A stretch of 46,686 nt of DNA from Rhodovastum atsumiense (GTDB lineage Bacteria > Pseudomonadota > Alphaproteobacteria > Acetobacterales > Acetobacteraceae), in the NCBI GenBank assembly GCA_026225115.1, contig JAMFSE010000068.1:1-46686 (forward strand), in the 5' to 3' direction. The translations under genes and the position numbers were made by a program. The notes beneath the pieces were generated by a model, which ran no database searches, had not been told where the DNA came from, and worked only from the letters and a program-made list of their open reading frames with translations. This document shows, piece by piece, positions 1 through 46,686 of the stretch. Each line of letters opens with the position of its first letter. The stretch's first letter is position 1.

Positions 1-2
1 TT

Positions 3-158
3 ATTTTGCTGCATCAGGCAGGGTCATTGCGGCAGATCGCCGGGGTGCTGATGGTGATGGCCGCCAGTGCCGGTGCGGTGCTGCTGCCGGCTGCGGTGGT
101 GCAGCCGCGGGCGCGGCGTCAGGTTTTGGCGCCGGCCTGCCTAGGGAGTAAAAGCTAG
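3..158 (+). CDS. C-terminal end of a probable EamA/DMT-type membrane transporter (partial)
   Basis: An open frame enters from the left edge and stops at TAG 156-158, leaving about 51 residues. They read as one hydrophobic helix (IAGVLMVMAASAGAVLLPAA) preceded by HQAGSLRQ and followed by a short basic tail. A last helix introduced by a 'slrQiaGv..v.aAsaGav' pattern is common at the C-terminus of EamA/RhtA-like drug/metabolite transporters. The stop overlaps the end of the convergent glutathione transferase gene by four bases, so both genes appear to end here without a terminator between them. The family call rests on a single helix and is tentative. Confidence 0.5.
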   Translation: MLLHQAGSLRQIAGVLMVMAASAGAVLLPAAVVQPRARRQVLAPACLGSKS

Positions 159-1018
159 GGCTGCAGCTTATCCTGCGTGCGGGTTTCGAAATCGGAGGCG
201 GCATGGCGCTCGTGCAATTGGCTGGCGGGGTCGCCGGAGGTGCGGTTGACCATGCGGCCGCGCCGGACCGCCGGGCGCGCACCGATCTGCTTGGTCCAGC
301 GCTGCAGGTGCTTGTAATCCTGCACGGATAAAAACTCGGCGCCGTCGTAGAGCCAGCCTTGCGCCAGGCCGCCGTACCAGGGCCAGATGGCGATGTCGGC
401 GATGGTGTAGGTATTGCCGGCGATGAATTCGTTGTTGGCGAGCTGGCGGTCGAGCACGTCGAGCTGGCGTTTTACCTCCATTGCGAAACGGTCGATGGCA
501 TAGCCGATTTTGGTGGGGGCGTAGGCGTAGAAATGGCCGAAGCCGCCGCCGAGATAGGGCGCGCTGCCCATCTGCCAGAACAGCCAGGAGAGGCATTCGC
601 CGCGGGTATCGTCTTTGGGTAGAAAGGCGCCGAATTTTTCGGCGAGGTAGAGAATGATGGCGCCGGATTCGAAAACGCGGATCGGCTTCGGGCCGCTGCG
701 GTCCATCAAGGCCGGGATTTTCGAATTCGGATTTACGTCGACGAAGCCGCTGCCGAATTGATCGCCATCGCCGATTTTGATCAGCCAGGCGTCATATTCG
801 GCGTTGTGGCCGAGCGCCAGCAGTTCTTCGAGCAGGATGGTGACTTTCTGGCCGTTGGGCGTGGCGAGCGAATAGAGCTGCAGCGGATGCTGGCCGATGG
901 GCAGGGTTTTCTCATGTGTGGGGCCGGAGATGGGGCGGTTGATGTTGGCGAACTTGCCGCCGTTGGCCTGATCCCAGGTCCATACTTTGGGCGGGGTGTA
1001 ATCCGGTACATCGTTCAT
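155..1018 (-). CDS. yghU: Glutathione S-transferase, YghU-like disulfide-bond oxidoreductase
   Basis: Predicted 287-aa soluble cytosolic enzyme. The N-terminal extension before the thioredoxin fold (PDYTPPKVWTWD, then NINRPISGPTHEK) is characteristic of the YghU subgroup. The glutathione-binding fold follows (SLATPNGQKVTILLEELLALG, NSKIPALMD, FESGAIILYLAEKF), and then an all-alpha domain with ADIAIWPWYGGL. YghU-type enzymes reduce small organic disulfides and hydroperoxides using two glutathione molecules. The ATG at 1018 is preceded by GGAG, which supports this start. The gene is separated by 115 bases from the transglutaminase upstream, so it is probably not part of the injection-system operon. 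Confidence 0.92.
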   Translation of the reverse strand: MNDVPDYTPPKVWTWDQANGGKFANINRPISGPTHEKTLPIGQHPLQLYSLATPNGQKVTILLEELLALGHNAEYDAWLIKIGDGDQFGSGFVDVNPNSKIPALMDRSGPKPIRVFESGAIILYLAEKFGAFLPKDDTRGECLSWLFWQMGSAPYLGGGFGHFYAYAPTKIGYAIDRFAMEVKRQLDVLDRQLANNEFIAGNTYTIADIAIWPWYGGLAQGWLYDGAEFLSVQDYKHLQRWTKQIGARPAVRRGRMVNRTSGDPASQLHERHAASDFETRTQDKLQP

Positions 1019-1133
1019 CGGTCAATCTCCAAGGCAGGCAGCTTACGCGTAAAACATCGCCGCACAAAACGCCTGCACGTCACTGAGTAGCGCAGCGCTG
1101 CGACGCAAGACTGTGCGGCATGACTGGCTGAAC

Positions 1134-2000
1134 TTAGTAAACCGAGACTTCGACTTCCATACTGAGAAAATCCTCGGGCGCGCCGGCATAGCTGCCGGAG
1201 ACCGGGACCGCCTGTTTGATGTCCCGGGCGACGGCGATGGGGATGACGCTGAAATCGCCGACAGTGCGATTGGTGGGATCGAAGGTGACCCAGCCGGCGC
1301 CGGGCAAATAGATTTCCACCCAGGCGTGGGTGGAGCCGGTGCCGTTGGAGCCGACCATGCCGGTGTTGCGGTTGATGAGATAGCCGGAGGCGATGCGGGC
1401 GCCAAAGCCGAGCCAGCGCACCGCTTCGATCATCAGCACCGCGATGTCGCGGCAAGAGCCGCGCCGGAGGTCCAGCGTTTGCAGCGGCGATTGCGTGCCT
1501 TCGACCTCGCGCGCTTCATATTCCACCCAGCCAAGGATGGCGTCGTTGATGTCCTTCAGCAGCGCCAGCGTATTGGTGGGCGAGCTTCGGATGAAACCCT
1601 GCGCCCAGCGCGGCAGGCGGCCGGCGGGGTCGGTGAATTGCGGGATCAGCAAGGCGCCGAGATCGGAGATCTCGTCCAGCGCATAGGCGAAGGGGAAGGA
1701 GGCGGCGCTGTGGGCAATGTCGAATTGCGGGTAGGCGACCGCGTGGTGTTCGAGCGTCACCCGGCTTTCGATCCTCAGCCGGTCGGTGGGCTCGGTGAAA
1801 CTGGCGCTGGCGATGGCGTTGCCGAAGACGTCGTTCGCCCAGCTCAATGTGCCCGGCGGGGTGATGATCAGATCCATGGAGACGATCCGCAGATGGCGGC
1901 TTTCGCGCGGGCGCAGCTGCAGCCGGTGCACGCCCAGTTGCACGGGGCGGCGGTACAGATAGGTGGTGGAATGCCGGATGCTGAAACTTGCCATGCCCAT
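1134..2000 (-). CDS. Transglutaminase-like cysteine peptidase/transferase with N-terminal transglutaminase-associated domain
   Basis: Predicted 288 aa with no signal peptide. Residues 1-90 resemble the bacterial transglutaminase N-terminal domain (SIRHSTTYLYRRPVQLGVHRLQLRPRES begins it). Residues 140-245 form the transglutaminase core with the triad visible: Cys183 in RRGSCRDIA, His225 in STHAWVEI and Asp241 in VTFDPTN. The family includes amide-cleaving and crosslinking enzymes, and the substrate cannot be read from sequence. The start lies only 36 bases after the DUF4157 gene on the same strand, so it can be the last gene of the injection-system operon and is a cargo candidate. An alternative ATG two codons later (1994) is equally possible because no strong Shine-Dalgarno sequence decides it. 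Stand-alone housekeeping relatives exist, so linkage alone is not proof. Confidence 0.88.
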   Translation of the reverse strand: MGMASFSIRHSTTYLYRRPVQLGVHRLQLRPRESRHLRIVSMDLIITPPGTLSWANDVFGNAIASASFTEPTDRLRIESRVTLEHHAVAYPQFDIAHSAASFPFAYALDEISDLGALLIPQFTDPAGRLPRWAQGFIRSSPTNTLALLKDINDAILGWVEYEAREVEGTQSPLQTLDLRRGSCRDIAVLMIEAVRWLGFGARIASGYLINRNTGMVGSNGTGSTHAWVEIYLPGAGWVTFDPTNRTVGDFSVIPIAVARDIKQAVPVSGSYAGAPEDFLSMEVEVSVY

Positions 2001-2036
2001 ATATGGTGGCGAAGGGGCAAAGCGCCAGGCATGCGT

Positions 2037-3890
2037 TCAGGGGCCGGAGAAGGTGCCGGATATGCCGATGGTCGGGATCGGCTTGTTGCTGGTGGTGCCG
2101 CCGGCGCCAGGCGGGCCGATCGGATCGACGACGCCGATGCCGATCTTCAAGGTCGGCGTGGCTTTTTGCTTCTTGGCTTTGTCGATCTTGTCCATGGCAT
2201 CGGCGATGCCGGCAATGGCGGTGGCGACGGCGATGACCGCGGCGGGGCCGCTTTGCGCGGCGGGGGGTGCGGCCGGCGGGCCGCCGACGGGCTGGTTTGC
2301 ATCCGGCGGGTTCTGGGTGCCCATCAGCGAATTGATCGCCTGCTGCAGTTTTGCGCCATTGCTGTTCAGATCGTTCCAGACCGAGGAGGGTATCTGGTAT
2401 TTCACCTGCGGCTCGGTCAGCGTGACGTAGAGGCCGGTGGTGACCTTGCCGCGATGATCGGCGGATGGCGTGCCGTCGAGTGCTGAGGGGTTGTTGTCGA
2501 GCACCGAGGAGGTGTTGTCGAGATTGACCTCGGTGCCGACTTCAATTTTGAAACCCTTGCCGTTGTAGCCGACCGACAATCCAAATTTCAGCGGCGGCGT
2601 CGCTTTCGGCGCACCAGCCCCCGGGGCACCGGCGGCAGGCGTGCTGGATCCGGTCAGGCTGGACAGGCTGGTGACCTCTCCGGAGAGCCCGATTTCCACC
2701 CCCGGCATGCTGGGGATCGGTCTGAACTTCAGGCCGAGGCCGGGCGTGAAGGAGATTTTGCCTTCGACGAATTTCGATTTCAGCTCGATCGAGCTTGGGA
2801 TTTTCATGGCGAAGGACAGGTTCGGCGTCTGGATCTGGATGGTGGTGAATTTGCTGAAATCGAGCGGCGAACCGGCGGCGGGTTTTGCCGCTTGCGGCGC
2901 GGATTGTTGCGGTTCGCCTGGTTGCACCGGGGCCAAGGGCGGGGTGGGCATGATGGCGGGCGGCGTGGTCACGAGGGCAAGCGTGTCGACTGCGACCAGC
3001 TGGGTGGCGCCGTCCGTGCCTTTGGCGGATTCATTGAGGTCTGATGGTGTCTCCGAGATGCGGTCGGCGGGGATGCCGAGGGCGATCAGTGCCGCTTTGG
3101 CCGTGGCGGCGCGGGTGACGGCCGGGGCCATCAATACCTCCCTCGGGCTTCCGCCTTTGTCGAAAGAGGGCTTGGAGTCCCAGAAGGTGTTTACGAACAG
3201 CAGGGATTTTGGCGACTTGGCGAGCATGCGCTGGAAATCGGCGGCGAAGGCGATGAGCTTCGGGTTTTTGGCGGAAAGATCCTCGGCAGCGGCGAGATCG
3301 AGGACGCCGGGCTGCGCTGCCGCGGGGTCCGGATCGGTGTCGCGTTGGATTTTTGTGCCGCCGGCGTTTTGCTGCAGGACATGGGTAAGTTCATGGGCGA
3401 TCAGCTGCCGCCCCGAATCGCTGGCAGGTGCGTAGGCGCCTGGGGCGAAGACCAGATCCTGCCCGGCAGTGTAGGCGCGGGCGCCGATGTCCTGCGCCGA
3501 GCGTGCGGCCTCGGCATTGTGATGCACGCGGACGGCGGAGAAATCCGCGCCGAAACGGGGTTCGAAGTAATTGCGTGTGCCGGCGTCCAGAGGTTGCCCC
3601 GGCGATTGCAGCGTGGCGTTGACTGAAGCGGGCGCCGGCGCGCCATCGCTCGCCGCGGATAGGCTTGGCTGGATGGGTGTTTCGCCGGAGGTGGAACCCG
3701 GCATGCGCATGACGCGGTTGGCGAGCGCGTCGGCTTCGTGTTCGAGCGGATCGTCCGTGGCGCCGAGTTGAAGCTTGGTCTGCAGGCCGCGCAGACGGGC
3801 CTGATTGCCGAGGACCGGGGCTGGCGTGCGCGCGGGTTGCGTTGCCGCCGGTTGCTTCTGCGCGGGCTGCGGCGCCAGGCCGAAATTCAT
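2037..3890 (-). CDS. DUF4157 (eCIS core domain) protein with HELTH motif, OmpA-like segment and beta-rich C-terminus
   Basis: Predicted 617 aa. A Pro/Ala-rich N-terminus is followed by the DUF4157 domain at about residues 95-175 (FEPRFGADFSAVRVHHNAEA, then RQLIAHELTHVLQQ). The HELTH sequence at 166-170 is an HExxH zinc-peptidase-type motif. Residues about 200-310 resemble an OmpA-type domain (LVAVDTLALV near the end). The rest is beta-rich, Gly/Ser/Pro-rich and ends in PTIGISGTFSGP. DUF4157 proteins are a hallmark of extracellular contractile injection systems and have been proposed as cargo or cargo-maturation factors. No signal peptide or clear membrane helix is seen apart from an Ala-rich stretch near residues 550-565. 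The gene follows the DUF6519 gene by 7 bases. Domain identity is secure but function is not. Confidence 0.88.
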   Translation of the reverse strand: MNFGLAPQPAQKQPAATQPARTPAPVLGNQARLRGLQTKLQLGATDDPLEHEADALANRVMRMPGSTSGETPIQPSLSAASDGAPAPASVNATLQSPGQPLDAGTRNYFEPRFGADFSAVRVHHNAEAARSAQDIGARAYTAGQDLVFAPGAYAPASDSGRQLIAHELTHVLQQNAGGTKIQRDTDPDPAAAQPGVLDLAAAEDLSAKNPKLIAFAADFQRMLAKSPKSLLFVNTFWDSKPSFDKGGSPREVLMAPAVTRAATAKAALIALGIPADRISETPSDLNESAKGTDGATQLVAVDTLALVTTPPAIMPTPPLAPVQPGEPQQSAPQAAKPAAGSPLDFSKFTTIQIQTPNLSFAMKIPSSIELKSKFVEGKISFTPGLGLKFRPIPSMPGVEIGLSGEVTSLSSLTGSSTPAAGAPGAGAPKATPPLKFGLSVGYNGKGFKIEVGTEVNLDNTSSVLDNNPSALDGTPSADHRGKVTTGLYVTLTEPQVKYQIPSSVWNDLNSNGAKLQQAINSLMGTQNPPDANQPVGGPPAAPPAAQSGPAAVIAVATAIAGIADAMDKIDKAKKQKATPTLKIGIGVVDPIGPPGAGGTTSNKPIPTIGISGTFSGP

Positions 3891-3897
3891 CGCTTGC

Positions 3898-6684
3898 TTA
3901 CACCGTCACCGAATTCAAGAAATCCCAGCCGGTGGTGTCGAGCCCCGCCGGGCGGGCGGGCGCGATATATTCCGCGAATACCGCGACATTGCCCGCAGAT
4001 ACGATGCCGGTGCTGCCGGCGATCAGCATGAGCGAGAATCTGCCCGCTTTTTTATCCGGCTGCACCGCTTTCTGCCAGAACATATTGCCGGTCACCACCG
4101 CCCCTGTCGGGCCGACCAGGGTGCAGCAGCTGGTGGTGGCATCCGGCACCACCACGCGGTTGCTGGTGACCATGACGCTGCCGAGTTCATCGAAGGACAT
4201 GACCACCGCGATGCCGGCGGCGGGCGAGCTTCCGCCCAGGGTGATTTCATTGCCATCGAACCGGAGTGCCGGGGTGATGTCTTCCTCATAGGCTTCCGCC
4301 GTTACTGAAACCTTGTTGAGCTGGTCGAAGACTTTTGGATCGACCGTGAGGGCCGCAGGTTGATCCGTTTGGGTTTTTTCCGCCGCGACCTCCGCGGCCT
4401 TGTCGGTGTTGGCGGTGGCGATCGTGTTGTAGATGTTGAGCCCGCTGCTTGCGGCCTGATCCTTCAGCGCCCTTGTGGCGACGGCTGAGAGTTTTACCGT
4501 TTTGGCCGGCGTCAGCTTGGCGAAAATCGGCGTAATCTTGCTGATGTGATCGGCCAGAAAATCGGGCCGCATCGCCATATAGGCGGCATTCCCGAGTTGC
4601 ACGTTCATCCCAGCCCCCGATTGTTTCATTGCGTGAGCGGTGAAACCGGTGGCCGAGGTCATATCGACATCGGCGAAGATGAAGCCGCCCTGGCAATCGC
4701 GCAGGATGTTGCGGCTGCAATTGATCAGGCCGAGCTGGGCAATGCAGAATGTGGCAAGCGACAGGCCGCCCATTTCGTTGCCGGTGATCTCCCATAGATC
4801 CATGGAGGCGGAGTCCTGCGCACCGCTGTCCATCGCCACCACCGCATAGCTGAAGCCGGCGCCGGTGGCGATGATGACATTGTTGCGCAGCACGATCTGT
4901 TTCGCGGGACCCAGCGCCGCCACGGCGACGCCGAGGGTAACTTCCGACCGCGTCGCCAGACGCAGGGTGCAATCCTCGATCGTGACCTGGCTGGAGCTGT
5001 CGATCCTGATGCCGATCAGGCCTGAGAAGTTTTGCGGGTCAACCGTGCCCGTCGCGGGCTCGTTGCTCGCAAAATCGATGATGTTGAATCGCAGCTGCCG
5101 CAGGATGATGCGGTCCACCCCTTGCAGCGCCACCAGGCCCTGGTCGAAGCCGACAACATTCTGCACATTGTCCGCTGGTGCCGAACCCTCAATGATCACG
5201 TTCTGGCTGCAGCCTTCGATGGTGAGGCCGGCATTTTTCTCGGTGAGCAATAGCGGCGCCGGGAGTTTGTACGTGCCGGTGCGCAGGCTGAGAACGGCGG
5301 CGGCGCCGGCCAGGCTCTCCACCACCGCCTGCAGGCCGCCGAGGGCGGCAACGCCCGCCGGGTCGAGCGTCAGGCCGCAGCAGCCGCTGGCGTCAGATTT
5401 TGGCCAGGGCACGCGGCAATCGGCCAGCGTGCCGCCGGTCAGCACCGCGAGATCGGTGATCCATTGCCGCGGGCCGTCGGGCGGCTGCGGGGTCAGCGCG
5501 TAACGCTCGGGGTAAATGCTGGTTGGCGTGCTGGGGCGTACCGAGAAACGCCAGAACGGCCGGGCGGCCAGCAGCGGCAAGCCGTCCGGATTGACCGGCG
5601 GCAGGATGTTCATGGTGATGGTGACATTGATGCCGGAGACATTGTCGAGCGGGGTGACCTCGCCATCGATGAAGGGCACCTGCGCCTGCCAAAGCCGCAG
5701 GAAGAGCGGGGTTTTGGAGTCTTGGTAATCCGCGGGCAAAGCGTCGTTCAGGGTGACTGGATCGCCGGCGGCGACATAGCCGGAGGTGACGTAGGTGACA
5801 AACCCCTGCCCCGCCGCGATGTAATTGCCATTTTCAAGATCGAGTTCGGTCAGCAGGACTTCCACCCATTGGCCCGCCTGCGGCGCGTGCTCCTGGTCGA
5901 CCGGGAGCGTGGTCAGGTCGAGCGTGGTGGCATTGGTCGCGGTGGCGCGATACAGCAGCGAGGCGTTGTTCCAGCCCCAGAGCAGCGTGCCATTGCCGCC
6001 TTTCTGGCCGGAGCGTGGGATGTAGCCGGTGACGGTGACCCGCAGCATCTGGTTATCGGCGCCGAGATAGCCGCCGGCGGCCGCCGGGGTGCAGGGATCC
6101 TTGTTGGGCGGGCCTGGAACAAAGCCGGCCAGCAGCCGGGCGCGGGAATGCAGCTGCAGCCCGGCATCCACGGTGACGCCTTCGGCTTTCAGCTGGCCAA
6201 CCACCGATTCCCAGCCGCTGGCGCAGCTGGTGCCGTCGATTTTGACCGGCACAAAATTCTGCATCAGCCGGCTGCGGGCGGCGCTGTCCGGGCCGCCAAG
6301 TGCGACCTCGCGCAAGGCCTGATCCTCGACGGCGCACACACTCTGCTCGGTGAGCAGCATGGCGACGGCGAGATTCGGGATATCCTCGGTCGGGGTTTTG
6401 AGCGGGGGGAGCGGAAAATCAGCATCCAGCTCCAGCCGCCAGCCGCCGAGATAGAAAATCCCCTTGCGCAAGCCGTAACCGTTCGCATCGGTATAGACCA
6501 AAAAACCGTCGCCGAGCGCGCCGGTTGGGCCGATGATGTCGAGGGTCTCCAGGCGCAAAGCTTCACTGGCGAGAATCGCGGCCTCGTTATTATCCGCCTC
6601 CAGCGTGACCCGGCCCTGCTGGTAGATCAGCGAGCGGTACTGCCTTGTGGGATCATAGGTGATCCTTGCGATATCCGCGACCAT
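3898..6684 (-). CDS. DUF6519-type eCIS structural protein with right-handed beta-helix
   Basis: Predicted 928 aa. The N-terminus (RITYDPTRQYRSLIYQQGRV, then LEADNNEA) is the DUF6519 signature found in proteins of phage-tail-like injection clusters. From about residue 450 to 650 the sequence has regular short beta repeats of the parallel beta-helix kind (LTIEGCSQNVIIEG, GIRIDSSSQVTIEDCTLR, IVLRNNVIIATG), as in tail spikes. A helical insert lies at about 700-790 (KTVKLSAVATRALKDQAASS), followed by more beta repeats. A surface-exposed fibre or receptor-binding role at the baseplate periphery is likely but inferred. It sits between the gpI-like gene (29-base gap) and the DUF4157 gene. Confidence 0.8.
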   Translation of the reverse strand: MVADIARITYDPTRQYRSLIYQQGRVTLEADNNEAAILASEALRLETLDIIGPTGALGDGFLVYTDANGYGLRKGIFYLGGWRLELDADFPLPPLKTPTEDIPNLAVAMLLTEQSVCAVEDQALREVALGGPDSAARSRLMQNFVPVKIDGTSCASGWESVVGQLKAEGVTVDAGLQLHSRARLLAGFVPGPPNKDPCTPAAAGGYLGADNQMLRVTVTGYIPRSGQKGGNGTLLWGWNNASLLYRATATNATTLDLTTLPVDQEHAPQAGQWVEVLLTELDLENGNYIAAGQGFVTYVTSGYVAAGDPVTLNDALPADYQDSKTPLFLRLWQAQVPFIDGEVTPLDNVSGINVTITMNILPPVNPDGLPLLAARPFWRFSVRPSTPTSIYPERYALTPQPPDGPRQWITDLAVLTGGTLADCRVPWPKSDASGCCGLTLDPAGVAALGGLQAVVESLAGAAAVLSLRTGTYKLPAPLLLTEKNAGLTIEGCSQNVIIEGSAPADNVQNVVGFDQGLVALQGVDRIILRQLRFNIIDFASNEPATGTVDPQNFSGLIGIRIDSSSQVTIEDCTLRLATRSEVTLGVAVAALGPAKQIVLRNNVIIATGAGFSYAVVAMDSGAQDSASMDLWEITGNEMGGLSLATFCIAQLGLINCSRNILRDCQGGFIFADVDMTSATGFTAHAMKQSGAGMNVQLGNAAYMAMRPDFLADHISKITPIFAKLTPAKTVKLSAVATRALKDQAASSGLNIYNTIATANTDKAAEVAAEKTQTDQPAALTVDPKVFDQLNKVSVTAEAYEEDITPALRFDGNEITLGGSSPAAGIAVVMSFDELGSVMVTSNRVVVPDATTSCCTLVGPTGAVVTGNMFWQKAVQPDKKAGRFSLMLIAGSTGIVSAGNVAVFAEYIAPARPAGLDTTGWDFLNSVTV

Positions 6685-6713
6685 GTCAGTCTTCTCCGGT
6701 AAAAAATTTCATG

Positions 6714-8945
6714 TCAGTCAGCCTCGATCCAAACCGGGTAGACGCCGAGCGGGGCGTATTCCTCGAATTTTTGGACCAGTCCGCGTTTTTGCAGGGCCAC
6801 GCTCTCGCTTTGGAAAGCGCCGATCTCGGAGCCGTTTTCGGCACCGCCCAGAATGCTGTCACCAAGCCCGAGATCGATGATGGCGGCGTCCGCGAGGCGG
6901 GTCAGGCGGGCGTAGTCGGGATCGCCGAATGCGCGCGAGCGGAACAGCGGGCCGTGCGGGTTGATGTTGACCGAGCGGTAGGGGGCGTGCAGCGCGCTGC
7001 CAGTAGCGATCGCGCAGAAACGGATGCAGCCGGCCTGCGTGTCTTCGGCGATGGCGGGTTCGTCGAAAATGGTTTCGGCGGCGCTCATCTCATGGATCGC
7101 GCAGGGGCCGAGGATGGTGCAGCGGCTGAGCGAAATGGCGCCGAGCTGGGTTTGCAGCGCGTAGACCGGGCTTGTCCCATCCGGCAGCGATTGGATAATG
7201 CTGTCATTGGCGTTGAGCTGTTCGATAGCGCCGCCATTGCTGGTCTGGATCGGGCCGGTGATGCAGTGATCCAGGGTCAGCGTGGTGATGGCGGCCTGCA
7301 CGGACAGCAACGTGGACGTGAGGGCGAAGCCGTCGATGGCGGTGGCGCCGGCGGTGCCGGGATCTAGGGTGACGAATTGCAGGATGACACTGTCGAAACT
7401 GCCGGTGAGGGTGAGGTTGGCGCCTGCGAACCAGATGCCCTGGATGATGAGGCTGCCGCCCTCGCCCTGGATGGTCCAGTTGCTCCCGGCCGTGGTCCAG
7501 CGGATCAGCGGGCGCTGCTGGCCGATGATGGTGAAGGCCACGGTGTGCGCGCCGATGTCGAGCGAGGCGGTGGGGCCTGCATAGGTCAGCGTGTCTTGAA
7601 AGATGTAGCTGTTGTCGGCCATTATCGCACCCAGGTCGGTGCTGAATGCGGGGCCGCCGCCTTTGACCGGCTGGCTGGTTGCGGGGATGGGCGCAGCCTC
7701 GAGGAGGCTCAGCGGGTAGCCGCCGGCGCCCAGGGTGGACATCAACCCGTATTGATATTTCGTTATGATATCGAGGCCGGTCGGGATGCCGCCGATGAAG
7801 CTGAACATTCCGGTTTCCGGGTGGATGGTGAAACCGCTGTAGTCCAGCGGCGCCGGGGTGCCGGCATTGTCTTCGATGGCGAAAGCGGCGGGGTAGAGCT
7901 GGTCCGGATAGGCGTTCCACAGCACTTCGCGCACCGGGCCCGGGAGGTTCCACTCATTGGGGGAGACCCAGTCATCGCCGAAGCTGGCGGATTGGCGCGA
8001 CTCCGGCGAGAATAGCGGGATCTGCCGGCCGCTTGGATCGAAGGTGAAACATCCGGTTGCATTGGCGACCGGTGTTGCGCCGTTGATGGGAAAACTGTGC
8101 AGCCACCAGATGAACAGACCGAGATGCGGGATGTTCTGCCAGCCGAAGGACTGCACGCCGGCGCGCAAATCCGCTGTGTGGGCGAATTCGTCGAATGCGG
8201 TGTTGGTGCTGGCGGCGGCGAGCGGGTTGCGCAGATCGGCGAAGCCGCCGGCTTGGGTGCGGGAATTGACGCCGGCCAGGCCCTGAATGACTGCCGGGAC
8301 CAGTGCGCCGAGCGGGCTTTGGAAACCCCAGGTGACGGAACCGTCGGCGATGCCGGCGCCGGTGCCGGATGGGCCGGTGCCGGTGGTCGCGGAGATGCCG
8401 CCGGCGATGCAAAGATAGGCGTTGTTGCCGTTGCCGACGATTTCGCCCGGGGTGTAGGTGACGCCATTGGCCCAGAGATCGGCGTCGGCGGCGTAAGCGT
8501 TGCCGATCGGCGGGTCGAACTGGTGGCGGGTGCGGCCCATGCGGCGGAAAAATTCGACCGCGCGGGCGTCGCGGCCTGCGATGTCCGCAACCAGTTCTTC
8601 CAGCAGGCCGAGCGTGCCGGCGCGGCGGCGGTAGTAGATGGTTTTGGCGACATCGATGCGCTGGGCGCGGGCGTCCAGGCAGGAGACCAGGCGGGTGCCG
8701 AGCAAATCGCCGATATAGGGGATCACCCAATCGTCGCAGGTCTCGATGGACTGGTCTTCCCATAGCCGGTCGATGCTGCGGCGCAGGGTCGCGGTTTGCG
8801 CGCCGATGCGGTTCAACAATTCCTGCAGGGCGCCGGGCACGCCTGGGACGACGGCATCCTGGTTGCGATAAACCGCAGGCAGCAGCTGCCAGAGTTTGCT
8901 CTGGTACCAGTTGACGTAGAAATCATCCGCGCCGGTGTCAGCCAT
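6714..8945 (-). CDS. Phage tail protein I-like baseplate/fibre protein with embedded carbohydrate-binding-like module and beta-helix
   Basis: Predicted 743 aa. Residues 10-150 resemble the gpI-type baseplate family (LPAVYRNQD, TLRRSIDRLWEDQSIETCDDWVIPYIGDLLG begins it, then YYRRRAGTLGLLEELVADIAG). Residues 158-209 look like a small inserted module (WANGVTYTPGEIV, NAYLCIAGG, IADGSVTWGF) with the W...Y..G..V...Y.C pattern of phage-fibre carbohydrate-binding repeats. Residues about 440-660 contain beta-helix-like repeats (SLIIQGIWFAGANLTLTGSF). It overlaps the preceding baseplate gene by 8 bases and so is translationally coupled. It probably links the baseplate wedge to external fibres. The gpI part is more certain than the binding module. 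Confidence 0.85.
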   Translation of the reverse strand: MADTGADDFYVNWYQSKLWQLLPAVYRNQDAVVPGVPGALQELLNRIGAQTATLRRSIDRLWEDQSIETCDDWVIPYIGDLLGTRLVSCLDARAQRIDVAKTIYYRRRAGTLGLLEELVADIAGRDARAVEFFRRMGRTRHQFDPPIGNAYAADADLWANGVTYTPGEIVGNGNNAYLCIAGGISATTGTGPSGTGAGIADGSVTWGFQSPLGALVPAVIQGLAGVNSRTQAGGFADLRNPLAAASTNTAFDEFAHTADLRAGVQSFGWQNIPHLGLFIWWLHSFPINGATPVANATGCFTFDPSGRQIPLFSPESRQSASFGDDWVSPNEWNLPGPVREVLWNAYPDQLYPAAFAIEDNAGTPAPLDYSGFTIHPETGMFSFIGGIPTGLDIITKYQYGLMSTLGAGGYPLSLLEAAPIPATSQPVKGGGPAFSTDLGAIMADNSYIFQDTLTYAGPTASLDIGAHTVAFTIIGQQRPLIRWTTAGSNWTIQGEGGSLIIQGIWFAGANLTLTGSFDSVILQFVTLDPGTAGATAIDGFALTSTLLSVQAAITTLTLDHCITGPIQTSNGGAIEQLNANDSIIQSLPDGTSPVYALQTQLGAISLSRCTILGPCAIHEMSAAETIFDEPAIAEDTQAGCIRFCAIATGSALHAPYRSVNINPHGPLFRSRAFGDPDYARLTRLADAAIIDLGLGDSILGGAENGSEIGAFQSESVALQKRGLVQKFEEYAPLGVYPVWIEAD

Positions 8946-11352
8946 TGGGATCGGGCTCCAGAGTCGGGTGGATGTCGCCGGCGGCCAGCGTGTAGAAGCC
9001 GCCGTCGCCGGGAAAATGCAGCTCGCCGAATTGCAGAATACCGTTGGCGGTGAGGCGCAGTTGGGTGATGGCGACCACGCCGGTTACCGAGAGGACCGCC
9101 GCCTCGATCTGGCTGTTGAACAGGGTTTCACCGATTGCCATGTTCCAGGCGCCAAAGAGGCCGGTTTCGGTATCGGTGAGCGCGGTAGTGATGGCGTTGC
9201 CGATCAGGCCTGTGTCCATCCCCGGCGTTACCAGCAGCGTCAGCGTCAGGCCGACAGCGATTTGCTTGGCGGCGGTGACGAACACCGGCCGGTTGGGATC
9301 GCCGCTGGCGGCCAGCGCCTGGCGGGCGGCGGTGACGGCGCCTGGGGTGTCGCCAACAAACACGATGACGGAAGTGCGCTGCTGTAGATTGTTCCAGCCC
9401 CAGATGGCGCGGGCGCGGGTAACGGAGGGGACTTCCTCGGCCAGCGCCCGATAGTCGAATACCGAGACGGCGCGGCCGAAGGTGAGGACCGAGCGGGGCG
9501 CGTCGTGGACGATCTGCTGCGGCTGGTCGGCATCGGCGCCGCCGATCACCGCCACCGGGTTCAGGATTGCGCGCAGGCCGGGGTAGGATTTGCCGATGAC
9601 GGTGAGCTTGCCTGCGGGCGGCATGGCAGCACCTGAGCCGATGCGGTAGCTGGCGACGACGTTGTTGACGCCGGTGGGAAGCCTGGCGCCGTTGATGCCG
9701 TCGCCGAACATCACATGCGTGTTGCCGCTGTTGTCTTGCCGGGTGACGAAGACTTTCGCGTCGGGTTTCTGGCCGTAGAGGAATTTTACCTCCGTCCAGG
9801 GCAGGCCGTTGACGGTGAGGGTTATGGTGCTGGCGTAGCTGGCACCCTGGGCCAGGTAGGTCACCGGGGTTTGCGAGAGTTTGAAATCCTGCGCCGGGTT
9901 GGCGGCGTCGCCGCTGCCGAGGATTTCATTGGCGATTGTCTTGCCGCAATTCACGGCAAGCAGATTGGGCAGCAGGATGAAGGGCGGGGTGAGCGCCACC
10001 GGGCTCTGCAACCCGCTCAGCGTGACGCTGGAGCCGCCCGGAGAGGTCGCGCTGGCAGCGATGCCGAGGCCGGTCGCGTCCTGCAGCTGCACCGGCTGGG
10101 CGGTGTTCCAGACCGGGAAATTCTGGCCGCTGGTGCTGATGAGCTTGGCGGGCGTGCCGTTCCAGCTGGTGAAGGGTTGCGGCGCAAGCGTGCCGGCGGC
10201 GGTGAAGCCGAATTGGATTTTGACGCCGGTGATGGGTGCGGATCCCAGCGAACCGGCTGCGAATGTGAGCCTGGTGTGCGGCAGCGGCAGCGGTGTGGTG
10301 GTGGTGGTATCGCTGCCGCTTTTACTGATGACGGCGGCGAAAGGCGGGCTGGAATTGGAAGGCGTTGCGGCATTGGCGTCCCACAGCAGGTCGGTGGTGG
10401 CGCTGACCTGTACCAGGGCCGCGGCGGAATTGGATGAGAGCACCACCCAGTCGCCGGGATTGATCTGCCGCGCCAGGCCCGCGAGGTCGATGGTGGCGGC
10501 GGAGGCGTTGATGGGATTGAAGCCGGCCAGGGTCCAGAGCGCGCTGCTCTGCCCGGGCTTGGCGAGGCTGGCGGATGAAAGGCCGGCGGGCGGGGCGGCG
10601 GTGATCCAGTCTATTTCGAGCTGCGTCTGGGCCCCGCTGGGCGAGGTTTGCGTAAGGCTGGCCAACCATGGACCGCCTGTTGTGCCGTCCAGCGCGGTGA
10701 CGAGCAGGAAATCGCCGGGGGCGAGATTGCCGGTGGCACCTTGCAGCAGCAGATTTTGATTGGCGTCCAGCAGAACGGGGGGCGGAGCGACGGGATATTG
10801 GTCGGGGCCCGTGATCGGCGTGCCGAGCGGAGATGCTGCTTGCAGCTCAAAAGTTTGGGGAGTTTGGCCGGGAGTGGGCTTGCTTTGGAATTGCAGGCCT
10901 TGGGGAAGCAGGATTGACCGGTTGCCGAAGCTGGGGCCGGTGCCGAGCAAGGCCGCGATGTTGCCGTAGGCGCCGATGGCCGGGCGCGGGCGGTAGCCGA
11001 GCAAAGCGATCAAATTGCTGACGCTCTCCGGCAGGCTGGCGGTGCGCAAATAATCCTGGTTGGCGATGCGCTCGTTGTAGAAGGCGATAACGTCGGCGAT
11101 ATAGGCGAACCATTCGGCGATCATCACCGCCAGATCGCCGGCGCCGTCCGTGGTCCAGACCGGAATGCCGTTGACGGACAGGGTCTGTTCCACCGGCAGC
11201 GGCATTGGCGTGGCCGGGGCGAGCAAGGGCGTGAGAACCGCCTGGCGGAAGCTGACGTAATTGCCGGCGCGATAGGCGATGGTGGGCAGCTGCGGCAGGT
11301 TGAAGGCGGCCGGAAGCTGATCACTGTCGCAGGGGCAGACTGGAAAACTCAT
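8938..11352 (-). CDS. Putative baseplate assembly protein (second J-like wedge component)
   Basis: Predicted 804 aa and matching the 'putative baseplate assembly protein' family of phage-tail-like particles. The N-terminus PQLPTIAYRAGNYVSFRQAV is typical, followed by EWFAYIADVIAFYNERIANQ and NLIALLGYRPRPAIGA. The C-terminal third has the gpJ-like core (HVMFGDGINGARLPTGVNNV, SVFDYRALAEEVPSVTRARA). By analogy with T4 gp6/gp7 and Pvc11/12 it forms the baseplate wedge. The start codon overlaps the stop of the upstream baseplate gene (11349-11352, ATGA type), as expected for subunits made in fixed ratio. No feature looks truncated. Confidence 0.9.
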   Translation of the reverse strand: MSFPVCPCDSDQLPAAFNLPQLPTIAYRAGNYVSFRQAVLTPLLAPATPMPLPVEQTLSVNGIPVWTTDGAGDLAVMIAEWFAYIADVIAFYNERIANQDYLRTASLPESVSNLIALLGYRPRPAIGAYGNIAALLGTGPSFGNRSILLPQGLQFQSKPTPGQTPQTFELQAASPLGTPITGPDQYPVAPPPVLLDANQNLLLQGATGNLAPGDFLLVTALDGTTGGPWLASLTQTSPSGAQTQLEIDWITAAPPAGLSSASLAKPGQSSALWTLAGFNPINASAATIDLAGLARQINPGDWVVLSSNSAAALVQVSATTDLLWDANAATPSNSSPPFAAVISKSGSDTTTTTPLPLPHTRLTFAAGSLGSAPITGVKIQFGFTAAGTLAPQPFTSWNGTPAKLISTSGQNFPVWNTAQPVQLQDATGLGIAASATSPGGSSVTLSGLQSPVALTPPFILLPNLLAVNCGKTIANEILGSGDAANPAQDFKLSQTPVTYLAQGASYASTITLTVNGLPWTEVKFLYGQKPDAKVFVTRQDNSGNTHVMFGDGINGARLPTGVNNVVASYRIGSGAAMPPAGKLTVIGKSYPGLRAILNPVAVIGGADADQPQQIVHDAPRSVLTFGRAVSVFDYRALAEEVPSVTRARAIWGWNNLQQRTSVIVFVGDTPGAVTAARQALAASGDPNRPVFVTAAKQIAVGLTLTLLVTPGMDTGLIGNAITTALTDTETGLFGAWNMAIGETLFNSQIEAAVLSVTGVVAITQLRLTANGILQFGELHFPGDGGFYTLAAGDIHPTLEPDPNG

Positions 11353-13706
11353 CTGCCGCCCTCCGCGATGATTTTGATGGTGCCGCGCTCAGGCCAGCTA
11401 GGGTCGTTCTCGACACGAAAAATCTGGTTCGAGGCCGGGGTGAGTACTTCCGGCAGCGGGCGGAAATTATTGAAGGCGCCGCGCTTGCGGTAGCGGATTG
11501 CGGCAACCCCCATGACGCCCGGGGCGTTCTGGATGGCGGCTTCCAGCCGGCTGCGGTAGAGCGGCGTGCCGAAGGTGAAATTATCGGCAAAGAAGAAGGC
11601 GGCGGAGGCGGAGGTGCAGCCATGGCCGCTCAGCGCCGCCAGCACCGATGCTTCGACATCGCCGTCGAGCCAGCCGGCATCCACGCAGATCTCGATGAGC
11701 AGATCAATGGAAACGTAATCCGGCGGCGGCGCGTAGGATTCATAACCGGCCAGGCGATAGCGGTTTAGTAATTCCACCAGCTGGATTTCCTGGTCGGTGC
11801 TCATGGCGAGGCCGCCATGCGGATCGGCGGCGGTGAAGACCGTCATCCAGCTGCCGGTCCAGCGGAAGCAGGTGCCGGCTTTATCGACCCAGGGCAAAGT
11901 TTCAGCCGCGGCCTCATAATCCTTTGCCAGCACGGCGCGGTACTGCACCGCCTGAAAAGCCTGCGGCGCCATGCGGGTGATGTGCGCGGCGGTTTCCTGG
12001 TCGGCGGCGTCGGTGACCGCGAACGGGTTGCGGGCGGTGACGAGCAGGCTTGGCGTGCTGGCCTGCACGGAGCTGACGCTGTCCGCCGCCACATTGCCGG
12101 CGGCGCCGAGGCCGGTGCGGTATTGCACGGTGAACACATCGCTGACGGCGGGGCTGGCGCCAAAAATATTGTTGCCGAGTCGAAGCGTGCTGCCGTCATC
12201 GCCGGCGATGTCGTAATTTACCGGCGTGCCGGTGCCGGAGCGGGCGACGACCTGCCAGGAAATTGGATCGACGGTGAAATCCGGATCGGTGCCGAGCGAG
12301 CCCATCAGGCTGGTGGCGAATTTCCAGGCTTCCGGTGCCGGCTGGGTTCGGCTCAGGATAATCTCGGGGGCGGCTGACCGCGTGGGGTCGGCATTCGCGA
12401 GCCAGCCGAGCGGAGTTTCGCCCAACGGGTAGCGAAATACGTAGTTGGGGGCTGCGTCGCTGCCGTTTGGGCCGCGGCGGGCGATGGCCAGCACCAGGCC
12501 GGGGTTGGATGCGGGCGCGGTGCCGATGGCAAAGCTTTCGGTGAACCGCTGGCCTTGGCTGGCGGGCAGCAGATTGCCGCCGAGCAGAGTCGCGGTGAGG
12601 TCGTGGGCGCGGGTCAGCGCGTCGCCGGCGCCCCAGACCAGGCGGGTGATTTTGGTGGGGGCGCCGCCGGTCTCGAAGATTGGGTCCACTGCCTCGAAGC
12701 CGGGTTCGGTGAGGGTGACGATCTGGCGCAGGCTCATCCCCGGCAGATCGGTTTGGATCAGCAATGTCTGGCCGATGGTGAAATCAAAATTCTGGCCCAA
12801 CACCCACATGCTGGTGGCACCCGCGGGCAGGCATTGTTCGCTGTCGTCGAACCAGTACGGGGCAATGCCGTAATTCCACAGATTATTCACCTGGTAATGG
12901 CTGGCGTCCGCCAGGCCCGCGCCGATCTCGAAGGGCACCGGCGCGCCGTCGGGCGCGGTCGCGTCGACACGGGTGCCGGCGGCGATGGTGCCGGCCGCCG
13001 AAACGTTGCAGAGCAGTTTGGTGGTGCCGCTGATGGCAGGGACCGGTTCGTAATCCACCAGCCGCGCCAGGCTGACCAGCGAGCGGCGCTGGGTGGCGGT
13101 GACGATGTTTGCCTCGGCCGCGACGCGGTCCTGCAGATAGCTCAGCTCATCGCCCACATAGGACAGGATTTCCGACATCATCATGCCGAAATCCGCTTCC
13201 GAGCGCTCGACCCAGTTCGGATAGCGCAAGGCGGAGAATCCCAGAAGCGCCTGCTTAAAACTTTGGAAATCGCGTGAGAGATAGTCGATCGGCGGGATCG
13301 GCACGTCGTCCGGCGGGCAACAAGGCGGCGGCGGGGCGCAATCGAAATCGCTTGGGCAGGTCGCTTTGAAGGAGAAGATCGTGCTGTTCAGAATCAGATC
13401 GAGGACCGGGCTTGCGATGGTGAGTGTGTAGTTGGAGAAATCGCCGGTGACCGCCGTCGTCAAAGTCAGCGTCGGGCGACCTTGCGCGTCGGTGCCCCAG
13501 TCGGCGGGGGTGACGGCGGCGACCGGGATGGATGTGATGCTGTCGCCGCCGGTGATGGTGGCGACCGGCACCGGCGTGTCGAGCGGGACCGCGTTCAGGA
13601 AATGCACGACCAGCGTGGTGGGCGCGGTAACCTCGACGAAATCCACGCCGTTATAGGCGGACGAGGCGGCGACGGAGAGCATGCGGTCGCGCGGTTCGCT
13701 CAGCAT
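11349..13706 (-). CDS. Baseplate J-like protein of the contractile injection system
   Basis: Predicted 785 aa. A beta-rich N-terminal extension (residues 1-110) is followed by a Cys/Pro-rich linker (CAPPPPCCPPDD), then a conserved core: PPIDYLSRDFQSFKQALLGF, EADFGMMMSEILSYVGDELS and TQRRSLVSLARLVDYEPVPA. A C-terminal region with DYEAAAETLPWVDKAGTCFR is typical of baseplate J proteins. It is the counterpart of Pvc11/Afp11, a wedge component that contacts the sheath-initiation ring. The gene begins just after the gp25-like gene (1-base gap) and overlaps the next baseplate gene. Confidence 0.9.
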   Translation of the reverse strand: MLSEPRDRMLSVAASSAYNGVDFVEVTAPTTLVVHFLNAVPLDTPVPVATITGGDSITSIPVAAVTPADWGTDAQGRPTLTLTTAVTGDFSNYTLTIASPVLDLILNSTIFSFKATCPSDFDCAPPPPCCPPDDVPIPPIDYLSRDFQSFKQALLGFSALRYPNWVERSEADFGMMMSEILSYVGDELSYLQDRVAAEANIVTATQRRSLVSLARLVDYEPVPAISGTTKLLCNVSAAGTIAAGTRVDATAPDGAPVPFEIGAGLADASHYQVNNLWNYGIAPYWFDDSEQCLPAGATSMWVLGQNFDFTIGQTLLIQTDLPGMSLRQIVTLTEPGFEAVDPIFETGGAPTKITRLVWGAGDALTRAHDLTATLLGGNLLPASQGQRFTESFAIGTAPASNPGLVLAIARRGPNGSDAAPNYVFRYPLGETPLGWLANADPTRSAAPEIILSRTQPAPEAWKFATSLMGSLGTDPDFTVDPISWQVVARSGTGTPVNYDIAGDDGSTLRLGNNIFGASPAVSDVFTVQYRTGLGAAGNVAADSVSSVQASTPSLLVTARNPFAVTDAADQETAAHITRMAPQAFQAVQYRAVLAKDYEAAAETLPWVDKAGTCFRWTGSWMTVFTAADPHGGLAMSTDQEIQLVELLNRYRLAGYESYAPPPDYVSIDLLIEICVDAGWLDGDVEASVLAALSGHGCTSASAAFFFADNFTFGTPLYRSRLEAAIQNAPGVMGVAAIRYRKRGAFNNFRPLPEVLTPASNQIFRVENDPSWPERGTIKIIAEGGR

Positions 13707-13707
13707 G

Positions 13708-14112
13708 TCAGCTCACCTGAACCGTGGTTTGCCGGACCGATTGGGTTTCGGTCAGCTGATAGGCGATGGTGATGAGCACGGTGCCATCCGGCACGCCCGG
13801 CGTGTCGGCGGGGGTTTGTACCGTGACTTTCTGCACCGTGATCTGGCCGGCGAGCCAGGTGTTCAGCGACTGCGTGATGATCATGGTGGCGGTGGCCTGC
13901 AACTGCGCGGTGAGCGGCGAGAACAGCAGCCGCCGCAGGCCGGCGCCGAAGCTGGGGAGGCAGACGCGCTCGCCGGGGTCGGTGAGCAGGATCTGCCGGA
14001 TCATCTGGTCGACATGGTCCTGGTAGGAGGCGCGCGCGGCTTGGCCGGAGCCGGCATCGATGCGGAAGGGGAAAGCGAAATCGGTACGGGTGGGGCTGAG
14101 GTTTTCGCTCAT
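13708..14112 (-). CDS. gp25/GPW-like baseplate sheath-initiator protein
   Basis: Predicted 134 aa, the usual size of the gp25 family. The family core is clear: HVDQMIRQILLTDPGERVCL followed by PSFGAGLRRLLFSP. The LLTDPGER.CLP.FG pattern is diagnostic. In contractile tails gp25 folds like a sheath C-terminal domain and nucleates sheath polymerisation on the baseplate. Here it belongs to a block of genes (13708-16340) joined by 4-base start/stop overlaps, which suggests translational coupling of baseplate and spike parts. Confidence 0.93.
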   Translation of the reverse strand: MSENLSPTRTDFAFPFRIDAGSGQAARASYQDHVDQMIRQILLTDPGERVCLPSFGAGLRRLLFSPLTAQLQATATMIITQSLNTWLAGQITVQKVTVQTPADTPGVPDGTVLITIAYQLTETQSVRQTTVQVS

Positions 14113-14438
14113 AGCAGGTTCACCGTCGGCGATGAGGAATTGATGGTGACCGGGCCCTGCGGCGCCTGGGCGGCGTTGGTGCAGAGCCCCATGCTGGCGG
14201 CGTTCAGCGCAAAATTGCTGCTGTTTTTGACGCGCGTGGCGGTCACCACCCAGGTGACGGCCACACAGGGGCTGGGGGCGCCGGCGATGTTGAAGGCGCA
14301 GCCGGCGATGATGAAACTATCGGTGCCGCAGATCATTGGCGCCGCGGCCGTCACGCGCGTGCTGGCGGGGGTGACGTTCACCATCCCGCCATGCGGGCAC
14401 ATCAATACGCTGGCGGTGGTGAGGGCTGCCGGCATCAC
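14109..14438 (-). CDS. PAAR-like spike-tip protein
   Basis: Predicted 109 aa. The pattern LMCPHGGMVNVTPASTRV, MICGTDSFIIAGCAFNIAG and MGLCTNAAQAPQGPVTI is that of the small PAAR-like proteins encoded next to gpV-type spikes in injection systems. Five cysteines plus a histidine (C14, H16 and later C37, C47, C57, C85) may bind metal and sharpen the tip. It lies between the gpV spike and gp25 genes with 4-base overlaps on both sides, the expected place for a tip protein. The assignment rests on context plus the CPHGG and AQAPQGP motifs. Confidence 0.8.
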   Translation of the reverse strand: MMPAALTTASVLMCPHGGMVNVTPASTRVTAAAPMICGTDSFIIAGCAFNIAGAPSPCVAVTWVVTATRVKNSSNFALNAASMGLCTNAAQAPQGPVTINSSSPTVNLL

Positions 14439-14938
14439 GTCACCTCCAATGCGCCGCTGTTGACCGAGACGCTGGCCGGGCCGACCGCGACGCTGGCGGC
14501 GCCGGCGGTGGTGGTGACGCTGCTGCCGTTCAGCACGACATTATCCTTATTGGCGTCGGCCAAAGTTACCGTGTTCGCCTGGTTGTCGAATGCCAATGAT
14601 CCAGCCGTGGTCACGATGGTTTTCAACGTGCTGGCGGCGGTGTTCGGGATTTCGCCGGCGTTCCAATAGCAGCCGGACCAGATCGGGAAGGAGACGTCGC
14701 CGGCTTCGAATTCGATCCAGACGCCGCTGCCGATATCGGGCAGCATCAGGAAGCCGGTCTGCGGCCCGGCATAGGGCACGCAAGGCATGGCCCAGCCGCT
14801 GGTCTGGTTGGGCAGCACCGAGGGGATGCTCGCCTGCACGCGCATGGTGGCGGGATCGACATCGATCACCACGCCGCGATACTTGCCGAAGAAATGGCTG
14901 CGCAGAAACTCATGCAGATCTTGTGATTGATCGGTCAT
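14435..14938 (-). CDS. Phage baseplate assembly protein V-like central spike (OB-fold plus beta-stem)
   Basis: Predicted 167 aa. It begins with an N-terminal OB-fold of the gpV/gp5/VgrG type (FGKYRGVVIDVDPATMRVQA, VPYAGPQTGFLMLPDIGSGV, WIEFEAGDVSFPIWSG). A short repetitive beta-stem rich in Ala, Val, Ser and Thr follows (TVTLADANKDNVVLNGSS). This would form the trimeric needle below the hub. No extra enzymatic or effector domain is fused to it. Start and stop overlap neighbours (hub gene upstream, PAAR-like gene downstream) by 4 bases. Confidence 0.88.
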   Translation of the reverse strand: MTDQSQDLHEFLRSHFFGKYRGVVIDVDPATMRVQASIPSVLPNQTSGWAMPCVPYAGPQTGFLMLPDIGSGVWIEFEAGDVSFPIWSGCYWNAGEIPNTAASTLKTIVTTAGSLAFDNQANTVTLADANKDNVVLNGSSVTTTAGAASVAVGPASVSVNSGALEVT

Positions 14939-16062
14939 AGGATGCCCGCCAGTGAAGGTGCTGGTGCCGTGCCGATGGCGTTGCGCATCAAAGTGAAGGC
15001 CATGTCGTGCGATTGCCGGGTGATTTTATGGCGCACGTTCCAGACGACGTAATTGCCCGAATGTATCGCACCTGCGGCGTTGACCGCGACGATGGCGCCG
15101 ACGCGCAGGATGCTGCCCAGAATATCGGCATTGGTGCTGCCCTCTGCGCGCACGAACCAGCCGGCCTCGCGCAGCAGCGAGGTGGCGCGCTGGGTGATGG
15201 TGCCGCTATCGGCACCGGTGGTGGTGAGCACGGCGGTGACGGCATGGGCGCCGCTTAATGCCGCGAGGCTGTTGTCGCTCAATGGCGCGAGGCCGGTATC
15301 GGTGAAATAACCGCCGGCACCCGTGTCATCGCCTTTGGAATCGGAGAACAAGGCTTGGTAGGCGTTGACGGCGCTGGGGCGCATGACGTCGAAGGTGATG
15401 TCCAGCGTTGCGATGTTGGCGGCGCTTGCATCGTTCAGGATTAAGGTGTTGGCGGGGGCGGCTGAAAGATCGGGTGCTGCGAAGAAGCCGGTGCGCTGGC
15501 CTGGCGTATCGGTGCAGAAGACGCGGAACCATTTGCCGGCGCGCTTAGCGAGTGCGCGCAGGAATTGCGCGTCGGTGGCGCGCTGCATCAATGTTGCCCC
15601 GTCGGCGGAATAGGCGCCGCTGTCGTCATCGGTGTTGCTGGGGTCCGGGGTGATGCCGTAATTGCCGAAAATGCTGTTGGCGACCGAGCCGTCGGTGACA
15701 TCCACCCATTGCTTCGCCTGCTCGGTGGTGTTCATCAGCCAGGAGGCATCCTGGCCCCAGATTTTTATCGTGCTTTTGGACGTTCCGGTATCGAGATGGA
15801 TATCCTGCGCGAGCACGAAGCCGTCGATCAGGCAATGGGTGATGCCGTCGCCGGCCTGGGCGGTGATGGCGATATTGGAGAGCGGCGCCAGCCGGGAATC
15901 GGAGACGGTGTCGTAATCGCCGTTGGAAGTCACCGCGACCGGCAGCGTGATGGAGAAAGCGCCGGGCAGGTCGGCGTTTTCCTCGACTTCGAGCAGCACC
16001 AGATCGGCGTAGAAATCCGCCGCCTTGGTGCCACCCACCAGAATGTCGACCAGACTGCTCAT
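14935..16062 (-). CDS. Phage late control D (gpD)-like baseplate hub protein
   Basis: Predicted 375 aa. The N-terminus (LVDILVGGTKAADFYADLVL, then LEVEENADLPGAFSITLPV) and the central segment (DQDASWLMN-like, RATDAQFLRALAKRAGKWFR) match the gpD/VgrG N-terminal hub family. The C-terminus contains GNYVVWNVRHKITRQSHDMA. In the assembled particle this trimer adapts the six-fold tube to the three-fold spike. The split arrangement (gpD and gpV as separate genes) is phage-like, in contrast to the fused VgrG of type VI secretion. It is coupled to the LysM-like gene upstream by a 4-base overlap. Confidence 0.9.
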   Translation of the reverse strand: MSSLVDILVGGTKAADFYADLVLLEVEENADLPGAFSITLPVAVTSNGDYDTVSDSRLAPLSNIAITAQAGDGITHCLIDGFVLAQDIHLDTGTSKSTIKIWGQDASWLMNTTEQAKQWVDVTDGSVANSIFGNYGITPDPSNTDDDSGAYSADGATLMQRATDAQFLRALAKRAGKWFRVFCTDTPGQRTGFFAAPDLSAAPANTLILNDASAANIATLDITFDVMRPSAVNAYQALFSDSKGDDTGAGGYFTDTGLAPLSDNSLAALSGAHAVTAVLTTTGADSGTITQRATSLLREAGWFVRAEGSTNADILGSILRVGAIVAVNAAGAIHSGNYVVWNVRHKITRQSHDMAFTLMRNAIGTAPAPSLAGIL

Positions 16063-16340
16063 GCGCCGCCTGAGGTTTTGGGGATGCCGGTGAGGTCGGC
16101 GGCAGCCAGCGCGTCCGGTGCCGGGGCGTTGTTGGAATCGCAGAGTTGCCAGAACAAAGTTGGGTCTTTGAGGTAGCGCGCGGCCAGCAGATCGAGCCGG
16201 TCGCCGGTGACGTGGCGATGGTAGCCGGCGAGCTGCAGCGGGTTCGGCAAGGCCGAGCGGGTAGCAATCACCTTAGTGCCGTCCGGCAAGGTGACCGTGG
16301 TGGTGGAAAGCTTGTAGTAACGGCTGTTAGGCGCGAACAT
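16059..16340 (-). CDS. LysM-like tail protein X homologue
   Basis: Predicted 93 aa. The segment HRHVTGDRLDLLAARYLKDP, followed by TLFWQLCDSNNAP, has the LysM/tail-X signature (D.LD.lA.r.l.Dp..fW.l.d.N). In contractile tails and eCIS such small proteins bind the hub or the Afp7-type protein and help join tube and spike. The start ATG is in a short leader after a 21-base gap from the Afp7-like gene. The stop overlaps the hub gene start. Confidence 0.85.
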   Translation of the reverse strand: MFAPNSRYYKLSTTTVTLPDGTKVIATRSALPNPLQLAGYHRHVTGDRLDLLAARYLKDPTLFWQLCDSNNAPAPDALAAADLTGIPKTSGGA

Positions 16341-16361
16341 TGTTGGATTCTCCTGCGTTTT

Positions 16362-17066
16362 TCATACCGGCAGCATCCCGACCAGCGAGCTGGCGGCGTT
16401 GGCGAGGTTGGCGAGTGCCAGCGCTTCCCGCAGGGTCTGCGTGTAGCTGTAGGCGGTGTTGGCGAGGCCGCCGAGCAGGCTGGAGGAGACCGCCTTCAGC
16501 TCATCCTGGTTCAACACCTGCAAGGTGATCTGCGCTTCGACATGGGTCGGGTTGAGCAGGATCGAATCGTAGAGTTTTTCGGTGAAGGACAGAGCCTGCA
16601 CGCGCACTGGCACGATGCGCCCGGGGCCCCAGACGAAGAGCACGGTGGGAAGCTGGCCGTCCGGTACCGATTGGGTCGGGGTTGGCGAGGACGAACCGCC
16701 GCCGCCGAGTGCCGCGGTAACGCTGCCAATGAGGCCGCCGCCGGGGGGTGCGGTTGGGAACAGCAGCATCTCCAATGCGGCGATGCGGGTGTAGAGGCCG
16801 GAGATTTCGGCCAGGCCCGCGATCACCGGGTTGCCGTCGGCGATGGTGTCGTTGGAATCCATCATCAGGGTGAAACTGAAGGTCTCCTTCGGCTGGCCGG
16901 TAATCGCCATCGGGTTGCTGCCGGGCGCGTCCGGCGCGGTGGTGGCGGGTGTCCAGCCATGCGACATTGTTTCTGGATTGTATTGAAAAATCACGACATT
17001 CGGGATCGGGATCGGGAAGCTCTCGGTGAATTCGATCAGCCCGCCTTTGAGAAGAAATCCACTCAT
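16362..17066 (-). CDS. Afp7/Pvc7-like contractile-system tube-initiation protein (CIS tube protein family)
   Basis: Predicted 234 aa. The beginning (FLLKGGLIEFTE, VVIFQYNPETMSHGWTP, KETFSFTLMMDSND) is characteristic of the CIS tube protein family found beside LysM-like and gpD-like genes. Members sit between baseplate hub and first tube ring. The end (NPTHVEAQITLQVLNQDELK) is also typical. The C-terminal LysM seen in some relatives is absent and is supplied by the separate downstream gene. AGGAG lies 9 bases before the next gene, and this gene's own start overlaps the 76-aa gene upstream. Confidence 0.85.
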   Translation of the reverse strand: MSGFLLKGGLIEFTESFPIPIPNVVIFQYNPETMSHGWTPATTAPDAPGSNPMAITGQPKETFSFTLMMDSNDTIADGNPVIAGLAEISGLYTRIAALEMLLFPTAPPGGGLIGSVTAALGGGGSSSPTPTQSVPDGQLPTVLFVWGPGRIVPVRVQALSFTEKLYDSILLNPTHVEAQITLQVLNQDELKAVSSSLLGGLANTAYSYTQTLREALALANLANAASSLVGMLPV

Positions 17067-17293
17067 GGCGCCAGCCTTTGCGCCAGGATGCGGGCGATGC
17101 GGCGTGCGAGGTCCGGGGCGTCCGCGTCATGCGGGCCGAGCGCCAGCGAGACGTATTTCTGGCCGCCCTTGATATCGGCCGCCGCCAGATGCTCGCCGAT
17201 CTCCTGCGCGAGTTTGCCCGCCTGCGCCGGATCGAAGCCGGGAATGTCCAGCACCAGCCGGTCGATGTGGATTTTTCTTTCTGACCCGCTCAT
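17063..17293 (-). CDS. Small conserved eCIS-associated protein, function unknown
   Basis: Predicted 76 aa. It starts with a beta-strand-like segment (KIHIDRLVLDIPGFDPAQAG) followed by an amphipathic helix and a C-terminal helix rich in Arg and Ala (LARRIARILAQRLAP). Small proteins of this layout with an 'IHIDRLvLdipG' opening occur next to AAA ATPase genes in phage-tail-like clusters, but no function is known to me. It is translationally coupled on both sides by 4-base overlaps with the ATPase and the Afp7-like gene, so it is very likely expressed and part of the particle or its assembly. Confidence 0.75.
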   Translation of the reverse strand: MSGSERKIHIDRLVLDIPGFDPAQAGKLAQEIGEHLAAADIKGGQKYVSLALGPHDADAPDLARRIARILAQRLAP

Positions 17294-19182
17294 TGCGCGG
17301 CCGCCTGGACTGGAGGGATGTGCAGCCGCTCGCCTTTTTTCTCCATCTCGCGGCGGGCGGCGATGAAGATGTGGCGCATGCCGATGCGGCTGTCCTCAGC
17401 GCGGGCCAAAAATGCTGCGGAGAGCACGGTGCTTTTAATCTCGGCGCCGGTCATGATCAGGCGTTCGGCGAGCGTGGTGAAATCGATGTCGTCCAGGATT
17501 TCCGGCTCCGCCGGCAGCAATGCGCGCTGCCACAAAGCCAGGCGCTCGGCCGGACGAGGCGGCAGGAATTCGACGGAAAACCGCAGGCGGCGGATGAAGG
17601 CGGGGTCGAGATCCTGCTTGCGGTTGGTGGCGAGAATGGCGACGCCGTCAAAGCGCTCGATGCGCTGGAGCAGATAATCGATTTCGATATTGGCGAAGCG
17701 GTCGTGGGCGTCCTTGACCTGGGTGCGGTTGCCGAAGAGCGCGTCGGCTTCGTCGAAGAAGAGGACGGCGCCACTATCCTCGCAGGCGTCGAACACCTCG
17801 CGCAGTTTCTTCTCGGTCTCGCCGATATATTTGTTGACGACGCCGGCCAGGTCGACGCGCAGCAAATCAAGGCCGAGGCTGCCGGCGACAACCTGCGCCG
17901 CCATGGTTTTGCCGGTGCCGGAGAGGCCGCCGAAGAGGGCGGAGATGCCTTGGCCGAGATGGGTCAGGCGGGAAAATCCCCATTCGTCGTAGACGCTCCA
18001 GCGCAGGCGGATTTGGGATTCGAAATCGCGGAGCAAAGCAGTGGTGTCGGCCGGCAGCACCAGATCGTCCCAGGCATAGGGGGTTGGGAGTTGGGCCAGC
18101 AGAGCGTGGTCGGGGCGGCGCGCGCGGGCCCGCAGCGGGGCGGAGGGACCGGCGGCAGCGCGCGTGATTTCCGTGGCCGTCAAGCGCTGGCTGGTGAGAC
18201 CGGTGGGCGGGGGCGTGTCGCTGAGGCTGCGCCATAGAGCGGTGCGGGCGGCGAGCGGCAGAGGCGCGATGGTGATGGGTTGGCAGAGGCCGCTGGGATG
18301 GCGCAGGCCGCGGAGAAAAACCGTGTTCAGGGTTTTGGCGCGGGTCCAGTCTGCCTCGGTGGCGGCATCGGCGCCGGCGAAATAGGCTAATGCGCCGGTC
18401 ATCGCGGCTTGCCTCAAGGCGCGGGTGATTGCCTGACCGGGGTCCGGGAGCTGGGCCAGGTCGGCTGCAAGCAGTGTCTGGCTGCGATTGCGGGCATATT
18501 GCGCGGCGAGGCTGCGCTTGCCGCTGCCGGGCAGGCCGGCGAGCTCGGCCTCGCGCGGGTCGGCGATGGCGTCCAGCTGCGCCAGGGCGCCTGGATGCAG
18601 GACCAGCGCCGGCGCGGGGATGCGGTGCACGGCATCCGCCAGCAGCGGATCGTGCCAGACTCCTGCCGAGACCGCAGCGGCGACGGCGGGGTCGAGCTGC
18701 CAGGGGGTGGTGAGGCGGGGGCTGTCGGCGGGGGCCGCCAGCAGCCAGCGGCGGATGTTTTCGCCGAAGAAGGGGACGGGATGCTGCCCCGCCAGACGGG
18801 CCGAGAGAAACGGCGTCGGCTGAGTGAGGCGGCCGTCGTCATGCAGATAAGCGACCACGCGCTGCAATCCGGGATCGAGTTCGACGGCGATCAGCAAAGC
18901 CAGCAGATCGGCTTCGGCGGGGGCGAGGCCGAAATTCTCGCGCATCCGGCGCCAGAACGGATCGGCTGCGAGGGCGGCTTGCGCCTCGGTTGGATAGATT
19001 CCGAAGCCGGCTTCGGCGGCGGGGTAAGCGGGGTCGAGCAGGCGGGCGACCTCGCCGGGGCCGATGGCGGGGCCCTGGTCCGGGCTTGCCTGGCCGGATT
19101 GCCAGAGTTTTTCCATCCAGCGCGCGAGGCGGAGCGCGCGGTGGCGGACCAGGTCAAGGATAAGGTTGGCGGTCGGGCTCAT
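17290..19182 (-). CDS. AAA+ ATPase of the contractile injection system (Afp15/Pvc15-like)
   Basis: Predicted 630 aa. The C-terminal AAA+ module has Walker A at 418-426 (GGLSGTGKT), Walker B at 474-480 (LFFDEAD), sensor 1 at 518-520 (ATN), arginine finger candidates at 531-532 and sensor 2 near 579-584 (GAEIKS). The N-terminal half is helical and includes a second, degenerate P-loop-like sequence at 216-224 (GLPGSGKRS) without an evident Walker B. Afp15-type ATPases are an eCIS hallmark needed for particle assembly, though their exact action is not settled. The start overlaps the stop of the DUF4255 gene. Confidence 0.93.
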   Translation of the reverse strand: MSPTANLILDLVRHRALRLARWMEKLWQSGQASPDQGPAIGPGEVARLLDPAYPAAEAGFGIYPTEAQAALAADPFWRRMRENFGLAPAEADLLALLIAVELDPGLQRVVAYLHDDGRLTQPTPFLSARLAGQHPVPFFGENIRRWLLAAPADSPRLTTPWQLDPAVAAAVSAGVWHDPLLADAVHRIPAPALVLHPGALAQLDAIADPREAELAGLPGSGKRSLAAQYARNRSQTLLAADLAQLPDPGQAITRALRQAAMTGALAYFAGADAATEADWTRAKTLNTVFLRGLRHPSGLCQPITIAPLPLAARTALWRSLSDTPPPTGLTSQRLTATEITRAAAGPSAPLRARARRPDHALLAQLPTPYAWDDLVLPADTTALLRDFESQIRLRWSVYDEWGFSRLTHLGQGISALFGGLSGTGKTMAAQVVAGSLGLDLLRVDLAGVVNKYIGETEKKLREVFDACEDSGAVLFFDEADALFGNRTQVKDAHDRFANIEIDYLLQRIERFDGVAILATNRKQDLDPAFIRRLRFSVEFLPPRPAERLALWQRALLPAEPEILDDIDFTTLAERLIMTGAEIKSTVLSAAFLARAEDSRIGMRHIFIAARREMEKKGERLHIPPVQAAAQ

Positions 19183-20513
19183 GCGACTACCGCCAGCCAG
19201 CCGATGGGGGCCGGGATGCCGTTGACCGCGAGCAGCAACGGATAGCTGCCGGCGGTCAGGGTGACCGGCGGCAGGAAGCTGATGGAGGTGCCGGCGGAGT
19301 TGACGATGAAATCGCCGGCCGGCGGGATGGCGGCGGTGGAATAGTTGAGCGCGGTGGCGCCCAGCACCAAGGTAACATCGGTGGCCGGCAGGAAGCCTGC
19401 CCCGGTGACCGTAAACGTGCCGGAGGAAGCAGGGTCAAGCGTGGGCGGGTTCGCCACGCCGTCGATCCGCGGGGCGATGGCGATGGATATGCTGTTGGAT
19501 TTGACGGCGCCGCCGCTGCCGACAGCGAGGCTGTAGATGCCCGGCAGCGGCGTATGGGCCAGCGGGCTGACCGGGGCGGCGTAGCTCTCCGGCGCGGCGA
19601 TCGTCAGCCGTGATGCGGCGGTTCCCTGGCGCCAGGTGGTGATGTCCCAGAGCGTCGCGCTACCGGGGATGAAGAGGAAAACTTCGGCGGCATCGGCGAG
19701 ATCGAGGCCGCTGCCAGCGATGGTCACATAGGCGCCATAGGTTGGCGCAATGGTGCCAGGCTCGGGCGCCGGAATGCCGCCGACCATGACCAGCGGGCCG
19801 ATGTCCGGGGGGAGCAGATTAAGTGAGGCGTCCGGCAGCAGCGGCGGGGTGAATTGCGAAAAGCCGTCGCCCAGCGCGGGCGGCGTGCCCGGCGGGCTGA
19901 CCAGCGGCGCCGGCAGCTGACCCGCCTGCATGACGGATAGATTGACCGTCGAGGGCGGCGGTTCGGGCGGCAGGATGGTCTCCGGCGCCTCGATGAAAAT
20001 GACCGAAGCGCGGATCAGCGCCGATAGCCGGATCGGCACCGTAAAAGCCTGCCAGAGGCGGCTCATCTCTTCGATGGTGTCGGCTTCGATCGAAAGGACG
20101 AATTCGCCGTTCGGCACCATGCTCCAATCCGGCAGGCTGGGGACGGTATCGGCGCTCATGATCGGGTTGCTCTGGATGGCCGCCAGCGCGATCGAGAGCG
20201 CGCGCTGCTCCAGCACGGTGTCTTTGTCGCAATAGGCGGTGAGCAGATAGGACAGGTTGAGGCTGAGCGGCTGCACATTGTTGAGCTGCGGGCGCGGGCC
20301 GGTGAGCGGCGTGTTGCGCCAGTAGGGGTCGCGGCCGATGTGCAGCAGATAGAGGTTGAGGAAGCATTGCTCACCGCTGTCGCGCATGGTTTCGGGACTG
20401 CAGGCGCTGACCTTTATTTTGCTCACGAAGGGCAAACTCGAGCTGCCGACCGCCTGGGCGAGCAGCCCGGTCAGGATAAGGGTGATATCGGAAAGATCAG
20501 GCGTGCTCCACAT
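19179..20513 (-). CDS. DUF4255 (Pvc16-like) tail terminator/cap protein with C-terminal Ig-like repeats
   Basis: Predicted 444 aa. Residues 1-195 are the DUF4255 domain (LSDITLILTGLLAQAV, CFLNLYLLHIGRDPYWRN, LSLNLSYLLTAYCDKDTVLE, IALAAIQSNPIMSADT), matching the cap that ends sheath and tube elongation (Pvc16/Afp16). After a Pro-rich linker, residues about 250-444 form two Ig/IPT-like beta units (YVTIAGSGLDLADAAEVFLF and GTFTVTGAGFLPATDVTLVL). Most plain caps are about half this length, so the extension is notable. It would project from the distal end of the particle. It starts 6 bases after the Pro/Ala-rich gene. Confidence 0.9.
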   Translation of the reverse strand: MWSTPDLSDITLILTGLLAQAVGSSSLPFVSKIKVSACSPETMRDSGEQCFLNLYLLHIGRDPYWRNTPLTGPRPQLNNVQPLSLNLSYLLTAYCDKDTVLEQRALSIALAAIQSNPIMSADTVPSLPDWSMVPNGEFVLSIEADTIEEMSRLWQAFTVPIRLSALIRASVIFIEAPETILPPEPPPSTVNLSVMQAGQLPAPLVSPPGTPPALGDGFSQFTPPLLPDASLNLLPPDIGPLVMVGGIPAPEPGTIAPTYGAYVTIAGSGLDLADAAEVFLFIPGSATLWDITTWRQGTAASRLTIAAPESYAAPVSPLAHTPLPGIYSLAVGSGGAVKSNSISIAIAPRIDGVANPPTLDPASSGTFTVTGAGFLPATDVTLVLGATALNYSTAAIPPAGDFIVNSAGTSISFLPPVTLTAGSYPLLLAVNGIPAPIGWLAVVA

Positions 20514-20519
20514 GGGCGC

Positions 20520-21263
20520 TCACCTCTGGCTCAAGCCAAAACGCCAATGAAAGGCGCGGGCGGGGACGGCGGCGGGCGGGGCTTTTGGCGCAGGCATGGG
20601 CGCGGGGGCGGGTACCGGGAATGGCGATGGCGGCGGCGCGGTTCGCACTTCGATGGTGCCGATGTGGATTTCCGTGCCATGGGCGGGCTTGGGCGCCGGT
20701 CGCGGCTGCGGCGGCGGATCGAACAGGGCGGGTGCGGCGGCTTTCGGCGGGAGTACTATGGGCTCGCCCCAGACCATCGCGGCGGGCGCGGGAGGCAGCG
20801 GGAGGTTTGAAGCCGATGCTGGCGCGGATTTTTGAGGAACTGGCGCCGAGAGGTTTGCGGCTGGGGCGGCGGAGTTGGCGGGACCGCCAGCGGGAAAATG
20901 TACCGCAGGCGCAGACTCTACGGGTTCAGCTTTTGGCGTTTCCGGCGCGAACGCGATGGGTGGTTCGGCGGCAGCCGCGGAGGCGGCGGGCGGTGCTTTC
21001 CGGAATTTTGCCGCGGGACCAGCGGCGCCTACGTCGCTCGCCACGACCTTTGCGCTGTCTGGTTTTGCCTGGGTGCGCCGGCTGACCGGTGCGGCGGGTC
21101 TGACGGCCGGTACAAAGGCTTTGGCACCGGGACGCGTTTGCGTTGGCTCTGTGCTTGCCAGGCGCGCCGCGTCCGGTGCCGCTTGCGGGTGGGGCGATAA
21201 TGCCGGACCGCGCGGGTTGAGGGGGGCGACCAGGCGCTGCAGGTAGGAACGGCGGGCGCGCAT
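20520..21263 (-). CDS. Pro/Ala-rich low-complexity eCIS protein with conserved terminal motifs
   Basis: Predicted 247 aa. The N-terminus reads RARRSYLQRLVAPLNPR, then a long, probably disordered Pro/Ala-rich tract. A short ordered motif at 199-207 (IHIGTIEVR) is followed by another Pro-rich tail. Short proteins carrying a 'h.tIGrIEVR'-type motif occur between DUF4255 and chaperone genes of eCIS clusters, which supports a real gene despite low complexity. I chose ATG 21263 because it lies one base after the stop of the previous gene (TGA-G-ATG). A start 18 codons upstream would overlap that gene. Function is unknown. It is the only long linker-like protein in the cluster and could take part in length control or capping. 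Confidence 0.7.
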   Translation of the reverse strand: MRARRSYLQRLVAPLNPRGPALSPHPQAAPDAARLASTEPTQTRPGAKAFVPAVRPAAPVSRRTQAKPDSAKVVASDVGAAGPAAKFRKAPPAASAAAAEPPIAFAPETPKAEPVESAPAVHFPAGGPANSAAPAANLSAPVPQKSAPASASNLPLPPAPAAMVWGEPIVLPPKAAAPALFDPPPQPRPAPKPAHGTEIHIGTIEVRTAPPPSPFPVPAPAPMPAPKAPPAAVPARAFHWRFGLSQR

Positions 21264-21264
21264 C

Positions 21265-22029
21265 TCAGGCGACCCTGGCCTGGGCGTGGCGAATGCGTTC
21301 GCCAATGCGTTCGGCATAGAGGCGGCGGCGCTGTTGCGGCAGCGCCAGAATCTCCGCCTCCGGCCAGTGGTAGGCGCCGGCGATCAGATCGATTTCGTCG
21401 TACAGCTGGGCGGCCTCGCGCTTGAGTTCGGCGATCACGATTCTGGCCACCGAAAGAGCGACTTCCGTCTCCGCGCCGCATTCCGGGCAGGCGGCGGCGA
21501 TCGGCTGGGAGAGTTCCGGCGCCATCTGACCCATCAGCCGCTCAACCCGGGCGCGTTCGCGCCTAGCCATGCCGGCCTCAAAACAGCGTTCGGCCAGCAC
21601 CCAAGCCGGATCGTGGGCAGATGCGGCGGCGGCGAGATCCAACGCCGTCGGCAGCCGGAATGCCGCCTCCCCTGCCGTGTACCATCCGGGACGGCTGGCG
21701 TGGGCGGCCACACCCGCCGGGCTGCGGGGGGTAACGCTCTCCTGCAGATCGGTGAGCAAAAAACTGATTTCTGCCCGCGCGCTGCAATGCGGACAGGCAA
21801 AGCCAAGCGCCATCAGCGGGCCGAACCGCCGCGCCCGCAGCGAGAGGAGTAAAAATTCGAAATCCGTCACCACCAGATCGGCCCATTGCGCCTGCTCGCC
21901 GCCGAGCCGGGCCAGCAGCGCCAGCGCGGTTTCAATCGGATGGGTGTGGGATTCGTGCAGCAGCATTTCGTCGGCGCCGCCGGGATCGCGCAGGGTAATC
22001 TGCGCACCGCTCGCGGGTAGCCGTACCAT
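21265..22029 (-). CDS. T4-type baseplate hub assembly chaperone-like protein with two zinc-ribbon CxxC pairs
   Basis: Predicted 254 aa. It contains two Cys pairs, C79/C82 (FACPHCSA) and C181/C184 (AACPECGAE), that can form a split zinc site. The context is helical and Arg-rich, with ETALALLARLGGEQAQWADL and LYDEIDLIAGAYHWPEAEIL. Proteins of this pattern located after the tube gene in tail-like clusters are annotated as T4-family baseplate hub chaperones. ATG 22029 is two bases after the tube stop and is the natural coupled start. A longer upstream frame exists but only as an antisense shadow of the tube gene. Confidence 0.72.
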   Translation of the reverse strand: MVRLPASGAQITLRDPGGADEMLLHESHTHPIETALALLARLGGEQAQWADLVVTDFEFLLLSLRARRFGPLMALGFACPHCSARAEISFLLTDLQESVTPRSPAGVAAHASRPGWYTAGEAAFRLPTALDLAAAASAHDPAWVLAERCFEAGMARRERARVERLMGQMAPELSQPIAAACPECGAETEVALSVARIVIAELKREAAQLYDEIDLIAGAYHWPEAEILALPQQRRRLYAERIGERIRHAQARVA

Positions 22030-22031
22030 GA

Positions 22032-22541
22032 TCAGATTTCCTTCGGTTCCGTCAGGGTGGTGTCCTGCTCCCAGCCCTCGTTCTCGATCTTGATATGCTC
22101 GATGGCGATGGCGTTCGCCCCGGCGTCGAGATCCGGCAGCGCCTGGTATTCCGAGACCCAGGCGCGATGGATTTTGAAGCGCCATACCGGCTGGCCTGCC
22201 TCGTTCAGCAAATCGATGCGGACCTCCTGGCGCAGATTGGCGAGCGAGGTGCTGGGCACGCCCTGGTCCAGCACCTGGGCGTAATTGGCCCATTTGGCGA
22301 AATCCAGATCCTGGGTGATGCCGCGCTCCAGCGTGATCGGATCGTATTTGGTGCGCCCTAAGCCCTTGAGGATGATGGCGTTGCCGCCTTCCTTGTAGTC
22401 GATCACATCGGAGGAGCGTTTCAGCCCGGTCACCTTGCTGACGGCCGCGACCGGCGCGGTGCTGTTGCCGAAATAGACCAGGAACCGATATGTTTTGTAC
22501 GGGTCGTAGCGGTTGATGTTGACGGTGAATGGCTTGCCCAT
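22032..22541 (-). CDS. Contractile injection system inner tube protein
   Basis: Predicted 169 aa. The family pattern of phage T4 gp19-like/CIS tube proteins is clear: NRYDPYKTYRFLVYFGNSTA, PVAAVSKVTGLKRSSDVIDY, GGNAIILKGLGRTKYDPITL, ERGITQDLDFAKWANYAQVL, and a C-terminal strand pair VWRFKIHRAWVSEYQALPDL, then ANAIAIEHIKIENEGWE. It polymerises into the hollow tube inside the sheath. I use ATG 22541 (preceded by GGAGAATCC). An ATG 12 codons upstream falls within the sheath gene. Only this single tube paralogue is present in the window. Confidence 0.95.
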   Translation of the reverse strand: MGKPFTVNINRYDPYKTYRFLVYFGNSTAPVAAVSKVTGLKRSSDVIDYKEGGNAIILKGLGRTKYDPITLERGITQDLDFAKWANYAQVLDQGVPSTSLANLRQEVRIDLLNEAGQPVWRFKIHRAWVSEYQALPDLDAGANAIAIEHIKIENEGWEQDTTLTEPKEI

Positions 22542-22551
22542 TGGATTCTCC

Positions 22552-24138
22552 TCAACTACCGGCGGTCTGGCCGGCAAGCTGCGCGATTTGCACGATGACG
22601 AACTCTGCCGGCTTCAGCGGCGCGAAGGCGACCACGATGTTGACGATGCCCTGGGCCTGGTTGGCGGGCGTGGTGGTGGTGCTGTCGCAGGTGACCTGAA
22701 AGGCCTGGGACGGGGTTGAGCCCTGCAGCGCGCCTTGCCGGAACAGCGAGAGCATGAAGGCGGAAATGGAATTGGTGATGGCGATCCATAACGGCTCGTC
22801 ATTGGGCTCGAAGATCACCCAGCGCAGGTTGGCGAGCAGGGTTTGTTCGATGAACAACGTCATCCGCCGGACCGGCACGTATTTCCATTGTTCCTGGCTG
22901 ACCGCGACCAGAGTGCGCGCACCCCAGACCACGGTGCCGACGCCGGCGAAGCTGCGCAGGCAGTTGATGGAATCCAGATTGAGCACGCCCTGCTGCGGAT
23001 CGGTCATCACCCCGCTCAACACCGGGCCGCTGGTATTGAGGATGGTGGTGGCGAGGCCCGCCGGGGCCTTCCAGACGCCGCGACTGGCATCGGTCTGGGC
23101 ATAGATGCCAGCAACAAAGCCGCTCGGCGCCATCGGTATGTTATTGCCGGTGACAGGATCGTTGCTGAGCAGATACGGGAAATAGACGGCGCCGTTCTGG
23201 CTGGTGGGAAGCTCCAGCCCGGATGTGGTCATCCAGTTGAGGATGGGTTCTGGATGGGTGGTGGCGGTGTTGACGGCGGGCGCCTGCGGCGGCGGGTCGA
23301 CGATCATGAAGGCGCGCTTGCTTTCGGCAAATGCCAGCGCCGCGCTGACGACGCTGAAATCGGTGACGCCGGGGGTCAGCAGCAGGTTAAAAATTTCGAC
23401 CTTGTCGAGCGTGCTGTTGGGTTCGAACACCGCGGTCAGGCTGCCGCCGGGATTGAGATAATCTGCTGAGCTGAAGGTTGAGATCGGCGTTGCGACCTCA
23501 TTGGACGGGCTGCGCGGTAAAGGGGTGCTGCCGACGGACGGCGGCGCGGTGCCGTAGCCGGTGGCGCTGGGCGCCACGTTGATCAGCTGGGAGGCCGTGT
23601 TGATGACCCCGAGCGAGGCGGCGGTGATCCCCAGGCCGCGATAGGTTTCGATCTGCGCGCCGTAGGTAACCACCAGGTCGAAGGTCTTTTTCGTGGTGTT
23701 GACGTTGGCGACCTGCACCGCCATCGGCACGACATCGGTCGGCTCCAATGCTGTGAATTCAATGCCGCCGCCGGTGGTGGCGACCTCCACGGCGAAGTGC
23801 ATTTCGGTCGAGGCCAGGCCGAACTTCGCCGAGGCGGCGCTGGCGTATAGCCCCGGCTGCAGGCCGACCACCCAGGCGGTCGAGCCGCCGTTCAGGAAGA
23901 ACTGATAGACAGCGCGCGGCAGGCTGGCATCGATCAGCCCGCTGCTGAACAGCGGCCCGAAGGCGGCGACGTAATCCGTGAAACTGAAGCATTGCTGGGC
24001 GACGTAGAATTGCTCGGTCTTGTAGGGATGCGAATAGCCCACGAAGGCGGCAATCGAGGTGGGCGCCGGGGTGATGGTATGCGAGCTGCTCGGGAGCTCC
24101 TGAATATAGATGCCGGGATAGGTTGGGGAGACGGTCAT
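22552..24138 (-). CDS. Contractile tail sheath protein
   Basis: Predicted 528 aa. The N-terminus (SPTYPGIYIQELPSSSHTIT, PAPTSIAAFVGYS) and the C-terminal sheath domain are diagnostic of the CIS sheath family. The C-terminal part includes PAGLATTILNTSG, LNLDSINCLRSFAGVGTVVW, GARTL, YVPVRRMTLFIEQTLLANLR and WVIFEPNDEPLW. The last strand carries the inter-subunit linker (GIVNIVVAFAPLKPAEFVIV). It forms the outer contractile tube. Only one sheath gene is seen, whereas several eCIS carry two or three. It precedes the tube gene by 10 bases and follows a strong hairpin. Confidence 0.96.
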   Translation of the reverse strand: MTVSPTYPGIYIQELPSSSHTITPAPTSIAAFVGYSHPYKTEQFYVAQQCFSFTDYVAAFGPLFSSGLIDASLPRAVYQFFLNGGSTAWVVGLQPGLYASAASAKFGLASTEMHFAVEVATTGGGIEFTALEPTDVVPMAVQVANVNTTKKTFDLVVTYGAQIETYRGLGITAASLGVINTASQLINVAPSATGYGTAPPSVGSTPLPRSPSNEVATPISTFSSADYLNPGGSLTAVFEPNSTLDKVEIFNLLLTPGVTDFSVVSAALAFAESKRAFMIVDPPPQAPAVNTATTHPEPILNWMTTSGLELPTSQNGAVYFPYLLSNDPVTGNNIPMAPSGFVAGIYAQTDASRGVWKAPAGLATTILNTSGPVLSGVMTDPQQGVLNLDSINCLRSFAGVGTVVWGARTLVAVSQEQWKYVPVRRMTLFIEQTLLANLRWVIFEPNDEPLWIAITNSISAFMLSLFRQGALQGSTPSQAFQVTCDSTTTTPANQAQGIVNIVVAFAPLKPAEFVIVQIAQLAGQTAGS

Positions 24139-24195
24139 GGGGAGGCCTCTCGGTATGATGGGGTGCGGCGCGGGGGGTTAGCGCGCGCCTGAATT

Positions 24196-24215
24196 CCGGG
24201 CCGCATTCGGCCCGG
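24196..24215. repeat. Strong inverted repeat between the 79-aa gene and the sheath gene
   Basis: Two perfectly complementary 8-base arms (CCGGGCCG at 24196-24203 and CGGCCCGG at 24208-24215) are separated by CATT. On the minus-strand transcript this hairpin lies about 60 bases before the sheath start codon. No run of U follows, so it is not a classical intrinsic terminator. It could protect the sheath mRNA 5' end, attenuate, or act as a processing site that allows higher sheath expression. Confidence 0.6.
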
Positions 24216-24220
24216 CGGGG

Positions 24221-24460
24221 TCAGGGAATTGTGACGATTTTCAGGAACCCCTGCTGGGTCAGGCTGGTGAGCAGAGCGTCGACCACGGCTTCATCGGCAC
24301 TGGTCAGGCCGGCGGCGGTTTTCCAGGCTGAGGCGTCGGGCTGGCTGTCGGTGACCGTCAGCACGCTCAGCGGGATTTGATATTGCTTCCCGGCGTTGCC
24401 GCCGATGTCCTCGCTTATGAACGTGACCGGGGAAGCCCCCGCGACATATTGGGTGGTCAT
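24221..24460 (-). CDS. Small protein preceding the sheath gene, function unknown
   Basis: Predicted 79 aa, beginning TTQYVAGASPVTFISEDI and ending LTQQGFLKIVTIP. It looks like a small alpha/beta protein with an N-terminal strand-rich part and a C-terminal helix (ADEAVVDALLTSLTQQG). I chose ATG 24460 because AGGAGG lies 7 bases upstream. An earlier ATG nine codons up lacks such a site. I do not recognise the family. Its location as the first gene before the sheath and its excellent ribosome binding site suggest a particle-related or regulatory role. The space to the sheath gene (82 bases) contains a strong hairpin. Confidence 0.65.
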   Translation of the reverse strand: MTTQYVAGASPVTFISEDIGGNAGKQYQIPLSVLTVTDSQPDASAWKTAAGLTSADEAVVDALLTSLTQQGFLKIVTIP

Positions 24461-24490
24461 TCGTTCCTCCTGCGGAAATTTAAGCAAAGC

Positions 24491-24510
24491 GTAACGGCGG
24501 GCGCCGTTAC
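24491..24510. promoter_or_regulatory. 20-base dyad upstream of the first eCIS small gene
   Basis: A perfect inverted repeat has arms GTAACGGCG (24491-24499) and CGCCGTTAC (24502-24510) around a two-base centre. It lies 30 bases before ATG 24460 and 44 bases after the stop of the 110-aa gene. Its symmetry and size suit a dimeric regulator such as the LuxR-type protein encoded just upstream. As RNA it forms a hairpin, but only a mixed TTTGCTTAAATTT stretch follows, so a terminator is less well supported. Role undecided. Confidence 0.45.
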
Positions 24511-24553
24511 AAAGCCATCCACCAAAGGATCGAGAGAAGGTGGACGCCGGGGT

Positions 24554-24886
24554 CTAGATCTCTGGCCGCAGATCGCGCAGCCGCTTGGCCAGGTTTTCCG
24601 GCGTGAATTGGGTGCTGTCGCCGGGATCTGGGCCGAGCAGGCTGGTGAAATCGGCGGACAGGCTCAGCACCGGCACGGCGGGCGGGAACAGCGCGGCGGC
24701 AAGCGCGCGGGCGGCCGTGCCGGGACCGAGGATGGCGACATCGGCCGCGGCCGCCGATGACGATGTGGTTATGCTGAAAATTTCGAGCTTTATGCCAAAA
24801 TCCGCCAGGCGCGCGGCGAGCGTCGCGGTTATAAGATCGACCAGCAATGGCGGCATCATGACGAGCGCCGCGCGAAGCTCGGGCAT
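24554..24886 (-). CDS. Small receiver-like alpha/beta protein, function unknown
   Basis: Predicted 110 aa. Alternating strands and helices resemble a shortened response-regulator receiver fold: ALVMMPPLLVDLITATLAAR, then LEIFSIT, ADVAILGPGTAARALAAALF, VPVLSLSADF and a final helix ENLAKRLRDLRPEI. The usual phospho-acceptor context is not obvious (ADVAILGP in place of DlvllD), so any such domain would be a pseudo-receiver. The gene follows the LuxR-type regulator by 94 bases on the same strand and precedes the injection-system genes. A perfect 11-base repeat occurs at its stop and again between it and the regulator. No family can be named with confidence. Confidence 0.5.
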   Translation of the reverse strand: MPELRAALVMMPPLLVDLITATLAARLADFGIKLEIFSITTSSSAAAADVAILGPGTAARALAAALFPPAVPVLSLSADFTSLLGPDPGDSTQFTPENLAKRLRDLRPEI

Positions 24887-24980
24887 GATGTTGATCTCCC
24901 CGGAACCCGCATATGTTGCGGCGGCGGCGGGAGGAATTCCATTATCCGCAGGGTCTAGATCGAAAGCGTTTCGCGTTGGG

Positions 24981-25700
24981 TCAAGGCGATAGGGGGCTGG
25001 CCGGCGGCGCCCGGCGGGTGGGGTGCAGACGCATCATCACCTCGGCCCGGCGCTGCATTTTCAGCTTGTTCAGCACGTTGTGAACATGGGATTTGGCGGT
25101 GCTGAGGCTGATTGAGAGCCGGCGCGCGATCGCCTTATTGCTGAGGCCGGCGCCGATCAGGTCGAAAATCTCCTGTTCGCGCGGCGTGAGCGGTGCGTCG
25201 GCAGGGTCAGGCGAGGTCTGAAATCCGGCGCGCAGGCGGCGCAGCAGGCCGCCGGCGACCTGCGGCGAGCAGGATTGCTCGCCATGGGTGATCTGCTCCA
25301 CCAGCGCCGTGAGATCCTCCACCGAGGCGGTATTGGGCACGTAGCCGGCGATGCCGGCGGCGGTCCAGGCCAGCACATGCTCCTCGGTCTCCGCAATGCC
25401 GAAGGCGATGACGCTGACGGCGGGGTGCTCGGCGCTGAGCCTGGCCGCCGCCGCGCGGCCGCCCGCCAGGCCGACATCGAGCAGCAGGATGGTGGGGTTG
25501 AGCTGCGGCACCTCCGCGAATGCCTGGGCGAGGCTGGCGGCCCGGCCGCAAATGTTGATGGATGGCAGGCGCGCCAGCACTTCAGCGAGGCTGTCGCGCA
25601 GAAACCGCACTTCGGAGACGATCAGTATCTCATGCAATATTGCCTGCGGCACCAGAATGTTCGTCGCCTCCAGCTCCAGGATTGTTCCTGTGTTCTTCAT
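24981..25700 (-). CDS. LuxR/NarL-family response regulator with degenerate receiver
   Basis: Predicted 239 aa. Residues 22-145 are a receiver domain with the phospho-acceptor aspartate retained (Asp75 in ILLLDVGLAG). The acidic pair near strand 1 is replaced by Ser29-Glu30 (ILIVSEVRFL) and the usual lysine near strand 5 is Asn124 (GYVPNTAS). Residues about 170-225 are a GerE/LuxR helix-turn-helix (LTPREQEIFDLIGAGLSNKA, IARRLSISLSTAKSHVHNVL). It is a DNA-binding transcription regulator whose activation may not follow normal phosphorylation. It is encoded directly upstream of the injection-system genes in the same direction and is the obvious candidate to control them. No partner kinase is in the window. 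Confidence 0.9.
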   Translation of the reverse strand: MKNTGTILELEATNILVPQAILHEILIVSEVRFLRDSLAEVLARLPSINICGRAASLAQAFAEVPQLNPTILLLDVGLAGGRAAAARLSAEHPAVSVIAFGIAETEEHVLAWTAAGIAGYVPNTASVEDLTALVEQITHGEQSCSPQVAGGLLRRLRAGFQTSPDPADAPLTPREQEIFDLIGAGLSNKAIARRLSISLSTAKSHVHNVLNKLKMQRRAEVMMRLHPTRRAPPASPLSP

Positions 25701-26081
25701 GCTTACGGCTCCATGTTGCGGCCATCCTTGGCAAAAGGCCGGCGTGGGGTCTGCAGATTGATTGGCGCGGCAAATTGGACAGGCGCGAGTGCGGCACTAT
25801 TCTAAACGTTTATTGCTGCTTGCGTCGAGGATTCATTACGAAATATCGAACAGCTTTTGCAAAAACCGCCCGTTAACTCCTCTAGGTTCCGGCACTGCGT
25901 AGAAAATCACTCAACTTGTCGGTCTATTTGGATTCATCTGCTCGAAACTGCGTCGGAATCTTGTTAGTTTCCCGATGTTTCGATGTCCGGGTCGCACTAG
26001 GTTGTTTCCACCGCCCATGCCATATTCCGGCCAGCCTGCCGTAGACGAACGCCCGAAACCACAAGACAGGGAGCCCTTGGA
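25701..26081. other. Intergenic region between the regulator gene and poxB
   Basis: These 381 bases separate two divergent genes and are clearly more AT-rich than the flanks between about 25795 and 25990. I see no convincing ORF, RNA gene or long repeat. On the minus strand a TTGCAA and a TAATGA spaced by 18 bases (around 25832-25862) could serve as a promoter for the regulator gene. This is weak. The poxB ribosome binding site (GGGAG) is near 26070. Confidence 0.5.
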
Positions 26082-27803
26082 ATGACCAAATCCGCCGCGT
26101 CCTATATGGCAGAGGCCCTTGCCAAAATTGGCGTGAAGCGAATCTACGGCATTGTCGGTGATTCGATGAACGGATTCACCGACGCGCTTCGTGCGCAAAA
26201 GAAGGTTGAGTGGATCCATATGCGACATGAGGAGGGTGCGGCTTTTGCGGCTGCCGCGGAAGCGCATGTGACCGGCGAATTGGCGGTCTGCGCGGGCAGC
26301 AGCGGCCCGGGCAACCTGCATCTCATCAACGGATTGTTCGATGCGCATAGAAGCGGCGTGCCGGTGCTTGCAATAGCGGCGCATATCCCGAGCACCGAAA
26401 TCGGGATCGACTATTTCCAGGCGACGCATCCTGAAAATCTCTTCAAGGAATGCAGCCATTACGTTGAATTTGTTTCAAACCCGCAGCTTCTGCCGCAAAT
26501 TCTAAAGCGGGCAATTCGCGTCGCCATTGCCAAGCGCGGCGTCGCCGTCGTCGTCATTCCGGGCGACGTCGCATTACAGGCGTTGGATGCGAAGGTGCCG
26601 AACTGGCTGGTGCCGGCAAAACCCATCCTGCATCCGGCCGATGAAGATATCGCCAGCCTGGCGGCATTGTTGAATGCGGGATCGAAAGTCACCTTGTTTT
26701 GCGGCGCCGGCTGCGCGGGGGCGCATGCCGAGGTGCTGGCGTTGGCCGAAGCCCTGAAGGCGCCGATCGTGCATGCCTTTCGGGGGAAGGAATATCTCGA
26801 ATACGATAACCCCTATGATGTCGGCATGACCGGGCTGGTCGGTTTTGCTTCCGGCTACGCGGCGATGAAGGAATGCGACACCCTGCTGCTATTGGGCACG
26901 GATTTTCCGTATAGGGCATTCTATCCCGAGCATGCGAAAATTGCCCAGGTCGATGTTCGGGTGGAGGCACTTGGCAATCGCTGTTCGCTGGAGCTCGGCT
27001 TGATCGGCAATGTAAAGGAGACGATCGCCGCATTGCTGCCGGCGCTCAAGGCGAAGCCAGATCGTAGATTTCTGGATGCCGCGCTGGCGCATTATGCCAA
27101 GGCTCGCAAGGGGCTGGATGATTTGGCGGAAAGCGGACCGCATAGCACGATTATTCATCCCCAATATGTGACAAGGCTCGCCAGCGAACTGGCGTCGGAA
27201 GATGCAATTTTCACCTGCGATGTGGGTTCGCCGATCGTCTGGACCGCACGCTATTTGAAAGTAAACGGCAAGCGCCGGATCATCGGATCGTTCAACCATG
27301 GCTCCATGGCCAATTCCATGCTGCATGCCATCGGCGCGCAGACGGCGTTTCCCAACCGCCAGGTTGTTTCGCTTTCCGGCGATGGCGGATTTACCATGAT
27401 GATGGGTGATTTCATCTCGCTCCGGCAGCTCGGCCTGAAGGTGAAGGTGATCGTTTTCAACAATGGCACATTGGGCTTTGTGGAAATGGAAATGAAAGCG
27501 AGCGGCTTTCTGGACACGGGGACGGAGCTGAAGAACCCGAATTTCGCGGCAATGGCGGAAGCGATGGGGATTAAGGGCATAAGGGTGGAAAAGCCGCAGG
27601 ATTTGCGCAATGCGCTAACGGAAGCCTTTGCGCATGACGGTCCGGTGCTGGTGGATGTGGTGAGCGCCCGGCAGGAACTGGCGATGCCGCCGAAGACGAC
27701 GATCGACGAGGCCTATCACTTCGGCATGTTCACCATGAAAGCGGTGCTGGACGGGCGGGTTGGCGAATTGATCGATCTCGCGAAGGTTAACCTGACCCGC
27801 TAG
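26082..27803 (+). CDS. poxB: Pyruvate dehydrogenase (quinone), PoxB-type
   Basis: Predicted 573 aa, the normal length. This thiamine-diphosphate and FAD enzyme oxidises pyruvate to acetate and CO2 and passes electrons to ubiquinone at the membrane. The match to PoxB rather than acetolactate synthase is clear from the catalytic Glu50 context (MRHEEGAAFAAAAEAHVTGE), then CAGSSGPGNLHLINGLFDAH, PVLAIAAHIPSTEIG and VVVIPGDVALQAL. The ThDP motif lies around GDGGFTMMMGDFISLRQLGL ending in VIVFNNGTLGFVEME. The C-terminus FTMKAVLDGRVGELIDLAKV corresponds to the lipid-activated tail. A GGGAG site precedes ATG 26082. The quinol oxidase remnant 18 bases downstream would have been its natural electron sink. 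Confidence 0.95.
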   Translation: MTKSAASYMAEALAKIGVKRIYGIVGDSMNGFTDALRAQKKVEWIHMRHEEGAAFAAAAEAHVTGELAVCAGSSGPGNLHLINGLFDAHRSGVPVLAIAAHIPSTEIGIDYFQATHPENLFKECSHYVEFVSNPQLLPQILKRAIRVAIAKRGVAVVVIPGDVALQALDAKVPNWLVPAKPILHPADEDIASLAALLNAGSKVTLFCGAGCAGAHAEVLALAEALKAPIVHAFRGKEYLEYDNPYDVGMTGLVGFASGYAAMKECDTLLLLGTDFPYRAFYPEHAKIAQVDVRVEALGNRCSLELGLIGNVKETIAALLPALKAKPDRRFLDAALAHYAKARKGLDDLAESGPHSTIIHPQYVTRLASELASEDAIFTCDVGSPIVWTARYLKVNGKRRIIGSFNHGSMANSMLHAIGAQTAFPNRQVVSLSGDGGFTMMMGDFISLRQLGLKVKVIVFNNGTLGFVEMEMKASGFLDTGTELKNPNFAAMAEAMGIKGIRVEKPQDLRNALTEAFAHDGPVLVDVVSARQELAMPPKTTIDEAYHFGMFTMKAVLDGRVGELIDLAKVNLTR

Positions 27804-27821
27804 AATTGCCAGGGAGAGAAG

Positions 27822-28058
27822 ATGATTACCGCCGCTCCAATGCTGGCGCAGGGTCTGGCGCTATCCCTCGCCCGCGCGCAATTCGGATTTACCATCGCCT
27901 TTCATATCATGTTTCCGGCGTTCTCGATTGGGCTTGCGAGTTTTCTCGCGGTGCTGGAGGCGGGCTGGCTGATAAGCAGGCGGCAGGTGTTTCTCGATGC
28001 CTATAAATACTGGCTGAAAATCTTCTCCGTTTCGTTTGCGATGGGCGTGGTTTCCGGC
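27822..28058 (+). pseudogene. cioA: cioA/cydA fragment: first ~79 codons of quinol oxidase subunit I
   Basis: The reading frame starts well (GGGAGAG ribosome site, ATG 27822) and encodes the N-terminus of a bd-type/cyanide-insensitive quinol oxidase subunit I. LARAQFGFTIAFHIMFPAFS contains the expected heme-ligand histidine, and KIFSVSFAMGVVSG leads into helix 2. Homology ends at about 28058 where the family would continue with a Gln-rich loop. The frame then runs 31 unrelated codons to a stop at 28149-28151. The next bases belong to subunit II in another frame, so an internal deletion has removed about four fifths of cioA and the first half of cioB. Confidence 0.85.
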
Positions 28059-28062
28059 CTGT

Positions 28063-28494
28063 CGGATCGGCGTTGTGATGCTGGCGTTGATCGGCATCGT
28101 CTCCCTTTGGTCGCCGTTTCTGGATTCAGCATTTTTTCATCGCTGGTTTGAATGGCCCGGCGTTCTGGCAACCGGGCTGGCGCCGATTCTTGTGGCGATT
28201 CTGGCGGCGGTTTATTTCTGGCAGTTATCCGAAAAGGCTCGGCGTATTCGCGACGAAATGCCGTTTACCTGTGCGCTGGGGCTGTTTGTGCTGTGCTATC
28301 TTGGCCTCGGCTATTCCATTTTCCCGCTGATTGTGCCGCCGTCGATTACGATATGGCAGGCGTCTTCACCGCCGGCCAGCCAGTTTTTTCTGATCACCGG
28401 CACGTTGGTGCTGATTCCCATTATTCTTGCCTATAATATTTTTGCCTATTGGGTGTTTCGCGGAAAGGTGCAGCCGGGTGCGCATTACCGCTGA
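28063..28494 (+). pseudogene. cioB: cioB/cydB fragment: C-terminal part of quinol oxidase subunit II
   Basis: About 143 codons corresponding to the last membrane helices of subunit II are open here: VVMLALIGIVSLWSP, GYSIFPLIVPPSITIWQASS, LITGTLVLIPIILAYNIFAY and the ending WVFRGKV. The frame is shifted relative to the cioA fragment upstream, and no cioB start remains. The ATG at 28036 reads cioA codons out of frame. The stop (28492-28494) is in its normal place, overlapping the DUF2474 gene. A functional oxidase cannot be made from this locus. Confidence 0.85.
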
Positions 28495-28606
28495 ACGCAA
28501 ATCCGGCTTAAGGAAGCGGCTGTTGTGGTTCGCTGGGATTTATGTTGCCTCGGTGACGGTTTTTGCGGCGGTCTCGGTTTTGCTTGAGTTGATGCTTCCG
28601 AAATAG
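28478..28606 (+). CDS. DUF2474 small membrane protein (oxidase-associated)
   Basis: A 42-codon gene too short for most gene callers, with GTG start 28478 and TAG at 28604-28606. The protein has a basic N-terminus (ERKSGLRKRLLW) and one membrane helix (FAGIYVASVTVFAAVSVLLE). That is the DUF2474 pattern of single-helix proteins encoded immediately after cioB/cydB, analogous to CydX. It overlaps the end of the cioB fragment by 17 bases, the usual arrangement. With the oxidase subunits destroyed it is probably an orphan. Confidence 0.75.
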   Translation: MRITAERKSGLRKRLLWFAGIYVASVTVFAAVSVLLELMLPK

Positions 28607-29497
28607 TTAGGCGCGCTGGGTATTTGCCGTAATGACGGTCGCGAATAACGGGCAGAGCTGGTGAGGGATATCATGCCCCATGCCGTTGATGATAAGGCGC
28701 CAGGCGGCTTTGAGGCTGCGTGCAAGATGTTCACCGGCCTCGGGCGGGATCAGACGGTCAGCGGCGCCGTGGATGACCAGAGCGGGCAGGCAGAGCGTTT
28801 GTAGAGCGGCGGTGCGGTCAGGGGCGCCGCGCGCCGCTGCCAGCTGGCGGCCGGCACCTGGGGGGTCGTAGGCCCGGGCCGCCGCCTGGACGGCGTAGTC
28901 GCGCAGGACCGCCGCATCGGTTGGGTAGCCGGGACCGGCCAGGGCCACGTTCAGCGCAATTGAGTGCTGGAGATAGGCTTCCAGGTCCTGTGCCGGGTCC
29001 GGCGCGGGGGCGGCGAGCATGCGTGTCAACGCTGGGTCCGCGGGGGCGAGCGATGGGTCTCCGGCATGGGACATCAGAATAGCGAGCGAGCGCACGCGTG
29101 TTGGGTGCTCGATGGCGAGCAGCTGCGCGACCATGCCACCGAGCGAGACGCCGACGATATGCGCTGCGGGGATATCGAGCGCGTCCAGCAGGCAGGCAGC
29201 GTCTTTCGCCATGTCCGAGATTGTGTAGGGCAGCACCACCGGCTCACCGCGGCTGCGGGCGGCCATGATGGCGGCGTAGTCCGGCACCGGGGCGCCGTGC
29301 ATATGGGTTGAGAGGCCGGCATCGCGATTATCGAAGCGGATGACCCGGAAGCCGGCTGCGGCGAGGCCGCTGATCAGCTCGGGCGGCCAGCGCACGAGTT
29401 GCGCGCCAACGCCGTGGATGAGCAGGATCGGCGAACCTGCCGTCGGGCCTGAGACTTCGTATTCGATCGAAATGCCGTTGACTTTGGCCTGTGCCAT
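28607..29497 (-). CDS. Alpha/beta hydrolase
   Basis: Predicted 296 aa. The fold is shown by PILLIHGVGAQLVRW (oxyanion loop), the nucleophile elbow GVSLGG with Ser118, the acid in VIHGAADRLIPPEAGEHLAR and the histidine in INGMGHDIP. The cap region is Pro/Ala-rich. Relatives include esterases and dienelactone or haloperoxidase-like enzymes, and the substrate cannot be assigned. The ATG at 29497 has AGGAT 8 bases upstream. A much longer frame to 29728 is open but lacks homology. The gene is convergent with the DUF2474 gene with no space between the stops. Confidence 0.9.
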   Translation of the reverse strand: MAQAKVNGISIEYEVSGPTAGSPILLIHGVGAQLVRWPPELISGLAAAGFRVIRFDNRDAGLSTHMHGAPVPDYAAIMAARSRGEPVVLPYTISDMAKDAACLLDALDIPAAHIVGVSLGGMVAQLLAIEHPTRVRSLAILMSHAGDPSLAPADPALTRMLAAPAPDPAQDLEAYLQHSIALNVALAGPGYPTDAAVLRDYAVQAAARAYDPPGAGRQLAAARGAPDRTAALQTLCLPALVIHGAADRLIPPEAGEHLARSLKAAWRLIINGMGHDIPHQLCPLFATVITANTQRA

Positions 29498-29701
29498 ATT
29501 GTGATCCTGTGACAGCCGAGCCTTATGCCGGCGCGGCTGACATGAGCACCGCGCAGGCATCAATTCAATACCTTCCTGGCATTGGCGCGGTTGTATCCGA
29601 TGTTGTTTAAGGATCGAATATTTGAAGGGCGCCGACCGGCGAGCATCCGGATACCGGCGTTTGTGAACGCGAAGGGTTTGGTTGATGGCCGATTGCATAG
29701 C

Positions 29702-30028
29702 GTGAACGCGGCCGAGGGCAGCCTGCAATCCCGGCTTGCGGCGTTATGCGCGCGCCGGGCCGAAGTTGCGATCTGGAACGCGGCATATGAAGCGGTAATC
29801 GCGGAACTGCACCGGTCCGGGTTTCTGCAGCATGTCATCAATGAAGGCGAGGCCTTTCCTGATTTCGTAATGCCCAGTGCCGAGGGCCGGCTGGTCTCGC
29901 TCGCCGGCCTGCTGGAGCGCGGGCCTGTCATCATCTCCTTCTTTCGGGGAGAATGGTGCCCGTTCTGCCAGCTGATGCTGAGCGCCTTGGCCGCAGCATT
30001 GCCGCAGATTGAAGCCGCGGGGGTTTTA
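29702..30028 (+). pseudogene. Truncated peroxiredoxin-like (AhpC/TSA) gene
   Basis: The frame encodes the N-terminal half of a peroxiredoxin-like protein. A helical leader (LQSRLAALCARRAEVAIWNA) is followed by GEAFPDFVMPSAEGRLVSLA and GPVIISFFRGEWCPFCQLML with the catalytic WCPFC motif, then AALPQIEAAG. Homology stops abruptly near 30026, exactly at the end of the oppositely oriented GT2 gene. Beyond that the frame is only antisense to GT2. The thioredoxin-fold C-terminal half is missing, so the enzyme should be inactive. The start is uncertain: GTG 29702 is one choice and ATG 29600 another. Confidence 0.75.
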
Positions 30029-30733
30029 TGCCTGCGAAACGGCGCGTTTGCCGGATGTGGCGACGCGGCGGAAGGTTGCGATGATGCGCCAGGAGGCGCG
30101 GATCGATCCGCGCAGCGAGCCTGCGACTTTCGACTCGCCGCCAATGCGGCAGCGATAGGGCAGCGGGACCTCCAAGATGCGCAGGCCATGCCGCGCCGCC
30201 TCAATCTGCATTTCGATATTCCAGCCATAGGTCATCTCGCGCAGATCCAGGCGCTGCAAGGCGTCGCGCCGGATCGCCCGGAAGGCGCACATGTCGCTAT
30301 AGCGCGTGCCGGTGACGGCGCCGATGGCAAAGCCCAGAACATGGCCGGCGGCGATCTGGTGCAGGCTCATCGCGCCGCGATCACGCAAATGCCGGACCCG
30401 CGCGGCGATGACGAAATCCTTCTCATTGCGCTGGATGGGGGCGGTCAGTTCCTGCAACAGATCCGCGCGGTCGGCGCCGTCGCCATCCATGAAGACAATG
30501 ATGTCGCAATCCGGATTTGCGGATGCCACTGCTGCCGCGCAGGCACGGCCGTAGCCGCGTGCATGCAATTCCAGCACACGGGCGCCGGCGGCGAGGGCGG
30601 CGGCCTGGGTACCATCCGTGCTGCCGCTGTCGGCAATGATGATTTCGGTAACGATGGCGGGAATTTCGGCGATGACCTGGGCGATGGATTCCACCTCGTT
30701 CAGCGTCGGGATGATGACGGCGATGCCGGGCAT
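30026..30733 (-). CDS. Family 2 glycosyltransferase (polyprenyl-phosphate sugar synthase-like)
   Basis: Predicted 235 aa. The GT-A fold is evident from IAVIIPTLNEVESIAQVIAE, ADSGSTDGT, the DGD motif at 83-85 (IIVFMDGDGADR) and EMTYGWNIEMQIEAARHGLR, a pattern seen in dolichyl/polyprenyl-phosphate mannose synthases and related enzymes. It lacks the long membrane tail. It probably loads a sugar onto a lipid carrier, which the GT-C membrane transferase of the same operon could then use. This is an inference from the pairing. It is the last gene of the nine-gene operon, starting one base after the radical SAM gene stops. Confidence 0.88.
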   Translation of the reverse strand: MPGIAVIIPTLNEVESIAQVIAEIPAIVTEIIIADSGSTDGTQAAALAAGARVLELHARGYGRACAAAVASANPDCDIIVFMDGDGADRADLLQELTAPIQRNEKDFVIAARVRHLRDRGAMSLHQIAAGHVLGFAIGAVTGTRYSDMCAFRAIRRDALQRLDLREMTYGWNIEMQIEAARHGLRILEVPLPYRCRIGGESKVAGSLRGSIRASWRIIATFRRVATSGKRAVSQA

Positions 30734-30734
30734 G

Positions 30735-31787
30735 CTACAGGCTCCAGCGCATGCCGCAATTCTGGCAGGGTTTTGGCGGCGCGTCGCTGAGCAAACTGGT
30801 GCGGAAATCGCGATAGGCCGGGCTGTTCCAGATATCGCGCAGGCTTTGCTGGGTGGCGTCGCCCAAGGTGTAATTCTCATAGCCGCGGGCGGAGAACGGC
30901 GCGATGCAGCATGGCAGCGCACGGCCATGGGCGGTGAAATACATCAGCGACCAGGGACGCCGGCAGGTTGACCAGGGGCGTTCGTCCTCACCGGCTTTCA
31001 GGCTGAGGCCGGGCTCGGTCGCGCCGGAGGCATTCAGGCGGATGCCCGATGCGGCGGCAATTGCCTGGGCGGCGGCGACGGTTGCGTCTTCTTCGGCGCG
31101 TGTGTGCTCGAATAAAGCGGATTCCGCGCGGGCGAGGCCGAATCCCGCCTCGTCGAACACCAGGCGCTGCAGATGCACTTCCCGCACGCCGATCTGCGCC
31201 GCCAGGCGGACGAAATCCGGCAATTGGCCGACGGTTTCCTTCAGGCCGGTGAGCCACATGGAAACCAGCGGGATGGTTGCGCCGATCTGCTTTTGCAGCG
31301 TCGTAAAACTGCTGATGTTGCGGACGATGCGGTCGAACATGTCCTTGCCGCGGACGGCAAGAAAGGTTTTGGCGTCGGCGGCGTCGAGCGAGACACGCAG
31401 CTCATCGAGGCCGGTTTCGATCAGTTCGCGCTGCTTGCGGGGGGTGAGCAAGGTGCCGTTGGTGTTGAACAGCGTGTAGATACCGCGCGCCTTTAGATAA
31501 CGGATCATCTGCGGCAGGTTTTTGACCAGCATCGGTTCGCCGACGCCGTGCATGACCACGCGGGCGATGTTGGGCACCTGGTCGATGATGGAGGTGAAGA
31601 GCTCCCAACTCATATCCGCTGGCGATTCCAGATCCTCGAAGGTGCGTGGGCAGGTTTCGCAAAGCAGGTTGCAGCGGTTGGTTACCTCCAGATACAGGCA
31701 GACCGGCGGGCTTGCAGCCTCGGCGGCACGCGTTGCTTCCACGGCTTCGAAATAACGGCGGGGATCCGCGAGCGGGGCACCATTCAT
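30735..31787 (-). CDS. Radical SAM/SPASM domain protein
   Basis: Predicted 350 aa. The radical SAM cluster motif CNLLCETC supplies C39, C43 and C46 (LYLEVTNRCNLLCETCPRTF). GVGEPMLVKNLPQMIRYLK corresponds to the GE/SAM-binding region. A C-terminal SPASM-like Cys set (STCRRPWS, ALPCCIAPF, CQNCGM) would hold an auxiliary iron-sulfur cluster. The layout resembles maturases and sugar- or peptide-modifying enzymes. The substrate is unknown, and no precursor peptide gene is visible nearby. The start at ATG 31787 overlaps the GT-C gene stop by four bases. Confidence 0.9.
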   Translation of the reverse strand: MNGAPLADPRRYFEAVEATRAAEAASPPVCLYLEVTNRCNLLCETCPRTFEDLESPADMSWELFTSIIDQVPNIARVVMHGVGEPMLVKNLPQMIRYLKARGIYTLFNTNGTLLTPRKQRELIETGLDELRVSLDAADAKTFLAVRGKDMFDRIVRNISSFTTLQKQIGATIPLVSMWLTGLKETVGQLPDFVRLAAQIGVREVHLQRLVFDEAGFGLARAESALFEHTRAEEDATVAAAQAIAAASGIRLNASGATEPGLSLKAGEDERPWSTCRRPWSLMYFTAHGRALPCCIAPFSARGYENYTLGDATQQSLRDIWNSPAYRDFRTSLLSDAPPKPCQNCGMRWSL

Positions 31788-33166
31788 ATGCTGTCTCCTT
31801 CGGCAAATTTCATTGGGTTCGGGGCGCCGGAAAATTTTGCTGCCCGCATATCGACCACCGCCAAGACGAAGAACGGGCCGTAGAGCAAGGCCGGCCAGAA
31901 CAGTTCCGTGTGCGTTGGGTTGAGGTAGAGCAGGAAGCCGGCGGTCACGAGGTAGAGAACGCTGGACCAGGGCAGGATGCAGGCCGGGATGAGCAGCCAG
32001 CAATAATACCATGGGTAATGCGGTGAGAGCCCGGCCATCAGCAGGCAGCCGAGCAGCAGCGCGTTGCGGGCGATGATTTTTGTCCCCGCCGCGCGGTCAG
32101 GGAGCAATGGCTGCACGAACGTCATGATTGCGCCAAGTGCGATGAAGGCGGCTACGAGCATGGCCAAGTAGATTTTCGATGCATAGGCCGGCAGGTCTAT
32201 CGCATGGCCGGCGATGGAGAGGAGAAAAATGCCGGCGCCGCTATCAATCCCTTCCTGCGCATTATAGCCGCCAAGAAAACCAAGCACGGCTTTGCCGGCG
32301 GTGAGATAGGGCAAATAGAGGGCGATGACGAAGCTGGCGAAGACGGCAGTAAATTTCCAGTTTCGGCGCCAAAGAGCCGGGAACAGAACGGCGGGCAGAA
32401 ATTTCGTCAGCGTCGCGGCGGCGAGTGCGAGCGCACTCAATTTGGTTTTCGCCTCGACCGCCGCCAGCAAGGCAAAGGCGATGAAGCAGATGGCGATGGC
32501 GTCGACATGGCCGCTGCCGGCGAATTCCCAAAGCGGCAGCGGATTCCAGGCATAGATGAGGATTCTTGTGCGCGGCAGTCCGGCGTGGTCGAGCAGCCGC
32601 AGCATGCCCCAGATGCCGCCGGCCTCGAATGCCAGCATTGCCAGCTTCATCGTTAAAACCGGGACGGCGGCCAGCAGTTTGGCGGCATTTGCAATGGCGA
32701 AGAATATCATCTCGGCCGCGGGCGGGTAGATGGTGTGCGCGTAGTCGGCGCGGTTGATGTTGGGGAACACCGCGGCGTCGCGCAGAAACGCCAGATGCGG
32801 ATCCGCGGGGATGTAGCGGTACGGGTTGATGCCGGCGCCCTGCACCCAGCCGTCCCAGATGTAGCGATAGATATCGTTTGAGAGAAATGGCGGAAAGATC
32901 ACAATCATCGCGCGCAGCAGGAAGGTGCCGGCGAGCACAATCCAAAGCAGGCGCGATGACGGTTTGCTGCGCAGGATCAGGAGGACTGCCACGAAATAGA
33001 TGAGGCCTTGAACGCATCCTAGGGCGACAAAGAAATCCAGCGGCCGGCCATAGCCGATGCCGAACTGGCCGATGACGGCGCGCGGCAAGGTCAACCCGAA
33101 TGCGGTGAGAGCAGCGAGAAAAACGCCGCATAACACCAGGGATAGCTCGGGTTTCGGTGCGCGCAT
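31784..33166 (-). CDS. GT-C-type membrane glycosyltransferase (GT87/mannosyltransferase-like)
   Basis: Predicted 460 aa with roughly ten or more membrane helices. The conserved luminal-loop signature FLSNDIYRYIWDGWVQGAGI, NPYRY, with HTIYPPAAEMIFF later, is typical of polyprenyl-phosphate-sugar-dependent GT-C enzymes. Further helices contain LYLPYLTAGKAVLGFLGGY and GLSPHYPWYYCWLLIP. It should transfer a sugar from a lipid carrier on the outer face of the cytoplasmic membrane. It starts directly at the end of the TIGR04282-type gene without a gap and overlaps the radical SAM gene. Confidence 0.85.
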   Translation of the reverse strand: MRAPKPELSLVLCGVFLAALTAFGLTLPRAVIGQFGIGYGRPLDFFVALGCVQGLIYFVAVLLILRSKPSSRLLWIVLAGTFLLRAMIVIFPPFLSNDIYRYIWDGWVQGAGINPYRYIPADPHLAFLRDAAVFPNINRADYAHTIYPPAAEMIFFAIANAAKLLAAVPVLTMKLAMLAFEAGGIWGMLRLLDHAGLPRTRILIYAWNPLPLWEFAGSGHVDAIAICFIAFALLAAVEAKTKLSALALAAATLTKFLPAVLFPALWRRNWKFTAVFASFVIALYLPYLTAGKAVLGFLGGYNAQEGIDSGAGIFLLSIAGHAIDLPAYASKIYLAMLVAAFIALGAIMTFVQPLLPDRAAGTKIIARNALLLGCLLMAGLSPHYPWYYCWLLIPACILPWSSVLYLVTAGFLLYLNPTHTELFWPALLYGPFFVLAVVDMRAAKFSGAPNPMKFAEGDSI

Positions 33167-33946
33167 TTAGGCCGTTTTTACTTCCAGCTCGCTTAGCATG
33201 CGTTGCAGATAGAAGGAACTTGCCAGCGCCGAAAATGGACGCAGGGTTTCATCCAGAGGCGGCGGCGAGTCGATGCTGTCGATCAGCCTGGACAGCGCGG
33301 CGGCGTCATCGACATCGTACCAGCTCGGCAGCATCACCAGTTCAAGACCGATCTTTTGCGCACGCAAAGCTGTTTGGGCTGCGACATCCGCCGTGCTCCA
33401 GGCGATATCTTCGAACAGATGCGCATGGGCCTGTTTAACGCCGAGCAGATAATAGCCGCCGTCATCGGCCGGACCGAGCACGGCGCGGTCGCCGGGCTGC
33501 GCCAGCAGATTTGCGGTCATCACCAGAATGCTGGTCGGCAAGGTCGGGCTGTCGGCGTTCAGCACGCAGGCGGAGCCATAGCCAGCGGCCAACAGTGATT
33601 GCACGGCGTGCAGGAGGCAGCGGCCGAAGCCCTGCACCTGCGGCGGCATGTCCGGGGCGCCATCTGCCAGGACCAGGCCTGTGCCTTCTGCCAGATGGCC
33701 GTCGAATAGCGATTCCAGGCCGGCGGGGGCATAGGCGATGTAGCCATCGATTGCGGCCTTGCGGCCAGCTGTAGCCGCCCGGCCCGCGGCCGCAATATTT
33801 TCCGTGATGTCGCGCAGGAAGGCGGCGCTGAGGCCCGCGGCCTCGTTTGGGGTGAGCGGCGGCGAGAGGCGGGTTTTGCAGCGGCCGGGCTGTGGGGCTT
33901 TTGCCATGACCGCGATCGCGCAGGCGGCCGCCTTAGCAGCGCTCAT
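33167..33946 (-). CDS. TIGR04282/DUF2064-family glycosyltransferase-like protein
   Basis: Predicted 259 aa. Signature motifs are VMAKAPQPGRCKTRLSPPLT (nucleotide-binding start), LNADSPTLP, the LGPADDGGYYLLG loop and SWYDVDD. The family is related to nucleotidyltransferases and GT2 enzymes and is often found beside radical SAM and glycosyltransferase genes, including arsenosugar clusters, although the reaction is not established. Here it overlaps the phosphorylase gene by 4 bases and abuts the GT-C gene, so it belongs to one transcription unit. Confidence 0.9.
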   Translation of the reverse strand: MSAAKAAACAIAVMAKAPQPGRCKTRLSPPLTPNEAAGLSAAFLRDITENIAAAGRAATAGRKAAIDGYIAYAPAGLESLFDGHLAEGTGLVLADGAPDMPPQVQGFGRCLLHAVQSLLAAGYGSACVLNADSPTLPTSILVMTANLLAQPGDRAVLGPADDGGYYLLGVKQAHAHLFEDIAWSTADVAAQTALRAQKIGLELVMLPSWYDVDDAAALSRLIDSIDSPPPLDETLRPFSALASSFYLQRMLSELEVKTA

Positions 33947-34806
33947 CTAGCAGCCGCCGTCAGCCCGGCGCGGGCGGCGAGCCCGGCGCGGGCGGCGATG
34001 GTGATGACATCCAAAGCGTCATGCGCGCCGTTGGCCTCGCCTTTTTCGAAATCGCCGATCTGGCCCAGCTGGTTGGTTACCTGGGCAAAGCATAAAACCG
34101 GTTTGCCGCAGGCCTTGGCAAATGCGTAGAGTGCGGCTGCTTCCATTTCCACCGCCAGGATGTTTTCGGCCTTGGCCGCCGCCACCGCCAGTTCGGTTTC
34201 GCGGAACGGCGCGTCGGTGGTCCAGCTGGCGCCGATATGCACATGCCGGTGCGCCCCAAGCAATGCCGCCAGCACGGGTTGGATGAGGGCGACATCGGCA
34301 GCGGCATAACGCGCTGGCGGCAGGTAATGATAGCTGGTGCCCTCATCGCGCAAGGCGCGTTCGATCAGGATGAAATAGGGCGCCGCCGCACTCGCGATGA
34401 TTTGTCCCGCCGAGCTGATGCTGATCAGCAATTCGCAGCCGCAGGCAAAAACCTGTTCGGCGAGAAGCACCGAGAAGGCGGCGCCGACTGCACCGCCGAT
34501 GATGCAGAAGCGGATGCCATTACGCTCGAATTCGAACATGGCGGTGTGGTAGCAGGCCCAGTGTTCGCATGACCTCGCCTCACCGCTGCGCTGTAGCTGG
34601 GCGAGCAGATCGCCGTCCGGATCCAGGATGCAAACCGGTGCGACGGTTATGTCGGATAATTGTTTCTGCCGCCGCGCTTCCCGCAGCATGTTGCGCGCCA
34701 GAAATACCGAAGGCGCTGCGTGGTCCTTGGCGTTCAGGATCGGCGTGCGGTTTTGCGCCTGCTCGAGAACCGTCCAGATTTCTTCGAACCTTGCTGATTG
34801 ATCCAT
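33943..34806 (-). CDS. Nucleoside phosphorylase-like protein
   Basis: Predicted 287 aa. Motifs of the PNP/uridine phosphorylase superfamily are visible: FCIIGGAVGAAFSVLLAEQV, CELLISISSAGQI, GASWTTDAPFRET and VEMEAAALYAFAKACGKPVL (purine/ribose-binding Glu region). Such enzymes split nucleosides with phosphate, or hydrolyse them, releasing the base and an activated sugar. In this operon, with sugar transferases and a radical SAM enzyme, it could supply or process a nucleoside-derived sugar. This is an inference. ATG 34806 is one base after the stop of the molybdenum enzyme gene, and an ATG 4 codons earlier would overlap that gene. Confidence 0.85.
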   Translation of the reverse strand: MDQSARFEEIWTVLEQAQNRTPILNAKDHAAPSVFLARNMLREARRQKQLSDITVAPVCILDPDGDLLAQLQRSGEARSCEHWACYHTAMFEFERNGIRFCIIGGAVGAAFSVLLAEQVFACGCELLISISSAGQIIASAAAPYFILIERALRDEGTSYHYLPPARYAAADVALIQPVLAALLGAHRHVHIGASWTTDAPFRETELAVAAAKAENILAVEMEAAALYAFAKACGKPVLCFAQVTNQLGQIGDFEKGEANGAHDALDVITIAARAGLAARAGLTAAAR

Positions 34807-34807
34807 C

Positions 34808-35551
34808 TTAAATCCCACTGAACCAGTTGTAGCCGCGATCCACCCAGAACCCGCCGGGGTTGCGGTTGGTGACGTAAATAGCGGTCACGAATTTCGGCTG
34901 TTTGAAGCCGAGTTTCGTCGGAATGCGGATTTTGAAGGGAAACCCGTATTTGGTGGGCAGTATATTATCCGAGAGCTTGAATGCCATGATGGTCTGCGGC
35001 TGCAGCGCCGTCGGCATGTCGATGCTCTCGTAATAGCCATCGGCGCAGACGAATCCTACATATTTTGCCGTGAGGTCGGCGCCGACCAAGGTGAGAAAGG
35101 TTTTCAGCGGCGTGCCGGTCCATTTGCCGATCATGCTCCAGCCTTCGACGCAGACATGGCGGGTCACCTGGCTCCGCTGCGGCAGGCCGTAGAGCTGCCG
35201 CATATTCCAGGGACGTTTGTCGGCAATCAGCCCGGCGAGTTCCAATTTGTAAGTTGAGGCCTCGATGACGGGGGCGAGCGGCGCCTGGTACCAGGCGTTG
35301 TAGCGGAAATTCTTCACCGCCATGCTTTCCGGATATTCCGGGGCGAGTTTGCTGCGGCTGAAAAGTTCTTCCTGTACGAAATTATTCCAGCGCGAGACGC
35401 GGGCGAACATCTGCTGCACGATATCGTCATCGCTGATGTCGCAGCCGGTGAGCAGCGTGAGCGCGCCGAGACTGAGGCCGTTGCGCAGCAGCTTGCGGCG
35501 ATCGACGTCGGCGTTAATTTTTGGCGGTTGAATGATTTCATTCTCCGGCAT
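34808..35551 (-). CDS. Tat-exported molybdopterin-dependent oxidoreductase (sulfite oxidase-type fold), possible lipoprotein
   Basis: Predicted 247 aa. The N-terminus has a twin arginine (VDRRKLLRNGLSLGALTLL) followed by TGC, which fits a lipobox, suggesting Tat export and lipid anchoring. The catalytic domain shows the molybdopterin-binding pattern with a candidate Mo-ligand cysteine in RHVCVEGWSMIGKWTGTPLK, plus YVGFVCADGYYESIDMPTAL. The family includes MsrP/YedY and sulfite oxidases. It is shorter than typical sulfite oxidases because no dimerisation domain is present. The 14-base overlap with the cytochrome b gene suggests that they form one membrane complex, as in YedYZ-like pairs. Confidence 0.9.
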   Translation of the reverse strand: MPENEIIQPPKINADVDRRKLLRNGLSLGALTLLTGCDISDDDIVQQMFARVSRWNNFVQEELFSRSKLAPEYPESMAVKNFRYNAWYQAPLAPVIEASTYKLELAGLIADKRPWNMRQLYGLPQRSQVTRHVCVEGWSMIGKWTGTPLKTFLTLVGADLTAKYVGFVCADGYYESIDMPTALQPQTIMAFKLSDNILPTKYGFPFKIRIPTKLGFKQPKFVTAIYVTNRNPGGFWVDRGYNWFSGI

Positions 35552-36248
35552 GATGCATTGGCTCCGGATGGGTGGGGTGGGCGTGGCTGGCGCGGCCGAA
35601 GACCATCGCGACGAAGGTTTTCGGCACCAGGATCACAAGCGCGACATGCACGACCATGAACAGGCAGATCGCCGACATGAAGATGAAATGCAGTACTCGC
35701 GCGGTGGGATAGCCGCCGAACAGCCAAGTAAGGCCGCTCAGCTGTGCCGGTTTCCAGATGGCAAGACCAGTCAGGAACATCATCAATATGGCGAAGAGAA
35801 CGCCCCAATAGGCGAAACGCTGCACGGCGTTGTATTCGCCCAGGCGATGGCCGAGACGGAAGGTGGCGGCGGCGATGAAATCACGCAAAATATCGCGCGG
35901 CCGCAGGGGCAGCAGATGCCGCCAGAAATGACCGGAAATTGTGCCATGCGCCATGAACAGCAGATAGCTTGCCAGCAGCAGCCACATGCCGGTGAAATGC
36001 CAGTTCAGCGCGTTGGCGACGCCGGGGTCCATATGGGCGATTTTCGATTGCAGCGGGTTGCCGCCCAATGTCGCCCATAGCGGGAAGCGGTAATTGCCGA
36101 AAATAGGAACGGAGTTGTAGATCCGCCAGCCGCTGCCGATCATGATGACAATGGCCAGCGCCTGCAGCCAATGGGCGATGCGCACCAGCGCCGGGTGTTC
36201 CTGGATGTCATGGGTTGCAGGGTTTGGTTTGGTGCGCCTGAGTTTCAT
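35538..36248 (-). CDS. Cytochrome b (b561/thiosulfate reductase-type) membrane subunit
   Basis: Predicted 236 aa with four or five membrane helices and histidines placed for heme b: HPALVRIAHWLQALAIVIMI, NWHFTGMWLLLASYLLFMAH, FAYWGVLFAILMMFLTG and VLHFIFMSAICLFMVVHVAL. This is the Ni-hydrogenase/thiosulfate-reductase cytochrome b pattern. It would exchange electrons between the quinone pool and the periplasmic molybdenum enzyme encoded by the next, overlapping gene. The upstream gene overlaps by 4 bases. The C-terminus is His-rich (SHAHPTHPEPMHHAGE), perhaps metal-binding. Confidence 0.9.
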   Translation of the reverse strand: MKLRRTKPNPATHDIQEHPALVRIAHWLQALAIVIMIGSGWRIYNSVPIFGNYRFPLWATLGGNPLQSKIAHMDPGVANALNWHFTGMWLLLASYLLFMAHGTISGHFWRHLLPLRPRDILRDFIAAATFRLGHRLGEYNAVQRFAYWGVLFAILMMFLTGLAIWKPAQLSGLTWLFGGYPTARVLHFIFMSAICLFMVVHVALVILVPKTFVAMVFGRASHAHPTHPEPMHHAGE

Positions 36249-36937
36249 GACACGACGCCAAGCCCGGCGGTCCGGAGTGCGGTGGTTCCCGCAGTGCTGC
36301 GCATTACGTTCAGAAGCGCCTGGGCATTTGGGCTTACCGCCTTGGCGTTTACCGCGCCGGCGTAATTTGTCAGCTTCGGGTCGGCGGTGAGCGTTGCAAG
36401 AATTGTCAGCCGCGGGTCGGCTTTTACGTCAGTTGCGTAGACCAGGCCGATATCGGCCGCGCCGGTGATGACGAGGAACGCCACATCACCGGTGTTGGGG
36501 GCGCCGATCACACGCGAATTCGTCAGGCCGTTGGCCGCGAGAACGGCGCGACCGTCAAGACCGGATGCGACGGTGTTGTCGGTTACCGCGAGTCTTACCC
36601 CGGACGTCATGCGCAACAGAGCCGGTTTGTCCGCCGGTATCGTCGCGCGATCGCGTAAGCCGGCCAGGACCAGGGGATTGGAAAAACCATCTATTCGCGT
36701 TTCCGGCCGGACCAGTTGCAATTGCACGGCCTGGTCCATCGCGCTGCTCAAGGTGAACAAAACATCGTTGCGCGTATGTCGCTGGATTTGCGCCAGCATC
36801 AAACTGGCCGGCGCCGAGAGAACGCTGACCGGCGCCCCGGCCTGCGCCTGCGAGATTCTGTTCAGCGATCGCATTGCGGGCCCCAAGGTGGGGTCGCAAA
36901 AAACGGTGACGCCCGGTGGAATGATGCCCGCGCTCAT
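36245..36937 (-). CDS. ModA-like substrate-binding domain protein without visible signal peptide
   Basis: Predicted 230 aa. The fold resembles molybdate/sulfate-type binding proteins: TVFCDPTLGPAMRSLNRISQ, SSAMDQAVQLQLVRPETRID, FSNPLVLAGLRD, RVIGAPNTGDVAFLVITGAA, DIGLVYATDV and a final helix. The chosen start (ATG 36937, one-base TGATG overlap with the DoxD-like gene) gives no export signal. A longer frame to 37090 would add residues from the DoxD antisense region without a convincing signal either. No transporter permease or ATPase genes are nearby. It may act as a cytoplasmic sensor or molybdate/cofactor donor, which is speculative. Confidence 0.75.
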   Translation of the reverse strand: MSAGIIPPGVTVFCDPTLGPAMRSLNRISQAQAGAPVSVLSAPASLMLAQIQRHTRNDVLFTLSSAMDQAVQLQLVRPETRIDGFSNPLVLAGLRDRATIPADKPALLRMTSGVRLAVTDNTVASGLDGRAVLAANGLTNSRVIGAPNTGDVAFLVITGAADIGLVYATDVKADPRLTILATLTADPKLTNYAGAVNAKAVSPNAQALLNVMRSTAGTTALRTAGLGVVS

Positions 36938-37584
36938 CAGGAGACCAGCGCGTAGATATGGCCTATCTTCGAGGCCGGAGCGAAAATGGGTTTGCGGCGC
37001 AGCAGATGATCCAGCCCGAGGCTTTGCCCGGCGCCGCCGGCTGCGAACATGCCATGCGCGCACATGATGCCGACATAGGTCCAGACCCATTCGGTCGGAT
37101 CGTTATAAAGCCCGATAAGAAGATTAAGGATGAACAGAGCCGCAATGGCGCCGGTGAAGCGGACCGCGAAGCCGAAGGCCAGCGAGGCCGCGAAGAAAAC
37201 TTCCAGCAGATAGACGAGCGGTTGCACGATGGCGATGCGGTTCAAAAAAACCTGCATGATATCTGCGTGCCATTGAAAGGAGCTGTACGTGACGCAGTTG
37301 GTCAGCCAGTCTTTAAAACCATGGGCGACCGGCCAGGGCAGTTTCCAAAGCGTTCCGAGATACCACATGCCGGCGGAGAGAAAGCGCATCAGAAAGACGA
37401 AGAGATGATGGGCGGTGCGCTGCTCGGGATCTTTCGACCAGTTGTACCACGCGATGGCGAGGCCGCCGAAAAACATCACCCATGCCATGGCAACGGTGAA
37501 CCAGCGCAACGACCCCAAAGCGAGCTGGTCGTGAATTTGCCCGGTCATGACCTGGAACAGCGAGTGGATGGCGTTGTCACGCAT
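36937..37584 (-). CDS. DoxD-like (thiosulfate:quinone oxidoreductase subunit family) membrane protein
   Basis: Predicted 215 aa with four or five helices. WFTVAMAWVMFFGGLAIAWY, FLMRFLSAGMWYLGTLWKLP, ALVYLLE-like VQPLVYLLEVFFAASLAFGF and GAIAALFILNLLIGLYNDPT followed by EWVWTYVGIMCAHGMFAAGG fit the TQO/DoxD and DoxX family. Thiosulfate oxidation is the classical role, but many relatives serve unknown stress-related redox functions. It is the first gene of the leftward nine-gene operon. ATG 37584 is preceded by AGGAAGG at 8-base spacing, and a sigma-F-like promoter lies about 60-85 bases upstream. Confidence 0.85.
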   Translation of the reverse strand: MRDNAIHSLFQVMTGQIHDQLALGSLRWFTVAMAWVMFFGGLAIAWYNWSKDPEQRTAHHLFVFLMRFLSAGMWYLGTLWKLPWPVAHGFKDWLTNCVTYSSFQWHADIMQVFLNRIAIVQPLVYLLEVFFAASLAFGFAVRFTGAIAALFILNLLIGLYNDPTEWVWTYVGIMCAHGMFAAGGAGQSLGLDHLLRRKPIFAPASKIGHIYALVS

Positions 37585-37643
37585 TCGAAATGCCTTCCTG
37601 TGGTTGCGGGCACGGACAGTTAAGCGGCGTTGTTCTTTTCATA

Positions 37644-37669
37644 TTCGAAGTGGGGAACTCAAAAGTTAC
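37644..37669 (-). promoter_or_regulatory. ECF sigma-F-type promoter for the leftward nine-gene operon (predicted)
   Basis: Read on the minus strand, GTAACT (37669-37664) and CGAA (37647-37644) are separated by exactly 16 bases. This is one mismatch from the GTAACC-N16-CGAA pattern reported, as I recall, for Caulobacter sigma-F. The downstream bases also resemble those after the msrB promoter (both TTTTG after the -35). Transcription would begin near 37637, about 50 bases before the DoxD start codon. Confidence 0.6.
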
Positions 37670-37803
37670 AAACTTCTTTTGAAAGTCTTGCTTAAATATC
37701 CGCCGATTGATCTCGAGCATTTGAATAGGCGGAGCGCCACGCCAGCGTCCAGGCATGGTTTCGGTGCGCGCTGGGCATCGATTGCGGACGCAAACGCTGC
37801 CCT

Positions 37804-37829
37804 GTAACCTTTTGGGCCTGTAGACCGAA
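37804..37829 (+). promoter_or_regulatory. ECF sigma-F-type promoter for msrB-msrA (predicted)
   Basis: GTAACC (37804-37809) and CGAA (37826-37829) are separated by exactly 16 bases, an exact fit to the remembered sigma-F consensus of alphaproteobacteria. A start near 37836 would leave a leader of about 70 bases before msrB ATG 37909. The cognate sigma factor candidate is encoded about 1.4 kb downstream in the same direction. Confidence 0.7.
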
Positions 37830-37882
37830 TAGACATTCAGGCCGGCACATGCGTGCAAACATCCGCAAAGCCGCCGCGCCAT

Positions 37883-37909
37883 GCAACCTTTTGGGGAAGT
37901 CATATCGAA
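37883..37909 (+). promoter_or_regulatory. Second, imperfect copy of the sigma-F-type motif overlapping the msrB start
   Basis: GCAACC (37883-37888), then 17 bases, then CGAA (37906-37909), whose last A is the first base of the msrB ATG. The bases after the -35 (TTTTGGGG) closely match those of the upstream motif (TTTTGGG), suggesting a local duplication. Used as a promoter it would start transcription inside the msrB coding sequence, so it may be a non-functional relic or a binding site that modulates the first promoter. Confidence 0.35.
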
Positions 37910-38412
37910 TGAACCGTCGTAGCATTCTCTTCTCAACAAGCGCCCTAGCGGCGCTTGCCGTTTTCGCCGGTTACCGGCGGCTGGGCTCGGCCCATGCCGC
38001 GTCGCAGCCCGGGCAGCAATATTCGGTGACCTTTACCGATGCACAGTGGCGCAAGCGCCTCGGTCCGGCGGCGTATGATGTGTTGCGTGAGGCGGGAACC
38101 GAGCCGCCATTTACCTCGCCTTTGCTGCATGAGGAGCGCAGCGGCGTTTTTGGCTGTGCCGGCTGTTCGCTGCCGCTTTACGCATCCAGCACCAAATTCG
38201 ACAGCGGCACCGGCTGGCCGAGTTTCTGGGATCATTTTCCGAAGGCGGTGGACACCTCCGATGACAGCAGCTTCGGCATGTCCCGCACCGAGGTGCATTG
38301 CAGCCAATGCGGCGGTCATCTCGGGCATGTTTTCCCCGACGGCCCGCAACCCACAGGCCTGCGCTATTGCATGAACGGCGTGGCGCTCAACTTCACCCCG
38401 AGGATCGGATGA
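37909..38412 (+). CDS. msrB: Peptide-methionine (R)-S-oxide reductase MsrB, exported
   Basis: Predicted 167 aa. The N-terminus NRRSILFSTSALAALAVFAG has a twin arginine and hydrophobic core, so export by Tat or Sec is likely. The mature enzyme has the zinc cysteines (FGCAGCSLPLY and VHCSQCGGHLGHVFPDGP), the conserved STKFDSGTGWPSFWD segment and the catalytic cysteine in LRYCMNG. It repairs methionine-R-sulfoxide in envelope proteins. I chose ATG 37909 because it begins the signal sequence and follows GGGGAAG. ATG 37849 would place 20 extra residues ahead of the signal. Coupled to msrA by TGATGATG at the junction. Confidence 0.95.
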   Translation: MNRRSILFSTSALAALAVFAGYRRLGSAHAASQPGQQYSVTFTDAQWRKRLGPAAYDVLREAGTEPPFTSPLLHEERSGVFGCAGCSLPLYASSTKFDSGTGWPSFWDHFPKAVDTSDDSSFGMSRTEVHCSQCGGHLGHVFPDGPQPTGLRYCMNGVALNFTPRIG

Positions 38413-39110
38413 TGCGTAAAATTTACCTCGCGATGCTTCTTATCGGCGGCGTGGCCGCGTTTGCCCATTTTCATCGCGCGGTGGCGGATCCGGCAATGCC
38501 GGTGCCCGCACCGGCGGTCGATGCGCCGCTTGCTAAAACGCCGGGGAGCGAGACCGCCATACTCTCCGGCGGCTGCTTCTGGGGCATGCAGGCGGTGTTT
38601 CAGCATGTGAAGGGGGTGAAGGACGCGGTTGCCGGCTATACCGGCGGCGCCGCCGCTACGGCGGAATATGAGGTCGTCAGCACGGGTGAGACCGGGCATG
38701 CGGAATCCATCAAAATCACCTATGACCCCAGCGTCGTCAGCTACGGGACATTGCTGCGGGTGTATTTTTCGGTGGCAACGGATCCGACCGAGCTCAACTT
38801 CCAGACGCCGGACACCGGCACCCAGTACCGGGGCGAAATCTGGGTTGCCGATCCGGATCAGCGGCGGATTGCGGCGGCGTATATCAGCCAGCTGAAAGCG
38901 GCCCACGCCTTTGATGCGCCGATCGTGACGCGGGTAGACGCGGCGATGCCGTTTTATCCGGCGGAGGCTTATCATCAGAATTACGCGACGCTTAATCCGG
39001 ACAGCATGTATATCGCCACCTATGATGCGCCGAAGGTGAGGGCGCTCGCCCAGTTCTTTCCCAGCCTCTATGTCGCCCGCCCTGTGCTTGTGCAGGTCGC
39101 GACAGATTGA
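38409..39110 (+). CDS. msrA: Peptide-methionine (S)-S-oxide reductase MsrA, exported
   Basis: Predicted 233 aa. An N-terminal hydrophobic signal (KIYLAMLLIGGVAAFAHF) precedes the catalytic motif GGCFWGMQAVFQHVKGVKDA and the family segments GYTGGAAATAEYEVVSTGET, GHAESIKITYDP and DTGTQYRGEIW. The end FYPAEAYHQNY is the usual substrate-binding region. It reduces methionine-S-sulfoxide and complements MsrB. Start codons at 38409 and 38412 both fit, the first overlapping the msrB stop. Coexport of MsrA and MsrB suggests protection of periplasmic or surface proteins from oxidants. Confidence 0.95.
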   Translation: MMRKIYLAMLLIGGVAAFAHFHRAVADPAMPVPAPAVDAPLAKTPGSETAILSGGCFWGMQAVFQHVKGVKDAVAGYTGGAAATAEYEVVSTGETGHAESIKITYDPSVVSYGTLLRVYFSVATDPTELNFQTPDTGTQYRGEIWVADPDQRRIAAAYISQLKAAHAFDAPIVTRVDAAMPFYPAEAYHQNYATLNPDSMYIATYDAPKVRALAQFFPSLYVARPVLVQVATD

Positions 39111-39238
39111 ACGGGGAGCCGGCTGTCGGCTACTCGAAGTCAAACAGATGCGCTACAGACCGTTAAAGCAGTCCAAGGGGGCCATATTGGCCCGCTTGTG
39201 TCTTGTACCGGCACAAAACGGCCTGGGAGAGAAATTTT

Positions 39239-39769
39239 TTGACGGAGAGCGAGTGGCGCGCGCTGATGGTTGCTGCCCAATCGGGCAAAGGCGAGGCGTA
39301 TCGCCGGCTGCTGACCGAGGTGAGCCTCTGGCTGCATCGCTATTACGTCAGGCGTCTGCCCGCCGGCATGGTGGATGACGCGGTGCAGGAGGTGCTGCTC
39401 GCCGTGCATGAAAAGCGGCATACTTTTGATCCGGCGCAGGAATTCGGCCCGTGGCTGGGCGCGATCGCGCGTTATAAATGGATCGACCGGCTGCGGGCGA
39501 TGAAGGCGGCCCCCACAGAGGAGCTCTCCGACAGCCTGGCGATACGCGACCATGGCGATGCGGTGCAGGACGCCCGTTCGCTGGAAATGCTGCTGGCCAG
39601 GCTGAAGCCCGCGCAGGCGGAGGTCATCCGGCTGGTGAAGCTGCAGGGCATGAGCCTGGAGGAGGCGGCAGCGCGCTCCGGGCAGTCGGTTGCGCTGGTG
39701 AAGGTGAATATCCACCGCGGTATCGGCCGGTTGGCGGCGCTGGTGCGGGATCAAGCCGATGACGCATGA
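39239..39769 (+). CDS. sigF: ECF-type RNA polymerase sigma factor (SigF-like)
   Basis: Predicted 176 aa. Region 2 is seen in YRRLLTEVSLWLHRYYVRRL, DDAVQEVLLAVHEKRHTFDP and FGPWLGAIARYKWIDRLRAM. Region 4 is LKPAQAEVIRLVKLQGMSLE, EAAARSGQSVALVKVNIHRG. The pairing with a downstream NrsF-like gene and the upstream msrBA promoter motif identify it as the Caulobacter SigF type. I chose the TTG at 39239 because GGGAGAG sits 7 bases before it and the protein then begins with the family-typical TESEWRALM. No sigma-F motif is found directly upstream, so it may be transcribed through from msrBA. Confidence 0.85.
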   Translation: MTESEWRALMVAAQSGKGEAYRRLLTEVSLWLHRYYVRRLPAGMVDDAVQEVLLAVHEKRHTFDPAQEFGPWLGAIARYKWIDRLRAMKAAPTEELSDSLAIRDHGDAVQDARSLEMLLARLKPAQAEVIRLVKLQGMSLEEAAARSGQSVALVKVNIHRGIGRLAALVRDQADDA

Positions 39770-40397
39770 CGCTCTGATCGACCGTCTGAGCGAAGGGCTG
39801 AAGCCGGTGCGCCGGCGGCGGCTTAGCGTCGACCTGCTGATTGTCGCGGTGATCTGCGCGGTGGAGCTCGGGCTGTTTTTCGGAATGGGCGCGGCGCGGC
39901 CGATGCCGATGCTGATGCCGCAGCCGAGCTTCTGGTGGCGGCTGGGAAGCCTTGGGCTGATTGCGGCAATCAGCGCCGCGCTGACGATTTTATCGTTCAA
40001 TCCCGTCTATTCACCCAGGCGCGCCAGCCGGTGGCTGCTGGCGATCGGCGCGATCTGTCTGGCTGTGGGATTTTTGATCAATGCCGGTCCGGATGCGGAC
40101 AAAAATCTGATCGCGCGGCTGGACTGGCCGGCCGGGCTGCAATGCGCCAAAAAAATGATCCTTCTGTCGATCCCCGCGGTGATTGGCCTTGCCGTGCTGA
40201 TGCGCCGCGGCGCGCCGACGGATGGCAGGCGCACCGCATGGCTGGCCGGGCTCGCGGCGGCGTCCTGGGGGGCGTTCGTGTTCGTGTTCGCTTGCCCATT
40301 CAACGATCCGCTTTACATCGCCGTCTGGTACAGCGTGGGTTGCGGCATCGTCACTGCGGTATCCCGGCTGATACTGCCACGGCTTACGCGCTGGTGA
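39759..40397 (+). CDS. nrsF: NrsF-like (DUF1109) membrane anti-sigma factor
   Basis: Predicted 212 aa with an N-terminal cytoplasmic segment (THDALIDRLSEGLKPVRRRR) and six probable membrane helices. Cysteines at 129 (GLQCAKKMILLSIP), 179 and 195 (FVFACPFNDPLYIAVWYSVG, C) are placed like the conserved pair of Caulobacter NrsF, where they are needed to sense chromate or cadmium. It should hold the ECF sigma factor inactive until oxidised or metal-bound. Its start overlaps the sigma gene by 11 bases, which ensures paired synthesis. Confidence 0.88.
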   Translation: MTHDALIDRLSEGLKPVRRRRLSVDLLIVAVICAVELGLFFGMGAARPMPMLMPQPSFWWRLGSLGLIAAISAALTILSFNPVYSPRRASRWLLAIGAICLAVGFLINAGPDADKNLIARLDWPAGLQCAKKMILLSIPAVIGLAVLMRRGAPTDGRRTAWLAGLAAASWGAFVFVFACPFNDPLYIAVWYSVGCGIVTAVSRLILPRLTRW

Positions 40398-40411
40398 ATT
40401 AAGGAAAGCCG

Positions 40412-41266
40412 ATGCCGCTCGATTACGATGATCTGATTTCCCGTCGCTTCGATAATCGGGCCCATAGCTACGACGATACGAAGATCCTGCTGTACAATCT
40501 CGGCATCGGCATGGGGCGCGACCCGCTGGATGCGGCGGAGATGCCGTTCGTGTTCGAACACCCGGCGCTGCGCGCGGTGCCGACCGCCGCCACCGTTCTC
40601 GCCATGGGCGGCGGCCTGCTCGATGGCGCGGCGATCAACTGGAATTTCGTGGTGCATGGCGAGCAACGGCTGACTCTGCACCGGCCGCTGCCGCCTGCGG
40701 CTGAACTGATCAACAATGTTTATATCGCCGAAGTGCTGGATAAGGGTGCGGGCAAGGGCGCGCTGATTACGCTGCGGAGCTCGGTTCGGCTGGCGTCCGG
40801 CGAACCGCTGTTTGACACCGATCATACGATGTTCGCGCGCGGGGATGGCGGCTTTGGCGGGGCCTCGAAATCGGCGGCGGTACCGCATGAAATGCCCACG
40901 CGGGCGCCGGATATCGTGCATGTGACGCAGACCCGGCCGGATCAGGCCTTGCTGTACCGGCTAAGCGGCGACCGTCACCCGCTGCATGCGGAGCCGGCCT
41001 ATGCCAAAGCCGCCGGCTTTGAGAGGCCCATTCTGCACGGCATGTGCAGCTACGGCATCGCCTGCCGGGCGATCCTGGCGACGGTTGTCGATTACGATCC
41101 GGCGCGGATCAAGCAATTCGATGCACGTTTCACGTCACCGGTGTTCCCGGGGGAGACGATCCATACCGATATCTGGGTGGATGCGGAGACGGTTTCCTAC
41201 CGCAGCCGCATTGCAGCCCGCGAGGTGGTCTCGATCAATAATGGCCGCTGCGTCATCAGTACCTGA
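40412..41266 (+). CDS. MaoC-like hydratase (enoyl-CoA hydratase 2 type)
   Basis: Predicted 284 aa with two hot-dog folds. The C-terminal half has the hydratase-2 motif with catalytic Asp and His: YRLSGDRHPLHAEPAYAKAA, GFERPILHGMCSYG. The N-terminal half includes MPFVFEHPALRAVPTAATVL and the pseudo-catalytic fold. Such enzymes hydrate 2-enoyl-CoA to (R)-3-hydroxyacyl-CoA in fatty acid or side-chain degradation. The space after the nrsF gene is only 14 bases, so it may be cotranscribed with the stress sigma operon. It is separated by 54 bases from glcD. Confidence 0.9.
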   Translation: MPLDYDDLISRRFDNRAHSYDDTKILLYNLGIGMGRDPLDAAEMPFVFEHPALRAVPTAATVLAMGGGLLDGAAINWNFVVHGEQRLTLHRPLPPAAELINNVYIAEVLDKGAGKGALITLRSSVRLASGEPLFDTDHTMFARGDGGFGGASKSAAVPHEMPTRAPDIVHVTQTRPDQALLYRLSGDRHPLHAEPAYAKAAGFERPILHGMCSYGIACRAILATVVDYDPARIKQFDARFTSPVFPGETIHTDIWVDAETVSYRSRIAAREVVSINNGRCVIST

Positions 41267-41320
41267 GGCTTGCGCGCTGCCGCTTTAAGCAGTCAATCTA
41301 TGCCAGGTCAGGGGGATTGA

Positions 41321-42814
41321 ATGTCGCTTGAAATGCCAGAGCCGGATGCAGGCGTGCTGGCGCGTCGCGAAGAAATTATTCTGGCGCTGCGCGCGATCGT
41401 GCCCGGCGAAGGGGTGATCGACGACCCCAGTGCGTTGTTGGTGTATGAATCCGATGGACTCACGGCCTACCGGCAGCCGCCGATGGTGGCGGTGCTGCCG
41501 GAGACGACGGCGCAGGTCGCGGCGATTTTGCGGTGGTGCCATTTGAACGGGGTGAAACTGGTGCCGCGCGGCTCCGGCACCTCGCTCTCCGGCGGCGCGC
41601 TGCCGCTGGCGGATGGGGTGCTGCTGGGCCTGGGTAAGTTCAAACGAGTACTCGACATCGATCCGGCGAACCGGGTGGCGGTGCTGCAGCCCGGGGTAAC
41701 GAACCTCGCGGTGACGCAGGCGATTGAGCATCTGGGGTTTTATTACGCGCCGGACCCTTCGAGCCAGATTGCCTGCTCGATCGGCGGCAATGTCGCGGAG
41801 AATTCCGGCGGCGTGCATTGCCTGAAATATGGGCTGACCACGAATAATGTGCTGGGCGTGGAGTTCGTCACAATCGAGGGCGAGATTATGCGGATTGGCG
41901 GGCGGGGGCTGGATGCGGCCGGGCTTGATCTGCTTGGCGTCATCGTCGGGTCCGAGGGGCTGCTTGGCGTGGTGACGGAAGTGACGGTGCGGATTTTGCC
42001 GAAACCGGAAGCGGCGCGGGCGCTGTTGCTGGGGTTTGCGACGGTGGAAGGCGCCGGGCGCTGCGTCGCCGAGGTGATTGCCGCGGGGATTATTCCGGCC
42101 GGCATGGAGATGATGGACCGTTTGGCGATTCATGCCGCCGAGGCGTTCGTGCATGCGGGGTATCCGCTGGATGTGGAGGCGTTGCTGATAGTGGAATTGG
42201 ATGGGCCGGAGGCGGAATGTTCCGAGCTGATCGGCGAGGTCGAGGCGATTGCGACGGGCAATGGCGCTGTCTACGCTCGGATTTCGCAGAGTGAGCAGGA
42301 GCGGTTGAATTTCTGGGCCGGGCGGAAGGCAGCGTTCCCGGCGGTCGGCCGGCTGGCGCCGGATTTTTACTGCATGGATGGGACGATTCCGCGGCGGCGG
42401 CTGCCGGATGTGCTGACGCGCATGAAAATGCTGTCGGCGCAATATGGGTTGGGTGTCGCCAATGTTTTTCATGCTGGCGACGGCAATTTGCATCCGCTGA
42501 TTCTCTACGATGTAAATAAGCCCGGGGATCTCGACAAGGCGGAGGAATTTGGCGCCGATATTCTGAGGTTCTGCGTCGAGATGGGCGGGGTGCTGACCGG
42601 CGAACATGGGGTTGGCGTGGAGAAGCGCGAGCTGATGCCGGTGATGTTCACGGAGGCGGACATTGCGCAACAATGGCATGTGAAATGCGCGTTTGATTCG
42701 AAATCCCTGCTCAATCCCGGAAAAATGTTTCCGCTGCTGCATCGCTGCGCCGAGCTTGGGCGCGTGCATGTGCATGGCGGGCAGATGGCTTTTCCTGAAC
42801 TCCCGCGGTTTTGA
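41321..42814 (+). CDS. glcD: Glycolate oxidase FAD-binding subunit GlcD
   Basis: Predicted 497 aa, the normal size. The FAD-binding PCMH domain shows LVPRGSGTSLSGGALPLADG and SSQIACSIGGNVAENSGGVH. The C-terminal FAD-oxidase domain has VANVFHAGDGNLHPLILYD and LTGEHGVGVEKRELMPVMF. With GlcE and GlcF it oxidises glycolate to glyoxylate and passes electrons to the membrane quinone pool. AGGGGG precedes ATG 41321. The stop overlaps the glcE start by four bases. Confidence 0.95.
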   Translation: MSLEMPEPDAGVLARREEIILALRAIVPGEGVIDDPSALLVYESDGLTAYRQPPMVAVLPETTAQVAAILRWCHLNGVKLVPRGSGTSLSGGALPLADGVLLGLGKFKRVLDIDPANRVAVLQPGVTNLAVTQAIEHLGFYYAPDPSSQIACSIGGNVAENSGGVHCLKYGLTTNNVLGVEFVTIEGEIMRIGGRGLDAAGLDLLGVIVGSEGLLGVVTEVTVRILPKPEAARALLLGFATVEGAGRCVAEVIAAGIIPAGMEMMDRLAIHAAEAFVHAGYPLDVEALLIVELDGPEAECSELIGEVEAIATGNGAVYARISQSEQERLNFWAGRKAAFPAVGRLAPDFYCMDGTIPRRRLPDVLTRMKMLSAQYGLGVANVFHAGDGNLHPLILYDVNKPGDLDKAEEFGADILRFCVEMGGVLTGEHGVGVEKRELMPVMFTEADIAQQWHVKCAFDSKSLLNPGKMFPLLHRCAELGRVHVHGGQMAFPELPRF

Positions 42815-43944
42815 TGCTGCGGCCTGCGACTGAAGCGGAGTTATCCGAGATTGTTGGGGAGGCGGCTGCAACCGGCGGCCGGCTTGCGATCCGTGGCGGC
42901 GGCAGCAAAATCGAAATTGGCGCGCCCGAGGAGAATGTCCGGGCGCTGGAGATGCGTGGGTTTGACGGGGTGGTGGATTATGATCCGCCGGAGCTGGTGC
43001 TGACGGTGCGCGCCGGCACGCGGCTGGCGGAGGTGCAGGCGCTGGTGGCCGGGCAGAACCAGATGCTGGCGTTTGAGCCGTTCGATCATGGGCCGATTTT
43101 TGGGCGGCCGGCAGGTGATGCGACGATCGGGGGCGTTGTTGCGGCTAATGTTTCCGGATCGCAGAGGATCTCCTCCGGGGCTTTGCGGGATCATCTGCTG
43201 GGCGTGCGGGCGGTCTCCGGCCGCGGCGAATTATTCGTCAGTGGCGCCAAGGTCGTAAAGAATGTGACCGGCTATGATTTGCCGAAACTGCTGGCGGGCA
43301 GTTGGGGGCGGCTGGCGGCCCTTACCGAGGTGACGCTGAAGGTGCTGCCGGCGCCACGGATGGCCGTCACTTGTGTGCTGCGGGGGCTAGCGCCGGAGGC
43401 GGCGGTGCAGGCCATGGCGGCGGCAATGGGATCGCAGGCCGAGGTGGCGGCCGCGGCGCACCGGCCTATGCCGGAGCCGATGACCTTGTTCCGGCTGCAG
43501 GGGTTCAACGCCTCGGTTACGGCGCGGATGCAGGCGCTGGAGCGGCGGTTGGCGCCGTTTGGGCAGCTACAGCGAGCGGCCGAAGCAGAGGCGCTGTGGG
43601 AGGAATTGCGCAGCCTGGCGCCGCTGCCGGTCGATGTGCCGCTGTGGCGTGTCAGCGTGCCGCCGGCGGCAGGTGGCGGGCTGGGGCGTACGCTGCAGGC
43701 GCTGGGTGCGGAATGGCTGCTCGACTGGGCCGGCGGGCTCGCCTGGATTTCGATGGCGGACGGCGCGGCGGTTCGGCAAGCGGCGGCGGCTGCCGGCGGC
43801 CATGCGATGCTGCTACGGGGGCCGGCGGCGTTGCGGGCTGTTGTGCCGGCCTTTCATCCTCAGGCCTCGGCGCTTGCGGCACTGGAGGGGCGGGTGCGCA
43901 AAGCCTTCGACCCCGCCGGGGTTTTTGAGACGGGACGGTTCTGA
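42811..43944 (+). CDS. glcE: Glycolate oxidase FAD-binding subunit GlcE
   Basis: Predicted 377 aa, shorter than GlcD as usual for GlcE. It has its own FAD-binding region (LAIRGGGSKIEIGAP, FEPFDHGPIFGRPAGDATIG, GVVAANVSGSQRISSGALRD, HLLGVRAVSGRGELFVSGAK, VVKNVTGYDLPKLLAGSWGR). The C-terminal part is variable and Ala/Gly-rich and ends VRKAFDPAGVFETGRF, as in homologues. It overlaps glcD by four bases and glcF by one base (TGATG), so the three subunits are made together. Confidence 0.95.
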   Translation: MMLRPATEAELSEIVGEAAATGGRLAIRGGGSKIEIGAPEENVRALEMRGFDGVVDYDPPELVLTVRAGTRLAEVQALVAGQNQMLAFEPFDHGPIFGRPAGDATIGGVVAANVSGSQRISSGALRDHLLGVRAVSGRGELFVSGAKVVKNVTGYDLPKLLAGSWGRLAALTEVTLKVLPAPRMAVTCVLRGLAPEAAVQAMAAAMGSQAEVAAAAHRPMPEPMTLFRLQGFNASVTARMQALERRLAPFGQLQRAAEAEALWEELRSLAPLPVDVPLWRVSVPPAAGGGLGRTLQALGAEWLLDWAGGLAWISMADGAAVRQAAAAAGGHAMLLRGPAALRAVVPAFHPQASALAALEGRVRKAFDPAGVFETGRF

Positions 43945-45239
43945 TGCGCACCGAGTTTACGGAAGTTCAGCTGGCCGACCCCGCCATGGCCGCGTCGGAG
44001 GCGGTGATTCGAAAATGCGTGCATTGCGGCTTCTGCAACGCCACCTGCCCCACCTATGTGCTGCTGGGCGACGAGCTCGATTCCCCGCGCGGCCGGATTT
44101 ATCTGATGAAAGACATGCTGGAGGCGCAGCGCCAGCCCACCGCGGAGGTGGTGAAGCATATCGACCGCTGCCTTTCCTGCCTGGCCTGCATGACCACCTG
44201 CCCTTCCGGCGTGAATTATATGCATCTGGTCGATCATGCCCGCGCCTATATCGCGGAGAATTACCGGCGGCCGGCGGCCGAGCGGCTGTTCCGCGGGCTG
44301 CTCGCCGCGGTGCTGCCCTATCCTGCGCGCTTCCGGCTAACGGTGCGGCTGGCGCCGCTCGCCAGGCCGTTTGTGGGGTGGTTTGCGAAGCAGCCCGGGC
44401 TGCGGCCGTTGGCGGCGATGCTGGCGCTGGCGCCTGACCGGCTGCCGGTGAAGGCCGCGTCAAAAGATTCTCGTATTGCGGCGCCAGCCGGCCGGGTGGC
44501 GCTGCTGCAAGGCTGTGTGGAGCCGGTTTTGAAGCCGGCCTATCGGGCAGCGGCGGTGCGGCTGCTGAACCGCGCCGGTTATGATGTGACGTTTGCGCCG
44601 GGCGAGGGCTGTTGCGGGGCGCTGGTGCATCATATGGGCCGCGAGGCGGCGAGCCTCGAGGCGGCGCGGCGGAATATCGATGTCTGGTGGCGGCTCATCG
44701 AGGGCGGGCTGGATGCGATTCTGGTCACGGCGTCGGGCTGCGGGACGACGATCAAGGATTACGGTTTTATGCTGCGCGGGGACGCGCGCTACGCGGAAAA
44801 GGCGGCTCGGGTGTCGGCCTTTGCTAAAGATGTTTCGGAATTTTTGGTGGGATGCACCCTGCCGGCCGGGAATGGGCGCGGGCTGACGGTTGCTTATCAC
44901 GCGGCCTGCTCGCTGCAGCATGGGCAGAAGGTGGTGGATGCGCCGCGGCTTCTGCTGGAACGCGCGGGCTATGCGGTAAAAATTCCGGCGGAGGCGCATC
45001 TGTGCTGCGGCTCGGCGGGGACCTACAATATTCTGCAGCCGGAAATCGCCGGGCAGTTGGGCGACCGCAAAGTGGAGAATATCACGCGGCTGCAGGCCGA
45101 TGTGATCGCCACCGGGAATATCGGCTGCGCCACGCAGATCGGTATCCGGACGCAAACGCCGGTGGTGCATACGATCGAATTGCTCGACTGGGCGACGGGC
45201 GGGCCGGCGCCGGCGGCATTGGCCGACAAAAACGGTTGA
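43944..45239 (+). CDS. glcF: Glycolate oxidase iron-sulfur subunit GlcF
   Basis: Predicted 431 aa. Two 4Fe-4S ferredoxin motifs are visible: C25, C28, C31, C35 in KCVHCGFCNATCPTY and C76, C79, C82, C86 in RCLSCLACMTTCPSG. Two CCG domains follow (GEGCCGALVHHMGREA and AHLCCGSAGTYNILQPE, with HAACSLQHGQKV between). It carries electrons from the flavin subunits to the membrane. The last codons (..KNG, TGA at 45237-45239) overlap the -35 element of the next operon's promoter. No terminator is seen between them. Confidence 0.95.
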   Translation: MRTEFTEVQLADPAMAASEAVIRKCVHCGFCNATCPTYVLLGDELDSPRGRIYLMKDMLEAQRQPTAEVVKHIDRCLSCLACMTTCPSGVNYMHLVDHARAYIAENYRRPAAERLFRGLLAAVLPYPARFRLTVRLAPLARPFVGWFAKQPGLRPLAAMLALAPDRLPVKAASKDSRIAAPAGRVALLQGCVEPVLKPAYRAAAVRLLNRAGYDVTFAPGEGCCGALVHHMGREAASLEAARRNIDVWWRLIEGGLDAILVTASGCGTTIKDYGFMLRGDARYAEKAARVSAFAKDVSEFLVGCTLPAGNGRGLTVAYHAACSLQHGQKVVDAPRLLLERAGYAVKIPAEAHLCCGSAGTYNILQPEIAGQLGDRKVENITRLQADVIATGNIGCATQIGIRTQTPVVHTIELLDWATGGPAPAALADKNG

Positions 45240-45263
45240 CCGCGAACGGGTCCTTGCTAGATT
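45236..45263 (+). promoter_or_regulatory. Sigma-70-type promoter of the DUF1989 operon
   Basis: TTGACC (45236-45241) and TAGATT (45258-45263) are 16 bases apart, close to the vegetative consensus. The -35 box overlaps the glcF stop codon. Transcription would start near 45270, just at the first hairpin of the candidate riboswitch, so the whole leader would be about 78 bases. Confidence 0.65.
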
Positions 45264-45269
45264 GCCGTT

Positions 45270-45344
45270 GAGGCCACGTCCTCGCCCTTGATTTAGGGGT
45301 TATAAGTCCGGGACGGCCCGGCAGCTTTGACGTGTGGAGCTGCC
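45270..45344 (+). promoter_or_regulatory. Candidate guanidine-II (mini-ykkC)-like riboswitch leader
   Basis: The leader holds (i) a weaker hairpin, GAGG (45270-45273) with CCTC (45280-45283) around CCACGT. (ii) A strong hairpin, CCGGG (45308-45312) with CCCGG (45317-45321), is capped by ACGG, the ACGR loop typical of guanidine-II aptamers. (iii) An 8-bp stem, CGGCAGCT (45319-45326) with AGCTGCCG (45338-45345), contains part of the Shine-Dalgarno GGAG (45336-45339) and reaches the base before the ATG at 45348. Stems (ii) and (iii) share 45319-45321 and so compete. Ligand-stabilised (ii) would loosen (iii) and free the ribosome site. The first hairpin does not match the ACGR rule well, so the identification is tentative, but the DUF1989 genes downstream fit. 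Confidence 0.5.
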
Positions 45345-45347
45345 GTG

Positions 45348-46130
45348 ATGCGACCAGAGAACCTGGATACACTGACACCGGAGCAATATCGTGCCCGCTA
45401 TGAGGCTTTGCAGGCCAAGGCGCGGGCGCGGGCTGCGGCCCCTGCCCCCGCCGCGAGCGCCCCTGCGAGCCTGGCTGGGTTGTACCGGTCGGACTCCATC
45501 CCCGCCGGCTGGTATCTCGCAATCAGGCTGAAGCGGTTTGATGTGATCCGGATCCATAACCCCGAGGGCACCCCGGGTGCGGCGCTGTTCATCTGGAATG
45601 CGGATGACACCGCCGAGCGCTATAACGCCGGCGATACGGTGAAGCTGCAATGGACGACGGTGCTGGGCACCGGCCGGGTGCTGTTTTCGGATATGGGGCG
45701 GGTGCTGGCCTCGATCACCGCGGATAGCGGCGCCGGGCATGACAGCATCATTGGCCCGAACGGGCCGGCGCAGACGGCGGGCCGCAATGGGCGGGATAAT
45801 CTGCGGCTGGCGGCCGGCAAATTTGGCCTGACCCGCCGCGATGTTGCAGCCGGCATCAGCCTGTTTTCGAAAATCGGCACGGATGACGAGGGCCGGTTTC
45901 ACTACGCCGGGCCGCCGCCCCAGGGGGCGATGGTGGAGCTGCGGGCCGAGCAGAATTTACTGCTAGCCCTTTCCAATACGCCGCATGCGCTGAGCCCGCA
46001 GCAGGCGGCCGGTGGGCCCATTGATATCGAAATCGGCCATGCAGCACCCGGGCCGGATGATCTGTGCCGGCATTTCACCGAAGAGGCCGTGCGCGGCTTT
46101 GAGAATACCGATCCGGGATTCACGTCGTGA
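45348..46130 (+). CDS. DUF1989 protein, urea/guanidine carboxylase-associated (carboxyguanidine deiminase subunit-like)
   Basis: Predicted 260 aa. After a variable N-terminus (TPEQYRARYEALQAKARARA, Ala/Pro-rich) come DUF1989 features: SIPAGWYLAIRLKRFDVIRI, ALFIWNADDTAERYNAGDTV, KLQWTTVLGTGRVLFSDMGR and ISLFSKIGTDDEGRFHY. Paired DUF1989 proteins once called urea carboxylase-associated proteins have been shown in other bacteria to deiminate carboxyguanidine during guanidine use. I chose ATG 45348 because GGAG sits 8 bases before it. The GTG and TTG starts upstream would lie in the leader hairpin. It overlaps the next gene (GTGA). Confidence 0.88.
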   Translation: MRPENLDTLTPEQYRARYEALQAKARARAAAPAPAASAPASLAGLYRSDSIPAGWYLAIRLKRFDVIRIHNPEGTPGAALFIWNADDTAERYNAGDTVKLQWTTVLGTGRVLFSDMGRVLASITADSGAGHDSIIGPNGPAQTAGRNGRDNLRLAAGKFGLTRRDVAAGISLFSKIGTDDEGRFHYAGPPPQGAMVELRAEQNLLLALSNTPHALSPQQAAGGPIDIEIGHAAPGPDDLCRHFTEEAVRGFENTDPGFTS

Positions 46131-46686
46131 GCATCATCTCCGACATGGTTGTGCCAGCCCGGGCGCCTTATTCCGCGACGCTGCAAAAGGGCCAGGTGAT
46201 GAAGATTATCGATGTCGAAAGCCAGCAGGCGGTCGATGCATTGTTCTATAATGCGCAGGATTTTTCCGAGCGGTATTCGGCGCAGGACACATTGGCGGCG
46301 CAGGCCGCCGCCGGCGGCAAATTCTATCTGGAAACCGGCTCCGTGTTGCGCTCGAACGAGGGGCGGCCGATGGTGCGCCTCATCGCCGACACCTGCGGGT
46401 TTCATGATACCTGCGCCGGCGCCTGTTCCTGCGAGAGCAATACGGTGCGTTTTGGGCATGAGACGCGGTTCATGCATGCCTGCCGGGAGAATTTCCTGAC
46501 CGAGCTTTTCAAACACGGCATGGACAAGCGGGATCTTGTCTCCAACGTCAATTTTTTCATGAATGTTCCCATTCGCCCGAACGGCGAGCTGACCGTGGAT
46601 GACGGCGTGTCCGAGCCCGGCGGCTATGTCGAATTTCGCGCCGAGATGGACGTGCTGGTGGTGATCTCCAACTGCCCGCAGGTGAA
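46127..46686 (+). CDS. Second DUF1989 protein of the pair (partial, runs off the window)
   Basis: The frame begins with GTG 46127, overlapping the previous stop by four bases, and remains open to the right edge (186 codons). Family features include VVPARAPYSATLQKGQVMKI, DVESQQAVDALFYNAQD, ADTCGFHDTCAGACSCESNT and NFFMNVPIRPNGELTVDDG, with a conserved Cys near the end (VLVVISNCPQ). Together with the first protein it would form the heteromeric carboxyguanidine deiminase-like complex. A guanidine/urea carboxylase gene is expected beyond the window. Confidence 0.88.
   Translation, partial: MSIISDMVVPARAPYSATLQKGQVMKIIDVESQQAVDALFYNAQDFSERYSAQDTLAAQAAAGGKFYLETGSVLRSNEGRPMVRLIADTCGFHDTCAGACSCESNTVRFGHETRFMHACRENFLTELFKHGMDKRDLVSNVNFFMNVPIRPNGELTVDDGVSEPGGYVEFRAEMDVLVVISNCPQV

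What the first reader, a model, noticed from the sequence alone, without database searches (positions are those of the whole stretch)
30026..37584. Nine-gene operon joining a molybdenum redox module to nucleoside/sugar/radical SAM chemistry
Genes for a DoxD-like protein, ModA-like protein, cytochrome b, Tat molybdopterin enzyme, nucleoside phosphorylase, TIGR04282 transferase, GT-C transferase, radical SAM/SPASM enzyme and GT2 transferase are spaced by 0-2 bases or overlap. I know no described pathway with this set. One reading: envelope redox repair plus synthesis of a lipid-linked, nucleoside-derived glycan.
Basis: partly seen in the sequence, partly recalled or inferred. Interest (0 to 1): 0.7.

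Follow-up and report, generated by a model that had tools for sequence, protein, structure and literature searches.

The report
Exchangeable-module sugar and redox gene cassette
A run of nine bacterial genes that looked like an odd one-off turns out to be one version of a gene cassette found in several groups of bacteria, probably for building an unusual sugar on the cell surface, with redox parts that have been swapped for others during evolution.

Summary
The nine ORFs exist as described: minus strand, 37584 to 30026, junctions -14 to +1 bases. They are one form of a modular cassette. A core of DUF2064/TIGR04282 transferase, membrane glycosyltransferase, radical SAM enzyme and polyprenyl-phosphate-type GT2 recurs in Acetobacteraceae-like genomes, Methylobacterium, two further Alphaproteobacterial families and, partly, an actinomycete. 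A Tat-lipoprotein molybdopterin enzyme with a b-type cytochrome lies near the radical SAM gene in 44 of 60 named loci and 18 of 20 loci of another family, in changing order and strand. Parts are exchanged: ModA-like versus PRC-barrel partner (16, 19, both 0, of 49), GT87 versus an unrelated 660-aa membrane protein (42, 16, both 0, of 61), the Mo unit versus an Rv1679-Rv1681-like trio (4 of 61). Phosphorylase and DoxD-like genes form an optional linked pair. Best reading: a radical-edited sugar is activated, loaded on a lipid carrier and transferred outside the membrane, with a quinone-linked redox step there. Substrate, product and redox direction are unknown. My text searches found no description.

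The parts
36937..37584 (-). DoxD/DoxX-like membrane protein (215 aa), optional part, usually with the phosphorylase
   Evidence: Pfam DoxX 14 bits, below cut-off; homologue L190:5269-5946 hits Pfam DoxD 26.5 against 22.7; linked to the phosphorylase gene: 10 of 49 loci both, 35 neither, 2 + 2 one only
36245..36937 (-). ModA-like solute-binding protein (230 aa), without signal peptide in the window
   Evidence: SBP_bac_11 85.1 bits; molybdate equivalog not reached; most of the 20 homologues printed begin with a signal-like stretch, the Acidocella ones do not (read by eye)
35538..36248 (-). b-type cytochrome (236 aa), fit for two hemes
   Evidence: Ni_hydr_CYTB 75.4 bits; His84, 187, 201 in 64 of 64 and His26 in 63 of 64 aligned homologues, cassette and standalone together
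34808..35551 (-). sulfite-oxidase-fold molybdopterin enzyme (247 aa) with RR and a lipobox-like Cys37
   Evidence: Oxidored_molyb 91.6 bits; Cys134 in 75 of 75, Cys37 in 74 of 75 (one gap), RR in 53 to 55 of 75 (18 to 20 gaps)
33943..34806 (-). nucleoside phosphorylase superfamily protein (287 aa), divergent active site
   Evidence: PNP_UDP_1 84.3 bits; AlphaFold model pLDDT 84.1 with NP-I fold; Ser and Asn at the phosphate-Arg and catalytic-Asp columns in 26 of 26
33167..33946 (-). DUF2064/TIGR04282 (CofC-like) transferase (259 aa)
   Evidence: TIGR04282 134.2 against 134
31784..33166 (-). GT87-like GT-C glycosyltransferase (460 aa)
   Evidence: GT87 23.4 against 25; WDG-type loop conserved
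30735..31787 (-). radical SAM enzyme, probably with one auxiliary cluster (350 aa)
   Evidence: Radical_SAM and SPASM; C39, C43, C46, C275, C293, C341, C344 invariant in 29 rows, C294 also invariant in the 12 closer rows; model pLDDT 80.6, best PDB matches BlsE, DesII
30026..30733 (-). GT2, polyprenyl-phosphate sugar synthase type (235 aa)
   Evidence: Glycos_transf_2 79.3 bits; AglJ 119.1 bits, below cut-off 325

Best explanation
This is one version of a modular cassette for making and finishing a sugar modification of the cell envelope. SHOWN: the core (DUF2064, membrane glycosyltransferase, radical SAM, GT2) is conserved as a neighbourhood; the Mo lipoprotein and cytochrome b pair accompanies it in most loci examined; partners are exchanged for non-homologous ones. 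INFERRED FROM FAMILIES: the radical SAM enzyme edits a sugar or sugar-like substrate (BtrN, BlsE and DesII are the models); the DUF2064 protein activates a sugar phosphate with a nucleotide, as CofC-like enzymes do; GT2 loads it on polyprenyl phosphate; the GT-C (GT87, or the unrelated 660-aa membrane protein) moves it to an acceptor outside the membrane. There, a Tat-exported, lipid-anchored Mo enzyme exchanges electrons with the quinone pool through the cytochrome b and carries out one redox step on the product, its acceptor or a damaged form. INFERRED, WEAKER: the phosphorylase-family protein and DoxD-like protein are an optional supply or by-product branch, for example splitting a nucleoside to give sugar, or clearing a radical SAM by-product. 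The acceptor, the sugar and the direction of the redox step are unknown.
For: Core neighbours of the radical SAM gene among eligible named loci: GT2 63 of 71, GT87 62 of 73, DUF2064 63 of 68. Mo gene near: 44 of 60, and 18 of 20 in a second family with different order and strand. ModA-type Mo enzyme (62% identity or more) occurs in 13 of 147 genomes, all 13 among the 19 that hold the core, Fisher p 2e-14, kinship not corrected for. Phosphorylase: 12 of the 16 genomes that have it also have the core, p 6e-10, likewise uncorrected; in four of them it is on another contig. GT87 or the replacement protein, never both, in 61 loci. GT87 and GT2 fused in Miltoncostaea. The Mo tree separates ModA-type and PRC-type clades (1 change) while the radical SAM tree needs 4 changes between types for 42 loci, which fits exchange of modules. 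Radical SAM Cys pattern and structure matches. BtrN as a one-cluster, four-Cys enzyme that oxidises an aminocyclitol is from passages of PMC9012708.
Against: No substrate or product is known. 16 of 60 named loci show no Mo gene in the stretch held, and 7 of 61 loci with 5 kb on both sides lack any recognised redox partner. Peptide-acting SuiB and SkfB match the radical SAM model nearly as well as DesII and better than or as well as BtrN, all with rmsd of about 4 to 9 A. A fifth C-terminal Cys (C294) is invariant in close homologues, so the one-cluster reading is not certain. A word search for DUF2064 found no paper, so its role is by analogy. GT87 is under its Pfam cut-off. The ModA-like protein seems to lack an export signal here, which the scheme does not explain.
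Confidence: 0.42

Rival explanations
1. Two unrelated units: a periplasmic methionine-sulfoxide or similar reductase unit (Mo enzyme and cytochrome b, beside msrB-msrA) that merely neighbours a sugar operon.
For: Two-gene cytochrome b-Mo units without the core stand in many relatives: 12 of the 18 regions are such pairs from the same family, one more (L149) has a PRC-type protein added; 59 of 147 genomes have some match to the Mo enzyme. msrB-msrA is divergent from the operon in the window and from a standalone pair in L152.
Against: Neighbourhood kept in several groups in different arrangements; the cassette Mo enzymes form two clades of their own, apart from the standalone pairs except L149, and one origin is not rejected, p-AU 0.46; the ModA-type occurs only in core genomes, 13 of 13.
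Confidence: 0.17
2. The radical SAM protein is a maturase of the Mo enzyme, and the glycosyltransferases modify that enzyme or its lipid anchor.
For: Closest NCBIfam models are TIGR04317 (145 bits, cut-off 380) and TIGR04311 (128.5, cut-off 400), named as metalloenzyme maturases.
Against: The core occurs without a Mo gene in the stretch held (16 of 60) and with a non-Mo trio instead (4 of 61); both models far below cut-off; radical SAM model is nearest to small-molecule enzymes.
Confidence: 0.12
3. Hopanoid-like logic: the radical SAM enzyme joins 5'-deoxyadenosine to a lipid, the phosphorylase removes adenine, and glycosyltransferases extend the ribosyl lipid.
For: Radical SAM and phosphorylase in one operon, as in HpnH and HpnG (analogy from recall); phosphorylase co-occurs with the core.
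Against: HpnG model 19.1 bits against 187.1; the genome has a better HpnG candidate elsewhere, 173.5 bits, itself below cut-off; phosphorylase not seen near 37 of 49 loci; Ser and Asn at the catalytic columns.
Confidence: 0.1
4. A variant of arsenosugar or selenosugar synthesis.
For: TIGR04282 is named for arsenosugar biosynthesis; the trio's binding protein resembles a putative selenate binder, 88.6 bits against 250.
Against: No ArsS in this genome: best 28.7 bits against 300; GT2 is not TIGR04283, 48.6 against 182.
Confidence: 0.05

Closest known systems
Polyprenyl-phosphate sugar synthase plus GT-C transferase pairs (DPM1/AglJ-type GT2 with GT87/PimE-type GT-C; pairing recalled)
   Same: GT2 nearest AglJ and dolichyl-phosphate hexose transferase models, GT-C beside it, fused with it in Miltoncostaea
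   Different: Joined here to a radical SAM enzyme, a DUF2064 protein and a Mo redox unit
BtrN / BlsE / DesII radical SAM enzymes
   Same: Four C-terminal Cys aligned with BtrN; top structure matches BlsE and DesII, BtrN ninth
   Different: About 16-19% identity; a fifth C-terminal Cys in close homologues; substrate unknown
MsrP (YedY) methionine-sulfoxide reductase
   Same: Sulfite-oxidase fold, conserved Cys, MsrP is the best NCBIfam model, 78.6 bits
   Different: Under cut-off 207; lipobox-like Cys; cytochrome b561-type partner, not the MsrQ type (MsrQ recalled)
Rv1679-Rv1680-Rv1681 families (FadE16, binding-protein-like, radical SAM with TusA-like part)
   Same: Homologues adjoin the same core in L162, L190, L191, L231 and L042; Rv1681 model above cut-off in the first four
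   Different: Not found in 147 relatives of the window (controls silent); Rv1679 and Rv1680 models stay below cut-off in the proteins scanned; the mycobacterial neighbourhood was not examined

Membership tests
TIGR04282 (named arsenosugar biosynthesis glycosyltransferase) | score over 134 bits | tested here: met
   134.2 bits, at the very edge; 156.6 for L190
Arsenosugar pathway | ArsS radical SAM protein in the genome | tested here: not met
   best 28.7 bits against 300
Arsenosugar pathway | TIGR04283 partner | tested here: not met
   GT2 48.6 bits against 182
MsrP | NF003767 score over 207 | tested here: not met
   78.6 bits
MsrP | reduces protein methionine sulfoxide | not testable with these tools
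   -
Sulfite-oxidase-fold Mo enzymes (PF00174) | domain score and Mo-ligand Cys | tested here: met
   91.6 bits; Cys134 in 75 of 75; that it ligates Mo is from knowledge of the fold
Molybdate-binding protein ModA | TIGR01256 score over 62.5 | tested here: not met
   35 bits
SPASM/twitch radical SAM | CxxxCxxC plus auxiliary-cluster Cys | tested here: met
   seven invariant Cys in 29 rows, four of them C-terminal, a fifth (C294) in 12 closer rows; one cluster is inferred by comparison with BtrN
TIGR04317 tungsten-enzyme maturase | score over 380 | tested here: not met
   145 bits
Hopanoid HpnG | score over 187.1 | tested here: not met
   19.1 bits; better candidate elsewhere, 173.5
Purine nucleoside phosphorylase (DeoD) | phosphate-binding Arg and catalytic Asp | tested here: not met
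   Ser and Asn in 26 of 26; which residues matter in DeoD is recalled
GT87 | Pfam score over 25 | tested here: inconclusive
   23.4 bits; homologues annotated 'glycosyltransferase 87 family'
Rv1681 radical SAM family (trio of some relatives, not the window) | NF049973 score over 380 | tested here: met
   484 for L162, 497.2 for L190, 492.8 to 498.6 for the three genomes; 225.5 for Miltoncostaea, below

The most novel reading that the evidence does not exclude
An undescribed envelope-glycan pathway: a radical-edited sugar is mounted on a lipid carrier, transferred by either GT87 or a new GT-C family (the 660-aa protein without Pfam match), and finished by a redox module that evolution has exchanged more than once (Mo lipoprotein with cytochrome b, or the flavoprotein, binding protein and TusA-like radical SAM trio of the Rv1679-Rv1681 kind). 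Since the ModA-type form and the trio both carry a relative of oxyanion-binding proteins (the PRC-type form does not), the modification may involve a sulfur, selenium or phosphorus oxyanion.
Probability: 0.3. Interest if true: 0.78.

Novelty: new variant of a known kind. Interest (0 to 1): 0.6.

Why it matters
If right, a set of genes usually annotated one by one (arsenosugar transferase, ModA, purine phosphorylase, radical SAM protein) is one surface-sugar system in soil and plant-associated bacteria. It would give function to DUF2064 proteins, predict that an unnamed membrane family is a glycosyltransferase, and tie Rv1679-Rv1681-type genes, for which my searches found no function, to sugar chemistry. 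Two Methylobacterium plasmid records carry the cassette, which makes it testable.

Tried and rejected
Arsenosugar pathway: no ArsS. Hopanoid HpnG: another gene fits better. Moco maturase: models far below cut-off, and the core lives without the Mo gene nearby. Phage-defence viperin: PADLOC gives 54.7 bits to a viperin model over residues 33-151 of the radical SAM protein, taken as superfamily resemblance. Rv1681-type radical SAM in the window's relatives: 0 of 147, but the 14 controls did not ring either, so that call alone does not show absence; the same model did ring in the second family, 3 of 248. Even draws found the radical SAM gene at E 1e-60 in 1 of 384 other genomes of the class and 2 of 397 others of the phylum, with at most 5 candidates scored per genome, so spread outside the groups named is thin or missed. 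Text searches: no paper; one search gave 278 papers (15 listed, listing only, none on this set by title); one search gave 326 (25 listed: tuberculosis biomarker or proteome papers and unrelated ones, listing only); nine arsenic or other papers and one unrelated paper, listings only; one search listed the radical SAM papers, of which I read passages of PMC9012708 and nothing else. The 660-aa protein against PDB: one match, E 2.1; TIGR03662 17 bits for one of three proteins, cut-off 300, a hint only.
Full report
OBSERVATION. The nine ORFs are real and tightly packed on the minus strand. Seven have clear Pfam matches; GT87 is marginal and the DoxD label rests on homologues. The window is contig C114 of a 3.67 Mb genome; the nearest named loci are Acidocella. 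The upstream divergent genes are msrB and msrA.

CONSERVATION. The radical SAM gene has close relatives (69% identity or more) in 19 of 147 genomes drawn as relatives, own included; 4 of 37 other genomes of the own genus have it, so it is patchy. In the family of G443, 15 of 39 genomes have it. The one scan of named genomes gave 305 loci encoding some relative; the best 80 were kept. Among those with enough flank, GT2 follows in 63 of 71, GT87 precedes in 62 of 73 and DUF2064 lies upstream in 63 of 68. A Mo gene is within 10 kb in 44 of 60 with at least 4.2 kb upstream; in several of the other 16 the contig ends sooner. Two Methylobacterium plasmids carry cytochrome b, Mo enzyme, a small protein here called PRC-type, DUF2064, GT87, radical SAM, GT2 and aminotransferase in one run.

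SECOND FAMILY. In the family of G684, 41 of 248 genomes have the core. In the loci fetched their radical SAM proteins are 62-66% identical to the window's, against 73-75% for Methylobacterium. I fetched 20 of these 41, chosen by contig position, except that G1085 was already known to hold the trio: 18 of 20 have Mo enzyme and cytochrome b within 10 kb, often on the opposite strand, and 9 of 20 have the phosphorylase beside the core. With G684 and G700, seen before, that makes 18 with the Mo unit, 3 with the trio and 1 with neither of 22. Kept neighbours in changed order are stronger evidence of a shared task than a single operon.

EXCHANGED PARTS. (a) The ModA-like protein and the PRC-type protein exclude each other: 16, 19, both 0, neither 14, of 49 loci. 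A PRC-barrel match was found for L233 (36 bits) and not for the Methylobacterium protein, so the name is by homology. The ModA-like protein is poorly conserved and some may be missed. (b) GT87 and an unrelated 660-aa membrane protein exclude each other: 42, 16, both 0, neither 3, of the 61 loci with enough flank out of 104. (c) In place of the Mo unit, 4 of the 61 have an acyl-CoA-dehydrogenase-like flavoprotein, a PhnD-like binding protein and a radical SAM protein with a weak TusA-like part, of the Rv1679, Rv1680 and Rv1681 families; only the radical SAM reaches its cut-off. A similar set, below all three cut-offs, adjoins the core in the actinomycete Miltoncostaea. In the G684 family the Rv1681 model rings in 3 of 248 genomes, all three with the core 5 to 6 kb away, all one genus, so likely one event. 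(d) Phosphorylase and DoxD-like genes go together: both 10, neither 35, one only 4, of 49. The other redox types in the 61: PRC-type 29, ModA-type 16, Mo with neither 5, no partner 7.

HISTORY. In the tree of 68 Mo proteins the ModA-type and PRC-type form separate well-supported clades; the PRC-type clade also holds L149, a unit on another contig than its genome's core. The root is a midpoint for drawing only. For the 42 loci with both sequences and a known type, the radical SAM tree needs 4 changes of type, the Mo tree 1. This fits exchange of modules, though early presence of both with losses is not excluded. A single origin of all cassette Mo genes is not rejected (p-AU 0.461).

MECHANISM. 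The Mo protein has RR in 53 to 55 of 75 rows (18 to 20 gaps), a lipobox-like Cys37 in 74 of 75 and Cys134 in all: a Tat-exported lipoprotein by inference. The cytochrome has four near-invariant His, fit for two hemes. The radical SAM protein has seven invariant Cys over 29 rows, four of them C-terminal, which matches the one-cluster arrangement described for BtrN in PMC9012708 (passages read); a fifth C-terminal Cys, C294, is invariant in the closer rows. Its model (pLDDT 80.6) is nearest to BlsE and DesII, then SuiB, SkfB and BtrN; I weigh this as a lean to sugars, not proof. The phosphorylase-family model has the NP-I fold, with Ser and Asn where the solved enzymes have Arg and Asp; it may be a hydrolase, or do something else. 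The ordering DUF2064, GT2, GT-C follows family knowledge.

LIMITS. No expression, product or phenotype data. Fisher values ignore kinship. The redox direction is open. The ModA-like protein seems cytosolic here, which my scheme does not explain.

Noticed in passing
window 29582-30043 (+): AhpC/TSA-type peroxiredoxin gene present only as an N-terminal part; it ends where the cassette's GT2 gene ends. The C-terminal half of a relative (L145, beside a standalone cytochrome b-Mo pair; likeness seen by eye) has no match in the window.
   Followed up: partly
window 27822-28494 (+): Remnant of a cytochrome bd oxidase: the start of subunit I (profile 1-65 of 418) is followed by the end of subunit II (profile 192-302), as after an internal deletion.
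   Followed up: partly
L233:3343-5307, L137:11562-13550, L245:12957-14912 and others: Membrane protein family of about 660 aa with a YYYLWHF-like motif and no meaningful Pfam match that stands where GT87 is missing; predicted here to be a GT-C transferase.
   Followed up: partly
L190, L191, L231, L162, L042: Relatives of Rv1679-Rv1681 next to the same sugar core.
   Followed up: partly
L213:459-4853: A second partial locus in the relative G024: phosphorylase, a CcdA-like protein (by eye), DoxD-like and DUF2064.
   Followed up: no
window 36245-36937; L063, L064: The ModA-like protein seems to lack a signal peptide in the Acidocella loci, unlike most other homologues printed (by eye).
   Followed up: no
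window 37849-39110; L152: msrB-msrA divergent from the operon, and also from a standalone cytochrome b-Mo pair in L152.
   Followed up: partly
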